Below are positions 1 to 64,000 of a stretch of 64,000 nucleotides of DNA, one piece after another. The stretch is from positions 186,001 to 250,000 of the forward strand of contig NZ_JAUTAZ010000001.1 in the NCBI RefSeq assembly GCF_030818905.1, written 5' to 3'. Within the stretch, counting starts at the first letter, position 1. Each line of letters begins with the position of its first letter. A program made the position numbers and the translations under genes. The notes under the pieces were generated by a model. The model was not told where the DNA came from, did not search any database, and saw only the letters and a list, made by a program, of their open reading frames with translations. The DNA comes from Microbacterium sp. SORGH_AS_0888 (lineage in GTDB: Bacteria > Actinomycetota > Actinomycetes > Actinomycetales > Microbacteriaceae).

Positions 1-1
1 G

Positions 2-397
2 GGGGCTCTCCGGCAGGAGGAGCTGGGCGCGATCGCGTTCACCCCCCTCGCGCAGGGACTCCTGACCGACAAGTACCTCGGCGACGGCCGCGGGCGCCGT
101 GCCCAGCCGCGTCCGCTGCCCGACAAGGCGTTGTCCCACGGCTCGATCGCGGCCCTTCGCAATCTGAACGCGATCGCCAAGGAACGGGGTCAGACGCTCG
201 CGCAGATGGCGATCCAGTGGGTGCTCCGGGACCCGATCGTCGCGTCCGCGTTGCTGGGAGCCTCGAGCGTCGAGCAGCTCGACGAGAACATCGCCGCTCT
301 CGACGGGCCCGCGTTCGACACGGAGGAGCTGCAGCTGATCGATTCCATCTCGGCGGGGATCGACGTCGACCTGTGGTCGGTGTCGTCGAGACTGTGA
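2..397 (+). CDS. Aldo/keto reductase, C-terminal part (truncated by window edge)
   Basis: Only the last 131 residues are present; the frame is open from the left edge. The segment [13 protein letters not shown] and the following [17 protein letters not shown] are typical of the C-terminal half of NADPH-dependent aldo/keto reductases of the YghZ (L-glyceraldehyde-3-phosphate reductase) type, where they help bind the cofactor on the TIM barrel. The nucleotide-binding stretch is present, but the Asp-Tyr-Lys-His catalytic residues lie upstream of the window, so substrate cannot be judged. Its TGA stop overlaps the GTG start of ispE, suggesting translational coupling. Confidence 0.85.
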
Positions 398-1326
398 GCC
401 TGTCCGCCGACTCCGCCCGGGTGCACGTGCGTGCGCCCGGGAAGATCAACGTCTTCCTCGAGGTCGGGGAGGTCCAGGAGGACGGCTATCACGACGTGGC
501 CTCCGCCTATCAGGCGGTGTCCGTGTTCGAGGACGTGTGGGCCACGACCGCCGACGAGATCACGATCGCCGTCAGCGGCACCGTCGATCTCGCACAGGTT
601 CCGCAGGACGACCGCAACCTCGCGGTCCGGGCGGCGCGGCTGCTCGCCCAGGAGGCCGGCTGGCGCGGCGGTGTGCACCTCGACATCCGCAAGGGTGTCC
701 CGGTCGCCGGCGGCATGGGGGGCGGTTCGGCCGATGCCGCTGCGGCTCTCGTCGCCTGCGACGCGCTGTGGGGGACCGGACTGAGCGTGCACGAGCTCCA
801 CGAGCTCGGAGCGCGGCTGGGCGCCGACGTCCCGTTCGCGCTGATGGGCGGGACGGCGGTGGGCATGGGGCGTGGCGACGAGCTGAGCCCCGCTCTCGCT
901 CGCGGCCGGTTCGACTGGGTCCTCGTGACGCATGCCTTCGGGCTGTCGACCCCCGAGGTCTACGCCGCGCTCGACGCGCACCGGAGCCGGTACGCCCTCG
1001 ACATCGCTCCGCCGCGCCGTCGGCCGGTCGTCGAGGCCGACGTCCTGCATGCGTTGCGGGCGGGGGATGCCGCCATGCTCGCCGAGGCGGCGCGCAACGA
1101 CCTGCAGGTCGCGGCGCTCGCCCTCCGTCCCGAGCTTGCGACCGTTCTCGCCGAGGGGGAGCGGGCGGGAGCGCTCGCCGGCATCGTCTCCGGCTCGGGA
1201 CCCACGCTCGCCTTCCTCGCCGCGGATCGGGAGGCGGCGATCGAGCTGCAGGTCCTGCTCTCGGCGGCGGGGCATACGGCGCTTCACGTGCACGGGCCGG
1301 TTCCGGGAGCCCGCATCGTCGACTGA
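394..1326 (+). CDS. ispE: 4-diphosphocytidyl-2-C-methyl-D-erythritol kinase
   Basis: A cytosolic GHMP kinase that phosphorylates the 2-hydroxyl of CDP-methylerythritol in the MEP (non-mevalonate) isoprenoid pathway. The 310-residue length is normal. The N-terminal APGKINVFL motif (about residues 14-22) carries the conserved Lys and Asn, the glycine-rich ATP loop [17 protein letters not shown] lies near residues 103-119, and LGADVPF near 142-148 holds the catalytic Asp. The GTG at 394 is chosen because it gives the family's usual N-terminus and overlaps the preceding stop as GTGA. The frame is open farther upstream but that part is antiparallel to nothing conserved and lies inside the reductase gene. 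Confidence 0.96.
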
Positions 1327-1352
1327 CCACGCCGGAGGAAACGAGAGCTGAC

Positions 1353-2669
1353 ATGGCCGACCACGATCTGATCACGACCCACACGGATGCACCGGTGGAC
1401 GCGGAGTCCGCCGCGCGGCTGCAACGGGGCGGGCTCGAGCTGCGCCGCTACGCGCACGAGGGCGAGGAGTTCACCGGCTGGTACGAGGCCGTGTCGCGCG
1501 GTTTCCTCGAGGCGGCACAGACCTCTGCGCAGGTGGAGGCGGCGCGCGAGCCCCTGGCGTCCCGCCGCCTCGTCGGGGTGGCCGACCCCTCCGGTCCCGC
1601 TCCGGCGTGGCCGGTCGCGACGGTCGCGAGCTGGGTCGCCGACCTCTCGATCCCGGGCGCGGTGATCCCGTCGTGCGCGATCAGCGATGTGACGGTCGCG
1701 CCGACCCATCACCGCCGCGGGATCGCGCGAGCACTCCTGGAGGGGGAGCTGCGCACGGCGGCGTCGCTCGGCGTCCCGTTCGCGTCGCTCACCGTCAGCG
1801 AGTCCACCCTGTACGGCCGCTACGGCTTCGGGCCGGCGGTGTCGGTGGCCACGATCGAGATCGATGTGAAACGCGCATCGTGGGCCGGTCCCGCGCCTGC
1901 CGGGCGGGTCGACTTCATCGCCCGCGAGACCTGGCGTGCGCTGGCGCCGGACGTGTTCGACCGTATCCGGGTGCACCGTCCGGGCGAGCTGGAGATGCCC
2001 GCGGGTCACTGGGACCGCTTCGCGGGCACCCGCGCCGATGCCGAGAAGCCGGAGCGACTGCGTGCCGTGCAGTACGCGGACGCCGCCGGCACGGTGCGCG
2101 GTCTCGCGCTCTACACGGTCACGGAGAACACGGAGGACGTGACCCGGGCGCGTGTCGAGATCGTCTCGCTGCTGGCCGACGGCGACGACGCCTACGCCGC
2201 GCTCTGGCGGTTCTTCGTCGAGCTGGATCTCGTGCAGATCGTGCACGCGGGCCAGCAGTCGATCGACGAGCCGGTGCTCTGGATGATCTCGGACCGGCGC
2301 GCGGCCACCGTGCGGCTGGTCGACCATCACTACGTGCGCATCATCGACGTGCCGGCCGTGCTTCAGGCGCGGAGGTACCGTCGACGCGGCCGGGTGCTGC
2401 TGGAGGTGACGGATCCGCTGGGGATCGCCGCGGGACGCTACGTCCTCACGGTCGACGACGACGGCACGGCGGTCGTCGCGCCGGCCGGGGCGCGGGCGAC
2501 GGCGACCGTCACGCTCGAGGCCGGGATCGACGCGCTGTCCGCTCTCGTCCTGGGCCAGGTGTCCGCGCGCACGCTCGCGGCGGGGGGCCGCCTGCGCACG
2601 AGCGATGCGGGCGCCGTCGCAGACCTCTTCGGGTGGGAGCCCTCGGCGCGGCTGAGCTACTGGTACTGA
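1353..2669 (+). CDS. Eis-like GNAT N-acetyltransferase
   Basis: 438 residues, the length of the Eis (enhanced intracellular survival) family, whose members are hexameric acetyl-CoA-dependent acetyltransferases that modify aminoglycosides, polyamines or protein lysines. The acetyl-CoA pyrophosphate loop VAPTHHRRGIARALLEGEL is clear in the N-terminal GNAT domain (about residue 114). A second GNAT-like domain follows, and the C-terminal 100 residues look like the sterol-carrier-protein-like domain of Eis. The ATG follows a GGAGG at 1334. It sits 26 bases after ispE and may be cotranscribed. The real substrate is unknown; resistance to aminoglycosides is possible by family but not shown. Confidence 0.88.
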   Translation: MADHDLITTHTDAPVDAESAARLQRGGLELRRYAHEGEEFTGWYEAVSRGFLEAAQTSAQVEAAREPLASRRLVGVADPSGPAPAWPVATVASWVADLSIPGAVIPSCAISDVTVAPTHHRRGIARALLEGELRTAASLGVPFASLTVSESTLYGRYGFGPAVSVATIEIDVKRASWAGPAPAGRVDFIARETWRALAPDVFDRIRVHRPGELEMPAGHWDRFAGTRADAEKPERLRAVQYADAAGTVRGLALYTVTENTEDVTRARVEIVSLLADGDDAYAALWRFFVELDLVQIVHAGQQSIDEPVLWMISDRRAATVRLVDHHYVRIIDVPAVLQARRYRRRGRVLLEVTDPLGIAAGRYVLTVDDDGTAVVAPAGARATATVTLEAGIDALSALVLGQVSARTLAAGGRLRTSDAGAVADLFGWEPSARLSYWY

Positions 2670-2713
2670 CCCGCGTCGGATCGGCGGACACGAAGCGGCT
2701 GCCTCCGCACGAG

Positions 2714-2729
2714 TGGAACAAATGTTCGA
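2714..2729. promoter_or_regulatory. Candidate LexA (SOS) box
   Basis: The 16 bases TGGAACAAATGTTCGA match the actinobacterial LexA box TCGAAC-N4-GTTCGA at 11 of 12 fixed positions and contain the perfect core GAAC-N4-GTTC. It lies 32 bases before the ATG of the GNAT gene at 2762 and overlaps a possible -35 (TTCGAA at 2725-2730), 18 bases from a GAGACT -10 candidate at 2749-2754. Confidence 0.6.
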
Positions 2730-2761
2730 AACGGGTCAAGGCCTGTGGGAGACTGATCGCC

Positions 2762-3304
2762 ATGAGATTCGTCCACGACCTCGGGGGCGGCTACGCGCTC
2801 GCATTGCGCACGCCCGACACGGTCGCCGAGATGCATCGGCTCACCCTCAAGAACCTCGACCGACTGCGTGAGTGGGAGCCGTGGGCGCAGGGCGAGCAGT
2901 CACTCGAGGCCACGGCGTCCTTCACCGGCATGCAGCTGGAGCGCTTCGCGGCGGGCACGCTCCTGCCGACCGCGATCGCCCGGGACGGTGTGCTCATCGG
3001 GTCGGCGTCGCTGCGTCTCGACTCCTACCTGGGCACTGCGGAGCTGGGCTACTGGATCGACGAGGAGGAGCAGGGCAAGGGCGTCGTGTTCCGCGCGTGC
3101 ACCGCCCTGCTCGACCACGCCCGCGAGGCCGGCGCGGCCCGCGTCGAGATCCGCACGGCCGTCGCGAACGTGCGCAGCCGTCGCCTCGCCGAACGCCTCG
3201 GCTTCATCCACGAGGGAACGCTGCGCGCGGCGCTGCCGATCGGCGAGACGCGCCTCGACGTCGCGCTCTACGGCCTCGTGGCTAAGCACGACGACGTCTT
3301 CTGA
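2762..3304 (+). CDS. GNAT family N-acetyltransferase (RimJ/RimL-like)
   Basis: 180 residues, single GNAT domain of the RimJ/RimL/SpeG-like group that acetylates protein N-termini or small amines with acetyl-CoA. ELGYWIDEEEQGKGV (about residue 95) is the hallmark beta4-alpha3 acetyl-CoA loop, and the C-terminal RLAERLGFIHEGTLR is the usual end of the fold. There is no clear Shine-Dalgarno; a GAGACT hexamer 7 bases before the ATG suggests a leaderless transcript, with a LexA-like box just upstream. If that box works, the gene would be induced by DNA damage. The substrate cannot be told from sequence. Confidence 0.85.
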   Translation: MRFVHDLGGGYALALRTPDTVAEMHRLTLKNLDRLREWEPWAQGEQSLEATASFTGMQLERFAAGTLLPTAIARDGVLIGSASLRLDSYLGTAELGYWIDEEEQGKGVVFRACTALLDHAREAGAARVEIRTAVANVRSRRLAERLGFIHEGTLRAALPIGETRLDVALYGLVAKHDDVF

Positions 3305-3337
3305 CGCAATCCCCGCCCCGGTGTCGGCGGGTGCCGG

Positions 3338-3343
3338 TAACGT
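3338..3343 (+). promoter_or_regulatory. Candidate -10 of a leaderless transcript
   Basis: TAACGT lies 7 bases before the ATG of the DUF427 gene, with no Shine-Dalgarno between; spacing fits transcription starting at or next to the start codon. Confidence 0.45.
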
Positions 3344-3350
3344 TCCCCCC

Positions 3351-3653
3351 ATGAGAGCACGTTTGGGTGAGGTCGTCCTCGCCGAGGCGCCGGAGGGCGA
3401 CCTCGTCCGCATCGAGGGCAACTGGTACTTTCCTCCCGCGAGTGTCGCCGACGGCGTGCTCGTCGAGAGCCCGACCCCCTACACCTGTCCGTGGAAGGGG
3501 GAGTGCCAGTACTACACCGTCGTCGCCGACGGCCGGGAGCTCGCCGACCGTGCCTGGGCGTATCCGCACCCGTACCCCACCGCGATCGAGCGTGTGGGCA
3601 CCGACTTCTCCGGCTACGTCGCGTTCTGGAAAGAAGTCGAGGTCGGGGACTGA
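3351..3653 (+). CDS. DUF427 domain protein
   Basis: 100 residues, a single DUF427 domain. The family signature is visible as TPYTCPWKGECQYYTV in the middle and AWAYPHPYPTA toward the C-terminus. DUF427 proteins are small soluble beta-rich proteins of unknown biochemical function, widespread in Actinomycetota. The start is fixed by the leaderless-type -10 seven bases upstream and by the family's usual N-terminus. It lies between a GNAT gene and the OpuC-type importer but has its own promoter, so no functional link is claimed. Confidence 0.85.
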   Translation: MRARLGEVVLAEAPEGDLVRIEGNWYFPPASVADGVLVESPTPYTCPWKGECQYYTVVADGRELADRAWAYPHPYPTAIERVGTDFSGYVAFWKEVEVGD

Positions 3654-3672
3654 GCGGGCGGGGACCCGGGCG

Positions 3673-4494
3673 ATGATCGAGTTCTCGAGCGTCACCAAAC
3701 GCTTTCCCGACGGCACGACCGCGGTCGACGACTTCAGCCTCGTCGTGCCCTCGCATAAGACGACCGTCTTCGTCGGCTCGTCCGGCTGTGGGAAGACGAC
3801 GCTGCTGCGGATGGTCAACCGCATGGTCGAGCCGACCTCCGGGAGCATCCGGATCGATGACCAGGACGTCTCCGCGGAGCCCGCTGTCGCGTTGCGGCGT
3901 CGCATCGGGTACGTCATGCAGAACGCCGGACTCCTGCCGCACTTCACCGTGGCCGACAACATCGCCACGGTGCCGCGCCTCACGGGCAGCACGCGCAGGG
4001 CGGCGCGCACGCGTGCGCTCGAGCTCATGGATGTCGTCGGCCTCGACCGCGCCATGGCCGACCGCTACCCGAGTCAGCTCTCGGGTGGTCAGCAGCAGCG
4101 CGTCGGGGTCGCTCGCGGGCTCGCCGCGGACCCCAACATCCTGCTCATGGACGAGCCGTTCGGCGCGGTCGACCCGATCGTGCGCGCCGAGCTCCAGCAG
4201 GAGCTGATCCGACTGCAGCGCGAGCTCGACAAGACCGTGGTTTTCGTCACACACGACATCGACGAGGCCTTCCTCCTCGGCGACCAGGTGGTGATCCTCG
4301 CGGCCGGTGCGCAGAAGCTGCAGGTCGGCACGCCGAGCGAGATCATCGAAGCTCCGGCCGACGAGTTCGTCGCCGCCTTCATCGGCGTCGAGCGCGGGCG
4401 TCGTGCGCTGCGCGTCAAGCACACCGAGCGCGGGGCGGTCCTCATCGACAGCGAGGGGCGCGCGCAGGGAACGCTCGTCGGGGACGGCACCTGA
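3673..4494 (+). CDS. Osmoprotectant ABC importer, ATPase subunit (OpuCA/ProV-like)
   Basis: 273-residue ABC ATPase that energises uptake of quaternary amines such as glycine betaine, carnitine or choline. Walker A GSSGCGKTT (about residues 36-44), Q-loop MQNAGLL, signature LSGGQQQR and Walker B ILLMDEPF are all intact, followed by the H-loop THDIDEA. Unlike OpuCA of Bacillus or Listeria it ends about 35 residues after the ATPase core and lacks the tandem CBS domains that sense ionic strength, so osmotic gating, if any, must work differently. First gene of a four-gene operon; its stop is one base from the next ATG. Confidence 0.93.
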   Translation: MIEFSSVTKRFPDGTTAVDDFSLVVPSHKTTVFVGSSGCGKTTLLRMVNRMVEPTSGSIRIDDQDVSAEPAVALRRRIGYVMQNAGLLPHFTVADNIATVPRLTGSTRRAARTRALELMDVVGLDRAMADRYPSQLSGGQQQRVGVARGLAADPNILLMDEPFGAVDPIVRAELQQELIRLQRELDKTVVFVTHDIDEAFLLGDQVVILAAGAQKLQVGTPSEIIEAPADEFVAAFIGVERGRRALRVKHTERGAVLIDSEGRAQGTLVGDGT

Positions 4495-4495
4495 G

Positions 4496-5182
4496 ATGTC
4501 CTGGGTCGCCGACAACCTCGAGCTGATCTGGTCGCTGCTGCTGGTGCACCTGCGGCAGAGCGCGATCGCCATCGTGGTCGGCTTCGTGATCTCGATCCCG
4601 CTCGGCTGGGTCGCCTGGCGCTACCGGCTGCTGCGCGGATGGGTCATCACGCTCACGGGGCTCCTGTACACGATCCCCTCTCTTGCGCTGCTCATGATCC
4701 TTCCCGCCGTCCTCGGCTATTCGGCGATCAGCGAGACCAACCTGATCGTCGCCCTCACCATCTATGCCGTCGCGATCATGGTCCGCGCCGTCACCGACGG
4801 TCTCGACTCGGTCGACCCCGCGATCCGCCAGGCCGCGACCGCCGTCGGCTACGGCGCCGCGCGCCGGTTCTGGGCCGTCGACTTCCCGCTCGCCGGCCCC
4901 GTCGTGCTCGCCGGGCTCCGCGTCACCGCGGTGAGCACCATCTCGCTCGCGACGGTCGGCATCCTGGTCGGAGTCACCAATCTCGGCTACCTCTTCACGA
5001 ACGGACTGCAGCGCCGCATCATCCCCGAGGTGCTCTCGGGCGTGGTCGCGGTCGTGATCGTCGCGCTCGTGATCGACCTGCTTCTCATGTTCGCCGGCCG
5101 ACTGCTCATGCCGTGGACCCGCGCGACGAGGGTGCGCCGGGCGCGCCGTCCCGCCCTGCAGCCGGCGGGAGCACCCGCATGA
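4496..5182 (+). CDS. Osmoprotectant ABC importer, permease subunit 1
   Basis: 228-residue inner-membrane permease of the OpuCB/OpuCD (BPD_transp_1) family with about six hydrophobic helices. The EAA-loop that contacts the ATPase is seen around DGLDSVDPAIRQAATAVGYG (about residues 102-121). It begins one base after the ATPase stop and its own stop overlaps the next permease (ATGA), so the two permeases are translationally coupled and probably form a heterodimer. The C-terminal tail after the last helix is Arg-rich and cytoplasmic. Confidence 0.92.
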   Translation: MSWVADNLELIWSLLLVHLRQSAIAIVVGFVISIPLGWVAWRYRLLRGWVITLTGLLYTIPSLALLMILPAVLGYSAISETNLIVALTIYAVAIMVRAVTDGLDSVDPAIRQAATAVGYGAARRFWAVDFPLAGPVVLAGLRVTAVSTISLATVGILVGVTNLGYLFTNGLQRRIIPEVLSGVVAVVIVALVIDLLLMFAGRLLMPWTRATRVRRARRPALQPAGAPA

Positions 5183-5904
5183 GCCTTTTCCTCGACGCGA
5201 TCGCGTGGATCTTCGCCCCGCGGCAGTGGCAGGGCTCGGGCACCCTCGGCGAGCTCCTGCTGCAGCACCTCGCATACTCGGCCGCCTCGGTGGCGATCGC
5301 GGTCGTCATCGCCGTTCCCCTCGGCTGGGCCATCGGCCACACCGGCAAGGGGCGCGAGGTCGCCGTGGCCGTGGCCGGTGTGGCGCGTGCCGTGCCGTCG
5401 TTCGGACTCCTGCTCCTGCTCGTCCTGCTGATGGGCGTCCTGCGCAAGCCGGAAGCGGCCGTCATCACGTTCGTGCTGCTCGCGATCCCGTCGCTGCTCG
5501 CGGGCGCCTACTCCGGCCTCGAGGCGATCGATCGCCGCGTCATCGATGCGGCGCGAGCCGTCGGCATGACGCAGTGGCAGATCCTCTGGCGTGTCGAGGT
5601 CCCGCTCGGCCTCCCGCTGCTCATCGGCGGTCTCCGTTCGGCCGTCCTGCAGGTCGTCGCGACCGTCACGATCGCCGCCTACATCGGGCTCGGCGGTCTC
5701 GGACAGCCCATCATCGCCGGCCTGAACCTTCGCAGCTTCGACCAGGTGCTCGGCGGCGCGATCCTCGTCGCGCTGCTCGCGCTGCTGCTCGATGCACTCC
5801 TCGCGCTCGCTCAGCGCGCGGCCGTGCCGACCGGGCTTCGTGCCGGCCGCGCGGACCGCGGCGCGTCCGCCCGCCGGCGCACGGTGCCGGCGACGTCTTC
5901 CTGA
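5179..5904 (+). CDS. Osmoprotectant ABC importer, permease subunit 2
   Basis: 241-residue second permease of the same importer. The EAA-loop equivalent is EAIDRRVIDAARAVGMTQWQ (about residues 115-134), followed by the conserved GGLRSAVLQVVATVTIAAYIG helix region. About six membrane helices are predicted by hydrophobicity. The start overlaps the preceding stop as ATGA. The last 25 residues are a basic, low-complexity tail. The substrate-binding lipoprotein gene follows 32 bases downstream. Confidence 0.92.
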   Translation: MSLFLDAIAWIFAPRQWQGSGTLGELLLQHLAYSAASVAIAVVIAVPLGWAIGHTGKGREVAVAVAGVARAVPSFGLLLLLVLLMGVLRKPEAAVITFVLLAIPSLLAGAYSGLEAIDRRVIDAARAVGMTQWQILWRVEVPLGLPLLIGGLRSAVLQVVATVTIAAYIGLGGLGQPIIAGLNLRSFDQVLGGAILVALLALLLDALLALAQRAAVPTGLRAGRADRGASARRRTVPATSS

Positions 5905-5936
5905 CCCTGCTCCACCCCACCAGAGAGGCAACCCCC

Positions 5937-6845
5937 ATGTCCACAGCACGCACCAAGATCGCGGCGGCAGCCGTCGCGGCCGCGGGCCTCGCGCTTTCGC
6001 TCGTCGGCTGCGCATCCAGCAACCCGCTCGACTCCGGCACCGGCGCGTCGGCCGGGTCGGGCACGATCGTCGTCGGCTCGCAGGCCTACGCGTCCAACGA
6101 GGTCATCGCCGAGATCTACGCGCAGGCGCTCGAAGGCGCCGGGTTCACGGTCACGCGCACGTTCAACATCGGCGCGCGCGACGCCTACATGCCGCAGATC
6201 GAGAGCGGCGCGATCACCGTGTTCCCCGAGTACACGGGCAACCTGCTGCAGTTCTTCGACAAGGACACGACGGCTCGTTCCTCGGATGACGTCTACGCCG
6301 CGCTGAAGACGGCGCTCCCGAGCAACCTCACCGTGCTCGACCAGGCGACCGCGACCGACCAGGACTCGTACACGGTGACCAAGGCGTTCGCTGACCAGTA
6401 CAAGCTCAGCTCGATCTCCGACCTCGCGAACGTGACGGTGCCGCTCACGCTCGGCGGCCCGCCGGAGCTCGCCGATCGCCCGTACGGTCCGACGGGGCTC
6501 AAGAGCACGTACGGCATCGACGTGACGTTCACCGCGACCGGCGACACGACGGTCGACGACCTGATCGCCGGCAACGTCAACGTCGCGAACGTCTTCACCG
6601 CCGACCCGCGGATCCAGACCGACTCGCTCGTCGTGCTGAAGGACCCGAAGGCTCTGTTCCTGGCGTCCAACGTGGTGCCGCTCGTGAACAAGGACGTCGC
6701 ACCGCAGATCGCGGACACGATCAACGCCGTGAGCGCCAAGCTCACCCCGGAGGCGCTCGTCGCGCTCAACGTGCAGAACACGGTCGACCAGAAGTCGGCT
6801 GCCGACATCGCGAAGGCCTGGCTGAGCGAGAATGGTCTGAACTGA
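5937..6845 (+). CDS. Osmoprotectant ABC importer, substrate-binding lipoprotein (OpuCC-like)
   Basis: 302-residue extracytoplasmic binding protein (OpuAC family) anchored by a lipid. The N-terminus is a lipoprotein signal with lipobox LVGC, Cys25 being the acylated residue, followed by a Ser/Gly-rich linker. The mature start TIVVGSQAYASNEVIAEIYA is typical of glycine betaine/choline-type binders, as is the GPTGLKSTYGIDV region. Exact ligand (betaine, choline, carnitine, ectoine-like) cannot be read from sequence. It ends the operon and is followed by a strong hairpin at 6863-6890. Confidence 0.93.
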   Translation: MSTARTKIAAAAVAAAGLALSLVGCASSNPLDSGTGASAGSGTIVVGSQAYASNEVIAEIYAQALEGAGFTVTRTFNIGARDAYMPQIESGAITVFPEYTGNLLQFFDKDTTARSSDDVYAALKTALPSNLTVLDQATATDQDSYTVTKAFADQYKLSSISDLANVTVPLTLGGPPELADRPYGPTGLKSTYGIDVTFTATGDTTVDDLIAGNVNVANVFTADPRIQTDSLVVLKDPKALFLASNVVPLVNKDVAPQIADTINAVSAKLTPEALVALNVQNTVDQKSAADIAKAWLSENGLN

Positions 6846-6862
6846 TCTGAACCGCAGCGAAC

Positions 6863-6890
6863 GGGCCCCGGTGCGGATGCGCCGGGGCCC
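6863..6890 (+). terminator. Terminator hairpin after the OpuC-type operon
   Basis: Perfect 9-bp inverted repeat GGGCCCCGG / CCGGGGCCC around a 10-base loop, 17 bases after the stop codon. No T-tract follows, as is common in high-GC Actinomycetota. Confidence 0.65.
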
Positions 6891-6910
6891 ACTGCATGGA
6901 AAGGCGGCGC

Positions 6911-7939
6911 ATGCCCGACGACGGTGGGAAAGTGCCGGTCATCGCCCTCACGGGCAGTCTCGGCGCCGGCAAGACGAGCTTGCTGAACCACCTGTTGCGT
7001 GTGCCCGGCGCGCGGCTGGGCGTCGTGGTCAACGACTTCGGCGAGGTCAACGTCGACGCGGCGCTCGTGACGGGGCAGGTCGACGAGGCCGCGGCGATCT
7101 CCGGCGGGTGCGTGTGCTGCCTGCCCGACGCGGGCGGCCTCGACGGCGCCCTCGAGAAGCTGGCGCAGCCGCGCCTGCGGCTGGACGCGATCATCGTCGA
7201 GACCAGCGGCATCGCCGATCCGGTCGCGGTCGGGCGGCTCATCCGCTTCAGCGGGGTCGACCGGGTGCGCCTGGGCGGCATCGTCGAGGTGATCGACGCC
7301 GTGGAGCACTTCGACACGGTCGACACGCACGAGGCGCCCCCGCAGCGATACGCGGCGGCCACGCTCGTCGTGATCGGGAAGAGCGACCTTCTGGCCGGTG
7401 CGGAGCGCGATGAGCGGATCTCCCGTGTCGCAGAGCGGGTCCGGATGCGGAATCCGCGCGCCGAGATCGTCGTCGCCGCGCGGGGGCGCATCGACCCCGC
7501 CCTCGTGTTCGACGCGGCGAGCGCCGAAGAGCCCGAGGACGAGCTTCCCCTCGCCCGTCTCCTGCGCGACGAGCCGGGTGAGCACCATGATCATGCGCAT
7601 GCCCGCTCCGCATCGTTGCGTCTGACGGCGCCGGTCTCGCCGACCGCATTGGTCGATCTCCTCGAGAACCCGCCTCCCGGTGCCTACCGGATCAAGGGAC
7701 GCGTGCGGGTGCGCGGTCCGCGCTCGGAGCGGGGGTACCTGATCAACGTCGTGGGCCGGATGATCCACGTGGCGCCGCTCGCGGAGCCGCCCGGGGTGGG
7801 CGAGCTCGTGGCGATCGGCGCCGAGCTCGACGATCTCGCGGCGCAGCGACGGCTCGAGGCGCTTGCCGCCGTTCCCGCCGACGTGCCGGACGCGCCGGGT
7901 CTTCGTCGGCTGCAGCGGTACCGGCGTCTCAGCGACTGA
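6911..7939 (+). CDS. CobW/COG0523-family metallochaperone GTPase
   Basis: 342-residue P-loop GTPase. Walker A GSLGAGKTS lies at residues 15-23, the metal-binding GGCVCC (CxCC) motif at about residues 65-70, and the CobW C-terminal domain starts near TAPVSPTALVDLLENPP. A short His-containing stretch (EHHDHAHARS) separates the domains, fitting a metal-handling role. Family members deliver Zn, Co or other metals to client enzymes. The ATG at 6911 is preferred to the in-frame ATG at 6896 because AAAGG lies seven bases before it. No metalloregulator site was recognised, so the metal is unknown; a cobalt-related locus exists at the far end of the window but is not linked. Confidence 0.9.
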   Translation: MPDDGGKVPVIALTGSLGAGKTSLLNHLLRVPGARLGVVVNDFGEVNVDAALVTGQVDEAAAISGGCVCCLPDAGGLDGALEKLAQPRLRLDAIIVETSGIADPVAVGRLIRFSGVDRVRLGGIVEVIDAVEHFDTVDTHEAPPQRYAAATLVVIGKSDLLAGAERDERISRVAERVRMRNPRAEIVVAARGRIDPALVFDAASAEEPEDELPLARLLRDEPGEHHDHAHARSASLRLTAPVSPTALVDLLENPPPGAYRIKGRVRVRGPRSERGYLINVVGRMIHVAPLAEPPGVGELVAIGAELDDLAAQRRLEALAAVPADVPDAPGLRRLQRYRRLSD

Positions 7940-7948
7940 GCGCCGGCG

Positions 7949-9736
7949 TCACTCCAACCGCGCCGACAGCTCCAGCCACTGCTCCTCGAGCGCGGCGGCC
8001 TCGTCCTCCAGCGCCGTGATCTTCGCCATCTCGGTGCCGAGCAGCTGGTAGTCGGACTGGTCGAGGTCTGCGAGCCTCGCGCGCGCCTGGGCTGCCTGCT
8101 GCTGCAGTCTCTCGAGGCGGCGCTCGAGGGACGCGAGCTCCTTCTCCGCTGCGCGCAGCTCGGCGCCGGAGAGGGCGCTGGTCGTCGCCGCGGCAGAGGC
8201 CGCGGGCGTGGAGGGGGAGGCGGACGCAGCCCGCAACCGCAGGTACTCGTCGACACCGCCGGGCAGATGCCGGAGCCGGCCGTCGAGGATCGCGTACTGC
8301 TGGTCGGTGACGCGCTCCATGAAGTACCGGTCGTGGCTGACCACCAGAAGCGTGCCCGCCCAGGAGTCCAGCAGGTCCTCCAGGGCCGCGAGCATGTCGG
8401 TGTCGAGATCGTTGGTCGGCTCGTCGAGGATCAGCACGTTCGGCTGGTCGAGCAGGATGAGCAGGAGCTGCAGGCGTCGCTGCTGGCCGCCGGAGAGGTC
8501 TTTGACCGGGGTCGACAGCTGCGCGCTGGAGAACCCGAGCCGCTCCAGCAGCTGGCCCGGGGTGAGCTCCGCCGCCTTCGAGCCCGTGCCGAGGGTGTAG
8601 CTCGTCCGCAGCCCGGAGACGACCACCCGGACCGGCTCGTCCAGGTGCTGGGCCAGCTCGTCCATCCGTTGGCTGAGGATCGCGATCTTGACGGTCTTGC
8701 CGCGCTTGACACGCCCCGACGTCGGGGCCACGTCGCCCGAGACGAGCCCGAGGAGGGTCGACTTGCCCGCGCCGTTGACGCCGAGGATGCCGGTTCGCTC
8801 GCCCGGCGCGATCCGCCACTCCACGTCGCGCAGCACGGTGCGCTCCGCGTAGGTCACGCCGACGTCGAGGAGGTCGACGACATCCTTTCCCAGCCGGGAG
8901 ACCGCGAGGGACTGCAGCTGGACCCGGTCCCGGATCTCCGGGACGTCCGCGATCAGCACGTTCGCGGCGTCGATGCGGAACTTCGGCTTCGACGTGCGTG
9001 CCGGCGCGCCGCGCCGCAGCCACGCCAGCTCTTTGCGTGCCAGATTCTGCCGCCGCTGTTCGATCACGGCCGACTGCCGGTCGCGCTCGACCCGCTGGAG
9101 GATGTAGGCGGCGTAGCCGCCGTCGAACGGCTCGACGATCCGGTCGTGCACCTCCCACGTGGCCGTGCACACCTCGTCGAGGAACCAGCGGTCGTGGGTG
9201 ACGACGAGAAGCCCTCCCGCGCTCGCGGACCAGCGGCGCTTCAGGTGCGCCGCGAGCCAGGCGATCGCCTCCACGTCGAGGTGGTTGGTCGGCTCGTCCA
9301 GCGCCAGGACGTCCCAGTCTCCGACGAGCAGGCGGGCAAGGGCCACGCGGCGACGCTGACCGCCCGAGAGCGCGCCCAGCGTCGCGTCCCACGGGAGGTC
9401 CGCGACGAGACCCGCCAGCACGTCGCGCACGCGGGGGTCGCCCGCCCAGACGTGCTCGGGCGTGTCGCCGACGACGGCGCCGCCGACGGTCTCGTCGTCG
9501 TCGAGGGTGTCGGCCTGGTCGAGGACACCGATGCGGACGCCGCCGCGCACGGTGACCTTGCCCGCATCCGGCTCGCGCCGCCCGGCGAGCATCGCCAGCA
9601 GGCTCGACTTGCCGTCGCCGTTGCGGCCGACGATGCCGATGCGGTCGCCCTCGTCGACGCCGAGCGAGACGTCGTCGAAGACCACCTTGGTCGGGTATTC
9701 GAGATGCAGGCCCGTGGCCCCGAGAAGATGCGCCAT
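7949..9736 (-). CDS. ABC-F family ATPase (Uup-like)
   Basis: 595 residues with two ABC ATPase domains in one chain and no membrane segments, the ABC-F architecture that acts on ribosomes or DNA rather than in transport. Walker A sequences are GRNGDGKSS (first) and GVNGAGKST (second); signatures LSGGQRRR and LSGGQQRR; Walker B VLALDEPTN and VLILDEPTN. The C-terminal 75 residues (ELRAAEKELASLERRLERL onward) form a charged coiled coil as in Uup. Uup-type proteins influence transposon excision and ribosome function. A TACGCT hexamer nine bases before the ATG may be the -10 of a nearly leaderless message. Confidence 0.93.
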   Translation of the reverse strand: MAHLLGATGLHLEYPTKVVFDDVSLGVDEGDRIGIVGRNGDGKSSLLAMLAGRREPDAGKVTVRGGVRIGVLDQADTLDDDETVGGAVVGDTPEHVWAGDPRVRDVLAGLVADLPWDATLGALSGGQRRRVALARLLVGDWDVLALDEPTNHLDVEAIAWLAAHLKRRWSASAGGLLVVTHDRWFLDEVCTATWEVHDRIVEPFDGGYAAYILQRVERDRQSAVIEQRRQNLARKELAWLRRGAPARTSKPKFRIDAANVLIADVPEIRDRVQLQSLAVSRLGKDVVDLLDVGVTYAERTVLRDVEWRIAPGERTGILGVNGAGKSTLLGLVSGDVAPTSGRVKRGKTVKIAILSQRMDELAQHLDEPVRVVVSGLRTSYTLGTGSKAAELTPGQLLERLGFSSAQLSTPVKDLSGGQQRRLQLLLILLDQPNVLILDEPTNDLDTDMLAALEDLLDSWAGTLLVVSHDRYFMERVTDQQYAILDGRLRHLPGGVDEYLRLRAASASPSTPAASAAATTSALSGAELRAAEKELASLERRLERLQQQAAQARARLADLDQSDYQLLGTEMAKITALEDEAAALEEQWLELSARLE

Positions 9737-9813
9737 GTCGTCCCCAGCGTAGGCGACCGTGCGGGCGGCTCGGTCATCGCTCGGCGCCGCCGTTCCCCGA
9801 GCGGGGCCGCGGG

Positions 9814-9830
9814 GCGGGCGAAGCGCCCGC
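9814..9830 (-). terminator. Hairpin directly after the membrane-protein stop
   Basis: GCGGGCG-AAG-CGCCCGC, a perfect 7-bp stem that begins one base past the stop codon of the gene at 9831-10364; likely ends the MarR/membrane-protein transcript. Confidence 0.45.
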
Positions 9831-10364
9831 TCAGTGCAGCGCGTACTCGAGCATGATGAGCAGGAAGCCGAGCGCGCCCGTCCCGATCCCGCCGAGGACG
9901 CGGAGAGGGACGGCGACCCCTCTGCGGCTGTAGGCGGCGTACCCGAGCACGGTGAGCACGACGATCGCCGCGAGCATCGAGTACCAGTAGGCGTCGGCGC
10001 CCGAGAGGTGGGTCGCGGCGCCGGTGATGAGGATGAGGATCGTCGGGACCGCGGACCACAGCATGCCGGACGAGTGCACCAGCGCGTGCCGGAAGGCGCG
10101 CGCGAACCCCTGCGCCCCGTGGTCGGTCAGGGTGTGGGCGAACACGTGAGCGGCGTAGAAGACGATGAGGGCGGGCGCGGCGTCCATCAGGAGCTCGAAC
10201 GCGTCGATCGGATGGCCGTCCTCCGTGACCTCGTCGGACGCGATCGTGATGAAGGACGTGAAGACGATGAGGCCGTAGATCGCCGTCGCCGAGCGGAAAC
10301 GAACATCGAACCAGCGGTGGAGTCGTCCCGTCCGGGCGGTCGCCGGCCCGGTGTCCTCCGTCAT
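9831..10364 (-). CDS. Integral membrane protein of unknown function, coupled to MarR gene
   Basis: 177 residues with about four hydrophobic segments: AIYGLIVFTSFITIAS (about 25-40), APALIVFYAAHVFAHTL, GMLWSAVPTILILITGAA and a C-terminal pair ending GALGFLLIMLEYALH. I do not recognise a named family; similar proteins are often annotated as hypothetical membrane proteins in Microbacteriaceae. Its ATG overlaps the stop of the MarR gene (ATGA), so it is translated from the same message and is probably controlled by that regulator. The short N-terminus before the first helix contains no signal peptide. Confidence 0.75.
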   Translation of the reverse strand: MTEDTGPATARTGRLHRWFDVRFRSATAIYGLIVFTSFITIASDEVTEDGHPIDAFELLMDAAPALIVFYAAHVFAHTLTDHGAQGFARAFRHALVHSSGMLWSAVPTILILITGAATHLSGADAYWYSMLAAIVVLTVLGYAAYSRRGVAVPLRVLGGIGTGALGFLLIMLEYALH

Positions 10365-10858
10365 GCGTCGAACCCCAGCGAGAGCTTGCGCAGCAGCGAG
10401 GCGAGCCTGTCGCGGTCGCCGCGGGGGAGCCGGCCGAGGAGCTCGGCCTCGGAGTCGATCAGGCGGGTGATGGCGGCATCCACGCGGATCCGTCCTTCCT
10501 CGGTCAGGGTCACCAGCACGCTGCGCCCGTCGGCGGGATCGGCCTCGCGGCGTACGAGCCGACGCCCGACGAGGCGGTCGATCCGGTTCGTCATCGTTCC
10601 GCTGGAGACGAGCGTCTGCTGCAACAGCTGCTTGGGGCTCAGCTGGAACGGCTCGCCCGCGCGCCGCAGTGCGGACAGCACGTCCCATTCCCAGGGCTCC
10701 AGGTCGCTGCGGCGGAAGGCATCGCGCCGCGCACGGTCCAGGTGACGTGAGAGCCGGTCGACCCGGGAGAGCACCTCCATGGGGGAGAAGTCGAGGTCGG
10801 CGCGCTGCGCGCGCCACGCGCCGACGATGCGGTCCACCTCGTCGGTCTCGTTCGCCAT
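10361..10858 (-). CDS. MarR-family transcriptional regulator
   Basis: 165 residues, winged-helix MarR regulator that binds DNA as a dimer. The recognition helix region is FQLSPKQLLQQTLVSSGTMT followed by NRIDRLVGRRLVRREADPADGRS, the classic wing with DPADGR. N- and C-terminal helices for dimerisation flank it. A GATAAT hexamer lies six bases before the ATG, suggesting a leaderless message. It is cotranscribed with the membrane protein downstream and divergent from tRNA-Gln/glmU, only 66 bases away. Ligand unknown. Confidence 0.9.
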   Translation of the reverse strand: MANETDEVDRIVGAWRAQRADLDFSPMEVLSRVDRLSRHLDRARRDAFRRSDLEPWEWDVLSALRRAGEPFQLSPKQLLQQTLVSSGTMTNRIDRLVGRRLVRREADPADGRSVLVTLTEEGRIRVDAAITRLIDSEAELLGRLPRGDRDRLASLLRKLSLGFDA

Positions 10859-10864
10859 GACCCC

Positions 10865-10870
10865 ATTATC
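10865..10870 (-). promoter_or_regulatory. Candidate -10 of a leaderless MarR transcript
   Basis: Read on the minus strand GATAAT, six bases before the ATG at 10858, with no Shine-Dalgarno between. Confidence 0.4.
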
Positions 10871-10924
10871 GTGGGGCGAGCGCTCCGGGATGGCAGACTG
10901 GACGATGCGCCGCGGGCGGCGCGA

Positions 10925-10996
10925 TCCGCCGTGGTGTAATGGCAGCACGACAGCCTTTGGAGCTGTGAGGTCTAGGTTCGAGTCCTGGCGGCGGAG
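10925..10996 (+). tRNA. tRNA-Gln (anticodon UUG)
   Basis: 72 nt, complete cloverleaf: acceptor TCCGCCG/CGGCGGA, anticodon stem ACAGC/GCTGT around loop CTTTGGA (anticodon TTG), T-arm TCTAG.. with GTTCGAG loop. Discriminator is G at 10996; CCA is not encoded. The glmU ATG begins at 10998, so only one base separates the mature tRNA end from the next start codon. Confidence 0.95.
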
Positions 10997-10997
10997 C

Positions 10998-12467
10998 ATG
11001 TCCGAACAGATCGACCCCCAGCTCGCCGTCATCGTCCTCGCCGCCGGCCAGGGCACGCGGATGCGATCGAGCCTGCCGAAGGTGCTGCACGAGATCGGCG
11101 GGCTGCCGCTGGTCGGGCACGTCCTGCGCGCCGCGACGGCGCTGCGGCCCGCCCGCGTGGTCGCGGTCGTCCGTCATGAGCGCGACCGTGTCGCGGGCGC
11201 CATCACGGAGCTCGCGCCGGAGGTCGTGATCGTCGATCAGGACGAGATCGCGGGGACCGGCCGCGCCGTGCAGCAGGCGCTGTCCGCCCTCGAGGGGTTC
11301 ACGGGCGATGTGCTCGTGCTGAGCGGCGACGTGCCGCTGCTCGAGACCGCCGCGCTCTCCGCCCTGATCCGGACGCACCGTTCACGTGCCGCGTCGGTCA
11401 CGCTGCTGAGCGCGGTCGTGCCCGACCCGCACGGTTACGGCCGGGTGCTCCGCGACGCGGGCGGCGACGTGGAGCGCGTCGTCGAGCAGAAGGACGCCGA
11501 CGACCACGAGCAGCAGGTCGGCGAGATCAACGCGGGCGTCTACGTCTTCGGCGCCGGGAGCCTCGTCGGCCACCTCGCGGCGGTGGGCACCGACAACGCC
11601 CAGGGCGAGATGTACCTGACGGATGTCGTCGCCCTCGCCCGGCGCGCGGGGGAGCGGGTCGCTGCGGAGCAGGCGTCCGACGCCGCCGCCGCCCTCGGCG
11701 TGAACGACCGGGTGCAGCTGGCCGCGGCCGCGCGGACGCTCAACGATCGGATCGTGCGCTCCTGGCAGCTGGCCGGCGCCACGATCGTCGATCCGCAGAC
11801 GACATGGATCGACGCCGCGGCCGTGCTCGCGGAAGACGTCACGGTGCTGCCGAACACCCAGATCCTGCGCGCGACGACGATCGCACGGGGCGCGACGATC
11901 GGACCCGACACGACGCTCACGGACTGCGAGGTGGGCGAGGACGCCGTCGTGCGTCGCGCCGACGCGACCCTCGCGGTCATCGGCGCCCGCGCCCACGTCG
12001 GTCCGTTCGCCTACCTCCGTGCCGGCACCTACCTCGGCGCGGACGGCAAGATCGGCACCTATGTCGAGACCAAGAACTCCCGCATCGGCGACGGCAGCAA
12101 GGTGCCGCACCTCTCGTACGTCGGCGACACCGAGATCGGCGTGAACGTCAATCTCGGGGCGGGCGCGATCACGGCGAACTACGACGACATCCACAAGCAC
12201 CGCACCGTGATCGGCGACGAGGTGCACGCCGGGAGCCACAACGTGTTCGTCGCGCCCGTTAGGATCGGAGATGGCGCCAAGACCGGCGCCGGTGCGGTGA
12301 TCCGCAAGGACGTCCCGCCCGGCGCATTGGCTCTCAGCGTCGCCCCTCAGCGCAATGTCGAGGGTTGGGTCGAGAAGAACAGGCCCGGCACGGGGGCCGC
12401 AGCAGCGGCCCAGCGTGCACGGGCGGCACAGGAAGCGATCGATGGCACGCAAAGACAAGACGGTTGA
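10998..12467 (+). CDS. glmU: Bifunctional UDP-GlcNAc pyrophosphorylase / glucosamine-1-phosphate acetyltransferase
   Basis: 489 residues. The N-terminal uridyltransferase domain has LAAGQGTRMRSSLPKVL (about residues 14-30), and the C-terminal left-handed beta-helix acetyltransferase shows hexapeptide repeats and NLGAGAITANYDD. It makes UDP-GlcNAc for peptidoglycan in the cytosol. The ATG at 10998 is the only start giving the normal N-terminus, yet its would-be ribosome site lies inside the acceptor stem of tRNA-Gln; cleavage after the tRNA would leave a one-base leader. The prs start codon lies inside its 3' end (26-base overlap). Confidence 0.96.
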   Translation: MSEQIDPQLAVIVLAAGQGTRMRSSLPKVLHEIGGLPLVGHVLRAATALRPARVVAVVRHERDRVAGAITELAPEVVIVDQDEIAGTGRAVQQALSALEGFTGDVLVLSGDVPLLETAALSALIRTHRSRAASVTLLSAVVPDPHGYGRVLRDAGGDVERVVEQKDADDHEQQVGEINAGVYVFGAGSLVGHLAAVGTDNAQGEMYLTDVVALARRAGERVAAEQASDAAAALGVNDRVQLAAAARTLNDRIVRSWQLAGATIVDPQTTWIDAAAVLAEDVTVLPNTQILRATTIARGATIGPDTTLTDCEVGEDAVVRRADATLAVIGARAHVGPFAYLRAGTYLGADGKIGTYVETKNSRIGDGSKVPHLSYVGDTEIGVNVNLGAGAITANYDDIHKHRTVIGDEVHAGSHNVFVAPVRIGDGAKTGAGAVIRKDVPPGALALSVAPQRNVEGWVEKNRPGTGAAAAAQRARAAQEAIDGTQRQDG

Positions 12468-13476
12468 CCTCGATCGCGAGCGGGGCATCGCCCCGGGGCT
12501 GGTCGCCAAGACGAAGAAGCGGCTCGTGGTGGCCGCGGGGCGGTCGCACCTCGATCTCGCGCAGGACGTCGCCCGTGCGCTCGGCACGGAGCTCGTGCCC
12601 ACCGAGTACCGCACGTTCGCGTCCGGAGAGATCCTGACGCGTTTCGAGGTCTCCATCCGCGGCTGCGACGTCTTCCTCATCCAGTCGTTCGGCCCGCCCG
12701 TCAACGAGTGGCTCATGGAGCTGCTCATCATGCTCGACGCCGCCAAGCGCGCGTCCGCGAAGCGCATCACGGTCGTGGCCCCGTACTACCCGTACTCGCG
12801 TCAGGACAAGAAGGGTCGCGGCCGGGAGCCGATCAGCGCCCGGCTCGTCGCGGACCTGCTGCGCACGGCCGGCGCCGATCGCGTCATGAGCGTCGACCTG
12901 CACGCCGCCCAGATCCAGGGGTTCTTCGACGGACCGGTCGATCACCTGTTCGCCAAGCCGGTCCTGCTCGAGCACTTCAAGAACACGCTCAGCGCGGAGG
13001 ACCGCGCGCTGCTCACGGTCGTCTCGCCCGACACGGGACGCGTGCGGGTGGCCGACCAGTGGTCGGACAGCCTCGGCGCTCCCCTCGCGATCATCCACAA
13101 GCGGCGCGATCCGAACGTCGCGAACCAGGTCACGGTCAACGAGATCGTCGGTCATGTGAGCGGCCGGGTGTGCCTGCTGGTCGACGACATGATCGACACC
13201 GGCGGCACGATCGTGAAGGCTGCGCAGGCGCTGAAGGAGAGCGGCGCCCGACGTGTCATCGTCGCCGCCACCCACGCCGTCTTCAGCGACCCGGCGGTGG
13301 AGCGGCTGCAGGATGCGTCGATCGACGAGGTCGTGGTGACCGACACGATCCCGCTCCCCGAGGAGAAGCGCTTCGACGCGCTCACGGTGCTGCCGATCGC
13401 GCCGCTGCTGGCGCGTGCCATCCACGAGGTCTTCGAGGACGGGTCGGTCACGAGCATGTTCGACGGCGCCGCCTGA
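12442..13476 (+). CDS. prs: Ribose-phosphate pyrophosphokinase (PRPP synthase)
   Basis: 344 residues. Transfers pyrophosphate from ATP to ribose 5-phosphate, giving PRPP for nucleotide, His and Trp synthesis. The catalytic flexible-loop/ATP region APYYPYSRQDKKGRGREP (about residues 113-130), the metal site VDLHAAQIQGFF and the PRPP-binding loop DDMIDTGGT are all present. The N-terminus carries about 20 extra residues before LVVAAGRSH compared with E. coli, which is usual for Microbacteriaceae. It overlaps glmU by 26 bases in another frame, a conserved glmU-prs pairing in bacteria. Confidence 0.95.
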   Translation: MARKDKTVDLDRERGIAPGLVAKTKKRLVVAAGRSHLDLAQDVARALGTELVPTEYRTFASGEILTRFEVSIRGCDVFLIQSFGPPVNEWLMELLIMLDAAKRASAKRITVVAPYYPYSRQDKKGRGREPISARLVADLLRTAGADRVMSVDLHAAQIQGFFDGPVDHLFAKPVLLEHFKNTLSAEDRALLTVVSPDTGRVRVADQWSDSLGAPLAIIHKRRDPNVANQVTVNEIVGHVSGRVCLLVDDMIDTGGTIVKAAQALKESGARRVIVAATHAVFSDPAVERLQDASIDEVVVTDTIPLPEEKRFDALTVLPIAPLLARAIHEVFEDGSVTSMFDGAA

Positions 13477-13600
13477 GCCCCCTCGGCGCGCGGTTCATAG
13501 GGACTTCGGAGGGGACGCGCGGGCCTGCGGTCCATGTCGGCGCATAAAGTGGCGGGGTCGCGTCCTTCGGCGCGAGGCACCACGATCGAGAGGACCGACC

Positions 13601-14089
13601 ATGATCCGCATGACCGCCGTACCCCGCTCCGTCCGCGTCTCCGCGGCCCTCGTCGGCACCGCCGGCATCGTCGCCCTCGCAGGCTGCTCCGCGTCCGCGG
13701 AGGCGGAACAGCCCGCGGCGACCTCGGCGTCGACCCCGACCGCCATCTCGACCGGCCCGGCATCGGCCGGTGCCGCCGACGCCGGGACCGGCACCTACAA
13801 GGACGGCACGTACACCGCGAGCGGCACCTACCAGACGCCGGAGACGCTCGAGACGGTGGAGGTCACCCTCACGCTGCAGGACGACGTCGTCACGGCCGTC
13901 CAGGTCACGGGCGACCCGAAGGCACGCGAGTCGCAGCAGTACCAGTCGCAGTTCATCGGAGGCATCTCAGACGTCGTCGTCGGCAAGAAGCTCGACGAGA
14001 TCCAGGTGAGCCGGGTGGCCGGGTCCTCCCTCACGAGCGGCGGCTTCAACAAGGCGATCGCGGAGATCAAGTCCGAAGCCACCTCGTGA
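13601..14089 (+). CDS. FMN-binding domain lipoprotein
   Basis: 162 residues. A lipoprotein signal peptide ends in lipobox LAGC (acylated Cys29), then an Ala/Thr/Ser-rich linker to about residue 63, then one FMN_bind domain (about 64-158). The flavinylation site, normally SGAT, reads AGSSLTSGGFN at residues 140-150, so the hydroxyl acceptor would be Ser143 or a neighbouring Ser/Thr. Such domains carry FMN on a phosphoester bond and pass electrons outside the membrane. Its stop overlaps the GTG of the flavin transferase gene, and the membrane oxidoreductase follows, making a three-gene redox unit. Confidence 0.88.
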   Translation: MIRMTAVPRSVRVSAALVGTAGIVALAGCSASAEAEQPAATSASTPTAISTGPASAGAADAGTGTYKDGTYTASGTYQTPETLETVEVTLTLQDDVVTAVQVTGDPKARESQQYQSQFIGGISDVVVGKKLDEIQVSRVAGSSLTSGGFNKAIAEIKSEATS

Positions 14090-14940
14090 CCGCCCGGTGG
14101 GCGTTCGAGGCGATCGGCACCCGCTGGGAGATCGAGACGGATCAGACGCTCGCGCCCGAGCCGCGGGAGCGGGTGCGCACGCTCATCGAGTCCTTCGATC
14201 GCGAGTGGTCCCGGTTCCGTGACGACTCGCTCGTCGCGCGCCTCGCGCGGGACGGGGGCGACGCTCCCGCCCCGCGCGACGCTGCGGCGATGTTCGCGCG
14301 GTACGACGATCTGGATGCGGCCACGGCAGGCGCCGTGAACCCCCTCGTCGGCGCCTCCCTGGCCCGACGAGGCTACGACGCGGCCTCGTCCCTCGTCGAC
14401 CGCGGCGCCGAGCCCGCCCCGGCGTGGCTCGGCCTCCTCTCGCCGGACGGGTCCACCCTCACGGCGGAGCCGGGAACGCTCATCGACGTCGGCGCGCTCG
14501 GCAAGGGACGGCTGGTCGACCTCGTGCTCGCCGAGCTGGCTCCCGACGTCGAGGGAACGCTCGTCGTCGACGCGAGCGGCGACCTCGCCGTCCGCGGCGG
14601 ACCGGTGCGGATCGGGCTCGAGCATCCCTACGACGCCTCGCGAGCGATCGGGGTGTGGGAGGTCACCGACGGCGCGCTGTGCGCGTCGGCCGTCAACCGC
14701 CGCGTCTGGGGCGACGGCCTGCACCACGTCCTCGACGCCCGCACCGGCGAGCCCGTGCGCACGTATGCCGCGACGTGGGCACGGGCTGCCGAGGCGATGA
14801 CCGCGGATGCGGCGGCGACCGCGCTCTTCTTCGACGGGGGCCCCGAGCTCGCACACCGCTGGGGCGTCGAGTGGGCACGAATGCGAACCGACGGCGTGCT
14901 GGAGTGGTCGGCCGGCGCCAGGGAAGGATTGTTCCTATGA
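14086..14940 (+). CDS. apbE: FAD:protein FMN transferase (ApbE family)
   Basis: 284 residues. Splits FAD and links FMN to Ser/Thr of partner proteins. Family landmarks: GTRWEIE at the N-terminus, LIDVGALGKGRLVDLVLAE (about 134-152), VDASGDLAVRGG, the HHVLDARTGEP motif (about 214-224) and the metal-site region AEAMTADAAATALFF. No signal peptide or lipobox is visible, unlike many ApbE proteins, so flavinylation may occur before export of its target or the protein leaves by another route. Overlaps its neighbours on both sides by four bases (GTGA, ATGA), so the three genes are coupled. Confidence 0.93.
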   Translation: MTARWAFEAIGTRWEIETDQTLAPEPRERVRTLIESFDREWSRFRDDSLVARLARDGGDAPAPRDAAAMFARYDDLDAATAGAVNPLVGASLARRGYDAASSLVDRGAEPAPAWLGLLSPDGSTLTAEPGTLIDVGALGKGRLVDLVLAELAPDVEGTLVVDASGDLAVRGGPVRIGLEHPYDASRAIGVWEVTDGALCASAVNRRVWGDGLHHVLDARTGEPVRTYAATWARAAEAMTADAAATALFFDGGPELAHRWGVEWARMRTDGVLEWSAGAREGLFL

Positions 14941-16502
14941 CCTCCATCACGGCAGCCTGGACGCGCGGGCTCGCGCTCCTCGGAAGACTGTCGATGTACC
15001 GGCTCGTCCTGCTCGCCCTGGCGCTGCTCGGGGTGATCGCGCTCGGTCTCTCGTTCGTGGGGCTCGTGGTGCCGGGACCCGCAGAGCTCGTGACGACGGC
15101 CCTCGTCCTGGTCGTCGTGGGCCTCGCCGTCGACACGGCGGCGCAGCGGCTCCTGGCGATCCCGTTGCGCATCGAGTCGTCGCTCATCACGGCGGGCATC
15201 CTGCTGTTCGTGCTGCGGCCGACCGTCGAGCCGATCGGCCTCGTGGGCATCGTGATCGCGGCGGCCGCCGCATCCGTGTCCAAGTACCTGCTGGCCTGGC
15301 GTGGACGTCACGTCTTCAACCCGGCGGCGGTGGGCGCGACGGTCGTGACGGTCGTCGCGGCGCTCCTCCCGCTCGATGCGGGCATCGGCAGCTCCGCGTG
15401 GTGGGTCGGATCGCCGGTCATGTTCGCCCCGGTGCTGCTCGTCGGCCTCGTCGTGCTCTGGCGCGTCGAACGGCTCGCGATGGTGTCGCTCTTCGTCGTC
15501 GTCGCGGTCGTCGTCGCCGTGGTCCGCGTCACGCTGCAGTACCAGGCGCTCGGCGAGAGCCTGCCGCTGGGCGACGTCGTCTACACGACTCTCACTGCGT
15601 CGCCGTATCTGTTCCTCGGCGCCTTCATGCTCTCGGAGCCGCTCACCTCGCCGCCGCGGCGCTGGCAGCAGCTGGTCGTGGCCCTCGTCGTGGGCGTCCT
15701 CGCGGGCTGGCCGATCTCGGTCGGCTACGTGACGCTCGGCCAGGAGCGTGCGCTCCTCATCGGCAACCTGGTGGCGTTCCTCCTGTGCCTGCGCGTCTCC
15801 GTGCGTCTGACCCTGCGTGAGCGCCGCACACCGACCCCCACGGTCCACGAGCTGGTCTTCCGGGTGGAGCGGCCGCTGGCGTTCGCGGCGGGGCAGTACC
15901 TCGAGCTGCACGTGCCGCACCGCCGCCCCGACGCGCGGGGAACCAGGCGCGAGTTCTCGATCGTGTCGGCCCCCGCGGATCTGCCGGAGCTCCGCATCGC
16001 CTATCGCGACGGCGTCGGGCCGCAGTCGAGCTACAAGCGGGCCCTCAGCGCCGCCGAGCCCGGCGCCCGCTTCTCGGTCACGGGCGTCTGGGGCGACTTC
16101 GTGCTGCCCGCCGACCCCGCCCGTCCGCTCCTGCTGGTCGCCGCCGGGATCGGCGTGACGCCGTTCGTGTCGCAGCTGCGCCAGCTCGCGGCGCAGGGCC
16201 AGCGGCGCGACATCGTCCTCGTCTACGTCGTGGCGGATGCGGGACAGCTCGCCTTCCGCGACGATCTCGTGGCCGCCGGGGTCCCCGTGATCGTCGTCAC
16301 CCGGGAGGACCCCGGCGCGCTGCCGGCGGGCTGGAGCTGGGCCGGCGGGATCCGGCTGGACGCCGACTCGCTCGGCGCCCTCGTCCCGGACCTCCGCCGG
16401 CGCCACGCCTACGTCTCCGGACCGCCTTCGCTGATCGCCGACCTCGCGCCCGCGTTGCGGCGCGCGCGTTCGCTCACGACCGACGCGTTCGCGGGGTACT
16501 GA
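14937..16502 (+). CDS. NqrB/RnfD-like membrane domain fused to ferredoxin-NADP reductase-like domain
   Basis: 521 residues. The first ~295 residues are about ten hydrophobic helices resembling the NqrB/RnfD/RnfE core (SVSKYLLAWRGRHVFNPAA and FLGAFMLSEPLTSPP are the recognisable loops). From about residue 300 a cytoplasmic FNR module follows: FAD-binding RREFSIVSAP, then nucleotide-binding VAAGIGVTPFVSQLRQL and the C-terminal YVSGPPSLI. No 2Fe-2S domain is fused. The layout suggests NAD(P)H oxidised at the FNR domain, electrons crossing the membrane, and FMN on the partner lipoprotein as outer acceptor. Terminal acceptor unknown. Convergent with pgi, with a small hairpin over both stops. Confidence 0.82.
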   Translation: MTSITAAWTRGLALLGRLSMYRLVLLALALLGVIALGLSFVGLVVPGPAELVTTALVLVVVGLAVDTAAQRLLAIPLRIESSLITAGILLFVLRPTVEPIGLVGIVIAAAAASVSKYLLAWRGRHVFNPAAVGATVVTVVAALLPLDAGIGSSAWWVGSPVMFAPVLLVGLVVLWRVERLAMVSLFVVVAVVVAVVRVTLQYQALGESLPLGDVVYTTLTASPYLFLGAFMLSEPLTSPPRRWQQLVVALVVGVLAGWPISVGYVTLGQERALLIGNLVAFLLCLRVSVRLTLRERRTPTPTVHELVFRVERPLAFAAGQYLELHVPHRRPDARGTRREFSIVSAPADLPELRIAYRDGVGPQSSYKRALSAAEPGARFSVTGVWGDFVLPADPARPLLLVAAGIGVTPFVSQLRQLAAQGQRRDIVLVYVVADAGQLAFRDDLVAAGVPVIVVTREDPGALPAGWSWAGGIRLDADSLGALVPDLRRRHAYVSGPPSLIADLAPALRRARSLTTDAFAGY

Positions 16503-16510
16503 GATCCGTC

Positions 16511-18193
16511 TCAGCCCGCGCGGTGCCGGCGGTAGTAGGCGAGCAGCGCGCGGGTCGAGGCGTCCTGCTGCGCCGCGGCGGCCTCGTCCCCCTCGATCGC
16601 CGGGGCGATCTGCAGCGCGAGCTGCTTGCCGAGCTCGACGCCCCACTGGTCGAAGCTGTTGATCCCCCAGACCGTGCCCTGCGTGAACGTGATGTGCTCG
16701 TACAGCGCGATGAGCTGGCCGAGCACGGACGGGGTGAGCGCGGGGGCGAAGATGGATGTCGTCGGACGGTTGCCCGGGAAGGTGCGCGCCGCCACGAGGG
16801 CGCCCGTCGTCCCCTCCGCCTCGACCTCTGCGGCCGTCTTGCCGAAGGCGAGGGCCTTGGTCTGGGCGAGGAAGTTCGCGAGGAACAGCCCGTGCACGTC
16901 GCGACCGGAGTCGGTCAGCGGGTAGGCCGGGTTGGCGAAGGCGATGAAATCGGCGGGGATGAGTCGCGTGCCCTGGTGGATGAGCTGATAGAACGCGTGC
17001 TGGCCGTTCGTGCCCGGCTCGCCCCAGAACACCTCACCGGTGTCGGTCGTGACGGGGGAGCCGTCCCAGCGCACCGACTTGCCGTTGGACTCCATCGTGA
17101 GCTGCTGGAGATACGCGGGGAAGCGGTGCAGCAGCTGCGCGTACGGCAGCACCGCGTGCGACTGCGCCCCGAGGAAGTTGGTGTACCAGACGTTGAGCAG
17201 TCCCATGAGAACCGGCACGTTCCGCTCGAGCGGGGTCGTGGCCACGTGCACGTCGACGGCGTGGAACCCGCTCAGAAGCTCGAGGAACGCCGCGGGCCCG
17301 AGCGTGATCGCGAGGGACAGCCCGATCGCGGAGTCGACGGAGTAGCGACCGCCGACCCAGTCCCAGAAGCCGAAGGCGTTCGCGGGGTCGATGCCGAACT
17401 CCGCGACGCGGTCGAGCGCCGTCGACACGGCGACGAAGTGGTGCGCAACGGCGTCGGTGCGCGCATCCGGCGCGTCGGCGAGCACGCCCGCCTCGGCCAG
17501 CTCCCGCCACAGCCAGTCACGGGCGAGCCGTGCGTTCGTGAGCGTCTCGAGCGTCGTGAACGTCTTCGAGGCCACGATGAAGAGCGTCGTCTCGGGGTCG
17601 AGACCGCTCGTCTTCTGGGCGATGTCGGTCGGGTCGATGTTCGAGACGAAGCGTGCCTCGATCCCGGCATCCGCGAAGGGCTTCAGCGCCTCGTAGACCA
17701 TGACGGGGCCGAGGTCGGAGCCGCCGATCCCGATGTTGACGACGTGCGTGACGCGCTTACCGGTCACGCCGGTCCACTCGCCCGAGCGCACTCGGTCCGC
17801 GAAAGCCGACATCCGCTCCAGCACCTCGTGCACGTCGTGGTCGACCTGCTGGGAGTCGACGACGAGCGCGGGCTCGGCACCCCGGGGGCGCCGGAGCGCC
17901 GTGTGCAGGACCGCGCGGTCCTCGCTCGTGTTGAGATGCGCGCCGGCCAGCATCTCGGCGAAGCGCTCGGCGACCCCGGTCTGCTCCGCCAGGCGCACGA
18001 GCGAGGCCAGGATCTCGTCGGTGACGAGGTTCTTGGACAGGTCGACGTGGAGGTCGGCGAGCGGGAGGGACAGGCGCTCCGCGCGCTGCGGGTCGGCGGC
18101 GAACCAGCCGCGCAGATCGGCGTGGAACGCGGAGCGGTGAGCGTCGAGCTCGGCCCAGGCAGCGGTCGTGGTGGCATCGATAGGGCTGGTCAC
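16511..18193 (-). CDS. pgi: Glucose-6-phosphate isomerase
   Basis: 560 residues. Interconverts glucose 6-phosphate and fructose 6-phosphate in glycolysis and gluconeogenesis. Signature regions are present: [19 protein letters not shown] (sugar-phosphate binding), [14 protein letters not shown] (PGI signature 1) and [14 protein letters not shown] (signature 2, holding the catalytic Lys). The start is GTG at 18193: a TAGCGT hexamer lies six bases upstream, fitting a leaderless transcript. The gene is convergent with the electron-transfer gene and stands alone. Confidence 0.96.
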
Positions 18194-18199
18194 ATCTCC

Positions 18200-18205
18200 A
18201 CGCTA
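18200..18205 (-). promoter_or_regulatory. Candidate -10 of leaderless pgi transcript
   Basis: TAGCGT on the minus strand, six bases before the GTG start at 18193; no Shine-Dalgarno. Confidence 0.5.
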
Positions 18206-18218
18206 GCGCGCCGGCCGG

Positions 18219-19712
18219 TCACCCGGCTGCAGCCTCCGCGGCGATCGTCGGAGCCGCATCGGACTCGGCCTCCGCGCGGGCGGGATCGGCGGGCTTCGCG
18301 GGCAGGCGCACGATGAAGGTCGTGTCGCCCGGTTGCGAGCGCACCGAGATCTCGCCACCGTGGGCGTGGACGATCGCGCGGACGATCGAGAGCCCCAGGC
18401 CCGTCCCGCCGGTGTTGCGGGCGCGTGAGCGATCGGCGCGCGAGAACCGTTCGAACAGCTCCTGCGCGACCGATGGGTCCACGCCGGGGCCGTCGTCGTG
18501 CACGCGCAGCACGGCCTCACCCTCCTCCCGAGCCACGGAGAGGGTCACGGTCGTTCCGGGCGGCGTGTGGGTGCGGGCGTTCGCGAGCAGGTTGGTGACG
18601 ACCTGGTGCAGGCGCGGCTCGTCACCGGCGATGACGACGGGGTCCTCGCCGACGTCCAGGATCCACTCGTGGTCACGGCCGGCGACCCGCGCATCGCCGA
18701 TCGACTCGATCGCGAGACGGCTGAGATCGACCGCGCCGTAGACGAGCTCCTGCCCCTCCTCCAGGCGTGCGAGCAGCAGCAGGTCCTCGACGAGCGCCGT
18801 CATCCGCAGCGACTGGGCCTGGATGCGCTCGAGCGCGGACTCGGTGTTCTCACTCAGCGTGGGGTCGCGCAGCGACAGCTCGCTGTATCCGCGGATGGAC
18901 GCGAGGGGCGTGCGCAGCTCGTGACTCGCATCGGCCACGAACCGCCGCATCCGCTCCTCGTTGCGCTGGCGCGCGTCGAGGGAGGACTCGACGTGATCGA
19001 GGAGCGTGTTGAGCGAGGCGCCGACCCGGCCGATCTCGGTCGTGTCGTCGGTCTGCGCGGCCGGGACCCGCTCGGAGATCGTGACCTCGCCCTCGCTGAG
19101 CGGCTGTGCGGCCACCCGTTCCGCCGTCGCGGCCACCGAGCGCAGCGGGGCCAGTGACCGGCGGATGATGATCGCCAGCAGCACCCCGAGGATCAGGAGG
19201 CCTCCGACGGTGACGAGCCCGACCGTCGTCACGATCTGTCCGAGAGTCGATGTCACCTCGCTCGTCGGCAGACCGTAGACGGCGAACGAGCCGGACGAGG
19301 AGGAGACGAACACCCGGTACTCGCCCAGGTCGTCGATCCGCACGGTCGCGGGCGCGCCGGACTCGATCTGGCCGAGCAGCTGCGAGATCTGGCTGTCGCT
19401 GAGGGTGGCGACCTTCGCATCCGTCGACACATAGGCGCCGCTGACCAGGCCCAGCGGGTTGCGGTAGACGAGGAGGGTTCCCGTCTCCTGCCGGCCGTCG
19501 TTGAGGATGTCGGCCGCGGTGCTGGAGGGGTAGCCGCGCAACTGGATGCTCTGGACCTGGCCGTCCAGGTTCTCGCGCATGATGGAGCTGAGGATCGTGC
19601 CGGTCGCCAGCCCCACACCGCCGAGGATCACGGCCACCATGCCGATCACGGCGGTCATGAGCCGTGCCTGCAGCGTGAGACGTCGCCGGCGCCGTGGAGC
19701 GGGAGTGCTCAC
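18219..19712 (-). CDS. Sensor histidine kinase (HAMP, HisKA, HATPase)
   Basis: 497 residues. Helix 1 at about 18-42, an extracytoplasmic sensor of about 115 residues, helix 2 at about 158-183, HAMP linker to about 250, then HisKA with phosphorylated His264 in DASHELRTPLASIRGY, and the ATPase with N-box NLLANARTHTPPG, DDGPGVD and GGTGLGLSI. It autophosphorylates and passes phosphate to the regulator encoded just upstream. Its GTG start overlaps the regulator's stop (GTGA). The architecture resembles MprB/TcrY-like kinases of Actinomycetota; the signal is unknown. Confidence 0.93.
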   Translation of the reverse strand: MSTPAPRRRRRLTLQARLMTAVIGMVAVILGGVGLATGTILSSIMRENLDGQVQSIQLRGYPSSTAADILNDGRQETGTLLVYRNPLGLVSGAYVSTDAKVATLSDSQISQLLGQIESGAPATVRIDDLGEYRVFVSSSSGSFAVYGLPTSEVTSTLGQIVTTVGLVTVGGLLILGVLLAIIIRRSLAPLRSVAATAERVAAQPLSEGEVTISERVPAAQTDDTTEIGRVGASLNTLLDHVESSLDARQRNEERMRRFVADASHELRTPLASIRGYSELSLRDPTLSENTESALERIQAQSLRMTALVEDLLLLARLEEGQELVYGAVDLSRLAIESIGDARVAGRDHEWILDVGEDPVVIAGDEPRLHQVVTNLLANARTHTPPGTTVTLSVAREEGEAVLRVHDDGPGVDPSVAQELFERFSRADRSRARNTGGTGLGLSIVRAIVHAHGGEISVRSQPGDTTFIVRLPAKPADPARAEAESDAAPTIAAEAAAG

Positions 19713-20443
19713 TGCGGGGCTTTGATCATGTACCCGACGCCCCGCACCGTGTGGATCAGCGGGTCGCGGCCCTGGTCGATCTTCTTGCGGAGGTACGAGA
19801 TGTAGAGCTCGACGACCGAGGAACGGCCGCCGAAGTCGTAGTTCCACACGCGGTCGAGGATCTGCGCCTTCGACACGACGCGCCGCTGGTTGCGCATGAG
19901 GTAGCGCAGCAGCTCGAACTCCGTCGCGGTCAGCTCGATCTCCGTGCCCGCGCGCTCGACCTCGTGGCTGTCCTCGTTCAGGCTGAGATCGCCCACGCGG
20001 AGGATCGGCTCGGAGTCGTCCGCCCGTGCCGTGCCGGCACGGCGCATGAGCCCGCGCAGCCGTGCGACGACCTCTTCGAGGCTGAAGGGCTTGGTGACGT
20101 AGTCGTCGCCGCCCGCCGTCAGCCCGGCGACGCGGTCGGCGACGGCGTCCTTGGCCGTGAGGAACAGCACGGGCACGTCGTTGCCGGACTGCCGCAGCCG
20201 CTGCAGGACCGCCATGCCGTCGAGGTCGGGCATCATGATGTCGAGCACCATGGCGTCCGGGTCGAACTCGCGCGCGACCGTCAGGGCGTCGAAGCCGCTC
20301 GCGGCGGTCTTCACGTCCCATCCCTCCATGCGAAGGGCCATCGACAACAGATCGGTGAGCATCTGCTCGTCGTCGACGACGAGCACGCGGGGCGCCGTGC
20401 CGTCGGCACGGTGGAGGGCGGGGGAGGGAACGGCCATCGTCAT
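19709..20443 (-). CDS. OmpR/PhoB-family response regulator
   Basis: 244 residues. The receiver domain has acidic pocket Asp24-Asp25, phospho-acceptor Asp68 in LDIMMPD and the conserved Lys of VTKPF. The C-terminal winged helix ends with the typical VVELYISYLRKKIDQG and IHTVRGVGYMI. Cognate of the histidine kinase that follows it. Divergent from the MacB-like ABC exporter; the 168 bases between hold two sets of direct repeats with 11-base period, the pattern bound by this family, so it probably regulates the exporter and itself. Confidence 0.94.
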   Translation of the reverse strand: MTMAVPSPALHRADGTAPRVLVVDDEQMLTDLLSMALRMEGWDVKTAASGFDALTVAREFDPDAMVLDIMMPDLDGMAVLQRLRQSGNDVPVLFLTAKDAVADRVAGLTAGGDDYVTKPFSLEEVVARLRGLMRRAGTARADDSEPILRVGDLSLNEDSHEVERAGTEIELTATEFELLRYLMRNQRRVVSKAQILDRVWNYDFGGRSSVVELYISYLRKKIDQGRDPLIHTVRGVGYMIKAPQ

Positions 20444-20465
20444 GGGTCCGATTCTGTCGGGGAAG

Positions 20466-20542
20466 CTATGAGACTCCTATGGCAGAGACTATGGGCACGC
20501 TGTGAATTCCGGAAGCATGCGCTCATACCCGTTTCATACCCG
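20466..20542. promoter_or_regulatory. Candidate response-regulator operator cluster
   Basis: Two arrays between the divergent regulator and ABC exporter: CTATG at 20466, 20477 and 20489 (11 and 12 bases apart), and TCATACCCG at 20523 and again at 20534 (exactly 11 bases apart). One-turn spaced direct repeats are typical OmpR/PhoB targets. Confidence 0.5.
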
Positions 20543-20611
20543 GCGCTGGCCGCGTGCTTGAGGGCCGTCCCTAGCGTCTTCGCCAGGTCCGAGCGACCGA
20601 GGAGGAGAGCC

Positions 20612-22048
20612 ATGTACGGGACATACCTGCGCCGCGAGCTGGTGGGGCGGAAGAGACAGACGATCATCGTCGCGGCGGGACTGGCGATCGCGATCGCGCT
20701 CGTGATCGTCGTGAACGCGCTCGCGGGCGGTGTGAAGGACGCCCAGTCCGCGGCTCTCGCCTCGGTCTACGGCGTCGGCACGGATCTCACGGTCTCCGGC
20801 GCACAGGCGCAGCCGGGACAGGGCGAGGGCGGGCGACGCTCGTTCGAGTTCGGTCAGAACGGCGGGACGACCGGCTCGGACGGGAGCACGACGCTCAGCC
20901 AGTCGCGCCTCGTGGCCGACGCGCGACGCGGCACCCTGCCCTCGTCGACGCTCAGCACCGTGACCGGGGTGTCGGGCGTCTCGGCGGCCGCGGCGGCGCT
21001 GAGCCTGAACAACGTCACCTTCGACGGCCAGCTGCCGCAGGCACCCGGATCAGGGACGTCCGCCGGAGGCGAGGGAAGAGCCGACCGGCAGCCGGGCGAG
21101 GGCGGCGGTGGCTTCGGCGGCGGCTCGTTCGACGTCGACTCGTTCACGGTCCTCGGCATCCAGCCCGCCGACGACACGGTGGGACCGCTGTCGGCCACGA
21201 CGCTCAGCTCGGGACGCCTGCTGGCCGACGGCGACGCGGGCTCGCACGTCGCGGTGCTGGATGCGACCTATGCGTCGAGCAAGGGGCTCGCGGTCGGCGG
21301 CACCGTCGAGGTGGGCGGCACGGCCATGCAGATCGTCGGGATCGTCGCTTCCGCGTCGTCGTCGGCCGACACCGCGGCGAACGTGTACATCCCCCTGGAC
21401 GTCGCGCAGAGCCTCGCCGGCGTCGGCGACGTGATCTCCACGATCTACGTGCAGGCCGCGTCCGCGGCCGACATCTCGGGGGTGCAGAGCGCGCTCGCCG
21501 CCGCCGTCCCCGATGCGACGGTCAGCTCGCAGTCGCAGCTCGCCACGACCGTGTCGGGCTCGCTCGCGAGCGCCTCCTCGCTCATCGAGAACCTGGGCAC
21601 GTGGCTGTCGATCATCGTGCTGGTGGTCGCGGTCGCCCTCGCGGTGCTCCTCACGATCTCGGGCGTCTCGCGGCGCACGCGCGAGTTCGGCACGCTGAAG
21701 GCGATCGGCTGGTCCAACCGACGCGTCGTCGGGCAGGTCGCGGGGGAGTCCGTCGTCCAGGGCCTCATCGGCGGTGTGGCAGGAGTCGTGATCGGGCTCG
21801 CCGGCGTGATCGCCGTCAACGTCATCCGACCGACGGTGGCGGCCGGCGGTGCCGGCGGCCCCGGCGGCGGCTTCCGGCGGGAGACCGTGCGGGCGGCGAG
21901 CGAGATCGTGCTGAGCGCGCCGCTGTCGGTGGGGATCGTCGTCGCGGCCGTCGCGCTCGCGATCGCCGGCGGACTCGTCGCGGGCGCCTTCGGGGGCTGG
22001 CGCGCGGCGCGCCTCAGCCCGGCCGAGGCCCTCCGGTCCGTCGCGTGA
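20612..22048 (+). CDS. ABC exporter permease (MacB/FtsX-type)
   Basis: 478 residues: helix 1 at about 17-40, a large extracytoplasmic MacB_PCD-like domain of about 280 residues, then three helices of the FtsX domain (SIIVLVVAVALAVLLTISGV, VAGVVIGLAGVIAVNVI, and VGIVVAAVALAIAGGLVAGAF). The GTLKAIGWSNRRV loop contacts the ATPase. The outer domain contains unusual Gly-rich stretches (GQGEGGRRS, GEGGGGFGGGSFD) absent from most homologues. A GGAGGAG precedes the ATG. Forms an exporter with the ATPase 40 bases downstream; likely target of the divergent two-component system. Confidence 0.9.
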   Translation: MYGTYLRRELVGRKRQTIIVAAGLAIAIALVIVVNALAGGVKDAQSAALASVYGVGTDLTVSGAQAQPGQGEGGRRSFEFGQNGGTTGSDGSTTLSQSRLVADARRGTLPSSTLSTVTGVSGVSAAAAALSLNNVTFDGQLPQAPGSGTSAGGEGRADRQPGEGGGGFGGGSFDVDSFTVLGIQPADDTVGPLSATTLSSGRLLADGDAGSHVAVLDATYASSKGLAVGGTVEVGGTAMQIVGIVASASSSADTAANVYIPLDVAQSLAGVGDVISTIYVQAASAADISGVQSALAAAVPDATVSSQSQLATTVSGSLASASSLIENLGTWLSIIVLVVAVALAVLLTISGVSRRTREFGTLKAIGWSNRRVVGQVAGESVVQGLIGGVAGVVIGLAGVIAVNVIRPTVAAGGAGGPGGGFRRETVRAASEIVLSAPLSVGIVVAAVALAIAGGLVAGAFGGWRAARLSPAEALRSVA

Positions 22049-22088
22049 CCGGCATCCGACACGACGGCCCTACACGAAGGAGGACGAC

Positions 22089-22814
22089 ATGACCATCGTC
22101 GACGAAGAGCAGACCCCGGCCGCGCCCGCGGACGACGCCCCGGCCTACCGCCTGGCCGGCGTGACGAAGACCTATCGGCAGCGCGCACGCGTGGTCGAGG
22201 CGTTGCGCGAGGTGGATGTCGAGATCGCCGCGGGCGAGTTCGTCACCATCCAAGGACCCACCGGCGGCGGCAAGTCGACGCTGCTGCAGGTGCTCGGCGC
22301 ACTCGATCGTCCGACCGGCGGCACGGTCGAGCTGAACGGCACGGACATCGCCACGGCGTCGAACGCGGAGCTGGGACGCCTGCGTGCGCACGAGATCGGC
22401 TTCGTCTTCCAGGGGTTCAACCTCATCCCCACCCTGACGGCGGCGGAGAACGTGGACATGGGGCTCGAGCCGCTCGGCCTGGCGCGCGCCGAGCGGGCCG
22501 CCCGGGTGACGCAGGCGCTCGCGCACGTCGGACTCGCCGAGCGCGGAGACCATCGCCCGGGCGAGCTCTCCGGAGGCCAGCAGCAGCGCGTCGCGATCGC
22601 GCGGGCGATCGCCAAGCATCCGCGGGTGCTGCTGGCGGACGAGCCGACCGGCAATCTCGACGAGCACATGCGCGATGAGATCCTCCAGCTGCTGCAGGGC
22701 CTGAACGCGGAGGGGCTGACGCTCATCGTCGTCACGCACGACTCCGCTGTCGCACGACGGGCCTCGCGTCGGCTGCGGCTGGAGAACGGCCGGGTGCACG
22801 ACATCACGCGCTGA
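22089..22814 (+). CDS. ABC exporter ATPase (LolD/MacB-type)
   Basis: 241 residues. Walker A GPTGGGKST (about residues 59-67), Q-loop VFQGFNLIP, signature LSGGQQQR and Walker B VLLADEPTGNLD, the last being diagnostic of the LolD/FtsE/MacB branch. Pairs with the FtsX-type permease immediately upstream. Shine-Dalgarno GGAGGA eight bases before the ATG. The transcript probably ends at a hairpin starting at 22820. Confidence 0.93.
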   Translation: MTIVDEEQTPAAPADDAPAYRLAGVTKTYRQRARVVEALREVDVEIAAGEFVTIQGPTGGGKSTLLQVLGALDRPTGGTVELNGTDIATASNAELGRLRAHEIGFVFQGFNLIPTLTAAENVDMGLEPLGLARAERAARVTQALAHVGLAERGDHRPGELSGGQQQRVAIARAIAKHPRVLLADEPTGNLDEHMRDEILQLLQGLNAEGLTLIVVTHDSAVARRASRRLRLENGRVHDITR

Positions 22815-22819
22815 TGTCG

Positions 22820-22877
22820 GACGCCGGGTGACGGCACGCCGCGCTGGGAGGTGCTCGGCGACGTGTCACCCGGCGTC
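22820..22877 (+). terminator. Long stem-loop after ABC exporter operon
   Basis: Perfect 13-bp inverted repeat GACGCCGGGTGAC / GTCACCCGGCGTC with a 32-base interior that can pair further (CGCCG with CGGCG). No T-tract. Best read as a terminator. Confidence 0.5.
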
Positions 22878-22979
22878 ATCCGGCGACCTTCGTCGACATC
22901 TTCGTGACGGTGCGCCCGGCGCTTCCTAGTCTCGCTGCACGGCCGCTCCCCGGCCGCAGAGACGAGAGAGGAAGCCGCC

Positions 22980-24224
22980 ATGAGCGACACGCATGTGACC
23001 ACCGATCCGCTGACCGACCGATGGGGCGGAAAGCCCGCCCCGGAAGGGAGAGAGGGCTGGCTCGCCCGCGCCGACGAGGTCGCGGAGATCCTCGCGACGG
23101 ATGCGGTCGAGCGCGATCGGGCGGGCCTGTCGCCGGTCGCCGAGGTCGCCCTGCTGAAGAACTCCGGCCTGGTGACGCTCCTCGGGCCCGTCGAGCACGG
23201 CGGGGGCGGGCAGGACTGGGCGACCGCGTTCCGCGTCATCCGCCGGATCGCGCGGGCGGACGGGTCGATCGGGCAGCTTCTCGGGTACCACTACCTGTGG
23301 GCGTGGGCCGCGCGACTGGTCGCGACCCCGGAGCAGATCGCGGCCGTCGAACAGCTCGCAACCACCGAACGGCTGCTCTACGGCGGAGCCGTCAACCCGC
23401 GTGACAGCGATCTCGTGATCCGTGAGGACGGCGACGAGCTCGTCTTCAGCGGTCGCAAGTCGTTCTCGACCGGGGGTGTGGTCAGCGACCTCACGGTCCT
23501 CGAGGGGGTGCTCGAGGGCACCGAGACGCACGTCTTCGCGATCGTCCCCACGGCGCAGCCGGGCATCGTCTTCGGTCACGACTGGGACAGCCTCGGACAG
23601 CGGCTGACGGAGTCGGGCAGCGTCGAGATCCGGGACGTACGGGTGCCGTGGGCGGCCGCCGCGGGATTCGTCGATCGCGAGTTCCAGCCCCTCGTCTACA
23701 ACACGCTGAACGTGCCGACCATCCAGCAGGTGTTCTCCAACTTCTACCTCGGCATCGCGCAGGGCGCGCTCGAACGAGCGGCCCAGTACACGCGCGAGAC
23801 GACGCGCGCCTGGCCGTACGGGGGCGACGACAAGGAGCGGGCCACCGAGGAGTGGTACATCCTGGAGGGCTACGGGGCGCTGCAGGCCAGGCTGTGGGCG
23901 GACGAGGCGCTGATCGACGCCGTCGACGCCGAGCTGGCCGCCCTCCTCCACGCACCGCGGGAGGAGCTGAGCGCCCGCGCCCGCGGAGAGGTCGCCGTGC
24001 GGGTCGCGGCGGCCAAGGTGCGCATCGTCGAGGACGGGCTCGAGACGGCGACCAAGGTGTTCGAGCTCACCGGTGCACGGGCGACGGCGCAGACGGTGGG
24101 CCTGGACATCCACTGGCGGAACCTGCGTACGCACTCGCTGCACGACCCGCTGCCGTACAAGAAGCGCGAGGTGGGGGTCTTCGCGCTGCTCGGCGAGGTG
24201 CCCGAGCCCACCTGGTACACCTGA
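22980..24224 (+). CDS. Acyl-CoA dehydrogenase-fold flavoenzyme (DszC/SfnB-like)
   Basis: 414 residues, acyl-CoA dehydrogenase fold but of the monooxygenase branch (DszC, SfnB, flavin-dependent). Recognisable parts are GHGG-type helix start LVTLLGPVEHGGGGQDWATA, the flavin/substrate segment GRKSFSTGGVVSDLTVL and the C-terminal WRNLRTHSLHDPLPYKKREVG, which is typical of SfnB/DszC rather than true dehydrogenases; the usual catalytic Glu region of beta-oxidation enzymes is absent. Such enzymes use reduced FMN and oxygen on sulfones, sulfides or N-compounds. A stand-alone gene, so its substrate is open. Convergent with gnd. Confidence 0.82.
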   Translation: MSDTHVTTDPLTDRWGGKPAPEGREGWLARADEVAEILATDAVERDRAGLSPVAEVALLKNSGLVTLLGPVEHGGGGQDWATAFRVIRRIARADGSIGQLLGYHYLWAWAARLVATPEQIAAVEQLATTERLLYGGAVNPRDSDLVIREDGDELVFSGRKSFSTGGVVSDLTVLEGVLEGTETHVFAIVPTAQPGIVFGHDWDSLGQRLTESGSVEIRDVRVPWAAAAGFVDREFQPLVYNTLNVPTIQQVFSNFYLGIAQGALERAAQYTRETTRAWPYGGDDKERATEEWYILEGYGALQARLWADEALIDAVDAELAALLHAPREELSARARGEVAVRVAAAKVRIVEDGLETATKVFELTGARATAQTVGLDIHWRNLRTHSLHDPLPYKKREVGVFALLGEVPEPTWYT

Positions 24225-24230
24225 GCGCGG

Positions 24231-24260
24231 GGCCTGCGCCGGACGCCACCGGCGCAGGCC
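24231..24260. terminator. Bidirectional terminator between convergent genes
   Basis: Perfect 12-bp inverted repeat GGCCTGCGCCGG / CCGGCGCAGGCC with a 6-base loop, centred between the stops at 24224 and 24267. Confidence 0.75.
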
Positions 24261-24266
24261 ACCGCA

Positions 24267-25733
24267 TCAGTGGGTGTCGGCCGCCTCGATCTCGGTGCGG
24301 TCGCCCGACCACAGGGTGTGGAAGGTGCCGTCCTTGTCCGTGCGGCGGTAGGTGTGCGCGCCGAAGAAGTCGCGCTGCCCCTGGATGAGGGCCGCCGGCA
24401 GCCGCCGAGCGCGGAGCCCGTCGTAGTAGGCGAGCGAGGAGCCGAACGCGGGGGCGGGGATGCCGGCGGCCGCCGCCGTCGCCACGATGTGCCGCCAGGC
24501 GTCCTGAGCGCGGCCGAGCGCCTCGACGAAGTAGGGCGCGGTGAGGAGCACGGGGAGCTCGGGCTCGGCCGCGTACGCGTCGGCGATGCGGTTGAGGAAC
24601 TGGGCGCGGATGATGCAGCCGCCTCGCCAGATCCGGCTGATCGCTCCCAGATCGATGTTCCAGCCGTACTGGGCGGCGCCCGCACGGATCTCGTCGAAGC
24701 CTTGGCTGTACGCGACGATCTTCGAGGCGTACAGCGCGAGCCGTACCTGCTCGATGAAGACCTGCGGGTCCTCGACCGTGAACGCCTCGTCGGCCGGGCC
24801 GGGCAGGGAGCCCGCGACATCCCGCTGCTCGCGGTGGCTCGACAGCGAACGCGCGAACGTCGCCTCCGCGATGCCCGAGACGGGAACCCCGAGGTCGAGG
24901 GCGGTCTGCACCGTCCAGGCGCCCGTCCCCTTGGCGCCGGCCTCGTCGACGATGACGTCCACGAGGGGCAGGCCGCTGGCCGCATCCGTCTGGCGGAGCA
25001 CCTCCGCGGTGATCTCGATGAGGTAGGACTCCAGCTCGCCCCGGTTCCACTCGGCGAAGATCTCGGCGATCTCGGCCGGGGAGGAGCCGGTGCCGCGGCG
25101 GATGAGGTCGTACGCCTCGGCGATGAGCTGCATGTCGGCGTACTCGATGCCGTTGTGGACCATCTTCACGAAGTGACCCGCGCCGTCGTGGCCGACGTGC
25201 GTGACGCAGGGCTCGCCCTCGGCGACCGCGGCGATCGAGCGCAGGATCGGCCCGAGCGTCGCCCAGGCCTCGTCCGGGCCGCCCGGCATGAGCGAGGGGC
25301 CGAGGAGGGCGCCCTCCTCGCCGCCGGAGACGCCCATGCCGACGAAGTTGAAGCCGCGCTCGCCCACGGCCTTCTCGCGGCGGATCGTGTCGGTGAACAG
25401 CGCGTTGCCGCCGTCGATGATGATGTCACCCGGCTCGAACACGGCCATCAGCTCGTCGATGACAGCATCCGTAGGGCCGCCGGCCTTGACCATGATGATC
25501 GCCGTACGCGGCTTCTGCAGGCTCGCGGCGAACTCCTCGTAGGAGAAGGCGGGGACGAAGCCGGCCTCGGGGTGGGCGGCGACGAGCTCGTCGGTCTTGC
25601 TGCGGCTGCGGTTGAAGACGGCGACCGTGTTGCCCTCGCGGGACGCGAGGTTGCGGGCCAGGTTGGAGCCCATCACGGCGAGGCCGACCACTCCGATGTT
25701 GGCGGTCGCGGTGGGCTGAGGGGTGTCGGGCAC
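24267..25733 (-). CDS. gnd: 6-phosphogluconate dehydrogenase, decarboxylating
   Basis: 488 residues. Oxidises 6-phosphogluconate with NADP to ribulose 5-phosphate and CO2. NADP fold GLAVMGSNLARNLASR at about residues 16-31, catalytic region GNALF, SGGEEGALLGPSLMPGG, VHNGIEYADMQLIAEAYD (Lys/His/Asn set) and the C-terminal DFFGAHTYRRTDKDGTFH. GTG start with AAGGAG nine bases upstream and a TACGCT -10 candidate at 25766-25771. Placed next to gluconate kinase and permease, it completes gluconate to pentose phosphate. Confidence 0.95.
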   Translation of the reverse strand: MPDTPQPTATANIGVVGLAVMGSNLARNLASREGNTVAVFNRSRSKTDELVAAHPEAGFVPAFSYEEFAASLQKPRTAIIMVKAGGPTDAVIDELMAVFEPGDIIIDGGNALFTDTIRREKAVGERGFNFVGMGVSGGEEGALLGPSLMPGGPDEAWATLGPILRSIAAVAEGEPCVTHVGHDGAGHFVKMVHNGIEYADMQLIAEAYDLIRRGTGSSPAEIAEIFAEWNRGELESYLIEITAEVLRQTDAASGLPLVDVIVDEAGAKGTGAWTVQTALDLGVPVSGIAEATFARSLSSHREQRDVAGSLPGPADEAFTVEDPQVFIEQVRLALYASKIVAYSQGFDEIRAGAAQYGWNIDLGAISRIWRGGCIIRAQFLNRIADAYAAEPELPVLLTAPYFVEALGRAQDAWRHIVATAAAAGIPAPAFGSSLAYYDGLRARRLPAALIQGQRDFFGAHTYRRTDKDGTFHTLWSGDRTEIEAADTH

Positions 25734-25793
25734 GGCAGTTCTCCTTGCGGGATCGGATCGTGTTCAGCGTATCGGGCGGAGCATCGCCCTCGG

Positions 25794-26306
25794 TCACGAC
25801 GGGATGAGGCGGAGCACGCTCGCGATGTAGGCAGCCTGCTCCTCGGGTGTCGCGTCGATGTCGACGAGGACGGCCTGCTCGTCCTGCTCCAGCGGCTCGA
25901 GCGCCGCGAACTGCGAGTCCAGCAGCGCGGTCGGCATGAAGTGTCCTTCGCGGCGCGACATCCGCTCGCGCACGAGAGCCTGATCGCCCGTGAAGTGGAC
26001 GAAGGTGACGGCGTCGCGCCGCAGGACATCGCGGTAGGCGCGCCGCAGCGCCGAGCAGGTGATGATCCCGGGCTCGCCGGCGGCGATGCGGTCATCGATC
26101 CAGCCCGCGACGCGATCGAGCCACGGCCATCTGTCCTCGTCGGTGAGCGGGTGGCCGGCGGCCATCTTGGCGACGTTCTCTGCCGGGTGGAGGTCGTCGC
26201 CCTCCTGGAAGGGCCAGCCCAGACGACCGGCCAGCAGAGCGGCGACCGTCGACTTTCCGGTGCCGGCGACGCCCATGAACACGAGGACGGGAGCGGAGAC
26301 GTTCAT
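25794..26306 (-). CDS. gntK: Gluconokinase
   Basis: 170 residues, small GntK-type kinase that phosphorylates gluconate with ATP. P-loop GVAGTGKST at about residues 12-20, EGDDLHPAENVAKMAAG substrate region, TCSALRRAYRDVLR and the lid REGHFMP. ATG at 26306 is preferred over the in-frame GTG at 26312 because GGGG sits five bases before it. Thirteen bases after the permease stop, so cotranscribed with gntP. Confidence 0.94.
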   Translation of the reverse strand: MNVSAPVLVFMGVAGTGKSTVAALLAGRLGWPFQEGDDLHPAENVAKMAAGHPLTDEDRWPWLDRVAGWIDDRIAAGEPGIITCSALRRAYRDVLRRDAVTFVHFTGDQALVRERMSRREGHFMPTALLDSQFAALEPLEQDEQAVLVDIDATPEEQAAYIASVLRLIPS

Positions 26307-26319
26307 CGACACACCCCGC

Positions 26320-27723
26320 TCAGACGAACAACGCGATCACGAGGACGCCGAGGAGCCCGGCGACCGAGATGAGACATTCGAGCACGGTCCAGGACTTGAG
26401 CGTCTGGCCGATGCTGAGCCCGAAGTACTCCTTGATGAGCCAGAACCCGGCGTCGTTCACGTGCGAGAGGAAGAGGGAGCCGGCGCCGACGGCGAGCACC
26501 AGCAGCGCGACCATCGGCTGGTCGAGGGACTCGGTGAGCGGCTGCAGGATGCCCGCGGCCGTGATCGTGGCCACCGTGGCCGATCCCGTCGCGACCCGGA
26601 TGAGCGCGGCCACGACCCACGCCAGCAGCAGCACCGACACGGAGGAGCCGGCTACGAACGAGGCGATGACCGCGCCGATCCCGGTGTCGATCAGCACCTG
26701 CTTGAAACCGCCGCCGGCGCCGACGATCAGCAGGATCGCGGCGATGGGGCCGAGGGACGAGCCCACCGTCTCGTTCAGGCGGGCGCGGTCGAAGCCCGCC
26801 CCACGGCCGAGCACGAGGAGGCCGACGAGCACGGCGATGAGCAGCGCGATGACCGGTGTGCCGAGGAAGTCCAGGACCGTCTTCCACAGCTCGGGCGAGC
26901 CGGGGGCCACGATGTCGGCGACGGCCTTCAGGAGCATCAGGGCGACCGGGAGGAGGATCGAGCCCAGCGTGGCCGCGAAGGAGGGACGTCGACGGGCGGT
27001 GTCGCCCTCGTCCTCGGCGGACAGGAAGAGCGCGGGCACGGGGACGGGTGCCCAGCGCGCCGCGAGAGGTGCGAAGAGCGGGCCGGCGATGATGATCGCG
27101 GGGATCGCGACGATCACCCCGAACGCGAGCGTGATCCCGAGGTTCGCGCCCAGCGCGTCGATGGCCGCGAGCGGCCCCGGGTGCGGCGGGACGAGCCCGT
27201 GCATCGCCGACAGACCGGCGAGGGTAGGGATCGCGATACGCATCAGCGAGACGCCGGACCGACGCGCCACGAGGATGATGACCGGCACCAGCAGCACCAG
27301 TCCGACCTCGAAGAACATGGGCAGGCCGATGATGGCGCCGATGAGACCCATGATCCAGGGGAGCGTGCGCGGCGTCGCGCGGGAGACGAGCGTGTCGACG
27401 ATGCGGTCGGCGCCGCCGGAGTCTGCCAGCAGCTTGCCGTAGATCGCCCCGAGCGCGACCAGGATGCCGACGCCGCCCATGGTCGACCCGAACCCGCCGG
27501 TGAAGCTCGTGACGACCGCGCCGACGAGCATGCCGGCGATCATGCCGGTGGCGAGCGCGCCGATCGTCAGCGAGAGGAACGGATGCAGCTTCGCCCAGGT
27601 GATGAGCACCACGATCAGGACGATGCCGAGGAGGGCGGCGGTCACCAGCTGCCCGGGGGCGGCGGACGGCGCGGGCGTCGCCGTCGGCAGGAGAGAAAGG
27701 GGGGAAGAGGTGGAAAGGGCCAT
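26320..27723 (-). CDS. gntP: Gluconate:H+ symporter (GntP family)
   Basis: 467 residues with about 12-14 hydrophobic segments, the size and layout of GntP permeases that import gluconate with protons. Conserved landmarks include GFGSTMGGVGILVALGAIYGK near the N-terminus, MHGLVPPHPGPLAA and ATGSATVATITAAGI. ATG at 27723 has GAGG six bases upstream; the ATG six bases earlier (27729) is too close to it. First gene of the gntP-gntK operon, divergent from the GntR regulator. Confidence 0.93.
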   Translation of the reverse strand: MALSTSSPLSLLPTATPAPSAAPGQLVTAALLGIVLIVVLITWAKLHPFLSLTIGALATGMIAGMLVGAVVTSFTGGFGSTMGGVGILVALGAIYGKLLADSGGADRIVDTLVSRATPRTLPWIMGLIGAIIGLPMFFEVGLVLLVPVIILVARRSGVSLMRIAIPTLAGLSAMHGLVPPHPGPLAAIDALGANLGITLAFGVIVAIPAIIIAGPLFAPLAARWAPVPVPALFLSAEDEGDTARRRPSFAATLGSILLPVALMLLKAVADIVAPGSPELWKTVLDFLGTPVIALLIAVLVGLLVLGRGAGFDRARLNETVGSSLGPIAAILLIVGAGGGFKQVLIDTGIGAVIASFVAGSSVSVLLLAWVVAALIRVATGSATVATITAAGILQPLTESLDQPMVALLVLAVGAGSLFLSHVNDAGFWLIKEYFGLSIGQTLKSWTVLECLISVAGLLGVLVIALFV

Positions 27724-27763
27724 GAGCATCCTCGTTCTGGCAGGGCGTCTCCGCAGCGAGCAA

Positions 27764-27807
27764 TTGTCCTACATATAGCAGAGATGATGCGAATATGCAC
27801 GACATAT
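27764..27807. promoter_or_regulatory. Candidate GntR operator in the gluconate divergent region
   Basis: Two related elements 31 bases (three helical turns) apart: TTGTCCTACATAT at 27764-27776 and ATGCACGACATAT at 27795-27807, sharing ACATAT and a TG 5 bases before it. The second is also a perfect dyad ATATG-CACGA-CATAT (27793-27807). The first resembles the GT-N3-AC core of FadR-subfamily GntR sites. Confidence 0.45.
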
Positions 27808-27829
27808 CGGCGCCTCGGCTCGTCCGCGC

Positions 27830-27835
27830 GATAAT
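27830..27835 (+). promoter_or_regulatory. Candidate -10 of leaderless GntR transcript
   Basis: GATAAT seven bases before the ATG at 27843. Confidence 0.4.
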
Positions 27836-27842
27836 CGGAGAC

Positions 27843-28574
27843 ATGCGCGCGTCCGATGCCGGCGGTTCCGTCCACGAGGTGCTCGTGGAGCGTCTCGGCG
27901 CCGCGATCGTCCACGGCGAGCACGCACCGGGTGCGCGGCTGATCACGGCGGAGCTCGGCTCCGACTCCGGCGCCTCACGCAGCGCCGCGCGCGAGGCTGT
28001 GCGCGTCCTCGAGTCGCTCGGGCTGGTGCGGGTGCGACGTCGCTCCGGGGTCGAGGTCCGCCCGGCATCGGAGTGGAACGTGTATGCGCCCGAGGTGATC
28101 CGCTGGCGCCTCGGCGGGCCCGACCGGCTGCGTCAGCTGCACGAGCTCAGCCAGCTCCGGGGGGCGATCGAGCCGCTCGCCGCGCGGCTGGCCGCATCCG
28201 AGGCCAGCGAGGAGCAGCGGCGTGAGCTCACCGAGGCGGTGGCGCAGATGCGCCGCAACGCGCACGCCGCCGATCAGCAGGCCTACCTGGATGCCGACAT
28301 CCGGTTCCACCGCACGCTGCTCGCGGCGTCGGGCAACCCCATGCTCGCTGCCCTCGACGAGGTCGTCGCCTCGGTGCTCGTCGGGCGCACGCAGCACGCC
28401 CTCATGCCGCACGATGCCGACTCCGAGGCGGTGCGGCTGCACCGCGACGTGGCGTTCGCCGTCGCCGGGGGCGACGGCGACGCCGCAGCCACGGCGATGG
28501 CGCAGATCGTGTCGGAGGCCGACCTGGCCGTGCAGGTCATGGGGGAGGTCGGCGACCCCACCCGTGTGGGGTGA
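27843..28574 (+). CDS. GntR-family regulator, FadR subfamily (FCD domain), probable gluconate repressor
   Basis: 243 residues. N-terminal winged helix with GARLITAELGSDSGASRSAAREAVRVLESLGLV split over residues about 28-60, then an all-helical FCD ligand domain with metal-site residues in DADIRFHRTLLAASGNPML and a later His. It is divergent from gntP-gntK, so gluconate or 6-phosphogluconate is the likely inducer. The ATG at 27843 is chosen over 27795 because GATAAT lies seven bases before it and the domain begins right after. Confidence 0.9.
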   Translation: MRASDAGGSVHEVLVERLGAAIVHGEHAPGARLITAELGSDSGASRSAAREAVRVLESLGLVRVRRRSGVEVRPASEWNVYAPEVIRWRLGGPDRLRQLHELSQLRGAIEPLAARLAASEASEEQRRELTEAVAQMRRNAHAADQQAYLDADIRFHRTLLAASGNPMLAALDEVVASVLVGRTQHALMPHDADSEAVRLHRDVAFAVAGGDGDAAATAMAQIVSEADLAVQVMGEVGDPTRVG

Positions 28575-28580
28575 GCGGGC

Positions 28581-28727
28581 TCAGTTCTTGCGGTAGGGCG
28601 CGCGGCCGAGCGAGAAGAGCGCACCGACGGCCGTGATGAGCGCGCCCAGCGACATCAGCCCGATCACGCCGAGCAGGATGTCGGACGCGAGCGTGGGGGC
28701 GAGTTGCTCGGACAGGTGCACGATCAT
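28581..28727 (-). CDS. Small membrane protein (48 aa), unknown
   Basis: A 48-residue frame with AAGGG seven bases before its ATG. The centre (DILLGVIGLMSLGALITAVGALFSL split over residues 16-40) is one hydrophobic helix, and the C-terminus GRAPYRKN is basic, suggesting N-out C-in insertion. Convergent with the GntR gene, seven bases apart, and divergent from rplY. No family recognised; the good start signal and hydropathy are the evidence. Confidence 0.6.
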   Translation of the reverse strand: MIVHLSEQLAPTLASDILLGVIGLMSLGALITAVGALFSLGRAPYRKN

Positions 28728-28779
28728 GCGGGGCCCTTCGACGGGTGGCGGGACGTTCTCATGATACGGGGAGCGCTGC

Positions 28780-28785
28780 TAGACT
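28780..28785 (+). promoter_or_regulatory. Candidate -10 for rplY
   Basis: TAGACT, a common actinobacterial -10, 167 bases before the rplY start. The leader between carries a tight dyad GGATGTCG-TG-CGACATCC at 28806-28823. No strong -35 is seen. Confidence 0.35.
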
Positions 28786-28952
28786 CAGGACCGAACTTCG
28801 GCGAGGGATGTCGTGCGACATCCGTTATCGACGAGGGTGCGCAGGCCCACGGCTTCCTCACGCGCTCGCGTTCGAGTCGAATCCGCTCACCCGATCATGG
28901 GCCCCGTGCCCGGAACGAGAATCGGGCCCGTGTGCCCACAAGGAGAATCATC

Positions 28953-29570
28953 ATGTCGGAAGACAACAAGGTCGCGGCCGAGCTGCGTTCGCAGTTCGGC
29001 AAGGGTTTCGCGCGTCGTCTGCGTGCTGCCGGTCAGGTCCCCGCCGTGCTCTACGGACACGGCACCGACCCGGTGCACCTCGCGCTGCCGGGGCACCAGA
29101 TGGCGCTGCTGATCCGTCGCGCCAACGCCGTGCTCGAGCTGTCGGTCGACGGCGCCCAGCACCTCGCGCTCGTGAAGGACGTGCAGAAGGACCCGGTGCG
29201 CCAGGTCATCGAGCACATCGACCTGCTCGTGGTCAAGAAGGGCGAGAAGCTGCAGGTCGACGTCCCCGTGGTCGTCGTCGGCGAGCCCTTCTCCGGCACG
29301 ATCGCCAACCTCGACGCGACCTCCATCGCGCTGGAGGTCGAGGCGACCCACATCCCCGAGAACATCGAGGTCGACGTCGAGGGCCTGGAGGACGGCACGC
29401 ACATCACGGCCGCCGACCTGAAGCTCCCGCGCGGCGCGGCGCTCGCGGCCGACCCGGAGACCCTCGTCGTGGCCATCTCCGTGCCGGCGGCGACGCTCGC
29501 CGCCGAGGACGAGATCGCCGAGTCGGACGCCGAGACCGCCGCCGAGCAGTCCGGCGAGGCTGCCGAGTAG
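28953..29570 (+). CDS. rplY: 50S ribosomal protein L25 (CTC form)
   Basis: 205 residues, the long general-stress CTC form: an N-terminal L25 domain binding 5S rRNA (SQFGKGFARRLRAAGQVPAV, then YGHGTDPVHLAL) and a C-terminal beta domain (LDLLVVKKGEKLQVDVPV onward), ending in an acidic Ala/Glu tail. Shine-Dalgarno AAGGAGAA eight bases before the ATG. It has a 225-base upstream region without other genes on this strand. Followed by its own terminator and then pth. Confidence 0.96.
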   Translation: MSEDNKVAAELRSQFGKGFARRLRAAGQVPAVLYGHGTDPVHLALPGHQMALLIRRANAVLELSVDGAQHLALVKDVQKDPVRQVIEHIDLLVVKKGEKLQVDVPVVVVGEPFSGTIANLDATSIALEVEATHIPENIEVDVEGLEDGTHITAADLKLPRGAALAADPETLVVAISVPAATLAAEDEIAESDAETAAEQSGEAAE

Positions 29571-29582
29571 GACGCACCGCGC

Positions 29583-29609
29583 GGACGCGGTGACCCCCTC
29601 ACCGCGTCC
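29583..29609 (+). terminator. rplY terminator
   Basis: Perfect 11-bp stem GGACGCGGTGA / TCACCGCGTCC with loop CCCCC, 12 bases past the rplY stop. Confidence 0.7.
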
Positions 29610-29622
29610 CACTTCGTGACGC

Positions 29623-29681
29623 ACCATGTCCCACTTTGGTCCGGAACAGCATCGCAGTTCCGGACCAAAGTGGGACATGGT
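29623..29681. repeat. Perfect 25-bp-arm palindrome between rplY and pth
   Basis: Arms 29623-29647 and 29657-29681 are perfect reverse complements around a 9-base loop (AGCATCGCA). The arms begin ACCATGTCCCACTTTGGTCC and end with CGGAAC. It comes after a complete rplY terminator and before the pth start, so it is not needed as terminator; the lower GC content of the arms also differs from the surroundings. Possibly a mobile palindromic repeat. Confidence 0.85.
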
Positions 29682-29704
29682 CGTCTGAGCGAGAGGATGC
29701 CGGG

Positions 29705-30286
29705 ATGACGCTGACGTGGATCGTGCTGGGGCTCGGCAACCCCGGGCCGCAGTACGAGAAGACCCGCCACAACATCGGCCAGCTCGTGGTCGATGAGCTC
29801 GCCGCCCGCCGGTCCGAGACCTTCCGCGCGCACAAGGCCAACGCGCGCGTCGTCGAGACGCGGCTGCGCCCCGGGGGCGACCGGCTCATCCTCGCGAAGG
29901 CCAACACGTTCATGAACGTGTCCGGGGGACCGGCGGCGAACCTCGCGCGGTTCTACGACGTGCCCGCGGAGCGCCTGGTCGTCGTCCACGACGAGCTCGA
30001 CATCCCCTTCGACACGATCAAGCTGAAGGTCGGGGGCGGGCACGGCGGCCACAACGGCGTCCGGGATGTCGCGAAGGCGCTCGGCACGCCCGAGTTCCCC
30101 CGCGTGCGCGTCGGCATCGGACGCCCGCCCGGTCGGCAGGACCCGGCCGACTGGGTGCTCGACCCCTTCAGCGCGTCCGACCGCAAGGCCCTGCCCTCGC
30201 TCGTGTCGGATGCGGCGGACGCCGTCGAGCTGCTCGTGGACGAGGGCATGCTCGCCGCGCAGCAGCGGTGGCACGCTCCGCGCTGA
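29705..30286 (+). CDS. pth: Peptidyl-tRNA hydrolase
   Basis: 193 residues. Cleaves peptidyl-tRNAs dropped from ribosomes. GLGNPGPQYEKTRHNIG at the N-terminus carries the catalytic His; ANTFMNVSGGP and VVHDELDIPF hold the substrate-binding Asn and catalytic Asp; GGGHGGHNGVRDV and FPRVRVGIGRPPG complete the family pattern. The ATG lies 24 bases after a long palindrome. Ends at a bulged hairpin before mfd. Confidence 0.96.
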   Translation: MTLTWIVLGLGNPGPQYEKTRHNIGQLVVDELAARRSETFRAHKANARVVETRLRPGGDRLILAKANTFMNVSGGPAANLARFYDVPAERLVVVHDELDIPFDTIKLKVGGGHGGHNGVRDVAKALGTPEFPRVRVGIGRPPGRQDPADWVLDPFSASDRKALPSLVSDAADAVELLVDEGMLAAQQRWHAPR

Positions 30287-30299
30287 GCGGACGCATCGC

Positions 30300-30337
30300 A
30301 CGGTCCGGTCGCCGCCGCGATGTCGGCGACGGACCGT
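30300..30337 (+). terminator. pth terminator hairpin
   Basis: ACGGTCC(G)GTCGCCG pairs with CGGCGACGGACCGT over 14 bp with one bulged G and a 9-base loop; it overlaps the first base of the mfd -10 candidate. Confidence 0.5.
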
Positions 30338-30342
30338 AGGAT
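30337..30342 (+). promoter_or_regulatory. Candidate -10 of leaderless mfd transcript
   Basis: TAGGAT six bases before the GTG start of mfd at 30349, without a Shine-Dalgarno. Confidence 0.5.
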
Positions 30343-30348
30343 CGTACG

Positions 30349-33300
30349 GTGACTGTTCCCGGGATCGTGCGCGCCCTCGCGCAGTCGCCCACCTTCGACG
30401 ACGCCCTCCGTATGGCCGCGCTTGACGCCGGCTTCTCCGTGCCGGGTGCCCTCGACGCGCCCCTCCTCGCAGCTCTCCTCGAGCGGCGGCGCACGCAGGG
30501 CGAGCCGCCGGCGCTTCTGCTGATCGCTCCGACCGGCCGGCGCACCGACACGCTCGGTCCCGCGCTCGAGGCTCTCCTGCCGGGCGCCGAGGTGCTGCAC
30601 TTCCCCGCGTGGGAGACCCTCCCGCACGAGCGGCTGAGCCCGAGCGCCGAGACCGTCGGACGGCGACTCGAGGTGCTGCGCCGCGTCGCCGCGTGGGACG
30701 CGCGCACACCGCTCGTGGTCACGGCCTCCGTCCGCGGGGCGATCCAGCCGATCGTGGCGGGGCTCGCCGACGTCCCGGTCATCGACCTCGCCGCCGGCGA
30801 ACGCGGGCACGAGCTCGACGAGGTCATCGCGGCGCTGGTCGAGCGCGCGTACCACCGGGTCGACATGGTCTCGCGCCGCGGCGAGTTCGCGGTGCGCGGC
30901 GGCATCCTCGACGTCTTCCCGCCGACCGCCGACCACCCCTACCGCGTCGAGTTCTTCGGCGACGAGGTCGATCAGATCCGCGCGTTCTCCGTCGCCGACC
31001 AGCGGTCGCTGCCGGGCGAGATCGCTCGGATAGAGCTGCTGCCGAGCCGCGAGCTGCTGCTGACGGCCGAGGTGCGGGAGCGGGCGGCCGCGCTCGTCGG
31101 CACCTTTCCCGCGCTCGCGGGGATGCTCGAGCGGATGTCGCAGGGCATCCCCGTCGACGGCATGGAGTCTCTCACCCCGGCCCTCGTCGACCGGCTCGTG
31201 ACCCTCGTGGACTGCCTCCCCGAAGGCACGGCCGTGGCCGTCGTCGACCCGGAGCGCGCCCAGACCCGTGCGAGCACCCTCGCCGACACGAACCGCGAGT
31301 TCCTCGAGGCGGCCTGGAGCGCCGCGGTCGCGGGAGCCGACACCCCGGTCGACCTCGGGGCCGGCGACTTCGTGACCCTCGACGCGCTGCACGATGCCGC
31401 CGCCGCACGACGGGACGTCTGGTGGACCCTGTCGGCGTTCGACTCCGGGTCGGCGGATGCGGCCGAGCTCGGGCTCGTGGACGACGACGGCGTGCGGGTG
31501 GAGGCGACATCCGTGCCCTCCTTCGCGGGCAACGTCGACGGCGCGACCGGCCTGGTCGGCGACCTGCTCCAGGGCGGCTGGCGCGTCGTCGTGACCGCGG
31601 CCGGCGCGGGGCTGGCCGACCGCGCGCGCGACGTCCTGGCGGAGCGCGGCATCGCCGCCCGCCGGGTCGACCAGATCGAGACGCCGCCCGAGCCGGGTGT
31701 CGCGCTCGTCGTCGTCTCGCCGCTCGAGCGCGGCTTCCAGGCGCCGGGCGCGCGGCTCGCTGTCGTCACCGAGTCCGAGTTCTACGGGCGCACGGTCGCG
31801 GGCGACACGAGGGCGGTCAAGAAGCTCGCCTCGCGCCGGCGCAACGTCGTCGATCCGATGCAGCTCAAGCCCGGCGACATCGTCGTGCATGCGACCCACG
31901 GCATCGGACGATTCCTCGAGCTCGTGCAGCGCGAGGTCTCCTCGGGGGGACGCAACCCGGTCAAGAGCATGCGGGAGTACCTCGTGCTGGAGTACGCGCC
32001 CTCCAAGCGCGGGCATCCGGGTGACAAGCTCTTCGTCCCGACCGACCAGCTCGACCTGCTCTCCCGCTACGTCGGCGGCGAGGCGCCGGTGCTGTCCAAG
32101 ATGGGCGGGAGCGACTGGGCGGCGGCGAAGGGCAAGGCCCGCAAGGCCGTGCGCGACATCGCGGTCGAGCTCGTGAAGCTCTACTCCGCGCGCATGGCGG
32201 CGAAGGGACACGCCTTCGGACCGGACACGCCGTGGCAGCGCGAGCTGGAGGAGGCGTTCCCCTTCGCCGAGACCCCGGACCAGCTCCAGACGATCGACGA
32301 GATCAAGGCCGACATGGAGAAGCCGGTCCCGATGGATCGGCTGCTGTCGGGGGATGTCGGCTTCGGCAAGACCGAGGTCGCCGTGCGCGCCGCGTTCAAA
32401 GCGATCCAGGACGGCAAGCAGGTCGCGATGCTCGTGCCGACGACCCTCCTGGTCAAGCAGCACCTCGACACCTTCGCCGAGCGGTTCGCCGGGTTCCCCG
32501 TCAAGGTGCGGGCGCTGTCGCGCTTCCAGACCGACAAGGAGGCGCGCGAGATCGTCGCCGGCCTCGCCGACGGCACGATCGACATGGTCATCGGCACCCA
32601 CCGGATCCTCACCGAGAAGGTGCTGTTCAAGGACCTCGGGCTCATGATCATCGACGAGGAGCAGCGTTTCGGCGTCGAGCACAAGGACGCGCTGAAGAAG
32701 CTGAAGACGGGTGTCGACATCCTCGCCATGAGCGCGACCCCCATCCCGCGCACGCTCGAGATGGCGGTCACCGGCATCCGCGAGATGTCGACGCTCGCGA
32801 CGCCGCCCGAGGACCGGCATCCGATCCTGTCCTACGTCGGACCCCGCAACGACAAGCAGATCGCCGCGGCGATCCGGCGCGAGCTGCTGCGCGAGGGACA
32901 GGTGTTCTTCGTGCACAACCGAGTGCAGTCGATCCAGCGCGTCGCCGCCCAGCTCGCCGAGCTCGTGCCCGAGGCGCGTATCGCCGTCGCTCACGGGCAG
33001 ATGGGGGAGCATCAGCTCGAACAGGTCGTCGACGACTTCTGGGAGCGGCGGGCGGACGTGCTCGTCTCGACGACCATCATCGAGACCGGCCTCGACATCT
33101 CGAACGCCAACACGATCATCATCGACCGCGCCGACAAGTATGGGCTCAGCCAGCTGCATCAGCTGCGCGGCCGTGTGGGGCGCGGTCGGGAGCGGGCGTA
33201 CGCGTACTTCCTCTACGACGAGACGAAGCCGCTGAGCGAGACGGCGGCCGATCGACTCGAGACGATCGCGGTCAACAACGACCTCGGAAGCGGCATGCAG

Positions 33301-33963
33301 GTCGCGCTGAAGGACCTCGAGCTGCGCGGCGCGGGCAACCTCCTGGGGGCCGAGCAGGCGGGCCACATCGCCGGAGTCGGCTTCGATCTCTACCTGCGGA
33401 TGATCGGCGAGGCCGTGGCGACCTTCCGCGGCGAGGATGCGGAGGGCCCCGCCGAGCTGCGTCTGGAGCTGCCGGTGCAGGCGCGCCTTCCGGAGTCGTA
33501 CATCGACAGCGAGAGGCTGCGGCTGGAGGCCTACCAGAAGCTGTCGGCCGCGGCATCCGTGACCGCGAAGGACGACGCGATCGATCTCGTCGTCGAGGAG
33601 TTCACCGACCGGTACGGCGCTCTGCCGGCGGAGGCCGAAGGCCTCGTGCGGATGGCGCGGCTGCGGCGGCGCGCCGCGCAGGCCGGGCTGACGGATGTCG
33701 TGGCGATGGGGCCGAACCTTCGGGTGGCGCCGGCGAACCTGGCCGACTCCATGCGCGTGCGGCTGCAGCGCCTGTATCCGAAGGCGAAGCTCGTGGCGTC
33801 GGGGGAGGCGGTCGTGGTGCCGCTGCCCACCGCGGGGGGCGAGCCCGTGTCCGACGCCGATCTCATCGCATGGACGGCGCAGCTGCTCGACCAGCTGTGG
33901 CCGGTTCCGGTCGCGACCGAGGCGTCGACGTCGCTGCGCGCGACAGAAGCGAGCAGTCCGTGA
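30349..33963 (+). CDS. mfd: Transcription-repair coupling factor
   Basis: 1204 residues. Removes RNA polymerase stalled at DNA lesions and recruits UvrA. The N-terminal UvrB-homology module, the CarD-like RNA-polymerase-interacting domain (PGDIVVHATHGIGRFLEL, about residue 507), and the RecG-like translocase with Walker A GDVGFGKTE (about 668-676), DEEQRFG box and motif VI QLRGRVGRGRERAYAY are all in place; the C-terminal TRCF domain ends the protein. The GTG start is supported by TAGGAT six bases upstream. Its stop overlaps a GTG that may once have started the damaged DUF2079 gene. Confidence 0.97.
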   Translation: MTVPGIVRALAQSPTFDDALRMAALDAGFSVPGALDAPLLAALLERRRTQGEPPALLLIAPTGRRTDTLGPALEALLPGAEVLHFPAWETLPHERLSPSAETVGRRLEVLRRVAAWDARTPLVVTASVRGAIQPIVAGLADVPVIDLAAGERGHELDEVIAALVERAYHRVDMVSRRGEFAVRGGILDVFPPTADHPYRVEFFGDEVDQIRAFSVADQRSLPGEIARIELLPSRELLLTAEVRERAAALVGTFPALAGMLERMSQGIPVDGMESLTPALVDRLVTLVDCLPEGTAVAVVDPERAQTRASTLADTNREFLEAAWSAAVAGADTPVDLGAGDFVTLDALHDAAAARRDVWWTLSAFDSGSADAAELGLVDDDGVRVEATSVPSFAGNVDGATGLVGDLLQGGWRVVVTAAGAGLADRARDVLAERGIAARRVDQIETPPEPGVALVVVSPLERGFQAPGARLAVVTESEFYGRTVAGDTRAVKKLASRRRNVVDPMQLKPGDIVVHATHGIGRFLELVQREVSSGGRNPVKSMREYLVLEYAPSKRGHPGDKLFVPTDQLDLLSRYVGGEAPVLSKMGGSDWAAAKGKARKAVRDIAVELVKLYSARMAAKGHAFGPDTPWQRELEEAFPFAETPDQLQTIDEIKADMEKPVPMDRLLSGDVGFGKTEVAVRAAFKAIQDGKQVAMLVPTTLLVKQHLDTFAERFAGFPVKVRALSRFQTDKEAREIVAGLADGTIDMVIGTHRILTEKVLFKDLGLMIIDEEQRFGVEHKDALKKLKTGVDILAMSATPIPRTLEMAVTGIREMSTLATPPEDRHPILSYVGPRNDKQIAAAIRRELLREGQVFFVHNRVQSIQRVAAQLAELVPEARIAVAHGQMGEHQLEQVVDDFWERRADVLVSTTIIETGLDISNANTIIIDRADKYGLSQLHQLRGRVGRGRERAYAYFLYDETKPLSETAADRLETIAVNNDLGSGMQVALKDLELRGAGNLLGAEQAGHIAGVGFDLYLRMIGEAVATFRGEDAEGPAELRLELPVQARLPESYIDSERLRLEAYQKLSAAASVTAKDDAIDLVVEEFTDRYGALPAEAEGLVRMARLRRRAAQAGLTDVVAMGPNLRVAPANLADSMRVRLQRLYPKAKLVASGEAVVVPLPTAGGEPVSDADLIAWTAQLLDQLWPVPVATEASTSLRATEASSP

Positions 33964-35411
33964 CGACCCCAGCTGTCCGCTCGGTTCCCCGCCGGACTCG
34001 CCTCCGAAAGGTTCGCCGCACGGTCGGCAGGCCACGTCGCGCTCGGCATCGCGGTGGCCTGCGTGTACAGCGGCGTGTCCATGCACCGCTTCTGGAACAT
34101 GGAAGCCGGGGTCGATCTGGCGATCTTCACACAGGCGGCTCAGCGCTACGCACAGTTCGAATGGCCGTGGTCGGAGATCAAGGCGGCCTGGGGATTCAAC
34201 CTGCTCGGTGATCACTTCTCGCCCATTCTCGCGGTGCTCGGGCCGATCTACGCGATGGTGCCGCACGCGTGGGTGCTGCTCATCGTCCAGGCGTGCTGAT
34301 CGGCTTCACGACGGCGATCATCGCCTCCATCGCGGCTCGTCCGCTCGGTCCGTGGGCAGGTGCCGCCGTCGGCATCGTCTTCGCCGCAGCGTGGGGCGTG
34401 CAGGGGCTGGCCGTGTTCGACTTCCACGAAGTCGCCTTCGCGCTTCCGTTCCTGGCGTTGTCGTACGGCGCCCTGGTGCGGCGACACGAGCGCGCCGCGG
34501 TGCTCTGGGCGCTACCCCTCATGCTGGTCAAAGAGGACTCGGTGTTCCTCCTGCTCGGCATCGTGCTCGTGCTGCTGTGGCGTCGCAGATGGAGGCTGGC
34601 CGCCGCGCTCGCGGTCTTCGCCGTCGCATCGTTCGCGTTCATCGTGGGGGTGTTCATCCCCGCAGTGAGCTACTACGGCCGGTACACCTATTGGTCCTCC
34701 AGCGCGGCGGCCAAGGGCGACATGGTCGCCACCGCGTGGTCGGCCCTCACCACCAGCATGATGTCAGGGGCGGCGCCTCTCCTGCTTCTCGTGCTGCTCC
34801 TGCCGACGCTGGGAGTCGCGCTACGGTCTCCGCTTCTGCTCGGCGTTCTGCCGCCGCTCGCTGCCCGGCTGACGGCGCCGCATGCGGAGTACTGGGGGCT
34901 CGATCTCCACTACAACGGCGCGGTCATGGTCGTCATCATGCTCGCGTTCGTGGACGGCCTGCGAGGCCTTCGTCCATCATCCGTGCCGAAGGTCCTGACC
35001 GCAGCAGTGGCCGTGACGGTCGTGCTCGCCACGGCAGGACCGGTGGCGCGGCTCGTCACCGCTCTGAGTCGGCCCTGCGAGCCCGTGGACAGATGCGCGA
35101 GCGTCGTGATCCCGAAAGTCCTGGGGCACGTTCCCGACGGTGCGAGAGTCGCGGCCGCTGACTACGCGGCGGCGTATCTGGTGGATCGGACGCAGGTGTT
35201 CGGGCTTCACGAGGACATTCGCGACAGCGCGGGAGGACAGATCTATCCGGAGTACGTGGTGCTCGACCGTATCCACGACGACGGCTGGCAGAACGCATGG
35301 GTCAACGCCGTCGGTCCGACGCAGATCGACCATCGGTTCATGGGAGAGGCGCTGAACCTGGTGACACCGAATCCCTACGACATCGCGGTCTTCGCGGTGC
35401 GTTATCCCTGA
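33960..35411 (+). pseudogene. DUF2079 membrane protein gene, frameshifted
   Basis: The family's parts are in two frames. The first (about 33967-34299) has AGVDLAIFTQAAQRYAQFEW and LGDHFSPILAVLGPIYAM, ending QAC-stop; the second (from about 34297 to 35411) continues LIGFTTAIIASIAARPLG with the core HEVAFALPFLALSYG and many membrane helices. Homologues read QALLIG at the junction, so one base is missing near 34296 (GCGTGCTG for GCGCTGCTG). In addition the first frame has no ATG/GTG/TTG before 34054, while the GTG at 33960 is in a different frame. Total span fits one full-length multi-spanning protein. It could be decay or a sequencing error. Confidence 0.7.
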
Positions 35412-35424
35412 CGCGTGAGGGGCG

Positions 35425-35430
35425 TACCGT
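35425..35430 (+). promoter_or_regulatory. Candidate -10 of leaderless transcript
   Basis: TACCGT six bases before the ATG at 35437. Confidence 0.45.
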
Positions 35431-35436
35431 GAGGGC

Positions 35437-36036
35437 ATGCGCTTCGCCCACCTCGGTCAGAGTCCCCGCATCCATCCCGACGCGGTCGTCGCGCCGACGG
35501 CCGTCGTCTCCGGGGACGTGACGATCGGCGCCGGATGCCAGGTGCTCCACGGCGCCGTCGTCACGGCTGAGGGCGGACCGGTGACGCTCGGAGAGCACGT
35601 GATCGTCATGGAGAACGCGGTCATCCGCGCCAGCGCGACGAACCCCGTGCACATCGGCGACCACACGCTCGTGGGCCCCATGGCGAGCATCTCCGGAGCG
35701 ACGGTCGAGGAGGAGGTGTTCCTCGCGACGGGGGTCCGCGTCTTCAACGGCGCCGTGATCGGCGCGCGCAGCGAGGTGCGGATCAACGCCGTGGTCCATC
35801 TGCGCACCCACCTGCCCGAGCGCAGCGTGGTGCCGATCGGCTGGGTGGCCGTGGGCGACCCGGCGATCGTGGTCCCGCCCGACAAGCACGACGAGATCTG
35901 GGCGCGCCAGCAGGAGCTCGACTTCCCCGGCTACGTCTTCGGCCTCGACCGCGACACGCCCGACCTGATGGTCCAGCTCACCGAACGCTACGGTCGGAGC
36001 CTGTCCCGCCACGCCGACGACGAGCCCCTGCCCTAA
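35437..36036 (+). CDS. Hexapeptide-repeat (gamma carbonic anhydrase-like) protein
   Basis: 199 residues. Left-handed parallel beta-helix repeats run from about residue 10 to 150 (IHPDAVVAPTAVVSGDVTIG; VHIGDHTLVGPMASISGATV; VFLATGVRVFNGAVIG), followed by a C-terminal helix. This is the gamma-carbonic-anhydrase/PaaY/acetyltransferase fold, usually trimeric. The full three-His zinc pattern of true gamma carbonic anhydrases is not clear, so the activity could be acetyl or other acyl transfer, or none. Leaderless-type start; convergent with ppc. Confidence 0.82.
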   Translation: MRFAHLGQSPRIHPDAVVAPTAVVSGDVTIGAGCQVLHGAVVTAEGGPVTLGEHVIVMENAVIRASATNPVHIGDHTLVGPMASISGATVEEEVFLATGVRVFNGAVIGARSEVRINAVVHLRTHLPERSVVPIGWVAVGDPAIVVPPDKHDEIWARQQELDFPGYVFGLDRDTPDLMVQLTERYGRSLSRHADDEPLP

Positions 36037-36077
36037 CCCCCGCGGTTCGGCGGGGGCCAGCGCGCGGGGGTTAGGGC
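36030..36077. terminator. Bidirectional terminator
   Basis: Perfect 15-bp arms GCCCTAACCCCCGCG / CGCGGGGGTTAGGGC with an 18-base loop, starting inside the last codons of the hexapeptide gene and ending 9 bases before the ppc stop. Confidence 0.75.
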
Positions 36078-36085
36078 ACGAGGGA

Positions 36086-38767
36086 TCAGCCGGTGTTCTG
36101 CAGGCCGGCGGCGACGCCGGAGACGGACAGCAGCAGCAGACGCTGCAGCTCGGGGTCGGCGGGCGCGCCCTCGGGTGCTTCGCGGAGGGCGCGGAGGGCG
36201 CGCAGCTGCAGGAGCGACAGGGCGTCGACGTAGGGGCTTCGGAGCTTCACCGCCCGCTGCAGCACCGGCTTGTTCGCGAGCAGTCCGTCGCCCCCGGCGA
36301 TCCGCACCACCCAGTCGCGGGTGAGTGACATCTCGTCGGTCACGCGCTGCGCGAGGTCGTCCCGGTCGCCGAGTGCGAGATAGGCGCGGGCGATCCGGTC
36401 GTCCGCCTTCGCGAGGCTCATCGCGACGTTGTCGATCATGGCCCGCAGCAGCGGCCACTGCCCGTAAGCCTCCCGGAGCAGGTCGGCGTCGCCGACGGCC
36501 TCCAGCGCCGAGCCCAGGCCGAACCACCCCGCCAGGTTGATGCGGGCCTGAGTCCACGCGAACACCCACGGGATCGCGCGCAGGTCGGCGAGCGACTCGA
36601 CCGACAGGCCGCGTCGTGCCGGGCGCGAGCCCAGCGCGAGCAGCCCGATCTCCTCCATCGGGGTGACGCGCGCGAACCACGGCGCGAAGCCGGGCGCCTG
36701 CACGAGCCCGTAGAAGCAGGCCTTGGACGCGTCGGACATGGTCTGTGCGACGTCGCGGTAGCGCTCGGCCGCCGCGCGGTTGCGGTCTTCGTTCGACGGC
36801 GCTGAGGCGAGCAGGACCGCCGCGGCGACCTGATCGATATGCCGCATCGCGATGTCCGCGTCGCCGTAGCGGGCGAAGATGACCTCGCCCTGCTCGGTCA
36901 GCTTGAAGCGTCCGTCCACGGAGTGCGGAGGCTGGGCGAGCACGGCCGTTCCGGCCGGGCCGCCGCCCCGACCGAGGGCACCGCCGCGGCCGTGGAAGAG
37001 CGTGAGCTCGATGCCCTGCTCCTCGGCCCACGCGGCGATCAGGGCCTGCGCCTCGTAGAGTGCGAGGTTCGCGGCCACGGGGCCGACATCCTTGGAGGAG
37101 TCCGAGTAGCCGAGCATGACCTCGAGCCGTCGGCCGGTGGCGTCCAGGCGAGCGGCGAACTCGGGGTGCACGACGATCTCGTCGAGGATCCCGGGCGCCG
37201 CCTGCAGATCGGCGAAGGTCTCGAACAGCGGGATGACGTCGAGCACGGGCGGCGTGCCGTCCGGGCCGACCGCGTGCCGGGCGAGCCGGTGCACGGCGGC
37301 CAGGTCGTCGGCCGACTGCGTGAACGAGACGATGTAGCGGCCGGCGGCGCGGGGGCCGAAGCGGTCCTGGACGAAGGCGATCGCCCGGAACACCTCGAGC
37401 ACCTCCTCGGCCAGCTCGCTGCGCGCGGCGCCGGGCTCGGCGGCATCCAGCTCGGCCAGTACCTTCGCGTGGACGGCGGAGTGCTGCCGCACCTCCAGCT
37501 CGGCGAGGTGGAAGCCGTAGGTCTCCACCTGCCAGATGAGCTCCTGCAGGTGGCCGTAGGCCTGCCGCGCCGCGCCCGCGGCGTCCAGCGACTCCTGCAG
37601 GATGCGCAGGTCGGCGAGCAGATGTTCGGGATCCCGGTAGGCGAGGTCGGCGTCGCGCGTGCGGGTCGCCGCGATCTTGCGGGCGATCAGCAGCAGCACG
37701 CGGCGGTGGGGCTCGTTGGGCGAGCGCTTCGCGATCTCGGTCGCGGCATCCTCGTCGGCGCTGCGGAGCCTGGTCCACAGCGCATCGAGCGCGGGGGAGG
37801 CGGGCGTCGTGACGGCATCGAGCGTGAGGCCGCGGCCGATGCGGCTCGTGGCCTGCTCGAGGCCGCGCAGCACGTGGTCGCTCGCGATCGCCGCGGCCTT
37901 CCGCGTGACCTTGGCCGTGACGAAGGGGTTGCCGTCGCGGTCTCCGCCCACCCATGTGCCCACGCGCACGAAGGGCGGCACGAGCGGGCTGCGTCCGCCG
38001 CCCGCTCCGGGCTGGAGCGCGTCGTCGATGCGCCGGTACACCTGCGGGACGGCGGTGAACAGCGTGTCGTCGAACACGGCCATGACCGAGCGCACCTCGT
38101 CGACGGGCGACGGCTTCTCGGCGCGGAGAGGCGCCGTGCGCCAGAGCGTGTCGATCTCTTCGAGCATGCGGCGTTCGGCGCGTCGGCGTTCGACGCTGGC
38201 CTCGGTCGTCGTGTCGTAGTCGCCGAGGAGGTCCGACAGGCGGCGGATGCTGGTGGACACCGCGCGGCGACGGGCCTCGGTGGGGTGCGCCGTGAACACC
38301 GGGTGGAACCGCAGACCACGCAGGCGCTCGAGCGCTCGCTCCTCGCCGATCTCGGCGGTGAGGCGCCGCACGGCGCCGGCGGTCGTGTCGGTCGCGTCCG
38401 GACGCTCCTCGGCGCCGTCGCGCGCCCGGAGCGCCCGTACCCGCTGATGCTCCTCCGCGAGGTTCACGAGGTGGAAGTAGCTCGTGAACGCGCGCGCGAC
38501 CTCGTCGGCGCGGGCCACCGTGAGGCCGTCCGCGATCTCGGACGCGCGGTCGAGGGCGTCCGATCCGGGGTTCGTGTACGCCTCGATCGTGGCGACGCGC
38601 AAGCGCTCGACATCCTCGAACAGCCCCGGCGAGCCGCTTTCCTGCAGCACCCGTCCGAGCAGCGCGCCGAGCAGGCGCACGTCCGCGCGCATGCGTTCGG
38701 GCATCTCCTGCCCGGCCTCGTATCGGCCGACGAGGTCGAGTGCTTCCGTGGGAGTGGGATCGTGCAT
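36086..38767 (-). CDS. ppc: Phosphoenolpyruvate carboxylase
   Basis: 893 residues. Carboxylates PEP with bicarbonate to oxaloacetate, refilling the TCA cycle. VFTAHPTEARRR holds the first catalytic His, GYSDSSKDVGPVAAN the second-signature Lys, FHGRGGALGRGGGP the glycine-rich loop, and the chain ends in the conserved QNTG. Start ATG at 38767 has TAGCGT six bases before it, a leaderless pattern. Convergent with the hexapeptide gene and divergent from mazG. Confidence 0.97.
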   Translation of the reverse strand: MHDPTPTEALDLVGRYEAGQEMPERMRADVRLLGALLGRVLQESGSPGLFEDVERLRVATIEAYTNPGSDALDRASEIADGLTVARADEVARAFTSYFHLVNLAEEHQRVRALRARDGAEERPDATDTTAGAVRRLTAEIGEERALERLRGLRFHPVFTAHPTEARRRAVSTSIRRLSDLLGDYDTTTEASVERRRAERRMLEEIDTLWRTAPLRAEKPSPVDEVRSVMAVFDDTLFTAVPQVYRRIDDALQPGAGGGRSPLVPPFVRVGTWVGGDRDGNPFVTAKVTRKAAAIASDHVLRGLEQATSRIGRGLTLDAVTTPASPALDALWTRLRSADEDAATEIAKRSPNEPHRRVLLLIARKIAATRTRDADLAYRDPEHLLADLRILQESLDAAGAARQAYGHLQELIWQVETYGFHLAELEVRQHSAVHAKVLAELDAAEPGAARSELAEEVLEVFRAIAFVQDRFGPRAAGRYIVSFTQSADDLAAVHRLARHAVGPDGTPPVLDVIPLFETFADLQAAPGILDEIVVHPEFAARLDATGRRLEVMLGYSDSSKDVGPVAANLALYEAQALIAAWAEEQGIELTLFHGRGGALGRGGGPAGTAVLAQPPHSVDGRFKLTEQGEVIFARYGDADIAMRHIDQVAAAVLLASAPSNEDRNRAAAERYRDVAQTMSDASKACFYGLVQAPGFAPWFARVTPMEEIGLLALGSRPARRGLSVESLADLRAIPWVFAWTQARINLAGWFGLGSALEAVGDADLLREAYGQWPLLRAMIDNVAMSLAKADDRIARAYLALGDRDDLAQRVTDEMSLTRDWVVRIAGGDGLLANKPVLQRAVKLRSPYVDALSLLQLRALRALREAPEGAPADPELQRLLLLSVSGVAAGLQNTG

Positions 38768-38773
38768 GCTCCC

Positions 38774-38779
38774 ACGCTA
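38774..38779 (-). promoter_or_regulatory. Candidate -10 of leaderless ppc transcript
   Basis: TAGCGT on the minus strand, six bases before the ATG at 38767. Confidence 0.5.
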
Positions 38780-38892
38780 GTGGGCTGCTGTTTCACCGAT
38801 GTCACGCGGTATCCTGCGGCCCGTCGTCGCGTCGCGGCCCCTGGCTCGTATCCTGGCGTGCGAGGCACTCGCGCCTCGTCGGAGGTGAGCAC

Positions 38893-39618
38893 GTGACCGA
38901 TCAGCTGCGCCGTGCCGCGCAGGTCATGCACGAGGTGCGCGAGCGCTGCGTCTGGACGCAGGAGGTCGACCATCGCGCCCTCGTGCCCTACCTCGTCGAA
39001 GAGAGCCACGAGGTGATCGAGGCGGTCGAGACGGGCGACCGGGCGGCGCTGCGCGAGGAGCTGGGCGATCTGCTGTGGCAGGTGCTGTTCCACGCGGAGA
39101 TCGCCTCGCGCGATGCGGCGGAGGCCTTCGACATCGACGACGTCGCGGGCGACCTCGCGGACAAGATGGTGCGGCGGCATCCGCACGTGTTCGCGGATGC
39201 GGTGGCCGAGACGCCGGAACAGGTCCTCGTGCACTGGAACGCCGCGAAGGCCGCCGAGAAGCGGTCCCGCACGAGCGTGCTCGACGGCGTCCCGTTCGGC
39301 ATGCCGGCCCTCGCGCTCGCCCAGAAGGTCCTCGCCAAGTCCGCGAGACCAGTCCGGCGCGCCGAGACCGGCGAGAAACCCGCCGGTCTCGGCGCGCCGG
39401 ACTGGTCTCGCGGTCATGAGGCGGAGAGCGAAGCGGAGCTCGGCGAGGCGCTCCTGGCGCTCGTCGCGCTCGCACGACGACGGGGATGGGATGCGGAGCG
39501 CGCACTGCGTGAGCGCGTTCGGGCGCTCGCGACGGAGATCCGTGCGGCCGAGGCGGCGGACGCATCGGGGGCCGGCGGTCCGCGCGACCGGGACCGGCCC
39601 GACGACCTGGAAGAATAG
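38893..39618 (+). CDS. mazG: MazG-family nucleotide pyrophosphohydrolase with palindrome-encoded insert
   Basis: 241 residues. Hydrolyses NTPs to NMP and PPi, limiting mutagenic or stress nucleotides. EESHEVIEAVETGD and REELGDLLWQVLFHAEIA give the EExxE-12-28-ExxD metal motif of the first MazG domain; a degenerate second helix region follows (AELGEALLALVALARRRG). Between them, about residues 151-174 are encoded by a 73-base perfect palindrome (RPVRRAETG...GLGAPDWSRG), a basic, unrelated insert in a linker. GTG start follows GGAGG. Seven bases separate its stop from hisS. Confidence 0.88.
   Translation: MTDQLRRAAQVMHEVRERCVWTQEVDHRALVPYLVEESHEVIEAVETGDRAALREELGDLLWQVLFHAEIASRDAAEAFDIDDVAGDLADKMVRRHPHVFADAVAETPEQVLVHWNAAKAAEKRSRTSVLDGVPFGMPALALAQKVLAKSARPVRRAETGEKPAGLGAPDWSRGHEAESEAELGEALLALVALARRRGWDAERALRERVRALATEIRAAEAADASGAGGPRDRDRPDDLEE
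39341..39413. repeat. Perfect 33-bp-arm palindrome inside mazG
   Basis: Arms 39341-39373 and 39381-39413 are exact reverse complements around a 7-base loop (AGAAACC). The left arm begins CCGCGAGACCAGTCCGGCGC. It lies in frame in the coding region, and its translated residues have no counterpart in usual MazG proteins. Resembles in-gene palindromic elements known from Rickettsia, though the sequence is different. Confidence 0.88.
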
Positions 39619-39624
39619 TCCCTC

Positions 39625-40917
39625 GTGGCTGCCGTCAATCCGCCGCGCGGGATGCGCGACTTCCTCCCCGCCGAGAAGGCCCGACGCGAGCGCGTCCTCG
39701 CCGTCATCCGCGAGCGTTACCGCGCACACGGCTTCGACGAGATCGAGACGCCCGTCATGGAGGACTACGCACGCCTGCACGCCGGTATCGGCGGCGACAA
39801 CGAGAAGCTCGCCTTCAACGTCCTGAAGCGGGGGCTCGACGCCGAGGCGGTCCGCGCCGCCGCCGACGACCCGGCCGCGCTGAGCGACCTGGGCCTGCGG
39901 TACGACCTCACGGTGCCGCTCGCCCGCTTCTACGCGACGCACCGCGCCGAGCTGCCGAGCGTGTTCCGCTCGGTCCAGATCGCGCCCGTCTGGCGCGCCG
40001 AGCGGCCGCAGAAGGGCCGCTACCGCCAGTTCGTGCAGTGCGACATCGACGTGATCGGCGACGCCACCCCACGGGCCGAGGCCGAGCTGCTGGCGGCCAC
40101 CCTCGACACGCTGGACGCCTTGGGCCTCGACGGAGCCACCGTGCGCATCAACGACCGGCGTGCGCTGGACGCCATGCTGGACGTGTTCGGGTTCGCCCCG
40201 GCCGAACGACCCGGCGTGCTCATCACGATCGACAAGCTCGACAAGATCGGCCCGGACGGCGTCGAGGACGAGCTCCGCGAGCGCGGTGTCACCCCGTCCG
40301 CGGTCGACGCCTTCGCGGAGTTCCTCCGCCGCCCGGTCACGCTCGAGTACAACCCCTACGGCGAGCGGCAGATCCGCAAGGCTCTCCCCGCGGGTGTGCC
40401 GGACGAGGTCATCGCGCACCTCGTCGGCCTCGGCGAGGCGCTCGCCGCCGTCCGCGGCAGCGACCCGATCCCCGGCCCGCCGCTCGTGTTCGACCCCTTC
40501 CTCGTGCGCGGCATGGGCTACTACACGGGCACGATCTTCGAGCTCGCGCATCCGGATGTCGGGTACTCGCTCGGCGGCGGCGGCCGCTATGACGGCATGA
40601 TCGGCCGCTTCCTCGGCCAGGACGTCCCGGCGGTCGGCTTCTCGATCGGGTTCGAGCGGATCGTCGATCTCGTGACCGCCGCAACGGATGGCGAAGCCTC
40701 GGCCGTCGTCGTCGTGCACGACCGTGAGGTGCCCGCATCCGAGCTCCTGGCGCACAAGGCGGCGCTCGTCGCGAGCGGGGCGCGCGTCCGGCTGGAGCAG
40801 CGCACGAAGAACCTCAGGTCCCTGCTCGATCGGGCCGCCGCCGACGGTTACACGGCGTTCGCGACGCTCGCGGCCGGCGCCGAGCCCGGGTCGCTCGAGC
40901 TGCGCCCGCTCGACTGA
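39625..40917 (+). CDS. hisS: Histidyl-tRNA synthetase
   Basis: 430 residues. Class II synthetase charging tRNA-His. Motif 1 region PRGMRDFLP, motif 2 LRYDLTVPLARF and VWRAERPQKGRYRQFVQCD, His-binding RGMGYYTGTIFEL, motif 3 GGGGRYDGMIGRF, and a C-terminal anticodon-binding domain. GTG start. The N-terminal GIGGDNEKLAF form is that of the shorter actinobacterial-type HisRS. Cotranscribed with mazG by spacing (6 bases). Confidence 0.95.
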   Translation: MAAVNPPRGMRDFLPAEKARRERVLAVIRERYRAHGFDEIETPVMEDYARLHAGIGGDNEKLAFNVLKRGLDAEAVRAAADDPAALSDLGLRYDLTVPLARFYATHRAELPSVFRSVQIAPVWRAERPQKGRYRQFVQCDIDVIGDATPRAEAELLAATLDTLDALGLDGATVRINDRRALDAMLDVFGFAPAERPGVLITIDKLDKIGPDGVEDELRERGVTPSAVDAFAEFLRRPVTLEYNPYGERQIRKALPAGVPDEVIAHLVGLGEALAAVRGSDPIPGPPLVFDPFLVRGMGYYTGTIFELAHPDVGYSLGGGGRYDGMIGRFLGQDVPAVGFSIGFERIVDLVTAATDGEASAVVVVHDREVPASELLAHKAALVASGARVRLEQRTKNLRSLLDRAAADGYTAFATLAAGAEPGSLELRPLD

Positions 40918-40985
40918 CCCCCGCGCACATCCCGGACCGCGCACCGGCGCGCGTCGCCGCCGCGACCCCGTGCACACCACCGCGC

Positions 40986-41035
40986 CGATTTCGTGCAGCA
41001 GCGCCGCGAATCTGCGTCGCGCCTGCACGAAATCG
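40986..41035. repeat. 13-bp inverted repeat downstream of hisS
   Basis: CGATTTCGTGCAG / CTGCACGAAATCG with a 24-base interior, 69 bases after the hisS stop and 64 before the next gene. It could end the hisS transcript or be a third palindromic repeat; no T-tract. Confidence 0.6.
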
Positions 41036-41098
41036 ATGCGGTCGTGGGGCAGGGCGCCGTTCACCGCCCATTCACGTGGATGCGGTGGAGTCACGGTC

Positions 41099-41902
41099 GT
41101 GCCCTCCGTCCGCCGCACCGCGCCTGCCTGGCGCGCGCTCGCCGCCGCGGGCCTGGCGGCCATCGGACTCGCGGGGCTCGCCGCCGCGGGGCTGCGCCAT
41201 CAGGCCGCGGTCGCGCGGCGACGCATCGGGAAGCCCCTCGGCGAGCAGGCGCCGGGTGCGGATCGGGTCTGGCGACCCGGCCTCCCGGGTGAGCCGGTCG
41301 ACCTCCTCGTGCTCGGCGACTCGATCGCGGCCGGGCTCGGGGCCGAGCGTCGCAAGGACACGCTCGGCGCGCGGCTCGCGAAGGCGTCGGCGCGCGAGCT
41401 GCGCCGGCCCGTTCGCCTGCGCATCGCCGCCGTCGTCGGCGCGGAGACCTCCGATCTCGCCGCCCAGCTCGACGGGCTGCCCGAGGGCTATGCGCCGCGA
41501 GCAGCGGTGATCGTGGTGGGCGGCAACGACGTGACGCATCGCATCCCGACCGCTGTCTCGGCCGCCCGCCTGACCGATGCGCTCATACGGCTCCGGGATC
41601 GCGGTGTCGCGGTGGTGGTCGGCACCTGCCCGGACCTCGGCGCGCTCCGTCCCGTGCCGCAGCCGCTCCGCGCGCTCGCCTCTCGGCTCTCGAGGCAGCT
41701 CGCCGCGGCACAGACGGATGCCGCTCACGCGACGGGAGCGGAGGCGGTGCCGCTGGGCCGGCTGGTGGGACCGATGTTTCTCGAGGAGCCGGAGGAGATG
41801 TTCAGCCTCGACCGCTTCCACCCGAGCGCGCTCGGATATCGGCGCACATCCGAGGTGCTGCTGCCGGCGGTGCTCCGGGCGCTGGCCGACGCGCAGCCCT
41901 GA
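41099..41902 (+). CDS. SGNH/GDSL hydrolase with N-terminal membrane anchor
   Basis: 267 residues. One N-terminal hydrophobic segment (LAAAGLAAIGLAGLAAAGL, about 14-32) looks like a signal anchor, then an SGNH hydrolase domain: block I LVLGDSIAAGLGA (nucleophile Ser), block III VVGGNDVTH (Gly-Asn), and block V DRFHPSALGY (Asp and His). Likely an extracytoplasmic lipase or esterase. GTG start with GGAG eight bases upstream. Confidence 0.88.
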   Translation: MPSVRRTAPAWRALAAAGLAAIGLAGLAAAGLRHQAAVARRRIGKPLGEQAPGADRVWRPGLPGEPVDLLVLGDSIAAGLGAERRKDTLGARLAKASARELRRPVRLRIAAVVGAETSDLAAQLDGLPEGYAPRAAVIVVGGNDVTHRIPTAVSAARLTDALIRLRDRGVAVVVGTCPDLGALRPVPQPLRALASRLSRQLAAAQTDAAHATGAEAVPLGRLVGPMFLEEPEEMFSLDRFHPSALGYRRTSEVLLPAVLRALADAQP

Positions 41903-41913
41903 TCGTGCGGCGC

Positions 41914-42411
41914 TCAGCCCTGCTCGGCCGCCCAGGCCGCGACGCGCGCGGCGCTCTCCTCGTCCGAGAGGTCCTCCACCCGGGTCATGAGCGACCAGCG
42001 CACGCCGAAGGGGTCGCGCACGCTCGCGTAGCGGTCCCCGGAGACGAAGGTCGAGGCGGCCTCGCGCACCGTGGCGCCCGCGGCGACCGCCCGCTCGACG
42101 AGCGCGTCCACGTCCGGGGTGTAGAGCGCCAGCGAATAGCAGTCGTCGTCGCCCGTGGGGGCCGGCACGAGGGCGTAGTCGGGCATCGGCTCGCCGATCT
42201 GCAGCAGGCCGAGGCCGAAGTCGAGGGTCGCGTGCACGACGACGCCGCCGAACTCCGTGACGTCGATCACGCGTGCGCCGTACACGTCGCGATAGAACTC
42301 GAGGGCGCCCCGAGCGTTCGGGATCGCGAGGAACGGGGTGATGCTGGTGGCTGAGCGGGGACGCCCATCGATCGTGTGGCGGCCGGTGAGCGCGGGGGTC
42401 GATTCGGTCAT
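41914..42411 (-). CDS. VOC-family (glyoxalase/PhnB-like) protein
   Basis: 165 residues, two beta-alpha-beta-beta-beta modules of the vicinal oxygen chelate fold, closest in pattern to PhnB/glyoxalase-like proteins (SITPFLAIPNARGALEFYRD at residues 23-42; VRDPFGVRWSL near the C-terminus). Function unknown: members include metal-dependent enzymes and drug-binding proteins. Leaderless-type -10 (TAGCGT) six bases before the ATG. Divergent from the AraC regulator, only 75 bases apart, so the two may be coregulated. Confidence 0.85.
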   Translation of the reverse strand: MTESTPALTGRHTIDGRPRSATSITPFLAIPNARGALEFYRDVYGARVIDVTEFGGVVVHATLDFGLGLLQIGEPMPDYALVPAPTGDDDCYSLALYTPDVDALVERAVAAGATVREAASTFVSGDRYASVRDPFGVRWSLMTRVEDLSDEESAARVAAWAAEQG

Positions 42412-42417
42412 GTCCCG

Positions 42418-42423
42418 ACGCTA
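42418..42423 (-). promoter_or_regulatory. Candidate -10 of leaderless VOC transcript
   Basis: TAGCGT on the minus strand, six bases before the ATG at 42411. Confidence 0.5.
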
Positions 42424-42474
42424 AGGCGACGGTGGCGGGGTGCGCTTGGAGATTCGCGACAGGATGCCGCCGCC

Positions 42475-42480
42475 TACGCT
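42475..42480 (+). promoter_or_regulatory. Candidate -10 of leaderless AraC transcript
   Basis: TACGCT six bases before the ATG at 42487; the GGAG between them may also serve as a ribosome site if the start is slightly earlier. Confidence 0.45.
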
Positions 42481-42486
42481 GGAGCG

Positions 42487-43260
42487 ATGACCGACCCGAC
42501 CCGCGGGGTGCTGTATCCCGAGCGCCTGCCGCGGTTCACGCGGGTCTTTCCCGCGCCCGAGGCTGCTGCTCTCGTCGCCTGGTACTGGGTGCCCGAGTGG
42601 GAGCTGCCCGACGGCGTCGTGTCGCGCCAGCCGGTCCTGGGATATCCGGCGGCCAACCTGGTGGTCGAGCCCGCCGGTGTCACGCTCTGGGGGCCGACGA
42701 CGCGCGCGACGGAACGGGTGCTGACCGGGACCGGATGGGCGGTCGGCGCCCTCTTGCGCCCCGCGGCGCTCATGGCGCTCAGCGCGACGCCCGCCGACCT
42801 GGTCGACACGTTCACGACGGTCTACGAACCCGGATTGGCGGCGGACGTCTCCGCCGCGCTCACCCACGGCGCGGATGAGGCATCCGCCCGTCTGGGGGAG
42901 TGGCTGATCCGGCGTGTCGGACCGCCGAGCGTCGAGGCGCTCCTGGCCGGGGAGATGGTCGACCTGCTGCTCGGCGACTCGCGCGTCGCGCGGCTCGAGG
43001 ACGCCGCGGCGCGCCTCGCGGTGTCCGTGCGCACCCTGCAACGGCTCACGCACCGGGCGGTGGGTCTGTCTCCGGCGGCGATCATCCGCCGTCGACGGCT
43101 GCAGGAGGCGGCGCAGCGGGTGCGCACCGAGCCCCACATCCCGCTCGCCGAGATCGCGATCGATGCCGGTTACGCCGACCAGGCGCATCTGGCTGCGGAC
43201 TTCCGCGCCGTGCTCGGGTTCACCGCCTCCGCCCACCGCGCCGCGTCCGGCGACACCTGA
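42487..43260 (+). CDS. AraC-family transcriptional regulator
   Basis: 257 residues. N-terminal sensor half with no named domain (starts VLYPERLPRFTRVFPAPEAA), C-terminal AraC double helix-turn-helix from about residue 160: RLEDAAARLAVSVRTLQRLT and LAEIAIDAGYADQAHLAADF, the latter the typical second HTH. Divergent from the VOC gene, which is the most likely target. Convergent with the XRE regulator, six bases between stops. Confidence 0.9.
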   Translation: MTDPTRGVLYPERLPRFTRVFPAPEAAALVAWYWVPEWELPDGVVSRQPVLGYPAANLVVEPAGVTLWGPTTRATERVLTGTGWAVGALLRPAALMALSATPADLVDTFTTVYEPGLAADVSAALTHGADEASARLGEWLIRRVGPPSVEALLAGEMVDLLLGDSRVARLEDAAARLAVSVRTLQRLTHRAVGLSPAAIIRRRRLQEAAQRVRTEPHIPLAEIAIDAGYADQAHLAADFRAVLGFTASAHRAASGDT

Positions 43261-43266
43261 CGACGC

Positions 43267-44172
43267 TCAGCCCGCGAGGGCGGCGGAGTCCGCGGCGAGC
43301 GCGCCCGCGTCCACCACGGGGGCGTCCGACTCGACGACGGGCTCGTCGGCGTGCGAGGCGGCGAGGAGCTCGAGGGCTCGCGCCGTCTCGGCGTCGGCGG
43401 GGGCGAACAGCACCAGCCGGGAGAACAGGGACTCCTCGAGCCAGAGACTCGTCGTCTCCAGCCGCAGCGGCCCGAACAGGGGGTGGACGAGCTGTTTGAC
43501 CGAGTTCGGCTCGCCGCCCACGTCGCCCCGGAGCCAGAGCTCACGGAAGACCGGCGATCTCGCGTCGAGCTCGGCGATGAACCGCTGCCAGCCGGGCTCG
43601 TCGTGGTGGTGCCCGTAGGCCGCGCGCAGTCGCGCGACGATGCGCTCCTGCGCGTTCCGCAGGTCGACGTGCGCGCTCTGCCACTGCGGATCGGTGAAGA
43701 TCCGCACGGCGCAGTTGCGGTCCTCGGGCGGATGGCGGTCGAGATCGCCGAACAGGAACCGGTAGCTCCGGTTGTAGGCGCGGATGTCGAAACGCGCTGT
43801 CTGGACCGCGGCCGGGGAGGGCATCAGCCGGGCGAGCAGCGCGAGGTGCGGCTGCGAGACGCAGGCGTGCCGGTCGCGATCCGGTGCCGGCGCCCCGGCG
43901 AGGACGAACAGGTGCTCGCGCTCGTCGTCGTTCATCCGCAGCGCCCGCGCGATGGCGCCGAGGACCTGGGGGGAGGCGGCGATCGGCCGTCCCTGCTCCA
44001 GCCACGTGTACCAGGTGAGCCCTACGCCCGCGAGCTGCGCGACCTCCTCGCGGCGCAGCCCCGCGACCCGTCGTCGCGTGCCGGCGGGCAGCCCGACATC
44101 CGCCGGACGCAGTCGCGCTCGGCGTGTCCGGAGGAAGGCGGCGAACTCGTCGCGTTGTCCGGCTGCGGCCAT
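43267..44172 (-). CDS. XRE-family regulator with MmyB-like ligand-binding domain
   Basis: 301 residues. Helix-turn-helix at about residues 12-85 (REEVAQLAGVGLTWYTWLEQ is the recognition part), followed by the MmyB-like C-terminal domain common in Actinomycetota, which binds fatty-acid-like ligands. Shine-Dalgarno AAAGGAG seven bases upstream. Divergent from an MFS exporter; two identical 14-bp palindromes lie between the genes, so it is the likely local repressor of the exporter. Confidence 0.9.
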   Translation of the reverse strand: MAAAGQRDEFAAFLRTRRARLRPADVGLPAGTRRRVAGLRREEVAQLAGVGLTWYTWLEQGRPIAASPQVLGAIARALRMNDDEREHLFVLAGAPAPDRDRHACVSQPHLALLARLMPSPAAVQTARFDIRAYNRSYRFLFGDLDRHPPEDRNCAVRIFTDPQWQSAHVDLRNAQERIVARLRAAYGHHHDEPGWQRFIAELDARSPVFRELWLRGDVGGEPNSVKQLVHPLFGPLRLETTSLWLEESLFSRLVLFAPADAETARALELLAASHADEPVVESDAPVVDAGALAADSAALAG

Positions 44173-44240
44173 CCCGGGCTCCTTTCCTGCTCGTGCGAGC
44201 GTAGCCGCGCTCCCGCGCGCGCGGGAGGTGACAGGGGAGT

Positions 44241-44280
44241 GCTCCTGGTACCAGGATAAACACGCTCCTGGTACCAGGAT
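44241..44280. promoter_or_regulatory. Twin palindromic operator between XRE regulator and MFS exporter
   Basis: The 17-mer GCTCCTGGTACCAGGAT occurs twice (44241-44257, 44264-44280), each containing the perfect 14-bp palindrome TCCTGGTACCAGGA, centres 23 bases apart. The second copy ends 23 bases before the exporter ATG. Confidence 0.75.
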
Positions 44281-44303
44281 GACGCGGCCTCCATCGTGGT
44301 GTC

Positions 44304-45773
44304 ATGACCTCGACCTCGCCGATCGTCGCGCCCGCTGTGCCGGTCCCTCTCCCCACCGCCGTGCCGATCGGCCGCTACATGGGGCTGCTGCTGGCGCCCG
44401 GCATGGGAACCTACGCGTTCAACGCCGTCGCGGTCACGATGCCCCAGGTCCGGCAGGACCTGGGGGCGTCGGAGGTCCAGCTCGAGCTCGTCGTGGCCGG
44501 CTACGGCATCCCGTTCGCCGTGTTCCTGATCCTCGGCGGACGTCTCGGCGACCGGTTCGGGCGGCATCTGCTCTTCACGATCGGGGTGATCGGGTTCCTC
44601 CTCTCAGCGCTGGCGTGCGCCGTGGCTCCGACGATCGAGGCGCTCATCCTCGCTCGCGTCGCCCAGGGGCTCGCGGCGGCATTGTGCACCCCGCAGGTGC
44701 TGGCCACGATCCAGGCGACCTCTGCCGGCCCGGCGCGGGTCCGCGCGATCGCGGCGTTCGGCGCGAGCGGCGGCATCGGCGCCGCGCTCGGCCAGGTGCT
44801 CGGCGGTGCACTGGCCGGGGCCACGGTGGGCGGAGCCGCCGGATGGCGCGTGACCTACCTGGTGATCGTCGTGATCGCGATCGTCTCGGTCGTGTGGGCT
44901 CGCCGCAGCCCGCGGAGCAGGGCGCACGAGCGGGTCGCGATCGATCTCGTCGGGGCTCTGGGCCTGGCGGTCGGGGTGTTCCTCGTGGTGTCGGCTCTCA
45001 CCGTCGCACCGGCCGTCGGCTGGTCGTGGCCGGTGTTCGCGGCGATGGCGGTGGGGGCGGCGGCCCTCGGCGCACTGTGGGCGCACCAGAGCCGCATCGA
45101 GCGCTCCGGTCGTGTGCCGCTCCTGCCCCCGAGTGTGCTGCGCCTGCGTCCCCTGCAGCTCGGTCTCCTGTGCGCCGGCCTCTTCTTCGCGGGATACTCG
45201 GCCATCCTCTACGTCTTCCCGCGGGCCCTGGAAGGCGGCCTGGGGGCGACCCCTCTCGTTGCGGGTCTGGCGCTGCTGCCGTTCGCGATCGTCTTCGCCG
45301 TGACGTCGCTGCTGCTCGGCCCCATCCAGCGCAGGCTCGGCGAGGCGACGCTCGCCTGGGGCGTCGGACTGCAGATCGTGGCGCTCGCGGCGATGGGCGC
45401 GACCGCGGTCCTCGCCTGGGGGCCCGGGCTCGTCCTGTGGCTGCAGCCGGCGCTGCTGGTGCTCGGGGCGGGGCAGGCCATGATCTTCTCGCCGCTGACG
45501 CAGTCGGTGGTGCGGGAGGTGCCGGTCGAGGCGGCAGGGCTGTCGGGCGGCATGTTCGGCACGGTGCAGCAGCTCGGGCTGTCGCTCGGTGTCGTGGTGA
45601 TCGGCGGGGCCACGACCGCGGTCGGGTGGTCGGGGCGCGCGGAGCTGCTCGCCGGCACGGGCTTCGACATCGTGGCCGCCGTCGCCGTGCTCCTGCTCGC
45701 CGTCCCGCTGATCCTGCGACGCGCCCGTGCCGATCGCGCGCCCGGCCGTGTGCCGGACGCCGGCGCTCACTAG
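44304..45773 (+). CDS. MFS drug exporter (DHA2/EmrB-like)
   Basis: 489 residues with about 14 membrane helices. Loop 2-3 motif A is GGRLGDRFGRHLLF (about residues 72-85) and motif C-like glycine helix GASGGIGAALGQVLGG marks antiporters. Such proteins export drugs or dyes against protons. Divergent from the XRE regulator, with a twin operator between. The substrate cannot be told. Its stop codon overlaps the TAGACT -10 candidate of eno. Confidence 0.9.
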   Translation: MTSTSPIVAPAVPVPLPTAVPIGRYMGLLLAPGMGTYAFNAVAVTMPQVRQDLGASEVQLELVVAGYGIPFAVFLILGGRLGDRFGRHLLFTIGVIGFLLSALACAVAPTIEALILARVAQGLAAALCTPQVLATIQATSAGPARVRAIAAFGASGGIGAALGQVLGGALAGATVGGAAGWRVTYLVIVVIAIVSVVWARRSPRSRAHERVAIDLVGALGLAVGVFLVVSALTVAPAVGWSWPVFAAMAVGAAALGALWAHQSRIERSGRVPLLPPSVLRLRPLQLGLLCAGLFFAGYSAILYVFPRALEGGLGATPLVAGLALLPFAIVFAVTSLLLGPIQRRLGEATLAWGVGLQIVALAAMGATAVLAWGPGLVLWLQPALLVLGAGQAMIFSPLTQSVVREVPVEAAGLSGGMFGTVQQLGLSLGVVVIGGATTAVGWSGRAELLAGTGFDIVAAVAVLLLAVPLILRRARADRAPGRVPDAGAH

Positions 45774-45776
45774 ACT
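45771..45776 (+). promoter_or_regulatory. Candidate -10 for eno
   Basis: TAGACT, beginning on the exporter stop codon, 57 bases before the eno start; no good -35. Confidence 0.4.
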
Positions 45777-45832
45777 CGGGTGCGGACCGACGAAGCTCCG
45801 AGAACCGACCTCCCCACCCCAAGGAGTCCTAA

Positions 45833-47113
<1,281 letters not shown>

Positions 47114-47620
47114 GTGCGCACCGAGCACGAGAGGAAGGGGGAGTCGTTGTCCGAGAACGCGGCTCCCCCTTCCCGTGCCCGCCGCCGCGTCGATGTCCGC
47201 GAGTGGCTCGGCGGCATGCGGCTGTCCGGGTTCATGATCATCATGCTCGGGCTCGTGGTGCTCGCGGTGCTCGTGCTCGTCCCGACGATCGGCACCTATG
47301 TCGGGCAGCGGCAGCGCATCGCGGCCCTCGAGCACTCCGTCCAGGTCACGCAGCAGGAGATCGCCGACCTCCAGCAGCAGGACGATCGCTGGCGCGACCC
47401 CGCCTACGTCACGACGCAGGCCAGGGAGCGGCTGTACTACGTGCTGCCGGGCGAGGTCGTCTACCTCGTGGACAACGACCTGCCGGCCTCGGCCCAGCCG
47501 CAGGAGGAGGCGCCGGTGAGCGACCAGGTGCAGCAGACGCGCACCGACTGGATGTCGCAGCTCGTGCGCTCGGTCGCGGCCGCCGGAGCCGCACGCACCG
47601 CGACCGGTCCGACCGGCTGA
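47114..47620 (+). CDS. FtsB/DivIC-like septum formation initiator protein
   Basis: 168 residues. Basic cytoplasmic N-terminus, one membrane helix (SGFMIIMLGLVVLAVLVLVP, about residues 38-57), then a coiled coil (QRQRIAALEHSVQVTQQEIADLQQ, split) and the DPAYVTTQARERLYYVLPGE motif conserved in FtsB/DivIC proteins, which join the FtsQ-FtsL complex of the divisome. Start is GTG next to the eno stop; a TTG at 47147 with a stronger GGGGGAG just before it is an equal candidate and removes 11 residues. The eno-ftsB order is conserved in bacteria. Confidence 0.9.
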   Translation: MRTEHERKGESLSENAAPPSRARRRVDVREWLGGMRLSGFMIIMLGLVVLAVLVLVPTIGTYVGQRQRIAALEHSVQVTQQEIADLQQQDDRWRDPAYVTTQARERLYYVLPGEVVYLVDNDLPASAQPQEEAPVSDQVQQTRTDWMSQLVRSVAAAGAARTATGPTG

Positions 47621-47644
47621 GCCCGGGTCCTGCGCGGCTCCGGG

Positions 47645-47650
47645 TAGCCT
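47645..47650 (+). promoter_or_regulatory. Candidate -10 of leaderless DUF501 transcript
   Basis: TAGCCT six bases before GTG 47657; it decides for this start over GTG 47651. Confidence 0.45.
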
Positions 47651-47656
47651 GTGGGG

Positions 47657-48187
47657 GTGACGACGCCCCCCTTCGCCCCGGTCACCGAGCGTGAGCTGAC
47701 GGTTCTGCGCGCCCAGCTCGGCCGGCCCGCGCGCGGCGTCGTCGGGATCGCCGCGCGGTGCGTGTGCGGCAACCCGACGGTGGTCGCGACATCCCCGCGG
47801 CTGGATGACGGCACCCCGTTCCCGACGTTCTACTACCTCACGCACCCGGCCGCGACAGCCGCGATGTCGCGGCTCGAGGCGGATCACGTCATGCCCGAGC
47901 TCGCCGCGCTGCTCGACGAGCCCGACATCCGGGCGGCCTACGACGCCGCGCACCGCGCCTACCTGCGCGATCGTGCGGTCTACGGCGAGGTCGACGAGAT
48001 CGCCGGGATCTCGGCCGGCGGCATGCCGACGCGGGTGAAGTGCCTGCACGCGCTCGGCGGACACGCCCTCGCGGCGGGCCCCGGCGTGAATCCGATCGGC
48101 GACGCCGCACTCGCGCGGTCCGAGTGGTCTCCGTCGCGGTGCGTCTGCGACGAGCCCGGCGCCGCCGTCGAGGCGGAGGCCCCGTGA
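47657..48187 (+). CDS. DUF501 domain protein
   Basis: 176 residues covering the full DUF501 family: ARCVCGNPTVVATSPRLDDG, FPTFYYLTHPAAT, SAGGMPTRVKCLHALGGHAL and a C-terminal CxC pair. Conserved cysteines (CVCG, RVKCLH, RCVCDE) suggest metal binding. Function unknown; the gene nearly always sits after eno-ftsB in Actinomycetota. Stop overlaps the GTG start of the S8 protease. Confidence 0.92.
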   Translation: MTTPPFAPVTERELTVLRAQLGRPARGVVGIAARCVCGNPTVVATSPRLDDGTPFPTFYYLTHPAATAAMSRLEADHVMPELAALLDEPDIRAAYDAAHRAYLRDRAVYGEVDEIAGISAGGMPTRVKCLHALGGHALAAGPGVNPIGDAALARSEWSPSRCVCDEPGAAVEAEAP

Positions 48188-49470
48188 TCCAGCGCCTGCG
48201 CCTCGTCTCGGCGCTGGTGCTGGTGCTCGCCCTGGCGGCACCGGCGACGTCGGCCGCTGCGGCGACGGTTCCGCCGGCGCCCGCTCCGACGCCGACCTCC
48301 TCGCGCGGCCAGGAGTACTGGCTCGACGGCTACGGCATCACGACGGCATGGCAGACGACCCGCGGCGCCGGTGTGCGCATCGCCGTGATCGACACCGGGA
48401 TCGGGCGGGCGCCGGCGTTCGACGGCGCCGTGGCCGCGGGCACGGACGTGTCCGGGGTCGGCGCGCCGGACGGTCGCACCCCGGTGGGTGCGGTCGATGC
48501 GAACCACGGCAGCTGGGTGGCGTCGCTCGCGGCGGCACGGGAGGTCAACGGCGGCATGGTCGGGGTCGCGCCGGAGGCGCAGCTGCTCTCGGTCTCCGTC
48601 GGTTTCGGGGCCACCGCGACCGTGCCCTTCGCCACGCAGATCGCCGACGCCATCCGCTGGTCCGTCGATCAGGGCGCGAAGGTCATCAACCTGTCCTTCA
48701 CGACCAACACGCTCGACTGGGATCCGAGCTGGGACGACGCGTTCCTCTACGCCTTCGACCATGACGTCGTCGTGGTCGTCGCGGCGGGCAACCGCGGCAG
48801 CGGCACGAACCGGGTGGGGGCGCCGGCGACGATCCCCGGCGTGCTCACGGTGGGCGGCGTCGACCCGCAGGGACGAGCGAGCCTCGAGGCCTCCACGCAG
48901 GGGATCACGATCGGGCTCGCCGCCCCGAGCGAGAAGCTGCTGGGGGTGTCCGCGGACGGACAGACCGTCACGTGGAACGGGACGAGCGGCGCCGCGCCGA
49001 TCGTGGCCGGCATCGCCGCGCTCGTGCGGGCGGCGCATCCGGAGCTCGATGCCGCGAACGTCATCAATCGCCTCATCCGCACCGCCCGCCCGCCCGCGGG
49101 CGTGTCGAACCTGCCCGACGCGCTGTACGGATACGGTCTGGTGGATGCCGCCGCCGCTGTATCGCGCGACGTCCCGACCGTGAGCGCGAACCCGATGGGC
49201 GACCTCCGGGAATGGATCCGCATCCACCGCCGGGCGTCCGGGGCGACCTCGCAGACGCCCTCCGCCTCGCCGGTTCAGATCCCCCCGCTGCCGGAGGCGG
49301 ATCCGCCGTCGACGGCGGCCTCTCCGCTGCTTCCGACGCAGATGACCCTTTTATACGGCTCGCTTCCGCTTCTGGCGTTCACGGTCGCCGCTATACTGGT
49401 CTCACTCGGCGTCACTGCTGCTGTCCGACGTGTCCGATCGGCGCGCGTTTCCCGCGTACCACGCCGTTGA
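48184..49470 (+). CDS. S8 (subtilisin/mycosin-like) membrane-anchored serine protease
   Basis: 428 residues. Signal peptide to about residue 27, Pro-rich linker, subtilase domain with triad Asp70 (IAVIDTGIG), His108 (ANHGSWVA) and Ser268 (NGTSGAAP), then a Pro-rich stalk and a C-terminal membrane helix at about 389-413 with a basic cytoplasmic tail. This is mycosin topology, as in type VII secretion, but no ESX genes are near; it is part of the eno-ftsB-DUF501 row. GTG start overlaps the DUF501 stop. Confidence 0.92.
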   Translation: MIQRLRLVSALVLVLALAAPATSAAAATVPPAPAPTPTSSRGQEYWLDGYGITTAWQTTRGAGVRIAVIDTGIGRAPAFDGAVAAGTDVSGVGAPDGRTPVGAVDANHGSWVASLAAAREVNGGMVGVAPEAQLLSVSVGFGATATVPFATQIADAIRWSVDQGAKVINLSFTTNTLDWDPSWDDAFLYAFDHDVVVVVAAGNRGSGTNRVGAPATIPGVLTVGGVDPQGRASLEASTQGITIGLAAPSEKLLGVSADGQTVTWNGTSGAAPIVAGIAALVRAAHPELDAANVINRLIRTARPPAGVSNLPDALYGYGLVDAAAAVSRDVPTVSANPMGDLREWIRIHRRASGATSQTPSASPVQIPPLPEADPPSTAASPLLPTQMTLLYGSLPLLAFTVAAILVSLGVTAAVRRVRSARVSRVPRR

Positions 49471-49491
49471 TTTCCAGGAGTTCCTCCCACC

Positions 49492-50901
49492 GTGACAAGC
49501 ACCGAGACCACAGCCGTGCCCCGCATTCTCATCGTCGGCGGCGGCTACGCCGGCTTCTACACCGCGTGGAAGCTCGAGAAGCATCTGCGCCGGGGCGAGG
49601 CAGAGGTCACCGTCGTCGACCCCCTGCCCTACATGGCGTACCTGCCCTTCCTCCCCGAGGTCGCGGCCGGCGCCATCGAGCCGCGGCATGCGGTCGTCTC
49701 CACGCGCCGCCACCTGAGCCGCACCCAGGTGGTCGCGGCCAAGGTGACCAAGATCGACCACGCGAACAAGGTCGCGACGATCACGCCGAAGGACGCGCCC
49801 TCGTACGAGTTCGAGTACGACCAGATCGTCGTGACCGCGGGCTCGGTCTCCCGCACCTTCCCGATCCCCGGCATCGCCGACAACGCGATCGGCATGAAGG
49901 CGATCGAGGAGGCCGTGTGGGTGCGCGACAAGCTCATCTCCAACTTCGACCGGGCGGCCTCGATTCCCCCGGGCCCCGAGCGTGAGCGGCTGCTGACGGT
50001 CGTCGTGGTGGGCGGTGGCTTCGCCGGCATCGAGACCTTCGCCGAGCTCCGCTCCTTCGCCTCCGCGCTGCTGCCGAAGTACCCGCAGCTGAGCTTCGAC
50101 GAGACCCACTTCCACCTCATCGAGGCCATGGGGCGGATCATGCCCGAGGTCTCGCTGAAGACGAGCGAATGGGTGCTGAAGGATCTCGCCAAGCGGGGTG
50201 CGTTCGTGCACCTCGACACGCAGGTGACCGGCGCGGTCGACGGCAACGTCGAGCTCTCGACGGGCGAGGTCATCCCTACCGACATCATCGTCTGGACCGC
50301 GGGCGTCATGGCCAACCCGCAGGTCGTGAAGGGCAGCGACCTCCCCTCGGAGGAGCGCGGCCGCATCCGTGCCCAGGCCGACCTGCGGGTCGTGGACGCC
50401 GAGGGCAACGTCGTCGAGGGCGCCTGGACGGCGGGTGACGTCGCCGCGGTCCCCGACCTCAGCGGCGGCGGGGTGGGCGGTTTCTGCGTGCCCAACGCGC
50501 AGCACGCCGTGCGTCAGGCCAAGCGCCTGGCGAAGAACATCACGGCGGTCCTGCGCGGCGAGAAGCCCGTCGACTACGTGCACAAGAACCTCGGCGCCGT
50601 CGCGGGCCTGGGCCTGTACAACGGCGTGTTCCAGTCGGGGAACATCGCCCTCAAGGGCTTCCTCGCGTGGTGCGCCCACCGCGGCTACCACGGGCTCGCG
50701 ATGCCGTCGTGGGAGCGCAAGTGGCGTGTGCTGTGGGGATGGTGGAACAACTTCTGGCTCGGTCGCGACATCGTGAGCCTCGAGGCGGTGCAGAACCCGC
50801 GCGGGTTCTTCGAGGAGTTCGCGTCGCGTCCGCGTCCGGCGCAGACGGATGTCGCGCCGGCGGCGACGACGCCGACCGCCCCGGTCGGAGCCGCGAAGTA
50901 G
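49492..50901 (+). CDS. ndh: Type II NADH dehydrogenase (NDH-2)
   Basis: 469 residues. Single-subunit flavoprotein that passes electrons from NADH to quinone at the membrane without pumping protons. FAD fold GGGYAGFYTAWKLEK at residues 16-30, NADH fold VVVGGGFAGIETFAEL, and AGDVAAVPD near the C-terminus. The C-terminal amphipathic segment (GYHGLAMPSWERKW onward) would hold it to the membrane. GTG start. A TATACT at 49392-49397, inside the protease gene, could be its -10. Confidence 0.93.
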   Translation: MTSTETTAVPRILIVGGGYAGFYTAWKLEKHLRRGEAEVTVVDPLPYMAYLPFLPEVAAGAIEPRHAVVSTRRHLSRTQVVAAKVTKIDHANKVATITPKDAPSYEFEYDQIVVTAGSVSRTFPIPGIADNAIGMKAIEEAVWVRDKLISNFDRAASIPPGPERERLLTVVVVGGGFAGIETFAELRSFASALLPKYPQLSFDETHFHLIEAMGRIMPEVSLKTSEWVLKDLAKRGAFVHLDTQVTGAVDGNVELSTGEVIPTDIIVWTAGVMANPQVVKGSDLPSEERGRIRAQADLRVVDAEGNVVEGAWTAGDVAAVPDLSGGGVGGFCVPNAQHAVRQAKRLAKNITAVLRGEKPVDYVHKNLGAVAGLGLYNGVFQSGNIALKGFLAWCAHRGYHGLAMPSWERKWRVLWGWWNNFWLGRDIVSLEAVQNPRGFFEEFASRPRPAQTDVAPAATTPTAPVGAAK

Positions 50902-50930
50902 TCTTCCCCGCCGTCTAGGGTGGGGGAGAA

Positions 50931-51003
50931 GCCCCCGTAGCCCAATGGCAGAGGCAGGCGACTTAAAATCGCTTCAGTGTCAGTTCGAGTCTGACCGGGG
51001 GTA
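50931..51003 (+). tRNA. Class-I-shaped tRNA with anticodon UAA (leucine codon UUA)
   Basis: 73 nt. Acceptor GCCCCCG/CGGGGGT (first pair G-U), anticodon stem GGCGA/TCGCT around CTTAAAA (anticodon TAA), variable loop only TCAGT, T-arm GTCAG-TTCGAGT-CTGAC perfect, discriminator A. All stems form, but normal bacterial tRNA-Leu has a long variable arm that is missing here, so aminoacylation identity is uncertain. Confidence 0.85.
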
Positions 51004-51025
51004 CCGGCCCACAGGAGGGACTGCC

Positions 51026-51562
51026 GTGCCAGCATCCGCGCCGCTGCCGGTGGATCCGATCGCCGAGGCGAAGCGCCAGTGGCTCGTCCACGGGTGGCAC
51101 GATGCGGCCACGGGGATGGCTGCGGTGACCTCGATCATGCGTGCGCAGCAGATCGTGCTCTCGCAGGTGGAGTCCGTGCTTCGGCCCTTCTCGCTCTCGT
51201 TCGCGCGGTTCGAGCTGCTGCGCCTGCTCGGCTTCACGCGCGGCGGTGAGCTGCCGATGTCGAGTGCGGTCGCCCGGCTGCAGGTGCATCCCACGAGCGT
51301 GACGAAGACCGTGGACCGGCTGGTGCGCGACGGCATGGTGGAACGCGCGGCCCACCCGACCGACGGGCGGGCGACGATGCTCACGCTGACCCCGCGGGGG
51401 AGCGAGGTCGTCGAGCAGGCGACCGCCGCGCTCAACGCGCAGGTCTTCGCCCGCCCGACCCTGGCCGGCGAAGACCTCTCCGCGCTGGTGGGGATCCTTG
51501 CGCGGATGCGCCGGAACGTGGGCGACTTCCGCGATCCGGATCCGCTGCCCGATCCGCTGTGA
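51026..51562 (+). CDS. MarR-family transcriptional regulator
   Basis: 178 residues. Winged helix with MSSAVARLQVHPTSVTKTVD (recognition helix) and RAAHPTDGRATML (wing). GTG start follows AGGAGG eight bases upstream. It lies 22 bases after the tRNA, so it may share its transcript, and is convergent with the enoyl-CoA hydratase that ends the branched-chain catabolic row, which it may control. Ligand unknown. Confidence 0.9.
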   Translation: MPASAPLPVDPIAEAKRQWLVHGWHDAATGMAAVTSIMRAQQIVLSQVESVLRPFSLSFARFELLRLLGFTRGGELPMSSAVARLQVHPTSVTKTVDRLVRDGMVERAAHPTDGRATMLTLTPRGSEVVEQATAALNAQVFARPTLAGEDLSALVGILARMRRNVGDFRDPDPLPDPL

Positions 51563-51574
51563 GCGGGCCGGCCC

Positions 51575-52351
51575 TCACCCGTTCACGAAGCGCGGCGCCC
51601 GCTTCTCGGTGAACGCCGCCATCCCCTCCTTCTGATCGGCCAGGGCGAACGTGGCCTGGATGGCGCGCCGCTCGAACCGGATCCCCTCCGCCAGGGTGGA
51701 CTCGAACGCGACGTTGACCGCCTCCTTCGCGGCGTAGGCGACCGGCAGCGACTTCGACGCGATCACGGCGGCCGCCTCCGTCGCGGTCTCCAGCAGCTGC
51801 GCGGCGGGCACCACTCGGGCGACGAGTCCCGCGCGTTCGGCCTCCTGGGCATCCATGGTGCGCCCGGTGAGGATGAGATCCATCGCCTTGGCCTTGCCGA
51901 CCGCGCGCGTGAGCCGCTGGGTCCCGCCCATGCCGGGCACGACGCCGAGGTTGATCTCGGGCTGACCGAACACGGCGGTGTCCGCCGCGAAGATGATGTC
52001 GCACATCATGGCGAGCTCGCAGCCGCCGCCGAGTGCGTAGCCCGCGACGGCGGCGATCGTCGGGGTGCGCAGCTCGGCGAAGGCCTTCCACCCGCCGAAG
52101 AGCTCGCCCAGGTAGGCGTCGATGTAGTCCAGGTTCGCCATCTCCTTGATGTCGGCGCCCGCGGCGAACGCCCGTTCCGAGCCCGTGACGACGATCGCGC
52201 CGACGCCCCGGTCGTCGTCGAGCTCACGGGCCGCATGCACGACCTCGCGCATGAGGGCGGTGTTGAGGGCGTTCAGCGCCTTCGGCCGGTGCAGGGTGAT
52301 GATCCCCACACGCTCGCGACGTTCGACCAGGATGTTCTCGAGCTCGGTCAT
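51575..52351 (-). CDS. echA: Enoyl-CoA hydratase
   Basis: 258 residues, crotonase fold. Hydrates trans-2-enoyl-CoA. The oxyanion-hole strand [11 protein letters not shown], catalytic [15 protein letters not shown] and [17 protein letters not shown] (second catalytic Glu) are intact. Last gene of a translationally coupled row; its ATG overlaps the stop of mmsB (ATGA). In context it probably hydrates methacrylyl-CoA or tiglyl-CoA. Confidence 0.93.
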
Positions 52352-53256
52352 GCGGGGTGCGCTCCTTCACTGCGTTCACGGATGCTGTTGATGATGCCGG
52401 AGAAGTCCTGGCGTGCGCCATCGCCCGCGGCGAAGGCCTGGTAGATCGCGCCGGCGAGTCGCCCGACGGCGGCGTCCACGCCGGTGGTCGCGATCGCCTC
52501 GAGGGCGAGTCCGAGGTCCTTCGCCATGAGGGCACCCGCGAAACCCGGCCGGTAGTCGTGGTTCGCGGGGCTCGAGGGAACCGGCCCCGGGACGGGGCAG
52601 TTCGTCGTCAGCGCCCAGCACTGACCGGATGCGTGGGAGGCGACGTCGAACAGAGCCTCGTGGCTGAGCCCGAGCCGCTCGCCGAGGACGAACGCCTCGC
52701 TCACTCCGATCATGCTGATGCCGAGGATCATGTTGTTGCACACCTTCGCCGCTTGCCCGAGCCCGGCACCGCCGCAGTGCACGATCCGGCCGCCCAGGAC
52801 CGAGAGCAGCGGTCCGGCGGCGGCGACGTCCTCGGCGCCGCCACCGACCATGAACGCGAGGGTCCCGGCCTCGGCGCCCACGACGCCGCCCGAGACGGGC
52901 GCGTCGATCTGACGGTGCCCCGCGGCGATCGCGAGGTCGTGAGCGGCGCGCGCGTCGTCGACGGCGATCGTGGAGCAGTCGATGAACAGCGTCCCCGCCC
53001 GCGCTGCCGTCAGCAGCCCGTCGCCCTCGTCACGGTAGGCGGCGAGCACGTGGCGCCCGGCGGGCAGCATCGTGATCACGACGTCGACGTCGGAGGCCGC
53101 GTCGGCGGCGGATGCGGCGATCTCCACGCCGGCCTCGGCTGACGCCGAGATCGCGGCATCCACGAGATCGAAGCCGCGCACGCGGTGCCCTGCCCGCACG
53201 AGGTTGGCGGCCATGGGGCCGCCCATGTGCCCCAGGCCGATGAATGCGATGTCCAT
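52348..53256 (-). CDS. mmsB: 3-hydroxyisobutyrate dehydrogenase
   Basis: 302 residues. Oxidises 3-hydroxyisobutyrate with NAD to methylmalonate semialdehyde in valine breakdown. NAD fold [19 protein letters not shown] at the N-terminus, [20 protein letters not shown] (substrate Gly-rich loop), [15 protein letters not shown] (catalytic Lys), and the family-specific [21 protein letters not shown] region, a longer quote of which marks true HIBADH. Coupled to echA. Confidence 0.94.
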
Positions 53257-53275
53257 GAGCGGTACTTCTTTCGGT

Positions 53276-54382
53276 TCAGGCCGGCGGCGATGCCGGGGCG
53301 GGGGACGGACCAGGGCCGAGCACGAGGGGCGGCTGGTCGGGGAAGCGGGTCGAGACCGGCTCGAAATAGGCGGCGACCATCGCCTCGTCGACGGTGGCCG
53401 CATCCTTCGGCTGCCATCGCGGGGCGCGGTCCTTGTCGATCACCTGAGCGCGCACGCCTTCCACGAAGTCGTGCGTCTGCAGTGCACGGGCCGAGACCCG
53501 GTACTCCTGCTCGAGGGCGCTCTCCAGATCGGGGAGCGAGGCCGCGCGTCGGAGCGCGGCGAGGGCGACCGCGGACGCGACGGGGGACCGCGTCTCGATC
53601 AGCTCCGCCGTCTTGTGGGCGCGATCATCGGTCGGGCCCGTACGCAGGCGCACGAGGATCTCGGCCACACGATCCGCCCCGAACGCGGCGTCGATCCACC
53701 CGTGTTCCGCGAGCAGCTCCGATTCCGGCGACTCGACGGTGTGCCGGGCCAGTGCCGTGGTGGCGTCGCTCCGTTCCAGGTCGGCGACGAGCAGCGGGAG
53801 GCGTCGGCGGGGGACGTAGACGTCCGCGAGCCCGAGCGCGATCGCATCCCCGGCGCCGACCGTGCCGGCGGTCAGGGCGAGGTAGGTGCCCAGCTCGCCG
53901 GGGGCGCGCGAGAGCAGCCAGGTGGCGCCGACGTCCGGCACGAAGCCGATGCCCGTCTCGGGGAGCCCGAGCCGGGAGCTCTCCGTGACCACGCGGTGCG
54001 AGGCGTGCGCCGACAGGCCGATGCCTCCGCCGAGCACGAGGCCGTCCATGATCGCGACGAACGGCTTCGGGTAGCGAGCGATGGCGGCGTCGAGGGCGTA
54101 CTCGTCGCGCCAGAAGGCGAGGGATGCGGCGCCGTCTCCGCTCGTGGCGTCCTGGTACAGCCGCGCGATGTCGCCGCCTGCGCAGAGCCCGCGTTCGCCG
54201 GCGCCGTCGAGCACGACGGTCTGCACGGAGTCGTCGGCGCGCCAGGCCTCCAGACGCTCGCGGATCAGCCCGACCATGGCGTGCGTGAGCGCGTTGATCG
54301 CCCGCGGGCGGTTGAGCGTGATGATGCCCGCTCGCCCCCGGCGTGCGAACAGCACCTCGGCGTCGGGCGATGCGCCGTTCAC
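53276..54382 (-). CDS. 3-hydroxyisobutyryl-CoA hydrolase
   Basis: 368 residues, longer than enoyl-CoA hydratases and matching the HIBYL-CoA hydrolase branch of the crotonase fold: CAGGDIARLY, GGGIGLSAHASHRVVTE, PETGIGFVPDVGATWLLSR, and a 110-residue C-terminal extension. Frees 3-hydroxyisobutyrate from CoA, the step before MmsB. GTG start overlaps the acyl-CoA dehydrogenase stop (GTGA). Confidence 0.9.
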   Translation of the reverse strand: MNGASPDAEVLFARRGRAGIITLNRPRAINALTHAMVGLIRERLEAWRADDSVQTVVLDGAGERGLCAGGDIARLYQDATSGDGAASLAFWRDEYALDAAIARYPKPFVAIMDGLVLGGGIGLSAHASHRVVTESSRLGLPETGIGFVPDVGATWLLSRAPGELGTYLALTAGTVGAGDAIALGLADVYVPRRRLPLLVADLERSDATTALARHTVESPESELLAEHGWIDAAFGADRVAEILVRLRTGPTDDRAHKTAELIETRSPVASAVALAALRRAASLPDLESALEQEYRVSARALQTHDFVEGVRAQVIDKDRAPRWQPKDAATVDEAMVAAYFEPVSTRFPDQPPLVLGPGPSPAPASPPA

Positions 54383-55545
54383 GGCCGCCCCACGATCGAT
54401 CGGCCGACGATGAGGCTCATGATCTCGTTCGTGCCCTCCAGGATCTGGTGGACGCGGAGATCGCGCACGACCTTCTCGATGCCGTGGTCGGCCAGATAGC
54501 CGTACCCGCCGTGGAGCTGCAGCGCGTCGTTCGCCACCGAGAATCCGACGTCGGTCGTGAACCGCTTGGCCATGGCGCACAGCTCGACGGCGTCGGCGGC
54601 CCCGACGTCGAGCGCATGGGCGGCACGGCGCAGCAGTCCGCGCGCGGCCTCGAGCCGGGTGTGCATGTCGGCCAGTCGGAACACGAGCGACTGGTTCTCG
54701 GCGAGCGGGCGCCCGAAGGCGACGCGTTCCCGGACATGGCGGACGGCCTGTTCGTACGCCCACTGGGCTCCGCCGAGCGAGCACGCACCGATGTTGAGGC
54801 GCCCTCCGTTGAGTCCCCGCATCGCGATCGTGAAGCCGTCGCCCCCCTGGCCGAGCAGGTGCGAGCGGGGGACCCGCACATCCTCGAAGACGACCGCGCG
54901 CGTGGGCTGCGCGTTCCATCCCATCTTCCGCTCGTTGGCGCCGAAGCCGAGTCCCGGGACGTCCGCCGGGACCAGGAGGGCGCTGATGCCGGCGGGGCCG
55001 GGGCCACCCGTCCTCGCCATGACGACGTAGACCGCGGAGGAGCCGGCGCCCGAGATGAACAGCTTCTCGCCGTTGATCACGTAGTCGTCGCCGTCCGCGA
55101 CCGCCGTCGTCCGGAGCGATGCGGCGTCCGAGCCGGCCTCCGCCTCCGTGAGGCAGTAGCTGCCGCGCAGTCGCAACGAGGTCAGGCCGGGCAGCCAGGT
55201 CGTGCGCAGCTCCGGGCTGCCGAAGCGGTCGATCATCCAGGCGACCATGTTGTGGATGGAGACGTAGGCGGCGATCGCGGTGTCCCCCTTCGCGAGCTCC
55301 TCGAAGATCAGGGTCGCGTCCGTGCGGGTGAGGCCGGAGCCGCCGACGTCGTCGCGGACGTAGATGCCGCCCAGGCCCAGGGCGCCCGCCTCTTCGAGGA
55401 CGTCGGTCGGGAAGTGCTTGTCCTGGTCCCACTCCACCGCGTGCGGCCGGAGCGCGCTCTGCGCGAAGTCGCGCACCGCGGCCACGATGTCGTGCTGGTC
55501 CGGGGTGAGCTCGTAGGGGGAGGGGACGTCGGTGGTCAGGCTCAT
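54379..55545 (-). CDS. Acyl-CoA dehydrogenase (isobutyryl-CoA type)
   Basis: 388 residues, full acyl-CoA dehydrogenase fold with flavin loops CLTEAEAGSDAASLRT and GEKLFISGAG, and the C-terminal GYGYLADHGIEKVVRD and ILEGTNEIM. By its place between mmsA and the hydrolase it most likely oxidises isobutyryl-CoA to methacrylyl-CoA, passing electrons to ETF. Eight bases after the mmsA stop. Confidence 0.92.
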   Translation of the reverse strand: MSLTTDVPSPYELTPDQHDIVAAVRDFAQSALRPHAVEWDQDKHFPTDVLEEAGALGLGGIYVRDDVGGSGLTRTDATLIFEELAKGDTAIAAYVSIHNMVAWMIDRFGSPELRTTWLPGLTSLRLRGSYCLTEAEAGSDAASLRTTAVADGDDYVINGEKLFISGAGSSAVYVVMARTGGPGPAGISALLVPADVPGLGFGANERKMGWNAQPTRAVVFEDVRVPRSHLLGQGGDGFTIAMRGLNGGRLNIGACSLGGAQWAYEQAVRHVRERVAFGRPLAENQSLVFRLADMHTRLEAARGLLRRAAHALDVGAADAVELCAMAKRFTTDVGFSVANDALQLHGGYGYLADHGIEKVVRDLRVHQILEGTNEIMSLIVGRSIVGRP

Positions 55546-55553
55546 GATCTCGC

Positions 55554-57059
55554 TCAGCTCTCGTGCATCGTGGGGATGACGAAGCTCGCCCCCTCCTTGA
55601 TGCCGGAGGGCCAGCGGCTCGTGACGGTCTTGGTCTTCGTGTAGAAGCGGAAGGCGTCGGGCCCGTGCTGGTTGAGGTCGCCGAACCCGGACTTCTTCCA
55701 GCCGCCGAAGGTGTGGTACGCGATGGGGACCGGGATCGGGACGTTGACGCCGACCATGCCCACGTTCACGCGCGCCGTGAAGTCGCGGGCGGTGTCGCCG
55801 TCGCGGGTGAAGATCGACACCCCGTTGCCGAACTCGTGACGGCTGGGCAGGGCGAGGGCCTCCTCGTAGTCCCGGGCGCGGGCGATGATCAGGACGGGGC
55901 CGAAGATCTCCTCGCGGTAGATCGTCATCTCCGCCGTGACGTGGTCGAAGAGGGTCGGGCCGAGGTAGAAGCCGTTCTCGTATCCCTCGACCGTGTGACC
56001 GCGGCCGTCCGCGAGGAGCTCCGCACCCTCCTCGACGCCGATCCGGATGTAGTCGGAGACCCGATCGACGGCTGCGCGGGTCACGAGCGGGCCGTAGTCG
56101 GCGGTCTCGTCGGTCGCGGCACCGACCTTCAGGCTCGCGACGCGCTCGGCGAGCTTCGCGGCCAGGGCGTCCCCGGTCTCCTCGCCGACCGGCACGGCGA
56201 CGGAGATCGCCATGCAGCGCTCGCCGGCCGATCCGTAGCCCGCGCCGATCAGGGCGTCGGCCACCTGGTCGAGGTCGGCGTCCGGCATGACGATCATGTG
56301 GTTCTTCGCACCGCCGAAGCACTGTGCGCGCTTGCCGTTCGCGGCGGCGGTCTCGTAGATGTGCTGCGCGATCGGGGTGGACCCGACGAAGCCGACCGCG
56401 GCGACGCGATCGTCGTGCAGGATCGCGTCGACGGCTTCCTTGTCGCCGTTGACCACGTTCAGCACGCCCGCGGGAAGCCCCGCCTCCAGGAACAGCTCCG
56501 CGATCCGCAGCGGCACCGAGGGATCGCGTTCGCTCGGCTTGAGGACGAAGGCGTTGCCGGCGGCGAGCGCCGGGCCGATCTTCCACATCGGGATCATCGC
56601 GGGGAAGTTGAACGGGGTGATGCCCGAGACGACGCCGAGCGGCTGACGCATGGAGTACACGTCGATCCCGGTGCCCGCGCCGGTCGTGTACTCGCCCTTG
56701 AGCAGGTGCGGCCCGCCCGCCGCGAACTCCACGACCTCCACGCCGCGCTGGATGTCGCCCTTCGCGTCGGGGATCGTCTTCCCGTGCTCGCTGGAGAGCA
56801 GCCGCGCCAGCTCGTCCGTGTCGCGGGCGATGAGATCCAGGAACCGCAGGAGGACGCGCGCGCGTCGCTGGGGGTTCCAGGCGCCCCACTCGAGCTGGGC
56901 CGCCTCGGCGTTCGCGATGGCGTCCTGGACCTCGGCCGTCGAGGCCAGTGGCACGCGTGCCTGCACCGCTCCGGTCGAGGGGTCGAAGACATCCGAGAAC
57001 CGATCGGACGTGCCGGCGACGTGTCGTCCGCCGATGAAGTGGGTGAGCTCACGCACCAT
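55554..57059 (-). CDS. mmsA: Methylmalonate-semialdehyde dehydrogenase (CoA-acylating)
   Basis: 501 residues. Turns methylmalonate semialdehyde into propionyl-CoA with NAD and CoA. GITPFNFPAMIPMWKIGPAL, nucleotide loop GFVGSTPIAQ, CFGGAKNHMIVMPDADL and catalytic Cys in GSAGERCMA are typical of MmsA. ATG at 57059 has GAGG six bases before it; the frame is open for 25 more codons. An AT-rich stretch with a palindrome lies upstream. Confidence 0.94.
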   Translation of the reverse strand: MVRELTHFIGGRHVAGTSDRFSDVFDPSTGAVQARVPLASTAEVQDAIANAEAAQLEWGAWNPQRRARVLLRFLDLIARDTDELARLLSSEHGKTIPDAKGDIQRGVEVVEFAAGGPHLLKGEYTTGAGTGIDVYSMRQPLGVVSGITPFNFPAMIPMWKIGPALAAGNAFVLKPSERDPSVPLRIAELFLEAGLPAGVLNVVNGDKEAVDAILHDDRVAAVGFVGSTPIAQHIYETAAANGKRAQCFGGAKNHMIVMPDADLDQVADALIGAGYGSAGERCMAISVAVPVGEETGDALAAKLAERVASLKVGAATDETADYGPLVTRAAVDRVSDYIRIGVEEGAELLADGRGHTVEGYENGFYLGPTLFDHVTAEMTIYREEIFGPVLIIARARDYEEALALPSRHEFGNGVSIFTRDGDTARDFTARVNVGMVGVNVPIPVPIAYHTFGGWKKSGFGDLNQHGPDAFRFYTKTKTVTSRWPSGIKEGASFVIPTMHES

Positions 57060-57138
57060 GAGGAACCTCGCGCTTTCGGTGTGCCGCCCGGCGCGGGCAT
57101 CGGCGCCGTACGGACACGATAACTGAATGGACAATGAA

Positions 57139-57160
57139 ATATATGGATGTGCACATATAT
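57139..57160. promoter_or_regulatory. Candidate operator upstream of mmsA
   Basis: Perfect ATATATG / CATATAT arms around GATGTGCA, in a 40-base AT-rich island between mmsA and the upstream dehydrogenase; likely promoter/operator of the mmsA row. Confidence 0.45.
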
Positions 57161-57198
57161 GGGACGAGATCGTCCGTCGTCCGCCGAGCCGGTCGTCG

Positions 57199-58338
57199 TC
57201 AGCTCAGCAGCTGGCGGGCGATGACGAGGCGCTGGATCTGATTGGTGCCCTCGAAGATCTGGGTGACCTTCGCCTCGCGCATGTAGCGCTCGACGGGGAA
57301 GTCGCGGGTGTAGCCGGCGCCGCCGAGCACCTGCACGGCGTCGGTCGTGACCTTCATCGCGGCGTCCGTCGCGGCGAGCTTGGCCACCGACGCCTGGCGG
57401 GTGAAGGGCCTGCGCAGGTCGCGGCGCCGGGCGGCATCGAGGTAGAGCGTGCGCGCGCCGTCGACCGCGACGGCCATGTCGGCGAGCATGAACCCGACGC
57501 CCTGATGCTGTGCGATGGCCTTGCCGAACGCCTCGCGCTCCATCGCGTAGCCGACCGCGACATCGAGCGCCGCCTGCGCGATGCCGGTCGCGACGGCGGC
57601 GATGCCGAGTCGCCCGGAGTCCAGGGCGCCGAGGGCGATCGCCAGACCCTTCCCCTCGGTGCCCAGGCGCAGGTCCTCGGGGAGGAACGCGCCGTCCCAG
57701 TAGGCGGATGCCGTCGGCACGGCCGACAGTCCCATCTTCTGGAGCGAGGGGCTGAACGACAGGCCCTCCGTGTCGCCGGGGGCGATGAAGGCGGAGACGC
57801 CCTTGGCGCCCTCGCCGGTGCGTGCGAAGAGGATGTACAGGTCGGCGCGCCCGCCGTGGGTGATCCAGGACTTCTCGCCCGTGACGGTGTAGCCGCCGGA
57901 GGCCCGAACGGCGCGGCATTGGAGGGCCGACACGTCCGAGCCGGCATGCGGCTCGGAGAGGCTGTAGCCGCCGATGAGCCGCCCCTCGAGCATGTCGGGG
58001 AGGAAGCGCTCGATCTGTTCGGGCGTGCCGTGCGTGAGGATCGCGAACCCGGCCATCGTGTGGACGCTGATCGCGGTCGCGACGGCGGACCAGTGCTGCG
58101 CGATCTGCTCGAGGATCTGCAGGTACGCCTCATAGGGCTGGCCCGCGCCGCCCACCTCCTCGGGGAAGGGGAGGGAGAGCAGCCCGGTCTCGCCGAGCTG
58201 TGCGAACAGGCCCTCGGGGTAGCGCTCCTCTCGCTCGTAGTCGTCCACGATCGGATCCATCGTGCGCGACGCGAACTCCTCGACGATCTCGATGAACTCC
58301 GCTGCTTCCTCGGTGGGCAGGAGGCGATCGACGGGCAT
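57199..58338 (-). CDS. Acyl-CoA dehydrogenase (short/branched-chain type)
   Basis: 379 residues. Flavin loops [19 protein letters not shown] and [11 protein letters not shown]-terminal [20 protein letters not shown] and [12 protein letters not shown], all as in short/branched-chain enzymes. With the SDR upstream it could serve isoleucine-derived 2-methylbutyryl-CoA. Followed by the intergenic mmsA promoter region, so it may be a separate unit. Confidence 0.92.
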
Positions 58339-58390
58339 GGTGGCGACCTCGTTTCGGGAGGGGGCGGGTGGTGGTCTCAGGCGGCGCGGG

Positions 58391-59155
58391 TCAGCGCGGG
58401 GCCATGCGGATCGCGGCGTCCAACCGGATCGTCTCGCCGTTGAGCATCGGGTTCTCGACGATCTGCGTGACCATCAACCCGAACTCGTCGGGGTGCCCGA
58501 GACGCGACGGATGCGGGGCCTGCGAGCCGAGCGAGATACGCGCCGCCTCGGGAAGGCTCGCGAGCAGCGGGGTGTCGAAGGTCCCCGGCGCGATCGTCAC
58601 CACGCGGATGCGGGATGCGGCGAGCTCGCGTGCGATCGGAAGCGTGAGGCCGACGATGGCGGCCTTCGACGCGCTGTACGCGGACTGGCCGATCTGACCG
58701 TCGAAGGCCGCGACGGAGGCGGTGTTGACGATGACGCCGCGCTCGTCGTCGTCGGCGAGGGCGAGCTCCTGCATGTGCGCCGCGGCGAGGCGGATCACGT
58801 TGAAGGTCCCGACGAGGTTCACGTCGATCACCCGACGGAAGCGGTCGAGCGGATAGGTCCCCGCGCGACCGGTGACCTTCATCGCGTCAGCCAGTCCCGC
58901 GCAGGTGACCACGATGCGCAGATCGCCGAGCTCGGACGCGAGCTGCAGCGCGCCCGCGACGTCGGTCTCGCTGCGGACGTCGCCCGGGGCGAACCGCACA
59001 CGGCCGGGGAACTCGGCGGCGACCTCTGCGCCGCGCGACGTGGGCAGATCGGCGATGACGACGTCCGCGCCGCGAGCGAGCAGGCGCCGGGCGGTCGCCA
59101 GCCCCAGACCTGATGCGCCTCCCGTGACGAGGGCGACGGTTCCGGCGATGTCCAT
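58391..59155 (-). CDS. Short-chain dehydrogenase (3-hydroxyacyl-CoA dehydrogenase type)
   Basis: 254 residues, classical SDR. NAD motif [15 protein letters not shown] at residues 11-25, VTCAG, catalytic Ser-Tyr-Lys in NTASVAAF and [13 protein letters not shown]. The closest pattern is the HSD17B10/type II 3-hydroxyacyl-CoA dehydrogenase group, which oxidises 2-methyl-3-hydroxybutyryl-CoA in isoleucine breakdown. Fifty-two bases before the dehydrogenase start. Confidence 0.88.
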
Positions 59156-59279
59156 GGTTCTCCTTCTCTCATGAGCGTCGATGCCGCGGCGGCGAAGCCG
59201 TGGCGCACGACGAGGGGATGCGGCGCCGCCACCGAGGGGTGGGGCGCGAGCGGCGTCAGGGGTGTCGATGGGGCGGGGC

Positions 59280-60089
59280 TCACTCGTGTGCGGGAGCGGG
59301 GCCCAACAGCCCGAGCCGGTCGGCGTGCAGGCACGCAGCGGCCCGCGTGTGTGCGCCCAGCTTGTGCATGGCCGAGCGGAGATACGCCTTCACGGTCTCC
59401 GGCCGCAGCCCTTCCGCCACGGCGATCTCGAGGTTCGTCGCGCCATCCGCGACGTGCCGCAGCACGTCGCGCTCCCGAGCGGTCAGCGCCGGCGCGGAGG
59501 GCGACGCGGGCGGGCGGGCTTCCAGGAGCGCCCGCACGCGCTCCAGCCGTGTCCTCATCTCGCCCGAGGCGAGGGCGAGCGCGCGGTCGAGCTCATCGAG
59601 CGCCGCGCGGTTGTCCGGCTGCGCGGGCAGCTCCGGTTGCGGCGTGGCCGCGGCGATCTGGCGGGCCGCGACCTCGAGCGCGCGCACGGCGCGATCGCCG
59701 ACCATGAGGCCCTGTCGTGTGCCGCCGTAGATCACCGCGTGCACCCGGCCGTTCCGCGTGATCGGGACGGCGGCGACCGAGGTGATGCCCTCGTGCCCGA
59801 CGACGATGGCGTCGTAGTCGTGGGTGATGTCGGCGGCCGCGGCGTAGTCGGAGACGACCACCGGATGAGCGACGGCGAGCACCCGACCGCCCAGTCCGAT
59901 TCCGGAGGGGACGCGCAGACCGCGCAGAGCCGTGCTGCGTGCGCCGCTCAGCGAGGAGATCACGAGGCGCCGTCCCGGCGAGCCGGGCTCGGTCGTGCCG
60001 ATGAAGGCGATGTCGAGGCCGCTCGCGCGGCGGGCGCGTTGAGCGGCGGGTGCCAGTGTCGCCGTCAAGCCGGCGGTCGCATCGTCCAT
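59280..60089 (-). CDS. GAF-domain LuxR-type transcriptional regulator
   Basis: 269 residues. A GAF-like sensor (about residues 10-150: VPSGIGLGGRVLAVAHPVVVSDY, split) and C-terminal LuxR helix-turn-helix, LTARERDVLRHVADGATNLEIA and ETVKAYLRSAMHKLG. No phosphoreceiver. ATG at 60089 has GAGGAGGACAAGG before it. Divergent from the acyl-CoA synthetase and upstream of the branched-chain row, so likely regulator of one or both. Similar GAF-LuxR proteins often sit beside CoA-ligase operons in Actinomycetota. Confidence 0.88.
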   Translation of the reverse strand: MDDATAGLTATLAPAAQRARRASGLDIAFIGTTEPGSPGRRLVISSLSGARSTALRGLRVPSGIGLGGRVLAVAHPVVVSDYAAAADITHDYDAIVVGHEGITSVAAVPITRNGRVHAVIYGGTRQGLMVGDRAVRALEVAARQIAAATPQPELPAQPDNRAALDELDRALALASGEMRTRLERVRALLEARPPASPSAPALTARERDVLRHVADGATNLEIAVAEGLRPETVKAYLRSAMHKLGAHTRAAACLHADRLGLLGPAPAHE

Positions 60090-60166
60090 GCCTTGTCCTC
60101 CTCGGTGCGCTGCGCCGCGCACACGGTCCCGACGTCGTCGTCGTGTCGCGATGTGCTGACACATTA

Positions 60167-60206
60167 CCCCCGGGTGCGGGCCGGATCTCACCCCCCGTTC
60201 GGGGGT
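60167..60206. promoter_or_regulatory. Candidate operator between LuxR regulator and acyl-CoA synthetase
   Basis: CCCCCG-TT-CGGGGG is a perfect dyad at 60192-60205, and a degenerate copy, CCCCCG-GG-TGCGGG, lies 25 bases earlier at 60167-60180. Confidence 0.4.
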
Positions 60207-60265
60207 ACCGGCCCGGCGTGGTCGCCGCGAGCCTGGACCGGCTGTCCACGACGAGGAGGACTCCC

Positions 60266-62056
60266 ATGACAGACGATGCCGTCGCCACCCGGGCCTATCG
60301 CGCAGCGCGCGACCGACTCAGCTCCTTCGCGGGCGATCCGCGATCCGCCGCAGCGGAGTTCCGATGGCCGGATGTGGGACCGCGCTTCAACTGGGCCGTC
60401 GACTGGTTCGACGCGATCGCCCGGGGGAACGACCGTGAGGCGCTCGTGGTCCTCGAGCTCGACGGTTCCGTCACCCGGCGCACCTTCGACCAGCTCTCCC
60501 GTGAATCCGACCGGCTCGCCGCCTGGCTGGCGCAGCGCGGCGTCGGACGGGGCGACGTCGTCGTGCTGATGCTCGGCAACCAGGTCGAGCTGTGGCAGTC
60601 GATGCTGGCGATCATGAAGCTCGGCGGCGTGGTGCTGCCGACGGCGCCGACGGTGCGCGGCGCGGATCTCCGCGATCGCGTCGCCCGCTCCGGTGCGCGC
60701 CATGTGATCTGCGACGCGGGGGACGTCGAGGCCTTCGCGGACGTCGATCCCGCCGTCGTGCGCGTGAGCGTCGGAGCCGCCGACGGCTGGCGGGATCTCC
60801 GTGACGCGCAGCAGCACGACGCGCCGCCCGCACCCCACCCCGGGACCGCTCCCGACGACCCGCTGCTGTTCTACTTCACGTCGGGCACCACCTCCCGGCC
60901 CAAGCTCGTCGAGCACTCGCAGGTCTCCTACCCCGTCGGTCACCTGCCGACCGCGTACTGGCTGGGCCTGCGCGCGGGCGACCGCCACCTGAACATCTCC
61001 TCGCCGGGGTGGGGCAAGCATGCGTGGTCGTGCTTCTTCGCACCGTGGATCGCGGAGTCGACCGTGCTCGTCTACAACTACCAGCGCTTCGAGCCGGCCC
61101 GGCTGCTGGCGGTCCTGCGTGAGCAGCAGGTGACGACCCTGTGTGCGCCGCCGACGGTCTGGCGGATGCTGGTGGGCGTCGACCTCGGCGACCGGCCTGC
61201 GGAGCTGCGGGAGCTGATCGGCGCCGGGGAGCCGCTGAACCCGGAGGTCATCTCCGAGATCCGGGATGCGTGGGGTCTCACGGTCCGCGACGGCTACGGC
61301 CAGACCGAGACGACGGCGCAGGTGGGGAACGTGCCGGGCGCCCCCATCAAGCCGGGCTCGATGGGCCTGCCCCTCCCCGGGGTGCCGGTCGTGCTGGTGG
61401 ACCCGGTGACGGGCGAGCGCATCGACGGGGTCGGCGAGGGCGAGCTCTGCCTGGACCTGTCTCAGGAGCCCCTCGCGCTCATGACGCAGTATCGGGACGA
61501 TCCCGAGCGCGACGCGCAGGCGCGCGTGGGCGGTTACTACCACACGGGCGACGTCGCCGAGCGGGACGCGGACGGCTACATCACCTTCATCGGCCGAAGC
61601 GACGACGTGTTCAAGTCGTCCGACTACAAGATCAGCCCGTTCGAGCTCGAATCGGTTCTCGTCGAGCATCCGGCCGTCGCCGAGGCCGCGGTGGTCCCCG
61701 TGCCCGACCCGCTGCGGCTGGCCGTCCCGAAGGCGTACGTCGCGCTCGCGAGCGGCGTGGAGCCCTCGGCGGAGACGGCCCGCTCGATCCTGGCTCACGC
61801 GCGCACCGAGCTCAACGCCTACCAGCGTGTGCGGAGGATCGAGTTCGCGGAGCTGCCCAAGACGATCTCGGGGAAGATCCGCCGCGTCGAGCTGCGGGAG
61901 CGGGAGGCCGCGCTCGCCGCGGTGGGCGAGACGGCTCCGAACGAGTGGCGCGAGGAGCACTTCCCGGATCTCCGTGACGCGACGGGCACGTTGCGCACCG
62001 CGCGGCAGCCCGAGCGCACGTGTCACGGAATGGAAACACGGACGTCACTCGGATGA
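60266..62056 (+). CDS. AMP-forming acyl-CoA synthetase
   Basis: 596 residues, ANL superfamily. P-loop YFTSGTTSRPKLVEHSQ (about 207-223), GYGQTETTAQ, YYHTGDVAERDADGYITFIGR (split) and the C-terminal catalytic Lys in LPKTISGKIRR. Resembles medium-chain/aromatic acid CoA ligases. GAGGAG precedes the ATG. With the amidase downstream, an acid released from an amide would be activated here. The last 25 residues are a variable tail. Confidence 0.9.
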   Translation: MTDDAVATRAYRAARDRLSSFAGDPRSAAAEFRWPDVGPRFNWAVDWFDAIARGNDREALVVLELDGSVTRRTFDQLSRESDRLAAWLAQRGVGRGDVVVLMLGNQVELWQSMLAIMKLGGVVLPTAPTVRGADLRDRVARSGARHVICDAGDVEAFADVDPAVVRVSVGAADGWRDLRDAQQHDAPPAPHPGTAPDDPLLFYFTSGTTSRPKLVEHSQVSYPVGHLPTAYWLGLRAGDRHLNISSPGWGKHAWSCFFAPWIAESTVLVYNYQRFEPARLLAVLREQQVTTLCAPPTVWRMLVGVDLGDRPAELRELIGAGEPLNPEVISEIRDAWGLTVRDGYGQTETTAQVGNVPGAPIKPGSMGLPLPGVPVVLVDPVTGERIDGVGEGELCLDLSQEPLALMTQYRDDPERDAQARVGGYYHTGDVAERDADGYITFIGRSDDVFKSSDYKISPFELESVLVEHPAVAEAAVVPVPDPLRLAVPKAYVALASGVEPSAETARSILAHARTELNAYQRVRRIEFAELPKTISGKIRRVELREREAALAAVGETAPNEWREEHFPDLRDATGTLRTARQPERTCHGMETRTSLG

Positions 62057-62061
62057 AAACC

Positions 62062-62085
62062 GTCAATGAGTCAATACCTATTGAC
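62062..62085. promoter_or_regulatory. Candidate promoter/operator for the amidase unit
   Basis: Three half-sites: GTCAAT at 62062 and 62070, and the reverse ATTGAC at 62080; the last two form GTCAAT-ACCT-ATTGAC. TTGACA at 62081-62086 is a perfect -35, overlapped by the dyad. Confidence 0.5.
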
Positions 62086-62153
62086 AGGTAACACGCTCGC
62101 GGTGGAGGCTGGACCGGCCCTCGCAGCAACGACGTTCGACGGAAGGATGCACC

Positions 62154-63698
62154 ATGGCTGTCAGCCGCCCTACGAAAGAGGACGTGAAGGCGTTCGCGCA
62201 CCGCTTCCGTTACCAGTTCGACGAGTCGGAGTTCGATCAGCTCCATGAGATCGTGGTGGCCGGGCTCGCCGGCTACGACGTGGTCGACGAGCTGTACGCC
62301 GCGCACATCGAGGTCGAGGCGCCCCGACGCGACTCCCGGTACCCGGACGCCGACGAGAACCCACTCGGCGCCTGGTATGTGCGGACCGAGATCGCTCCGA
62401 CCTCCGCCGGCGTGCTCGATGGGCGGACGGTCGCCATCAAGGACAACGTCGCCGTGGCGGGCGTGCCGATGATGAACGGCTCGCGCACCCTCGAGGGCTT
62501 CGTTCCGCGGGAGGATGCCACGGTCGTCACGCGCGTGCTCGCGGCGGGAGCGACGATCCTCGGCAAGGCGGTCTGCGAGGACCTCTGCTTCTCGGGGTCG
62601 AGCTTCACCTCCGCGAGCGGGCCGGTCCACAACCCCTGGGATCTCGCCCGGACGACCGGCGGATCGTCCAGCGGCAATGCCGCACTCGTCGCCACGGGCG
62701 AGGTCGACCTCGCGGTGGGCGGCGACCAGGGCGGATCGGTGCGGTTGCCGGCTTCCTTCACCGGGATCGTCGGGCACAAGCCCACCTTCGGCCTCGTCCC
62801 GTACACGGGTGCGTTCCCGATCGAGCGGACCATCGACCACCTCGGGCCCATGGCGCGCACGGTGGAGGATGCGGCGCTGCTGCTGTCCGTGCTCGCCGGC
62901 CCGGACGGCCTCGACCCGCGTCAGACGGAGGGCTCGCGCGGGCCCGGCGACCTCTCCACGGTCGGCGACGGCGTCGCGGGGCTGCGGATCGGACTGCTGA
63001 GCGAGGGATTCGGCATCCCCGGGATGTCGGACCCCGAGGTCGACGCGCTGGTCACCGCGGCGGCCGAGGCGCTTGCCGCAGACGGCGCCACGGTGACCCG
63101 GATCAGCGTGCCCGCGCACACGTACGCCGGCGCGCTGTGGGGGACGATCGCCTCGGACGGTGCCACGTACCAGATGCTCGACGGCAACGGCTACGGCCTC
63201 GGTGTGCCCGGCTACTACGACCCGCACCAGATGGAGTACTTCTCGCGAGGCAAGCGCGAGCACGCGGACGCCCTCGCGGACACCGTGAAGGTCACGGCGC
63301 TGACCGGCGCCTGGGGACTGCGCGGCCTCGGCGGTTCGTCGTACGCGAAGGCGCAGCGCCTCGTCCCCTTCGTGCGGGACGGCTACGACGCCGCGCTGGC
63401 CGAGGTCGACGTCCTCGTGCTGCCCACGACCCCGTTCACGGCGCTTCCGCTGCTCGAGGCCGGCGACGACCGGCCGGAGTACCTGCGCAAGGCGCTGAGC
63501 ATGATCGCCAACACATCCCCGCAGGACGTGACCGGCCACCCCGCGACCTCCGTGCCCGTGGGGCTGGCCTCCGGTCTCCCGGTCGGACTCATGGTGGTCG
63601 CGCCCCGTTTCAACGACGCACTCGGCCTGCGCGTCGCCGCCGCGGTCCAAGCCCAGCGCGGTCCGCTGACCCCGCCCGCCCTCGTGCACCACGCCTGA
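62154..63698 (+). CDS. Amidase (amidase-signature family, nitrile-pathway type)
   Basis: 514 residues. Ser-cisSer-Lys catalytic set: Lys96 in VAIKDN, cis-Ser171 in GGSSSG, nucleophile Ser195 in GGDQGGSVRLPAS. These numbers equal those I recall for the Rhodococcus sp. N-771 nitrile-pathway amidase, and the N-terminal domain before the core is also present, so this is probably that subgroup, splitting amides into acid and ammonia. GGAAGG lies nine bases upstream. Own promoter with TTGACA -35. Followed by cbtB. Confidence 0.9.
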   Translation: MAVSRPTKEDVKAFAHRFRYQFDESEFDQLHEIVVAGLAGYDVVDELYAAHIEVEAPRRDSRYPDADENPLGAWYVRTEIAPTSAGVLDGRTVAIKDNVAVAGVPMMNGSRTLEGFVPREDATVVTRVLAAGATILGKAVCEDLCFSGSSFTSASGPVHNPWDLARTTGGSSSGNAALVATGEVDLAVGGDQGGSVRLPASFTGIVGHKPTFGLVPYTGAFPIERTIDHLGPMARTVEDAALLLSVLAGPDGLDPRQTEGSRGPGDLSTVGDGVAGLRIGLLSEGFGIPGMSDPEVDALVTAAAEALAADGATVTRISVPAHTYAGALWGTIASDGATYQMLDGNGYGLGVPGYYDPHQMEYFSRGKREHADALADTVKVTALTGAWGLRGLGGSSYAKAQRLVPFVRDGYDAALAEVDVLVLPTTPFTALPLLEAGDDRPEYLRKALSMIANTSPQDVTGHPATSVPVGLASGLPVGLMVVAPRFNDALGLRVAAAVQAQRGPLTPPALVHHA

Positions 63699-63731
63699 CA
63701 CCCACCCCCACCCCACGTAAGAGGAGAGATC

Positions 63732-63947
63732 ATGAGCACACACTCCGAGGTCGTCGCCGTCCCCACGGCGCGGACCGCCGGCGCCGCCGTCCGCGCACTG
63801 TGGATCGCCGGCGCGGTCCTGGTCGCGGCAGCGGCGTACTACTTCGTCGGAATCGACCAGGGCGTCGTGTCCGTCTTCGGGTCCGACACCCACATCCACG
63901 AGATGATGCACGACGGCCGGCACATGCTCGGCTTCCCGTGCCACTGA
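63732..63947 (+). CDS. cbtB: CbtB-type cobalt transporter subunit
   Basis: 71 residues. One membrane helix (LWIAGAVLVAAAAYYFVG, about 24-41) and the C-terminal His motif HIHEMMHDGRHMLGFPCH, the signature of CbtB, which works with CbtA in predicted cobalt uptake. GAGGAGAG before the ATG. Its place behind an amidase gene suggests supply of cobalt to a nitrile hydratase or B12 enzyme outside the window. Confidence 0.85.
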   Translation: MSTHSEVVAVPTARTAGAAVRALWIAGAVLVAAAAYYFVGIDQGVVSVFGSDTHIHEMMHDGRHMLGFPCH

Positions 63948-63958
63948 GAGGCGGAGCG

Positions 63959-64000
63959 ATGAGCGCTGAGTCGCGGATCGTCCTGGCCGGTGCCGGCGCG
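63959..64000 (+). CDS. Start of an unidentified gene (truncated)
   Basis: ATG eight bases after GAGGCGGAG, reading MSAESRIVLAGAGA to the edge. The RIVLAGAGA strand-turn could be a nucleotide-binding fold, not the usual CbtA start. Too short to name. Confidence 0.4.
   Translation, partial: MSAESRIVLAGAGA

Follow-up and report, generated by a model that had tools for sequence, protein, structure and literature searches.

A conserved NQR/RNF-like flavin module of Microbacterium with an ApbE transferase that lacks a visible export signal

Three overlapping genes in a 64,000-nucleotide stretch of Microbacterium DNA (the window) form a well-conserved member of the known NQR/RNF-like kind of flavin system, and this module is nearly universal in the genus. 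We consider it probable that the module is a two-protein transmembrane flavin electron exporter of that kind, provided with its own flavin transferase, and that its FMN is loaded in the cytosol. This would place a predicted flavin electron exporter near the core genome of a readily cultured genus.

Results

The module lies on the + strand and consists of gene 1, encoding an FMN_bind lipoprotein of 162 amino acids (13601..14089); gene 2, encoding an ApbE FAD:protein FMN transferase of 284 amino acids with a GTG start (14086..14940); and gene 3, encoding a 521-amino-acid protein in which an NqrB/RnfD-like membrane domain is fused to an FNR domain (14937..16502). In the sequence, the stop of gene 1 overlaps the start of gene 2 by four bases (14086..14089, + strand), and the stop of gene 2 overlaps the start of gene 3 by the same length (14937..14940, + strand). 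This arrangement, on which the original prediction was built, was confirmed from sequence, profiles, and structures. The genome around the window is a single contig of 3.64 Mb, and the nearest named proteins to gene 3 are from Microbacterium. The genes on the 5' side, encoding a PRPP synthetase and a presumably GlmU-like protein (a label that rests on its domains), gave no functional hint, nor did the phosphoglucose isomerase gene on the opposite strand at the 3' side. A promoter scan of the locus found none, and a terminator scan found one terminator-like site, inside gene 2 (shuffles mean, 0.3), which we disregarded.

Gene 3 divides into an RnfD/NqrB-like membrane domain (about residues 1 to 285; 14937..15791, + strand) and an FNR-type FAD/NAD(P) domain (about residues 286 to 521; 15792..16499, + strand). 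PF00175 scored over its cut-off in the latter, and residues G404, G406, T408, P409, D516, F518, and G520 fall in invariant columns of 59 aligned rows. The homology of the membrane domain to NqrB/RnfD, on which the original prediction could have been refuted by a profile search, stayed below the Pfam cut-off for PF03116 (E 1.2e-5; 25.3 bits against 27.7), yet it was settled by HHalign and structure. Residues E234-P235-x-T237 stand opposite the D-x-x-T of RnfD and are also invariant in the 59 rows. HHalign placed the FMN-bearing loop of RnfD against a gap of the fusion family that directly follows a conserved WW. The missing loop agrees with the report that NQR/RNF-like membrane subunits are without the covalent site that is conserved in both NqrB and RnfD (Huang et al. 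2024, PMC11334425). The flavinylation stretch of RnfD itself reads, by eye, DAVTTATPL in L228; the TGATPL form occurs in 3 of 16 sequences, and [ST]GAT in no others. A second FNR-type domain lies outside the window (G000:C1:3097081-3097707), in a 502-amino-acid open frame, and is 35% identical to that of gene 3.

For gene 1, the FMN_bind Pfam score was under the cut-off (E 0.0046), and Foldseek alone gave no match at E<=0.001; its domain nevertheless has the FMN_bind fold and is NqrC/RnfG-like. Gene 1 is the sole relative of its kind in the genome, the next match (E 0.009) covering only model positions 5 to 57, which are the signal part. Its lipobox, L-A-G-C (13676..13687, + strand), has a signal hydrophobicity score of 2.09, and Cys29 is invariant in 23 aligned sequences. 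A lipobox after a hydrophobic stretch was found in 111 of 126 gene 1 products. Those of Patescibacteria and Ktedonobacteria have a hydrophobic N terminus (2.2 or more in 13/13 rows) without a lipobox. Tat as a general export route of gene 1 was considered and rejected: RR precedes the lipobox in 30 products, and 3 show a loose twin-arginine pattern, which in L064 and L136 seems to lie 5' of the start codon. In Microbacterium testaceum FXH-28 (L131, 4704-5109), the gene 1 frame has no in-frame signal, as would be expected from a break in the frame or an error in the sequence.

Where would gene 1 carry its flavin? The canonical motif D-x-x-[ST]-G-A-[ST] is absent, and the window reads S-R-V-A-G-S-S, with A-G-S-S at residues 140 to 143 (14018..14029, + strand). 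Judged by alignment, Ser143 stands opposite the flavinylated Thr/Ser of [ST]GA[ST], and position 143 is the likely acceptor residue. Ser-Ser replaces A-[ST] in 112 of the 123 distinct gene 1 loci (AGSS in 89, SGSS in 19, GGSS in 3, and ASSS in 1), and the other 11 have GAT or GAS. G141, S143, and T145 were kept in at least 90% of 51 aligned gene 1 products, and the motif aspartate was kept in 32 of 122 readable loci. In the enzymes tested, loss of the aspartate had minor effects on flavinylation, a serine acceptor was flavinylated less well than threonine, and a Thr-to-Ser exchange lowered flavinylation (PMC12052999).

Gene 2 matched Pfam ApbE with 109.3 bits and PDB ApbE chains from E 1.9e-8, and the genome has no other ApbE match. 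Both features expected of an ApbE are present, a Ser-His-Asp triad and a D-A-x-x-T sequence, which we take to be the metal site motif. Ser201, His214, Asp241, and Thr245 are invariant in 22 aligned sequences and align with residues of 6nxi, presumably the Vibrio cholerae ApbE. The triad has been described for ApbE, and most ApbE are described as secreted (PMC12052999); an export signal is typical though not universal. Does gene 2 encode such a signal? No hydrophobic stretch was found at its start or upstream of it. To score this across loci, we took the most hydrophobic 15-residue stretch near the N terminus, together with up to 45 in-frame residues upstream, and set a cut-off of 1.6; this is a score and not a trained predictor. 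None of 125 ApbE of the system reached the cut-off (median, 0.44; maximum, 1.53), and 124 of 126 gene 1 products did. Of the two exceptions, L117 has a lipobox, and the N terminus of L131 seems out of frame. In Patescibacteria and Ktedonobacteria, the ApbE again stayed below 1.6 in all 11 rows that have one. Among ApbE from other contexts of the phylum, 17 of 30 reached 1.6, so the test can detect signals; these 30 control loci were retained out of a search that matched 41 of 100 genomes, and one row (L198) is probably misplaced through a clipped flank. The gene 2 ApbE thus looks cytosolic, a point absent from the original prediction. Cytoplasmic ApbE is known in Klebsiella, where its substrate is cytosolic (PMC12052999), and has been predicted in Paracoccus (PMC7660919). 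EetB, the subunit through which Listeria exports FAD (PMC9973259), had no match in any of 120 family genomes; its control was positive in 2 of 14.

Other-context ApbE that look G+C-rich by eye (L218-L226) likewise are without an N-terminal hydrophobic stretch. Because these fail the signal test, a signal-less ApbE may be usual in G+C-rich Actinomycetota and not special to this system, and flavin loading before export may extend beyond the module.

How widely is the module kept? Within the genus, 112 of 119 genomes matched the fusion at E<=1e-30 (2 partially), and long matches occurred in 54 of 120 family genomes (55 places) and in 4 of 246 genomes of the phylum sample. In a scan of named genomes, the matches listed included Microbacterium, Arthrobacter, Aeromicrobium, Nocardioides, Cellulomonas, and others, with several Patescibacteria and two Ktedonobacteria. 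We assembled 138 loci from the window, 57 further loci, and 80 of the more than 80 matches of that scan, and we scored genes as adjoining up to a gap of 400 bases. ApbE lies directly upstream of the fusion in 125 loci, and gene 1 is at its own expected position in 126. The complete order FMN_bind-ApbE-fusion was seen in 122 of 138 loci, or 119 of 135 after identical fusions were dropped. The search for this order across Actinomycetota, proposed together with the original prediction, found it there and also in Patescibacteria and Ktedonobacteria.

Sixteen of the 138 loci did not have both neighbors. Among these, L141 and L171 are contig starts; L139 has the genes in order with a gap above the 400-base limit; gene 1 of L062 and L107 is at a distance of about 2.6 and 2.4 kb; and L102 and L115 have no adjoining ApbE, with other ApbE in their genomes. 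L189, L193, and L197 have a different arrangement, L195 and L196 have gene 1 only, and L133, L181, and L183 have neither neighbor. L101, one open frame that resembles an ApbE-fusion gene, was taken for a frame break and excluded, because the N-terminal part of gene 3 matches another frame and because of the quality of the genome (86% complete; contamination, 5).

A tree of 59 fusions has a branch, supported at 100/99, with the Actinomycetota on one side; two Saccharibacteria adjoin them, and the other Patescibacteria and the Ktedonobacteria are on the far side. Three Saccharibacteria-type loci (L168, L180, and L186), two of which branch next to Actinomycetota, have the module with GSS, the form of the motif usual in Actinomycetota. 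Saccharibacteria epibionts live on Actinomycetota hosts; no transfer is shown by this tree. Listed among Microbacterium proteins is a 64% identical fusion on a "plasmid" contig (3.15 Mb) of Coraliomargarita sp. W4R53, maybe from a mixed culture or a mislabeled chromosome.

No conserved partner gene emerged among neighboring open frames of at least 120 amino acids. When such frames were clustered at 53 loci chosen by eye from the 138, the clusters of gene 3, gene 1, and gene 2 covered 53, 52, and 52 loci, three further clusters (44 to 45 loci) were the opposite strand of the same genes, and the next family beyond the module reached only 12. Neighbors named by eye include isocitrate dehydrogenase, an S8 protease, MFS, small heat shock, and P-type ATPase proteins. 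At 5 of the 53 loci (L088, L093, L098, L110, and L165), the opposite strand downstream carries a gene that by eye resembles a P-type metal ATPase.

Discussion

In the model that we favor, NAD(P)H would reduce the FAD that the FNR domain of gene 3 binds on the cytosolic side, and electrons would pass to a noncovalent flavin in its RnfD-like membrane domain, then to FMN on Ser143 of the gene 1 lipoprotein at the outer face, and from there to an extracytosolic acceptor. The sequence does not tell NADH from NADPH as the donor. The domain reading and a path from cytosolic NAD(P)H to outer FMN through one polypeptide fit all of our findings and match the published proposal (PMC8238504, PMC11334425). 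ApbE would load FMN in the cytosol onto the still unfolded gene 1 precursor, which would then be exported as a lipoprotein with its FMN attached. We infer cytosolic loading because the ApbE has no visible export signal; its action on an unfolded precursor is plausible because ApbE can modify a seven-residue motif (PMC12052999). Passage of an FMN-bearing chain through Sec would be part of this model. Our confidence is reduced because, in one tested bacterium, a cytosolic form of ApbE failed to replace the exported form (PMC12052999). We also count against the model the noncanonical motif, S-x-x-A-G-S-S in place of D-x-x-[ST]-G-A-[ST].

Could the same electron path operate with flavin attached outside the cell? 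The ApbE would then leave by a nonclassical route, and FAD would be supplied by some exporter. The general secretion of ApbE, the failed replacement by a cytosolic form, and the mention of extracellular flavin transferases in PMC10339131 speak for this explanation. However, the absence of a hydrophobic signal from all 125 ApbE of the system and of an EetB homologue from all 120 family genomes makes it unlikely.

A respiratory enzyme of the Nqr type, which would pass electrons to menaquinone in the membrane and move Na+ or H+, appears to us improbable. Its membrane domain would be a true RnfD relative, as gene 3 is, and the invariant E234-P235-x-T237 facing D-x-x-T would be in keeping with it. 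However, no protein of the genome matched PF02508 (Rnf-Nqr; NqrD/E-type, RnfA/E) at E<=0.001, in a search whose control rang in 4 of 14 genomes, and no second PF03116 match was reported at that threshold, in a search that did not report gene 3 itself either. With the covalent FMN loop missing, only one of the two half-paths of Nqr is left. Gene 3 showed no 2Fe-2S domain. For these reasons (no PF02508 protein, no 2Fe-2S domain, no covalent FMN loop), a full Nqr cycle is not expected from the encoded proteins, and the "minimal Nqr" of the original prediction goes too far. A lipoprotein with loosely bound or no flavin is very improbable; in that case ApbE would have another substrate, and gene 3 would reduce free flavins or other compounds. 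The noncanonical acceptor motif and the below-cut-off FMN_bind score of the window would suit such an arrangement, but it accounts poorly for the conservation of G141, S143, and T145, for an ApbE set between gene 1 and the fusion in 122 of 138 loci, and for a genome without a second FMN_bind relative with a matching domain.

The site of flavin attachment is the point worth pursuing. The signal-less ApbE raises the question of where an exported covalent flavoprotein gets its flavin and whether Sec passes an FMN-bearing chain. Two routes have been contrasted, cytosolic loading followed by Tat export and Sec export with cofactor supply outside (PMC9973259), and the module seems to match neither. 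That the whole system, from Actinomycetota to Patescibacteria and Ktedonobacteria, attaches flavin in the cytosol and exports the flavinylated precursor through Sec is a tentative proposal, to which we give slightly less than even weight. If true, it would be a third way of loading, beside folded Tat export and flavin export with outside loading, and would make an FAD exporter unnecessary. With the fusion present in 112 of 119 sampled genomes, a deletion strain of an ordinary laboratory Microbacterium could reveal what such systems reduce.

The architecture is already classified: it was described and named "NQR/RNF-like" in 2021, from 127 clusters in 127 of 31,910 genomes, mainly Actinobacteria and CPR, with NAD(P)H as the presumed donor (Meheust et al. 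2021, PMC8238504). It was modeled in 2024 in Ktedonobacter, with close contact between the two subunits (PMC11334425). Our module shares with these systems the FMN_bind subunit, the ApbE, an N-terminal NqrB/RnfD-like and a C-terminal NAD-binding domain in one protein, and a membrane domain without the covalent FMN-Thr of NqrB/RnfD. Gene 3 combines an N-terminal PF03116 with a C-terminal PF00175, and the ApbE/FMN_bind cluster with one signal or lipidation is recognized by fold and lipobox rather than by the E limit for FMN_bind. The clade of the window differs from the published description in its acceptor motif, which is mostly GSS. In the accessible texts, we found no statement on a signal-less ApbE in such systems, and the 2021 figures, which mark secreted or lipidated proteins, may show it; nor did we find experiments on any member, subscription papers and supplements aside, or wording on such systems in the accessible text of a 2025 RNF/NQR review (PMC12174285).

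The survey required matches at E<=0.001, and one or more target genes had to bear a signal (PMC8238504). The cluster of the window would probably fail these rules, because its FMN_bind E value is 0.0046 against 0.001 and its ApbE has no signal, although the Pfam version differs. Since our own cluster would probably be lost, the published rules seem to miss many members. The fusion occurs in 112 of 119 genomes of one genus, compared with clusters in 127 of 31,910 genomes in the survey.

Other systems share parts of the module. With Na+-NQR and RNF it has in common the RnfD/NqrB fold, an NqrF-like FAD domain, and an NqrC/RnfG-like FMN domain; it differs from them in having only two electron-transfer proteins, an ApbE without a visible signal, and neither the PF02508 subunits nor covalent FMN on NqrB/RnfD. 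The Listeria EET system (FmnB/PplA) also uses an ApbE-type transferase, and its flavinylated proteins pass electrons to outer acceptors, but there EetB-FmnA exports FAD for flavinylation outside (PMC9973259), whereas our module has a signal-less ApbE and no EetB was found in the family genomes. SpNox and related NADPH oxidases (8qq5, 8qt6) likewise fuse an FNR domain to a membrane electron carrier. The membrane domain of SpNox-type oxidases bears heme, whereas that of gene 3 is RnfD-like.
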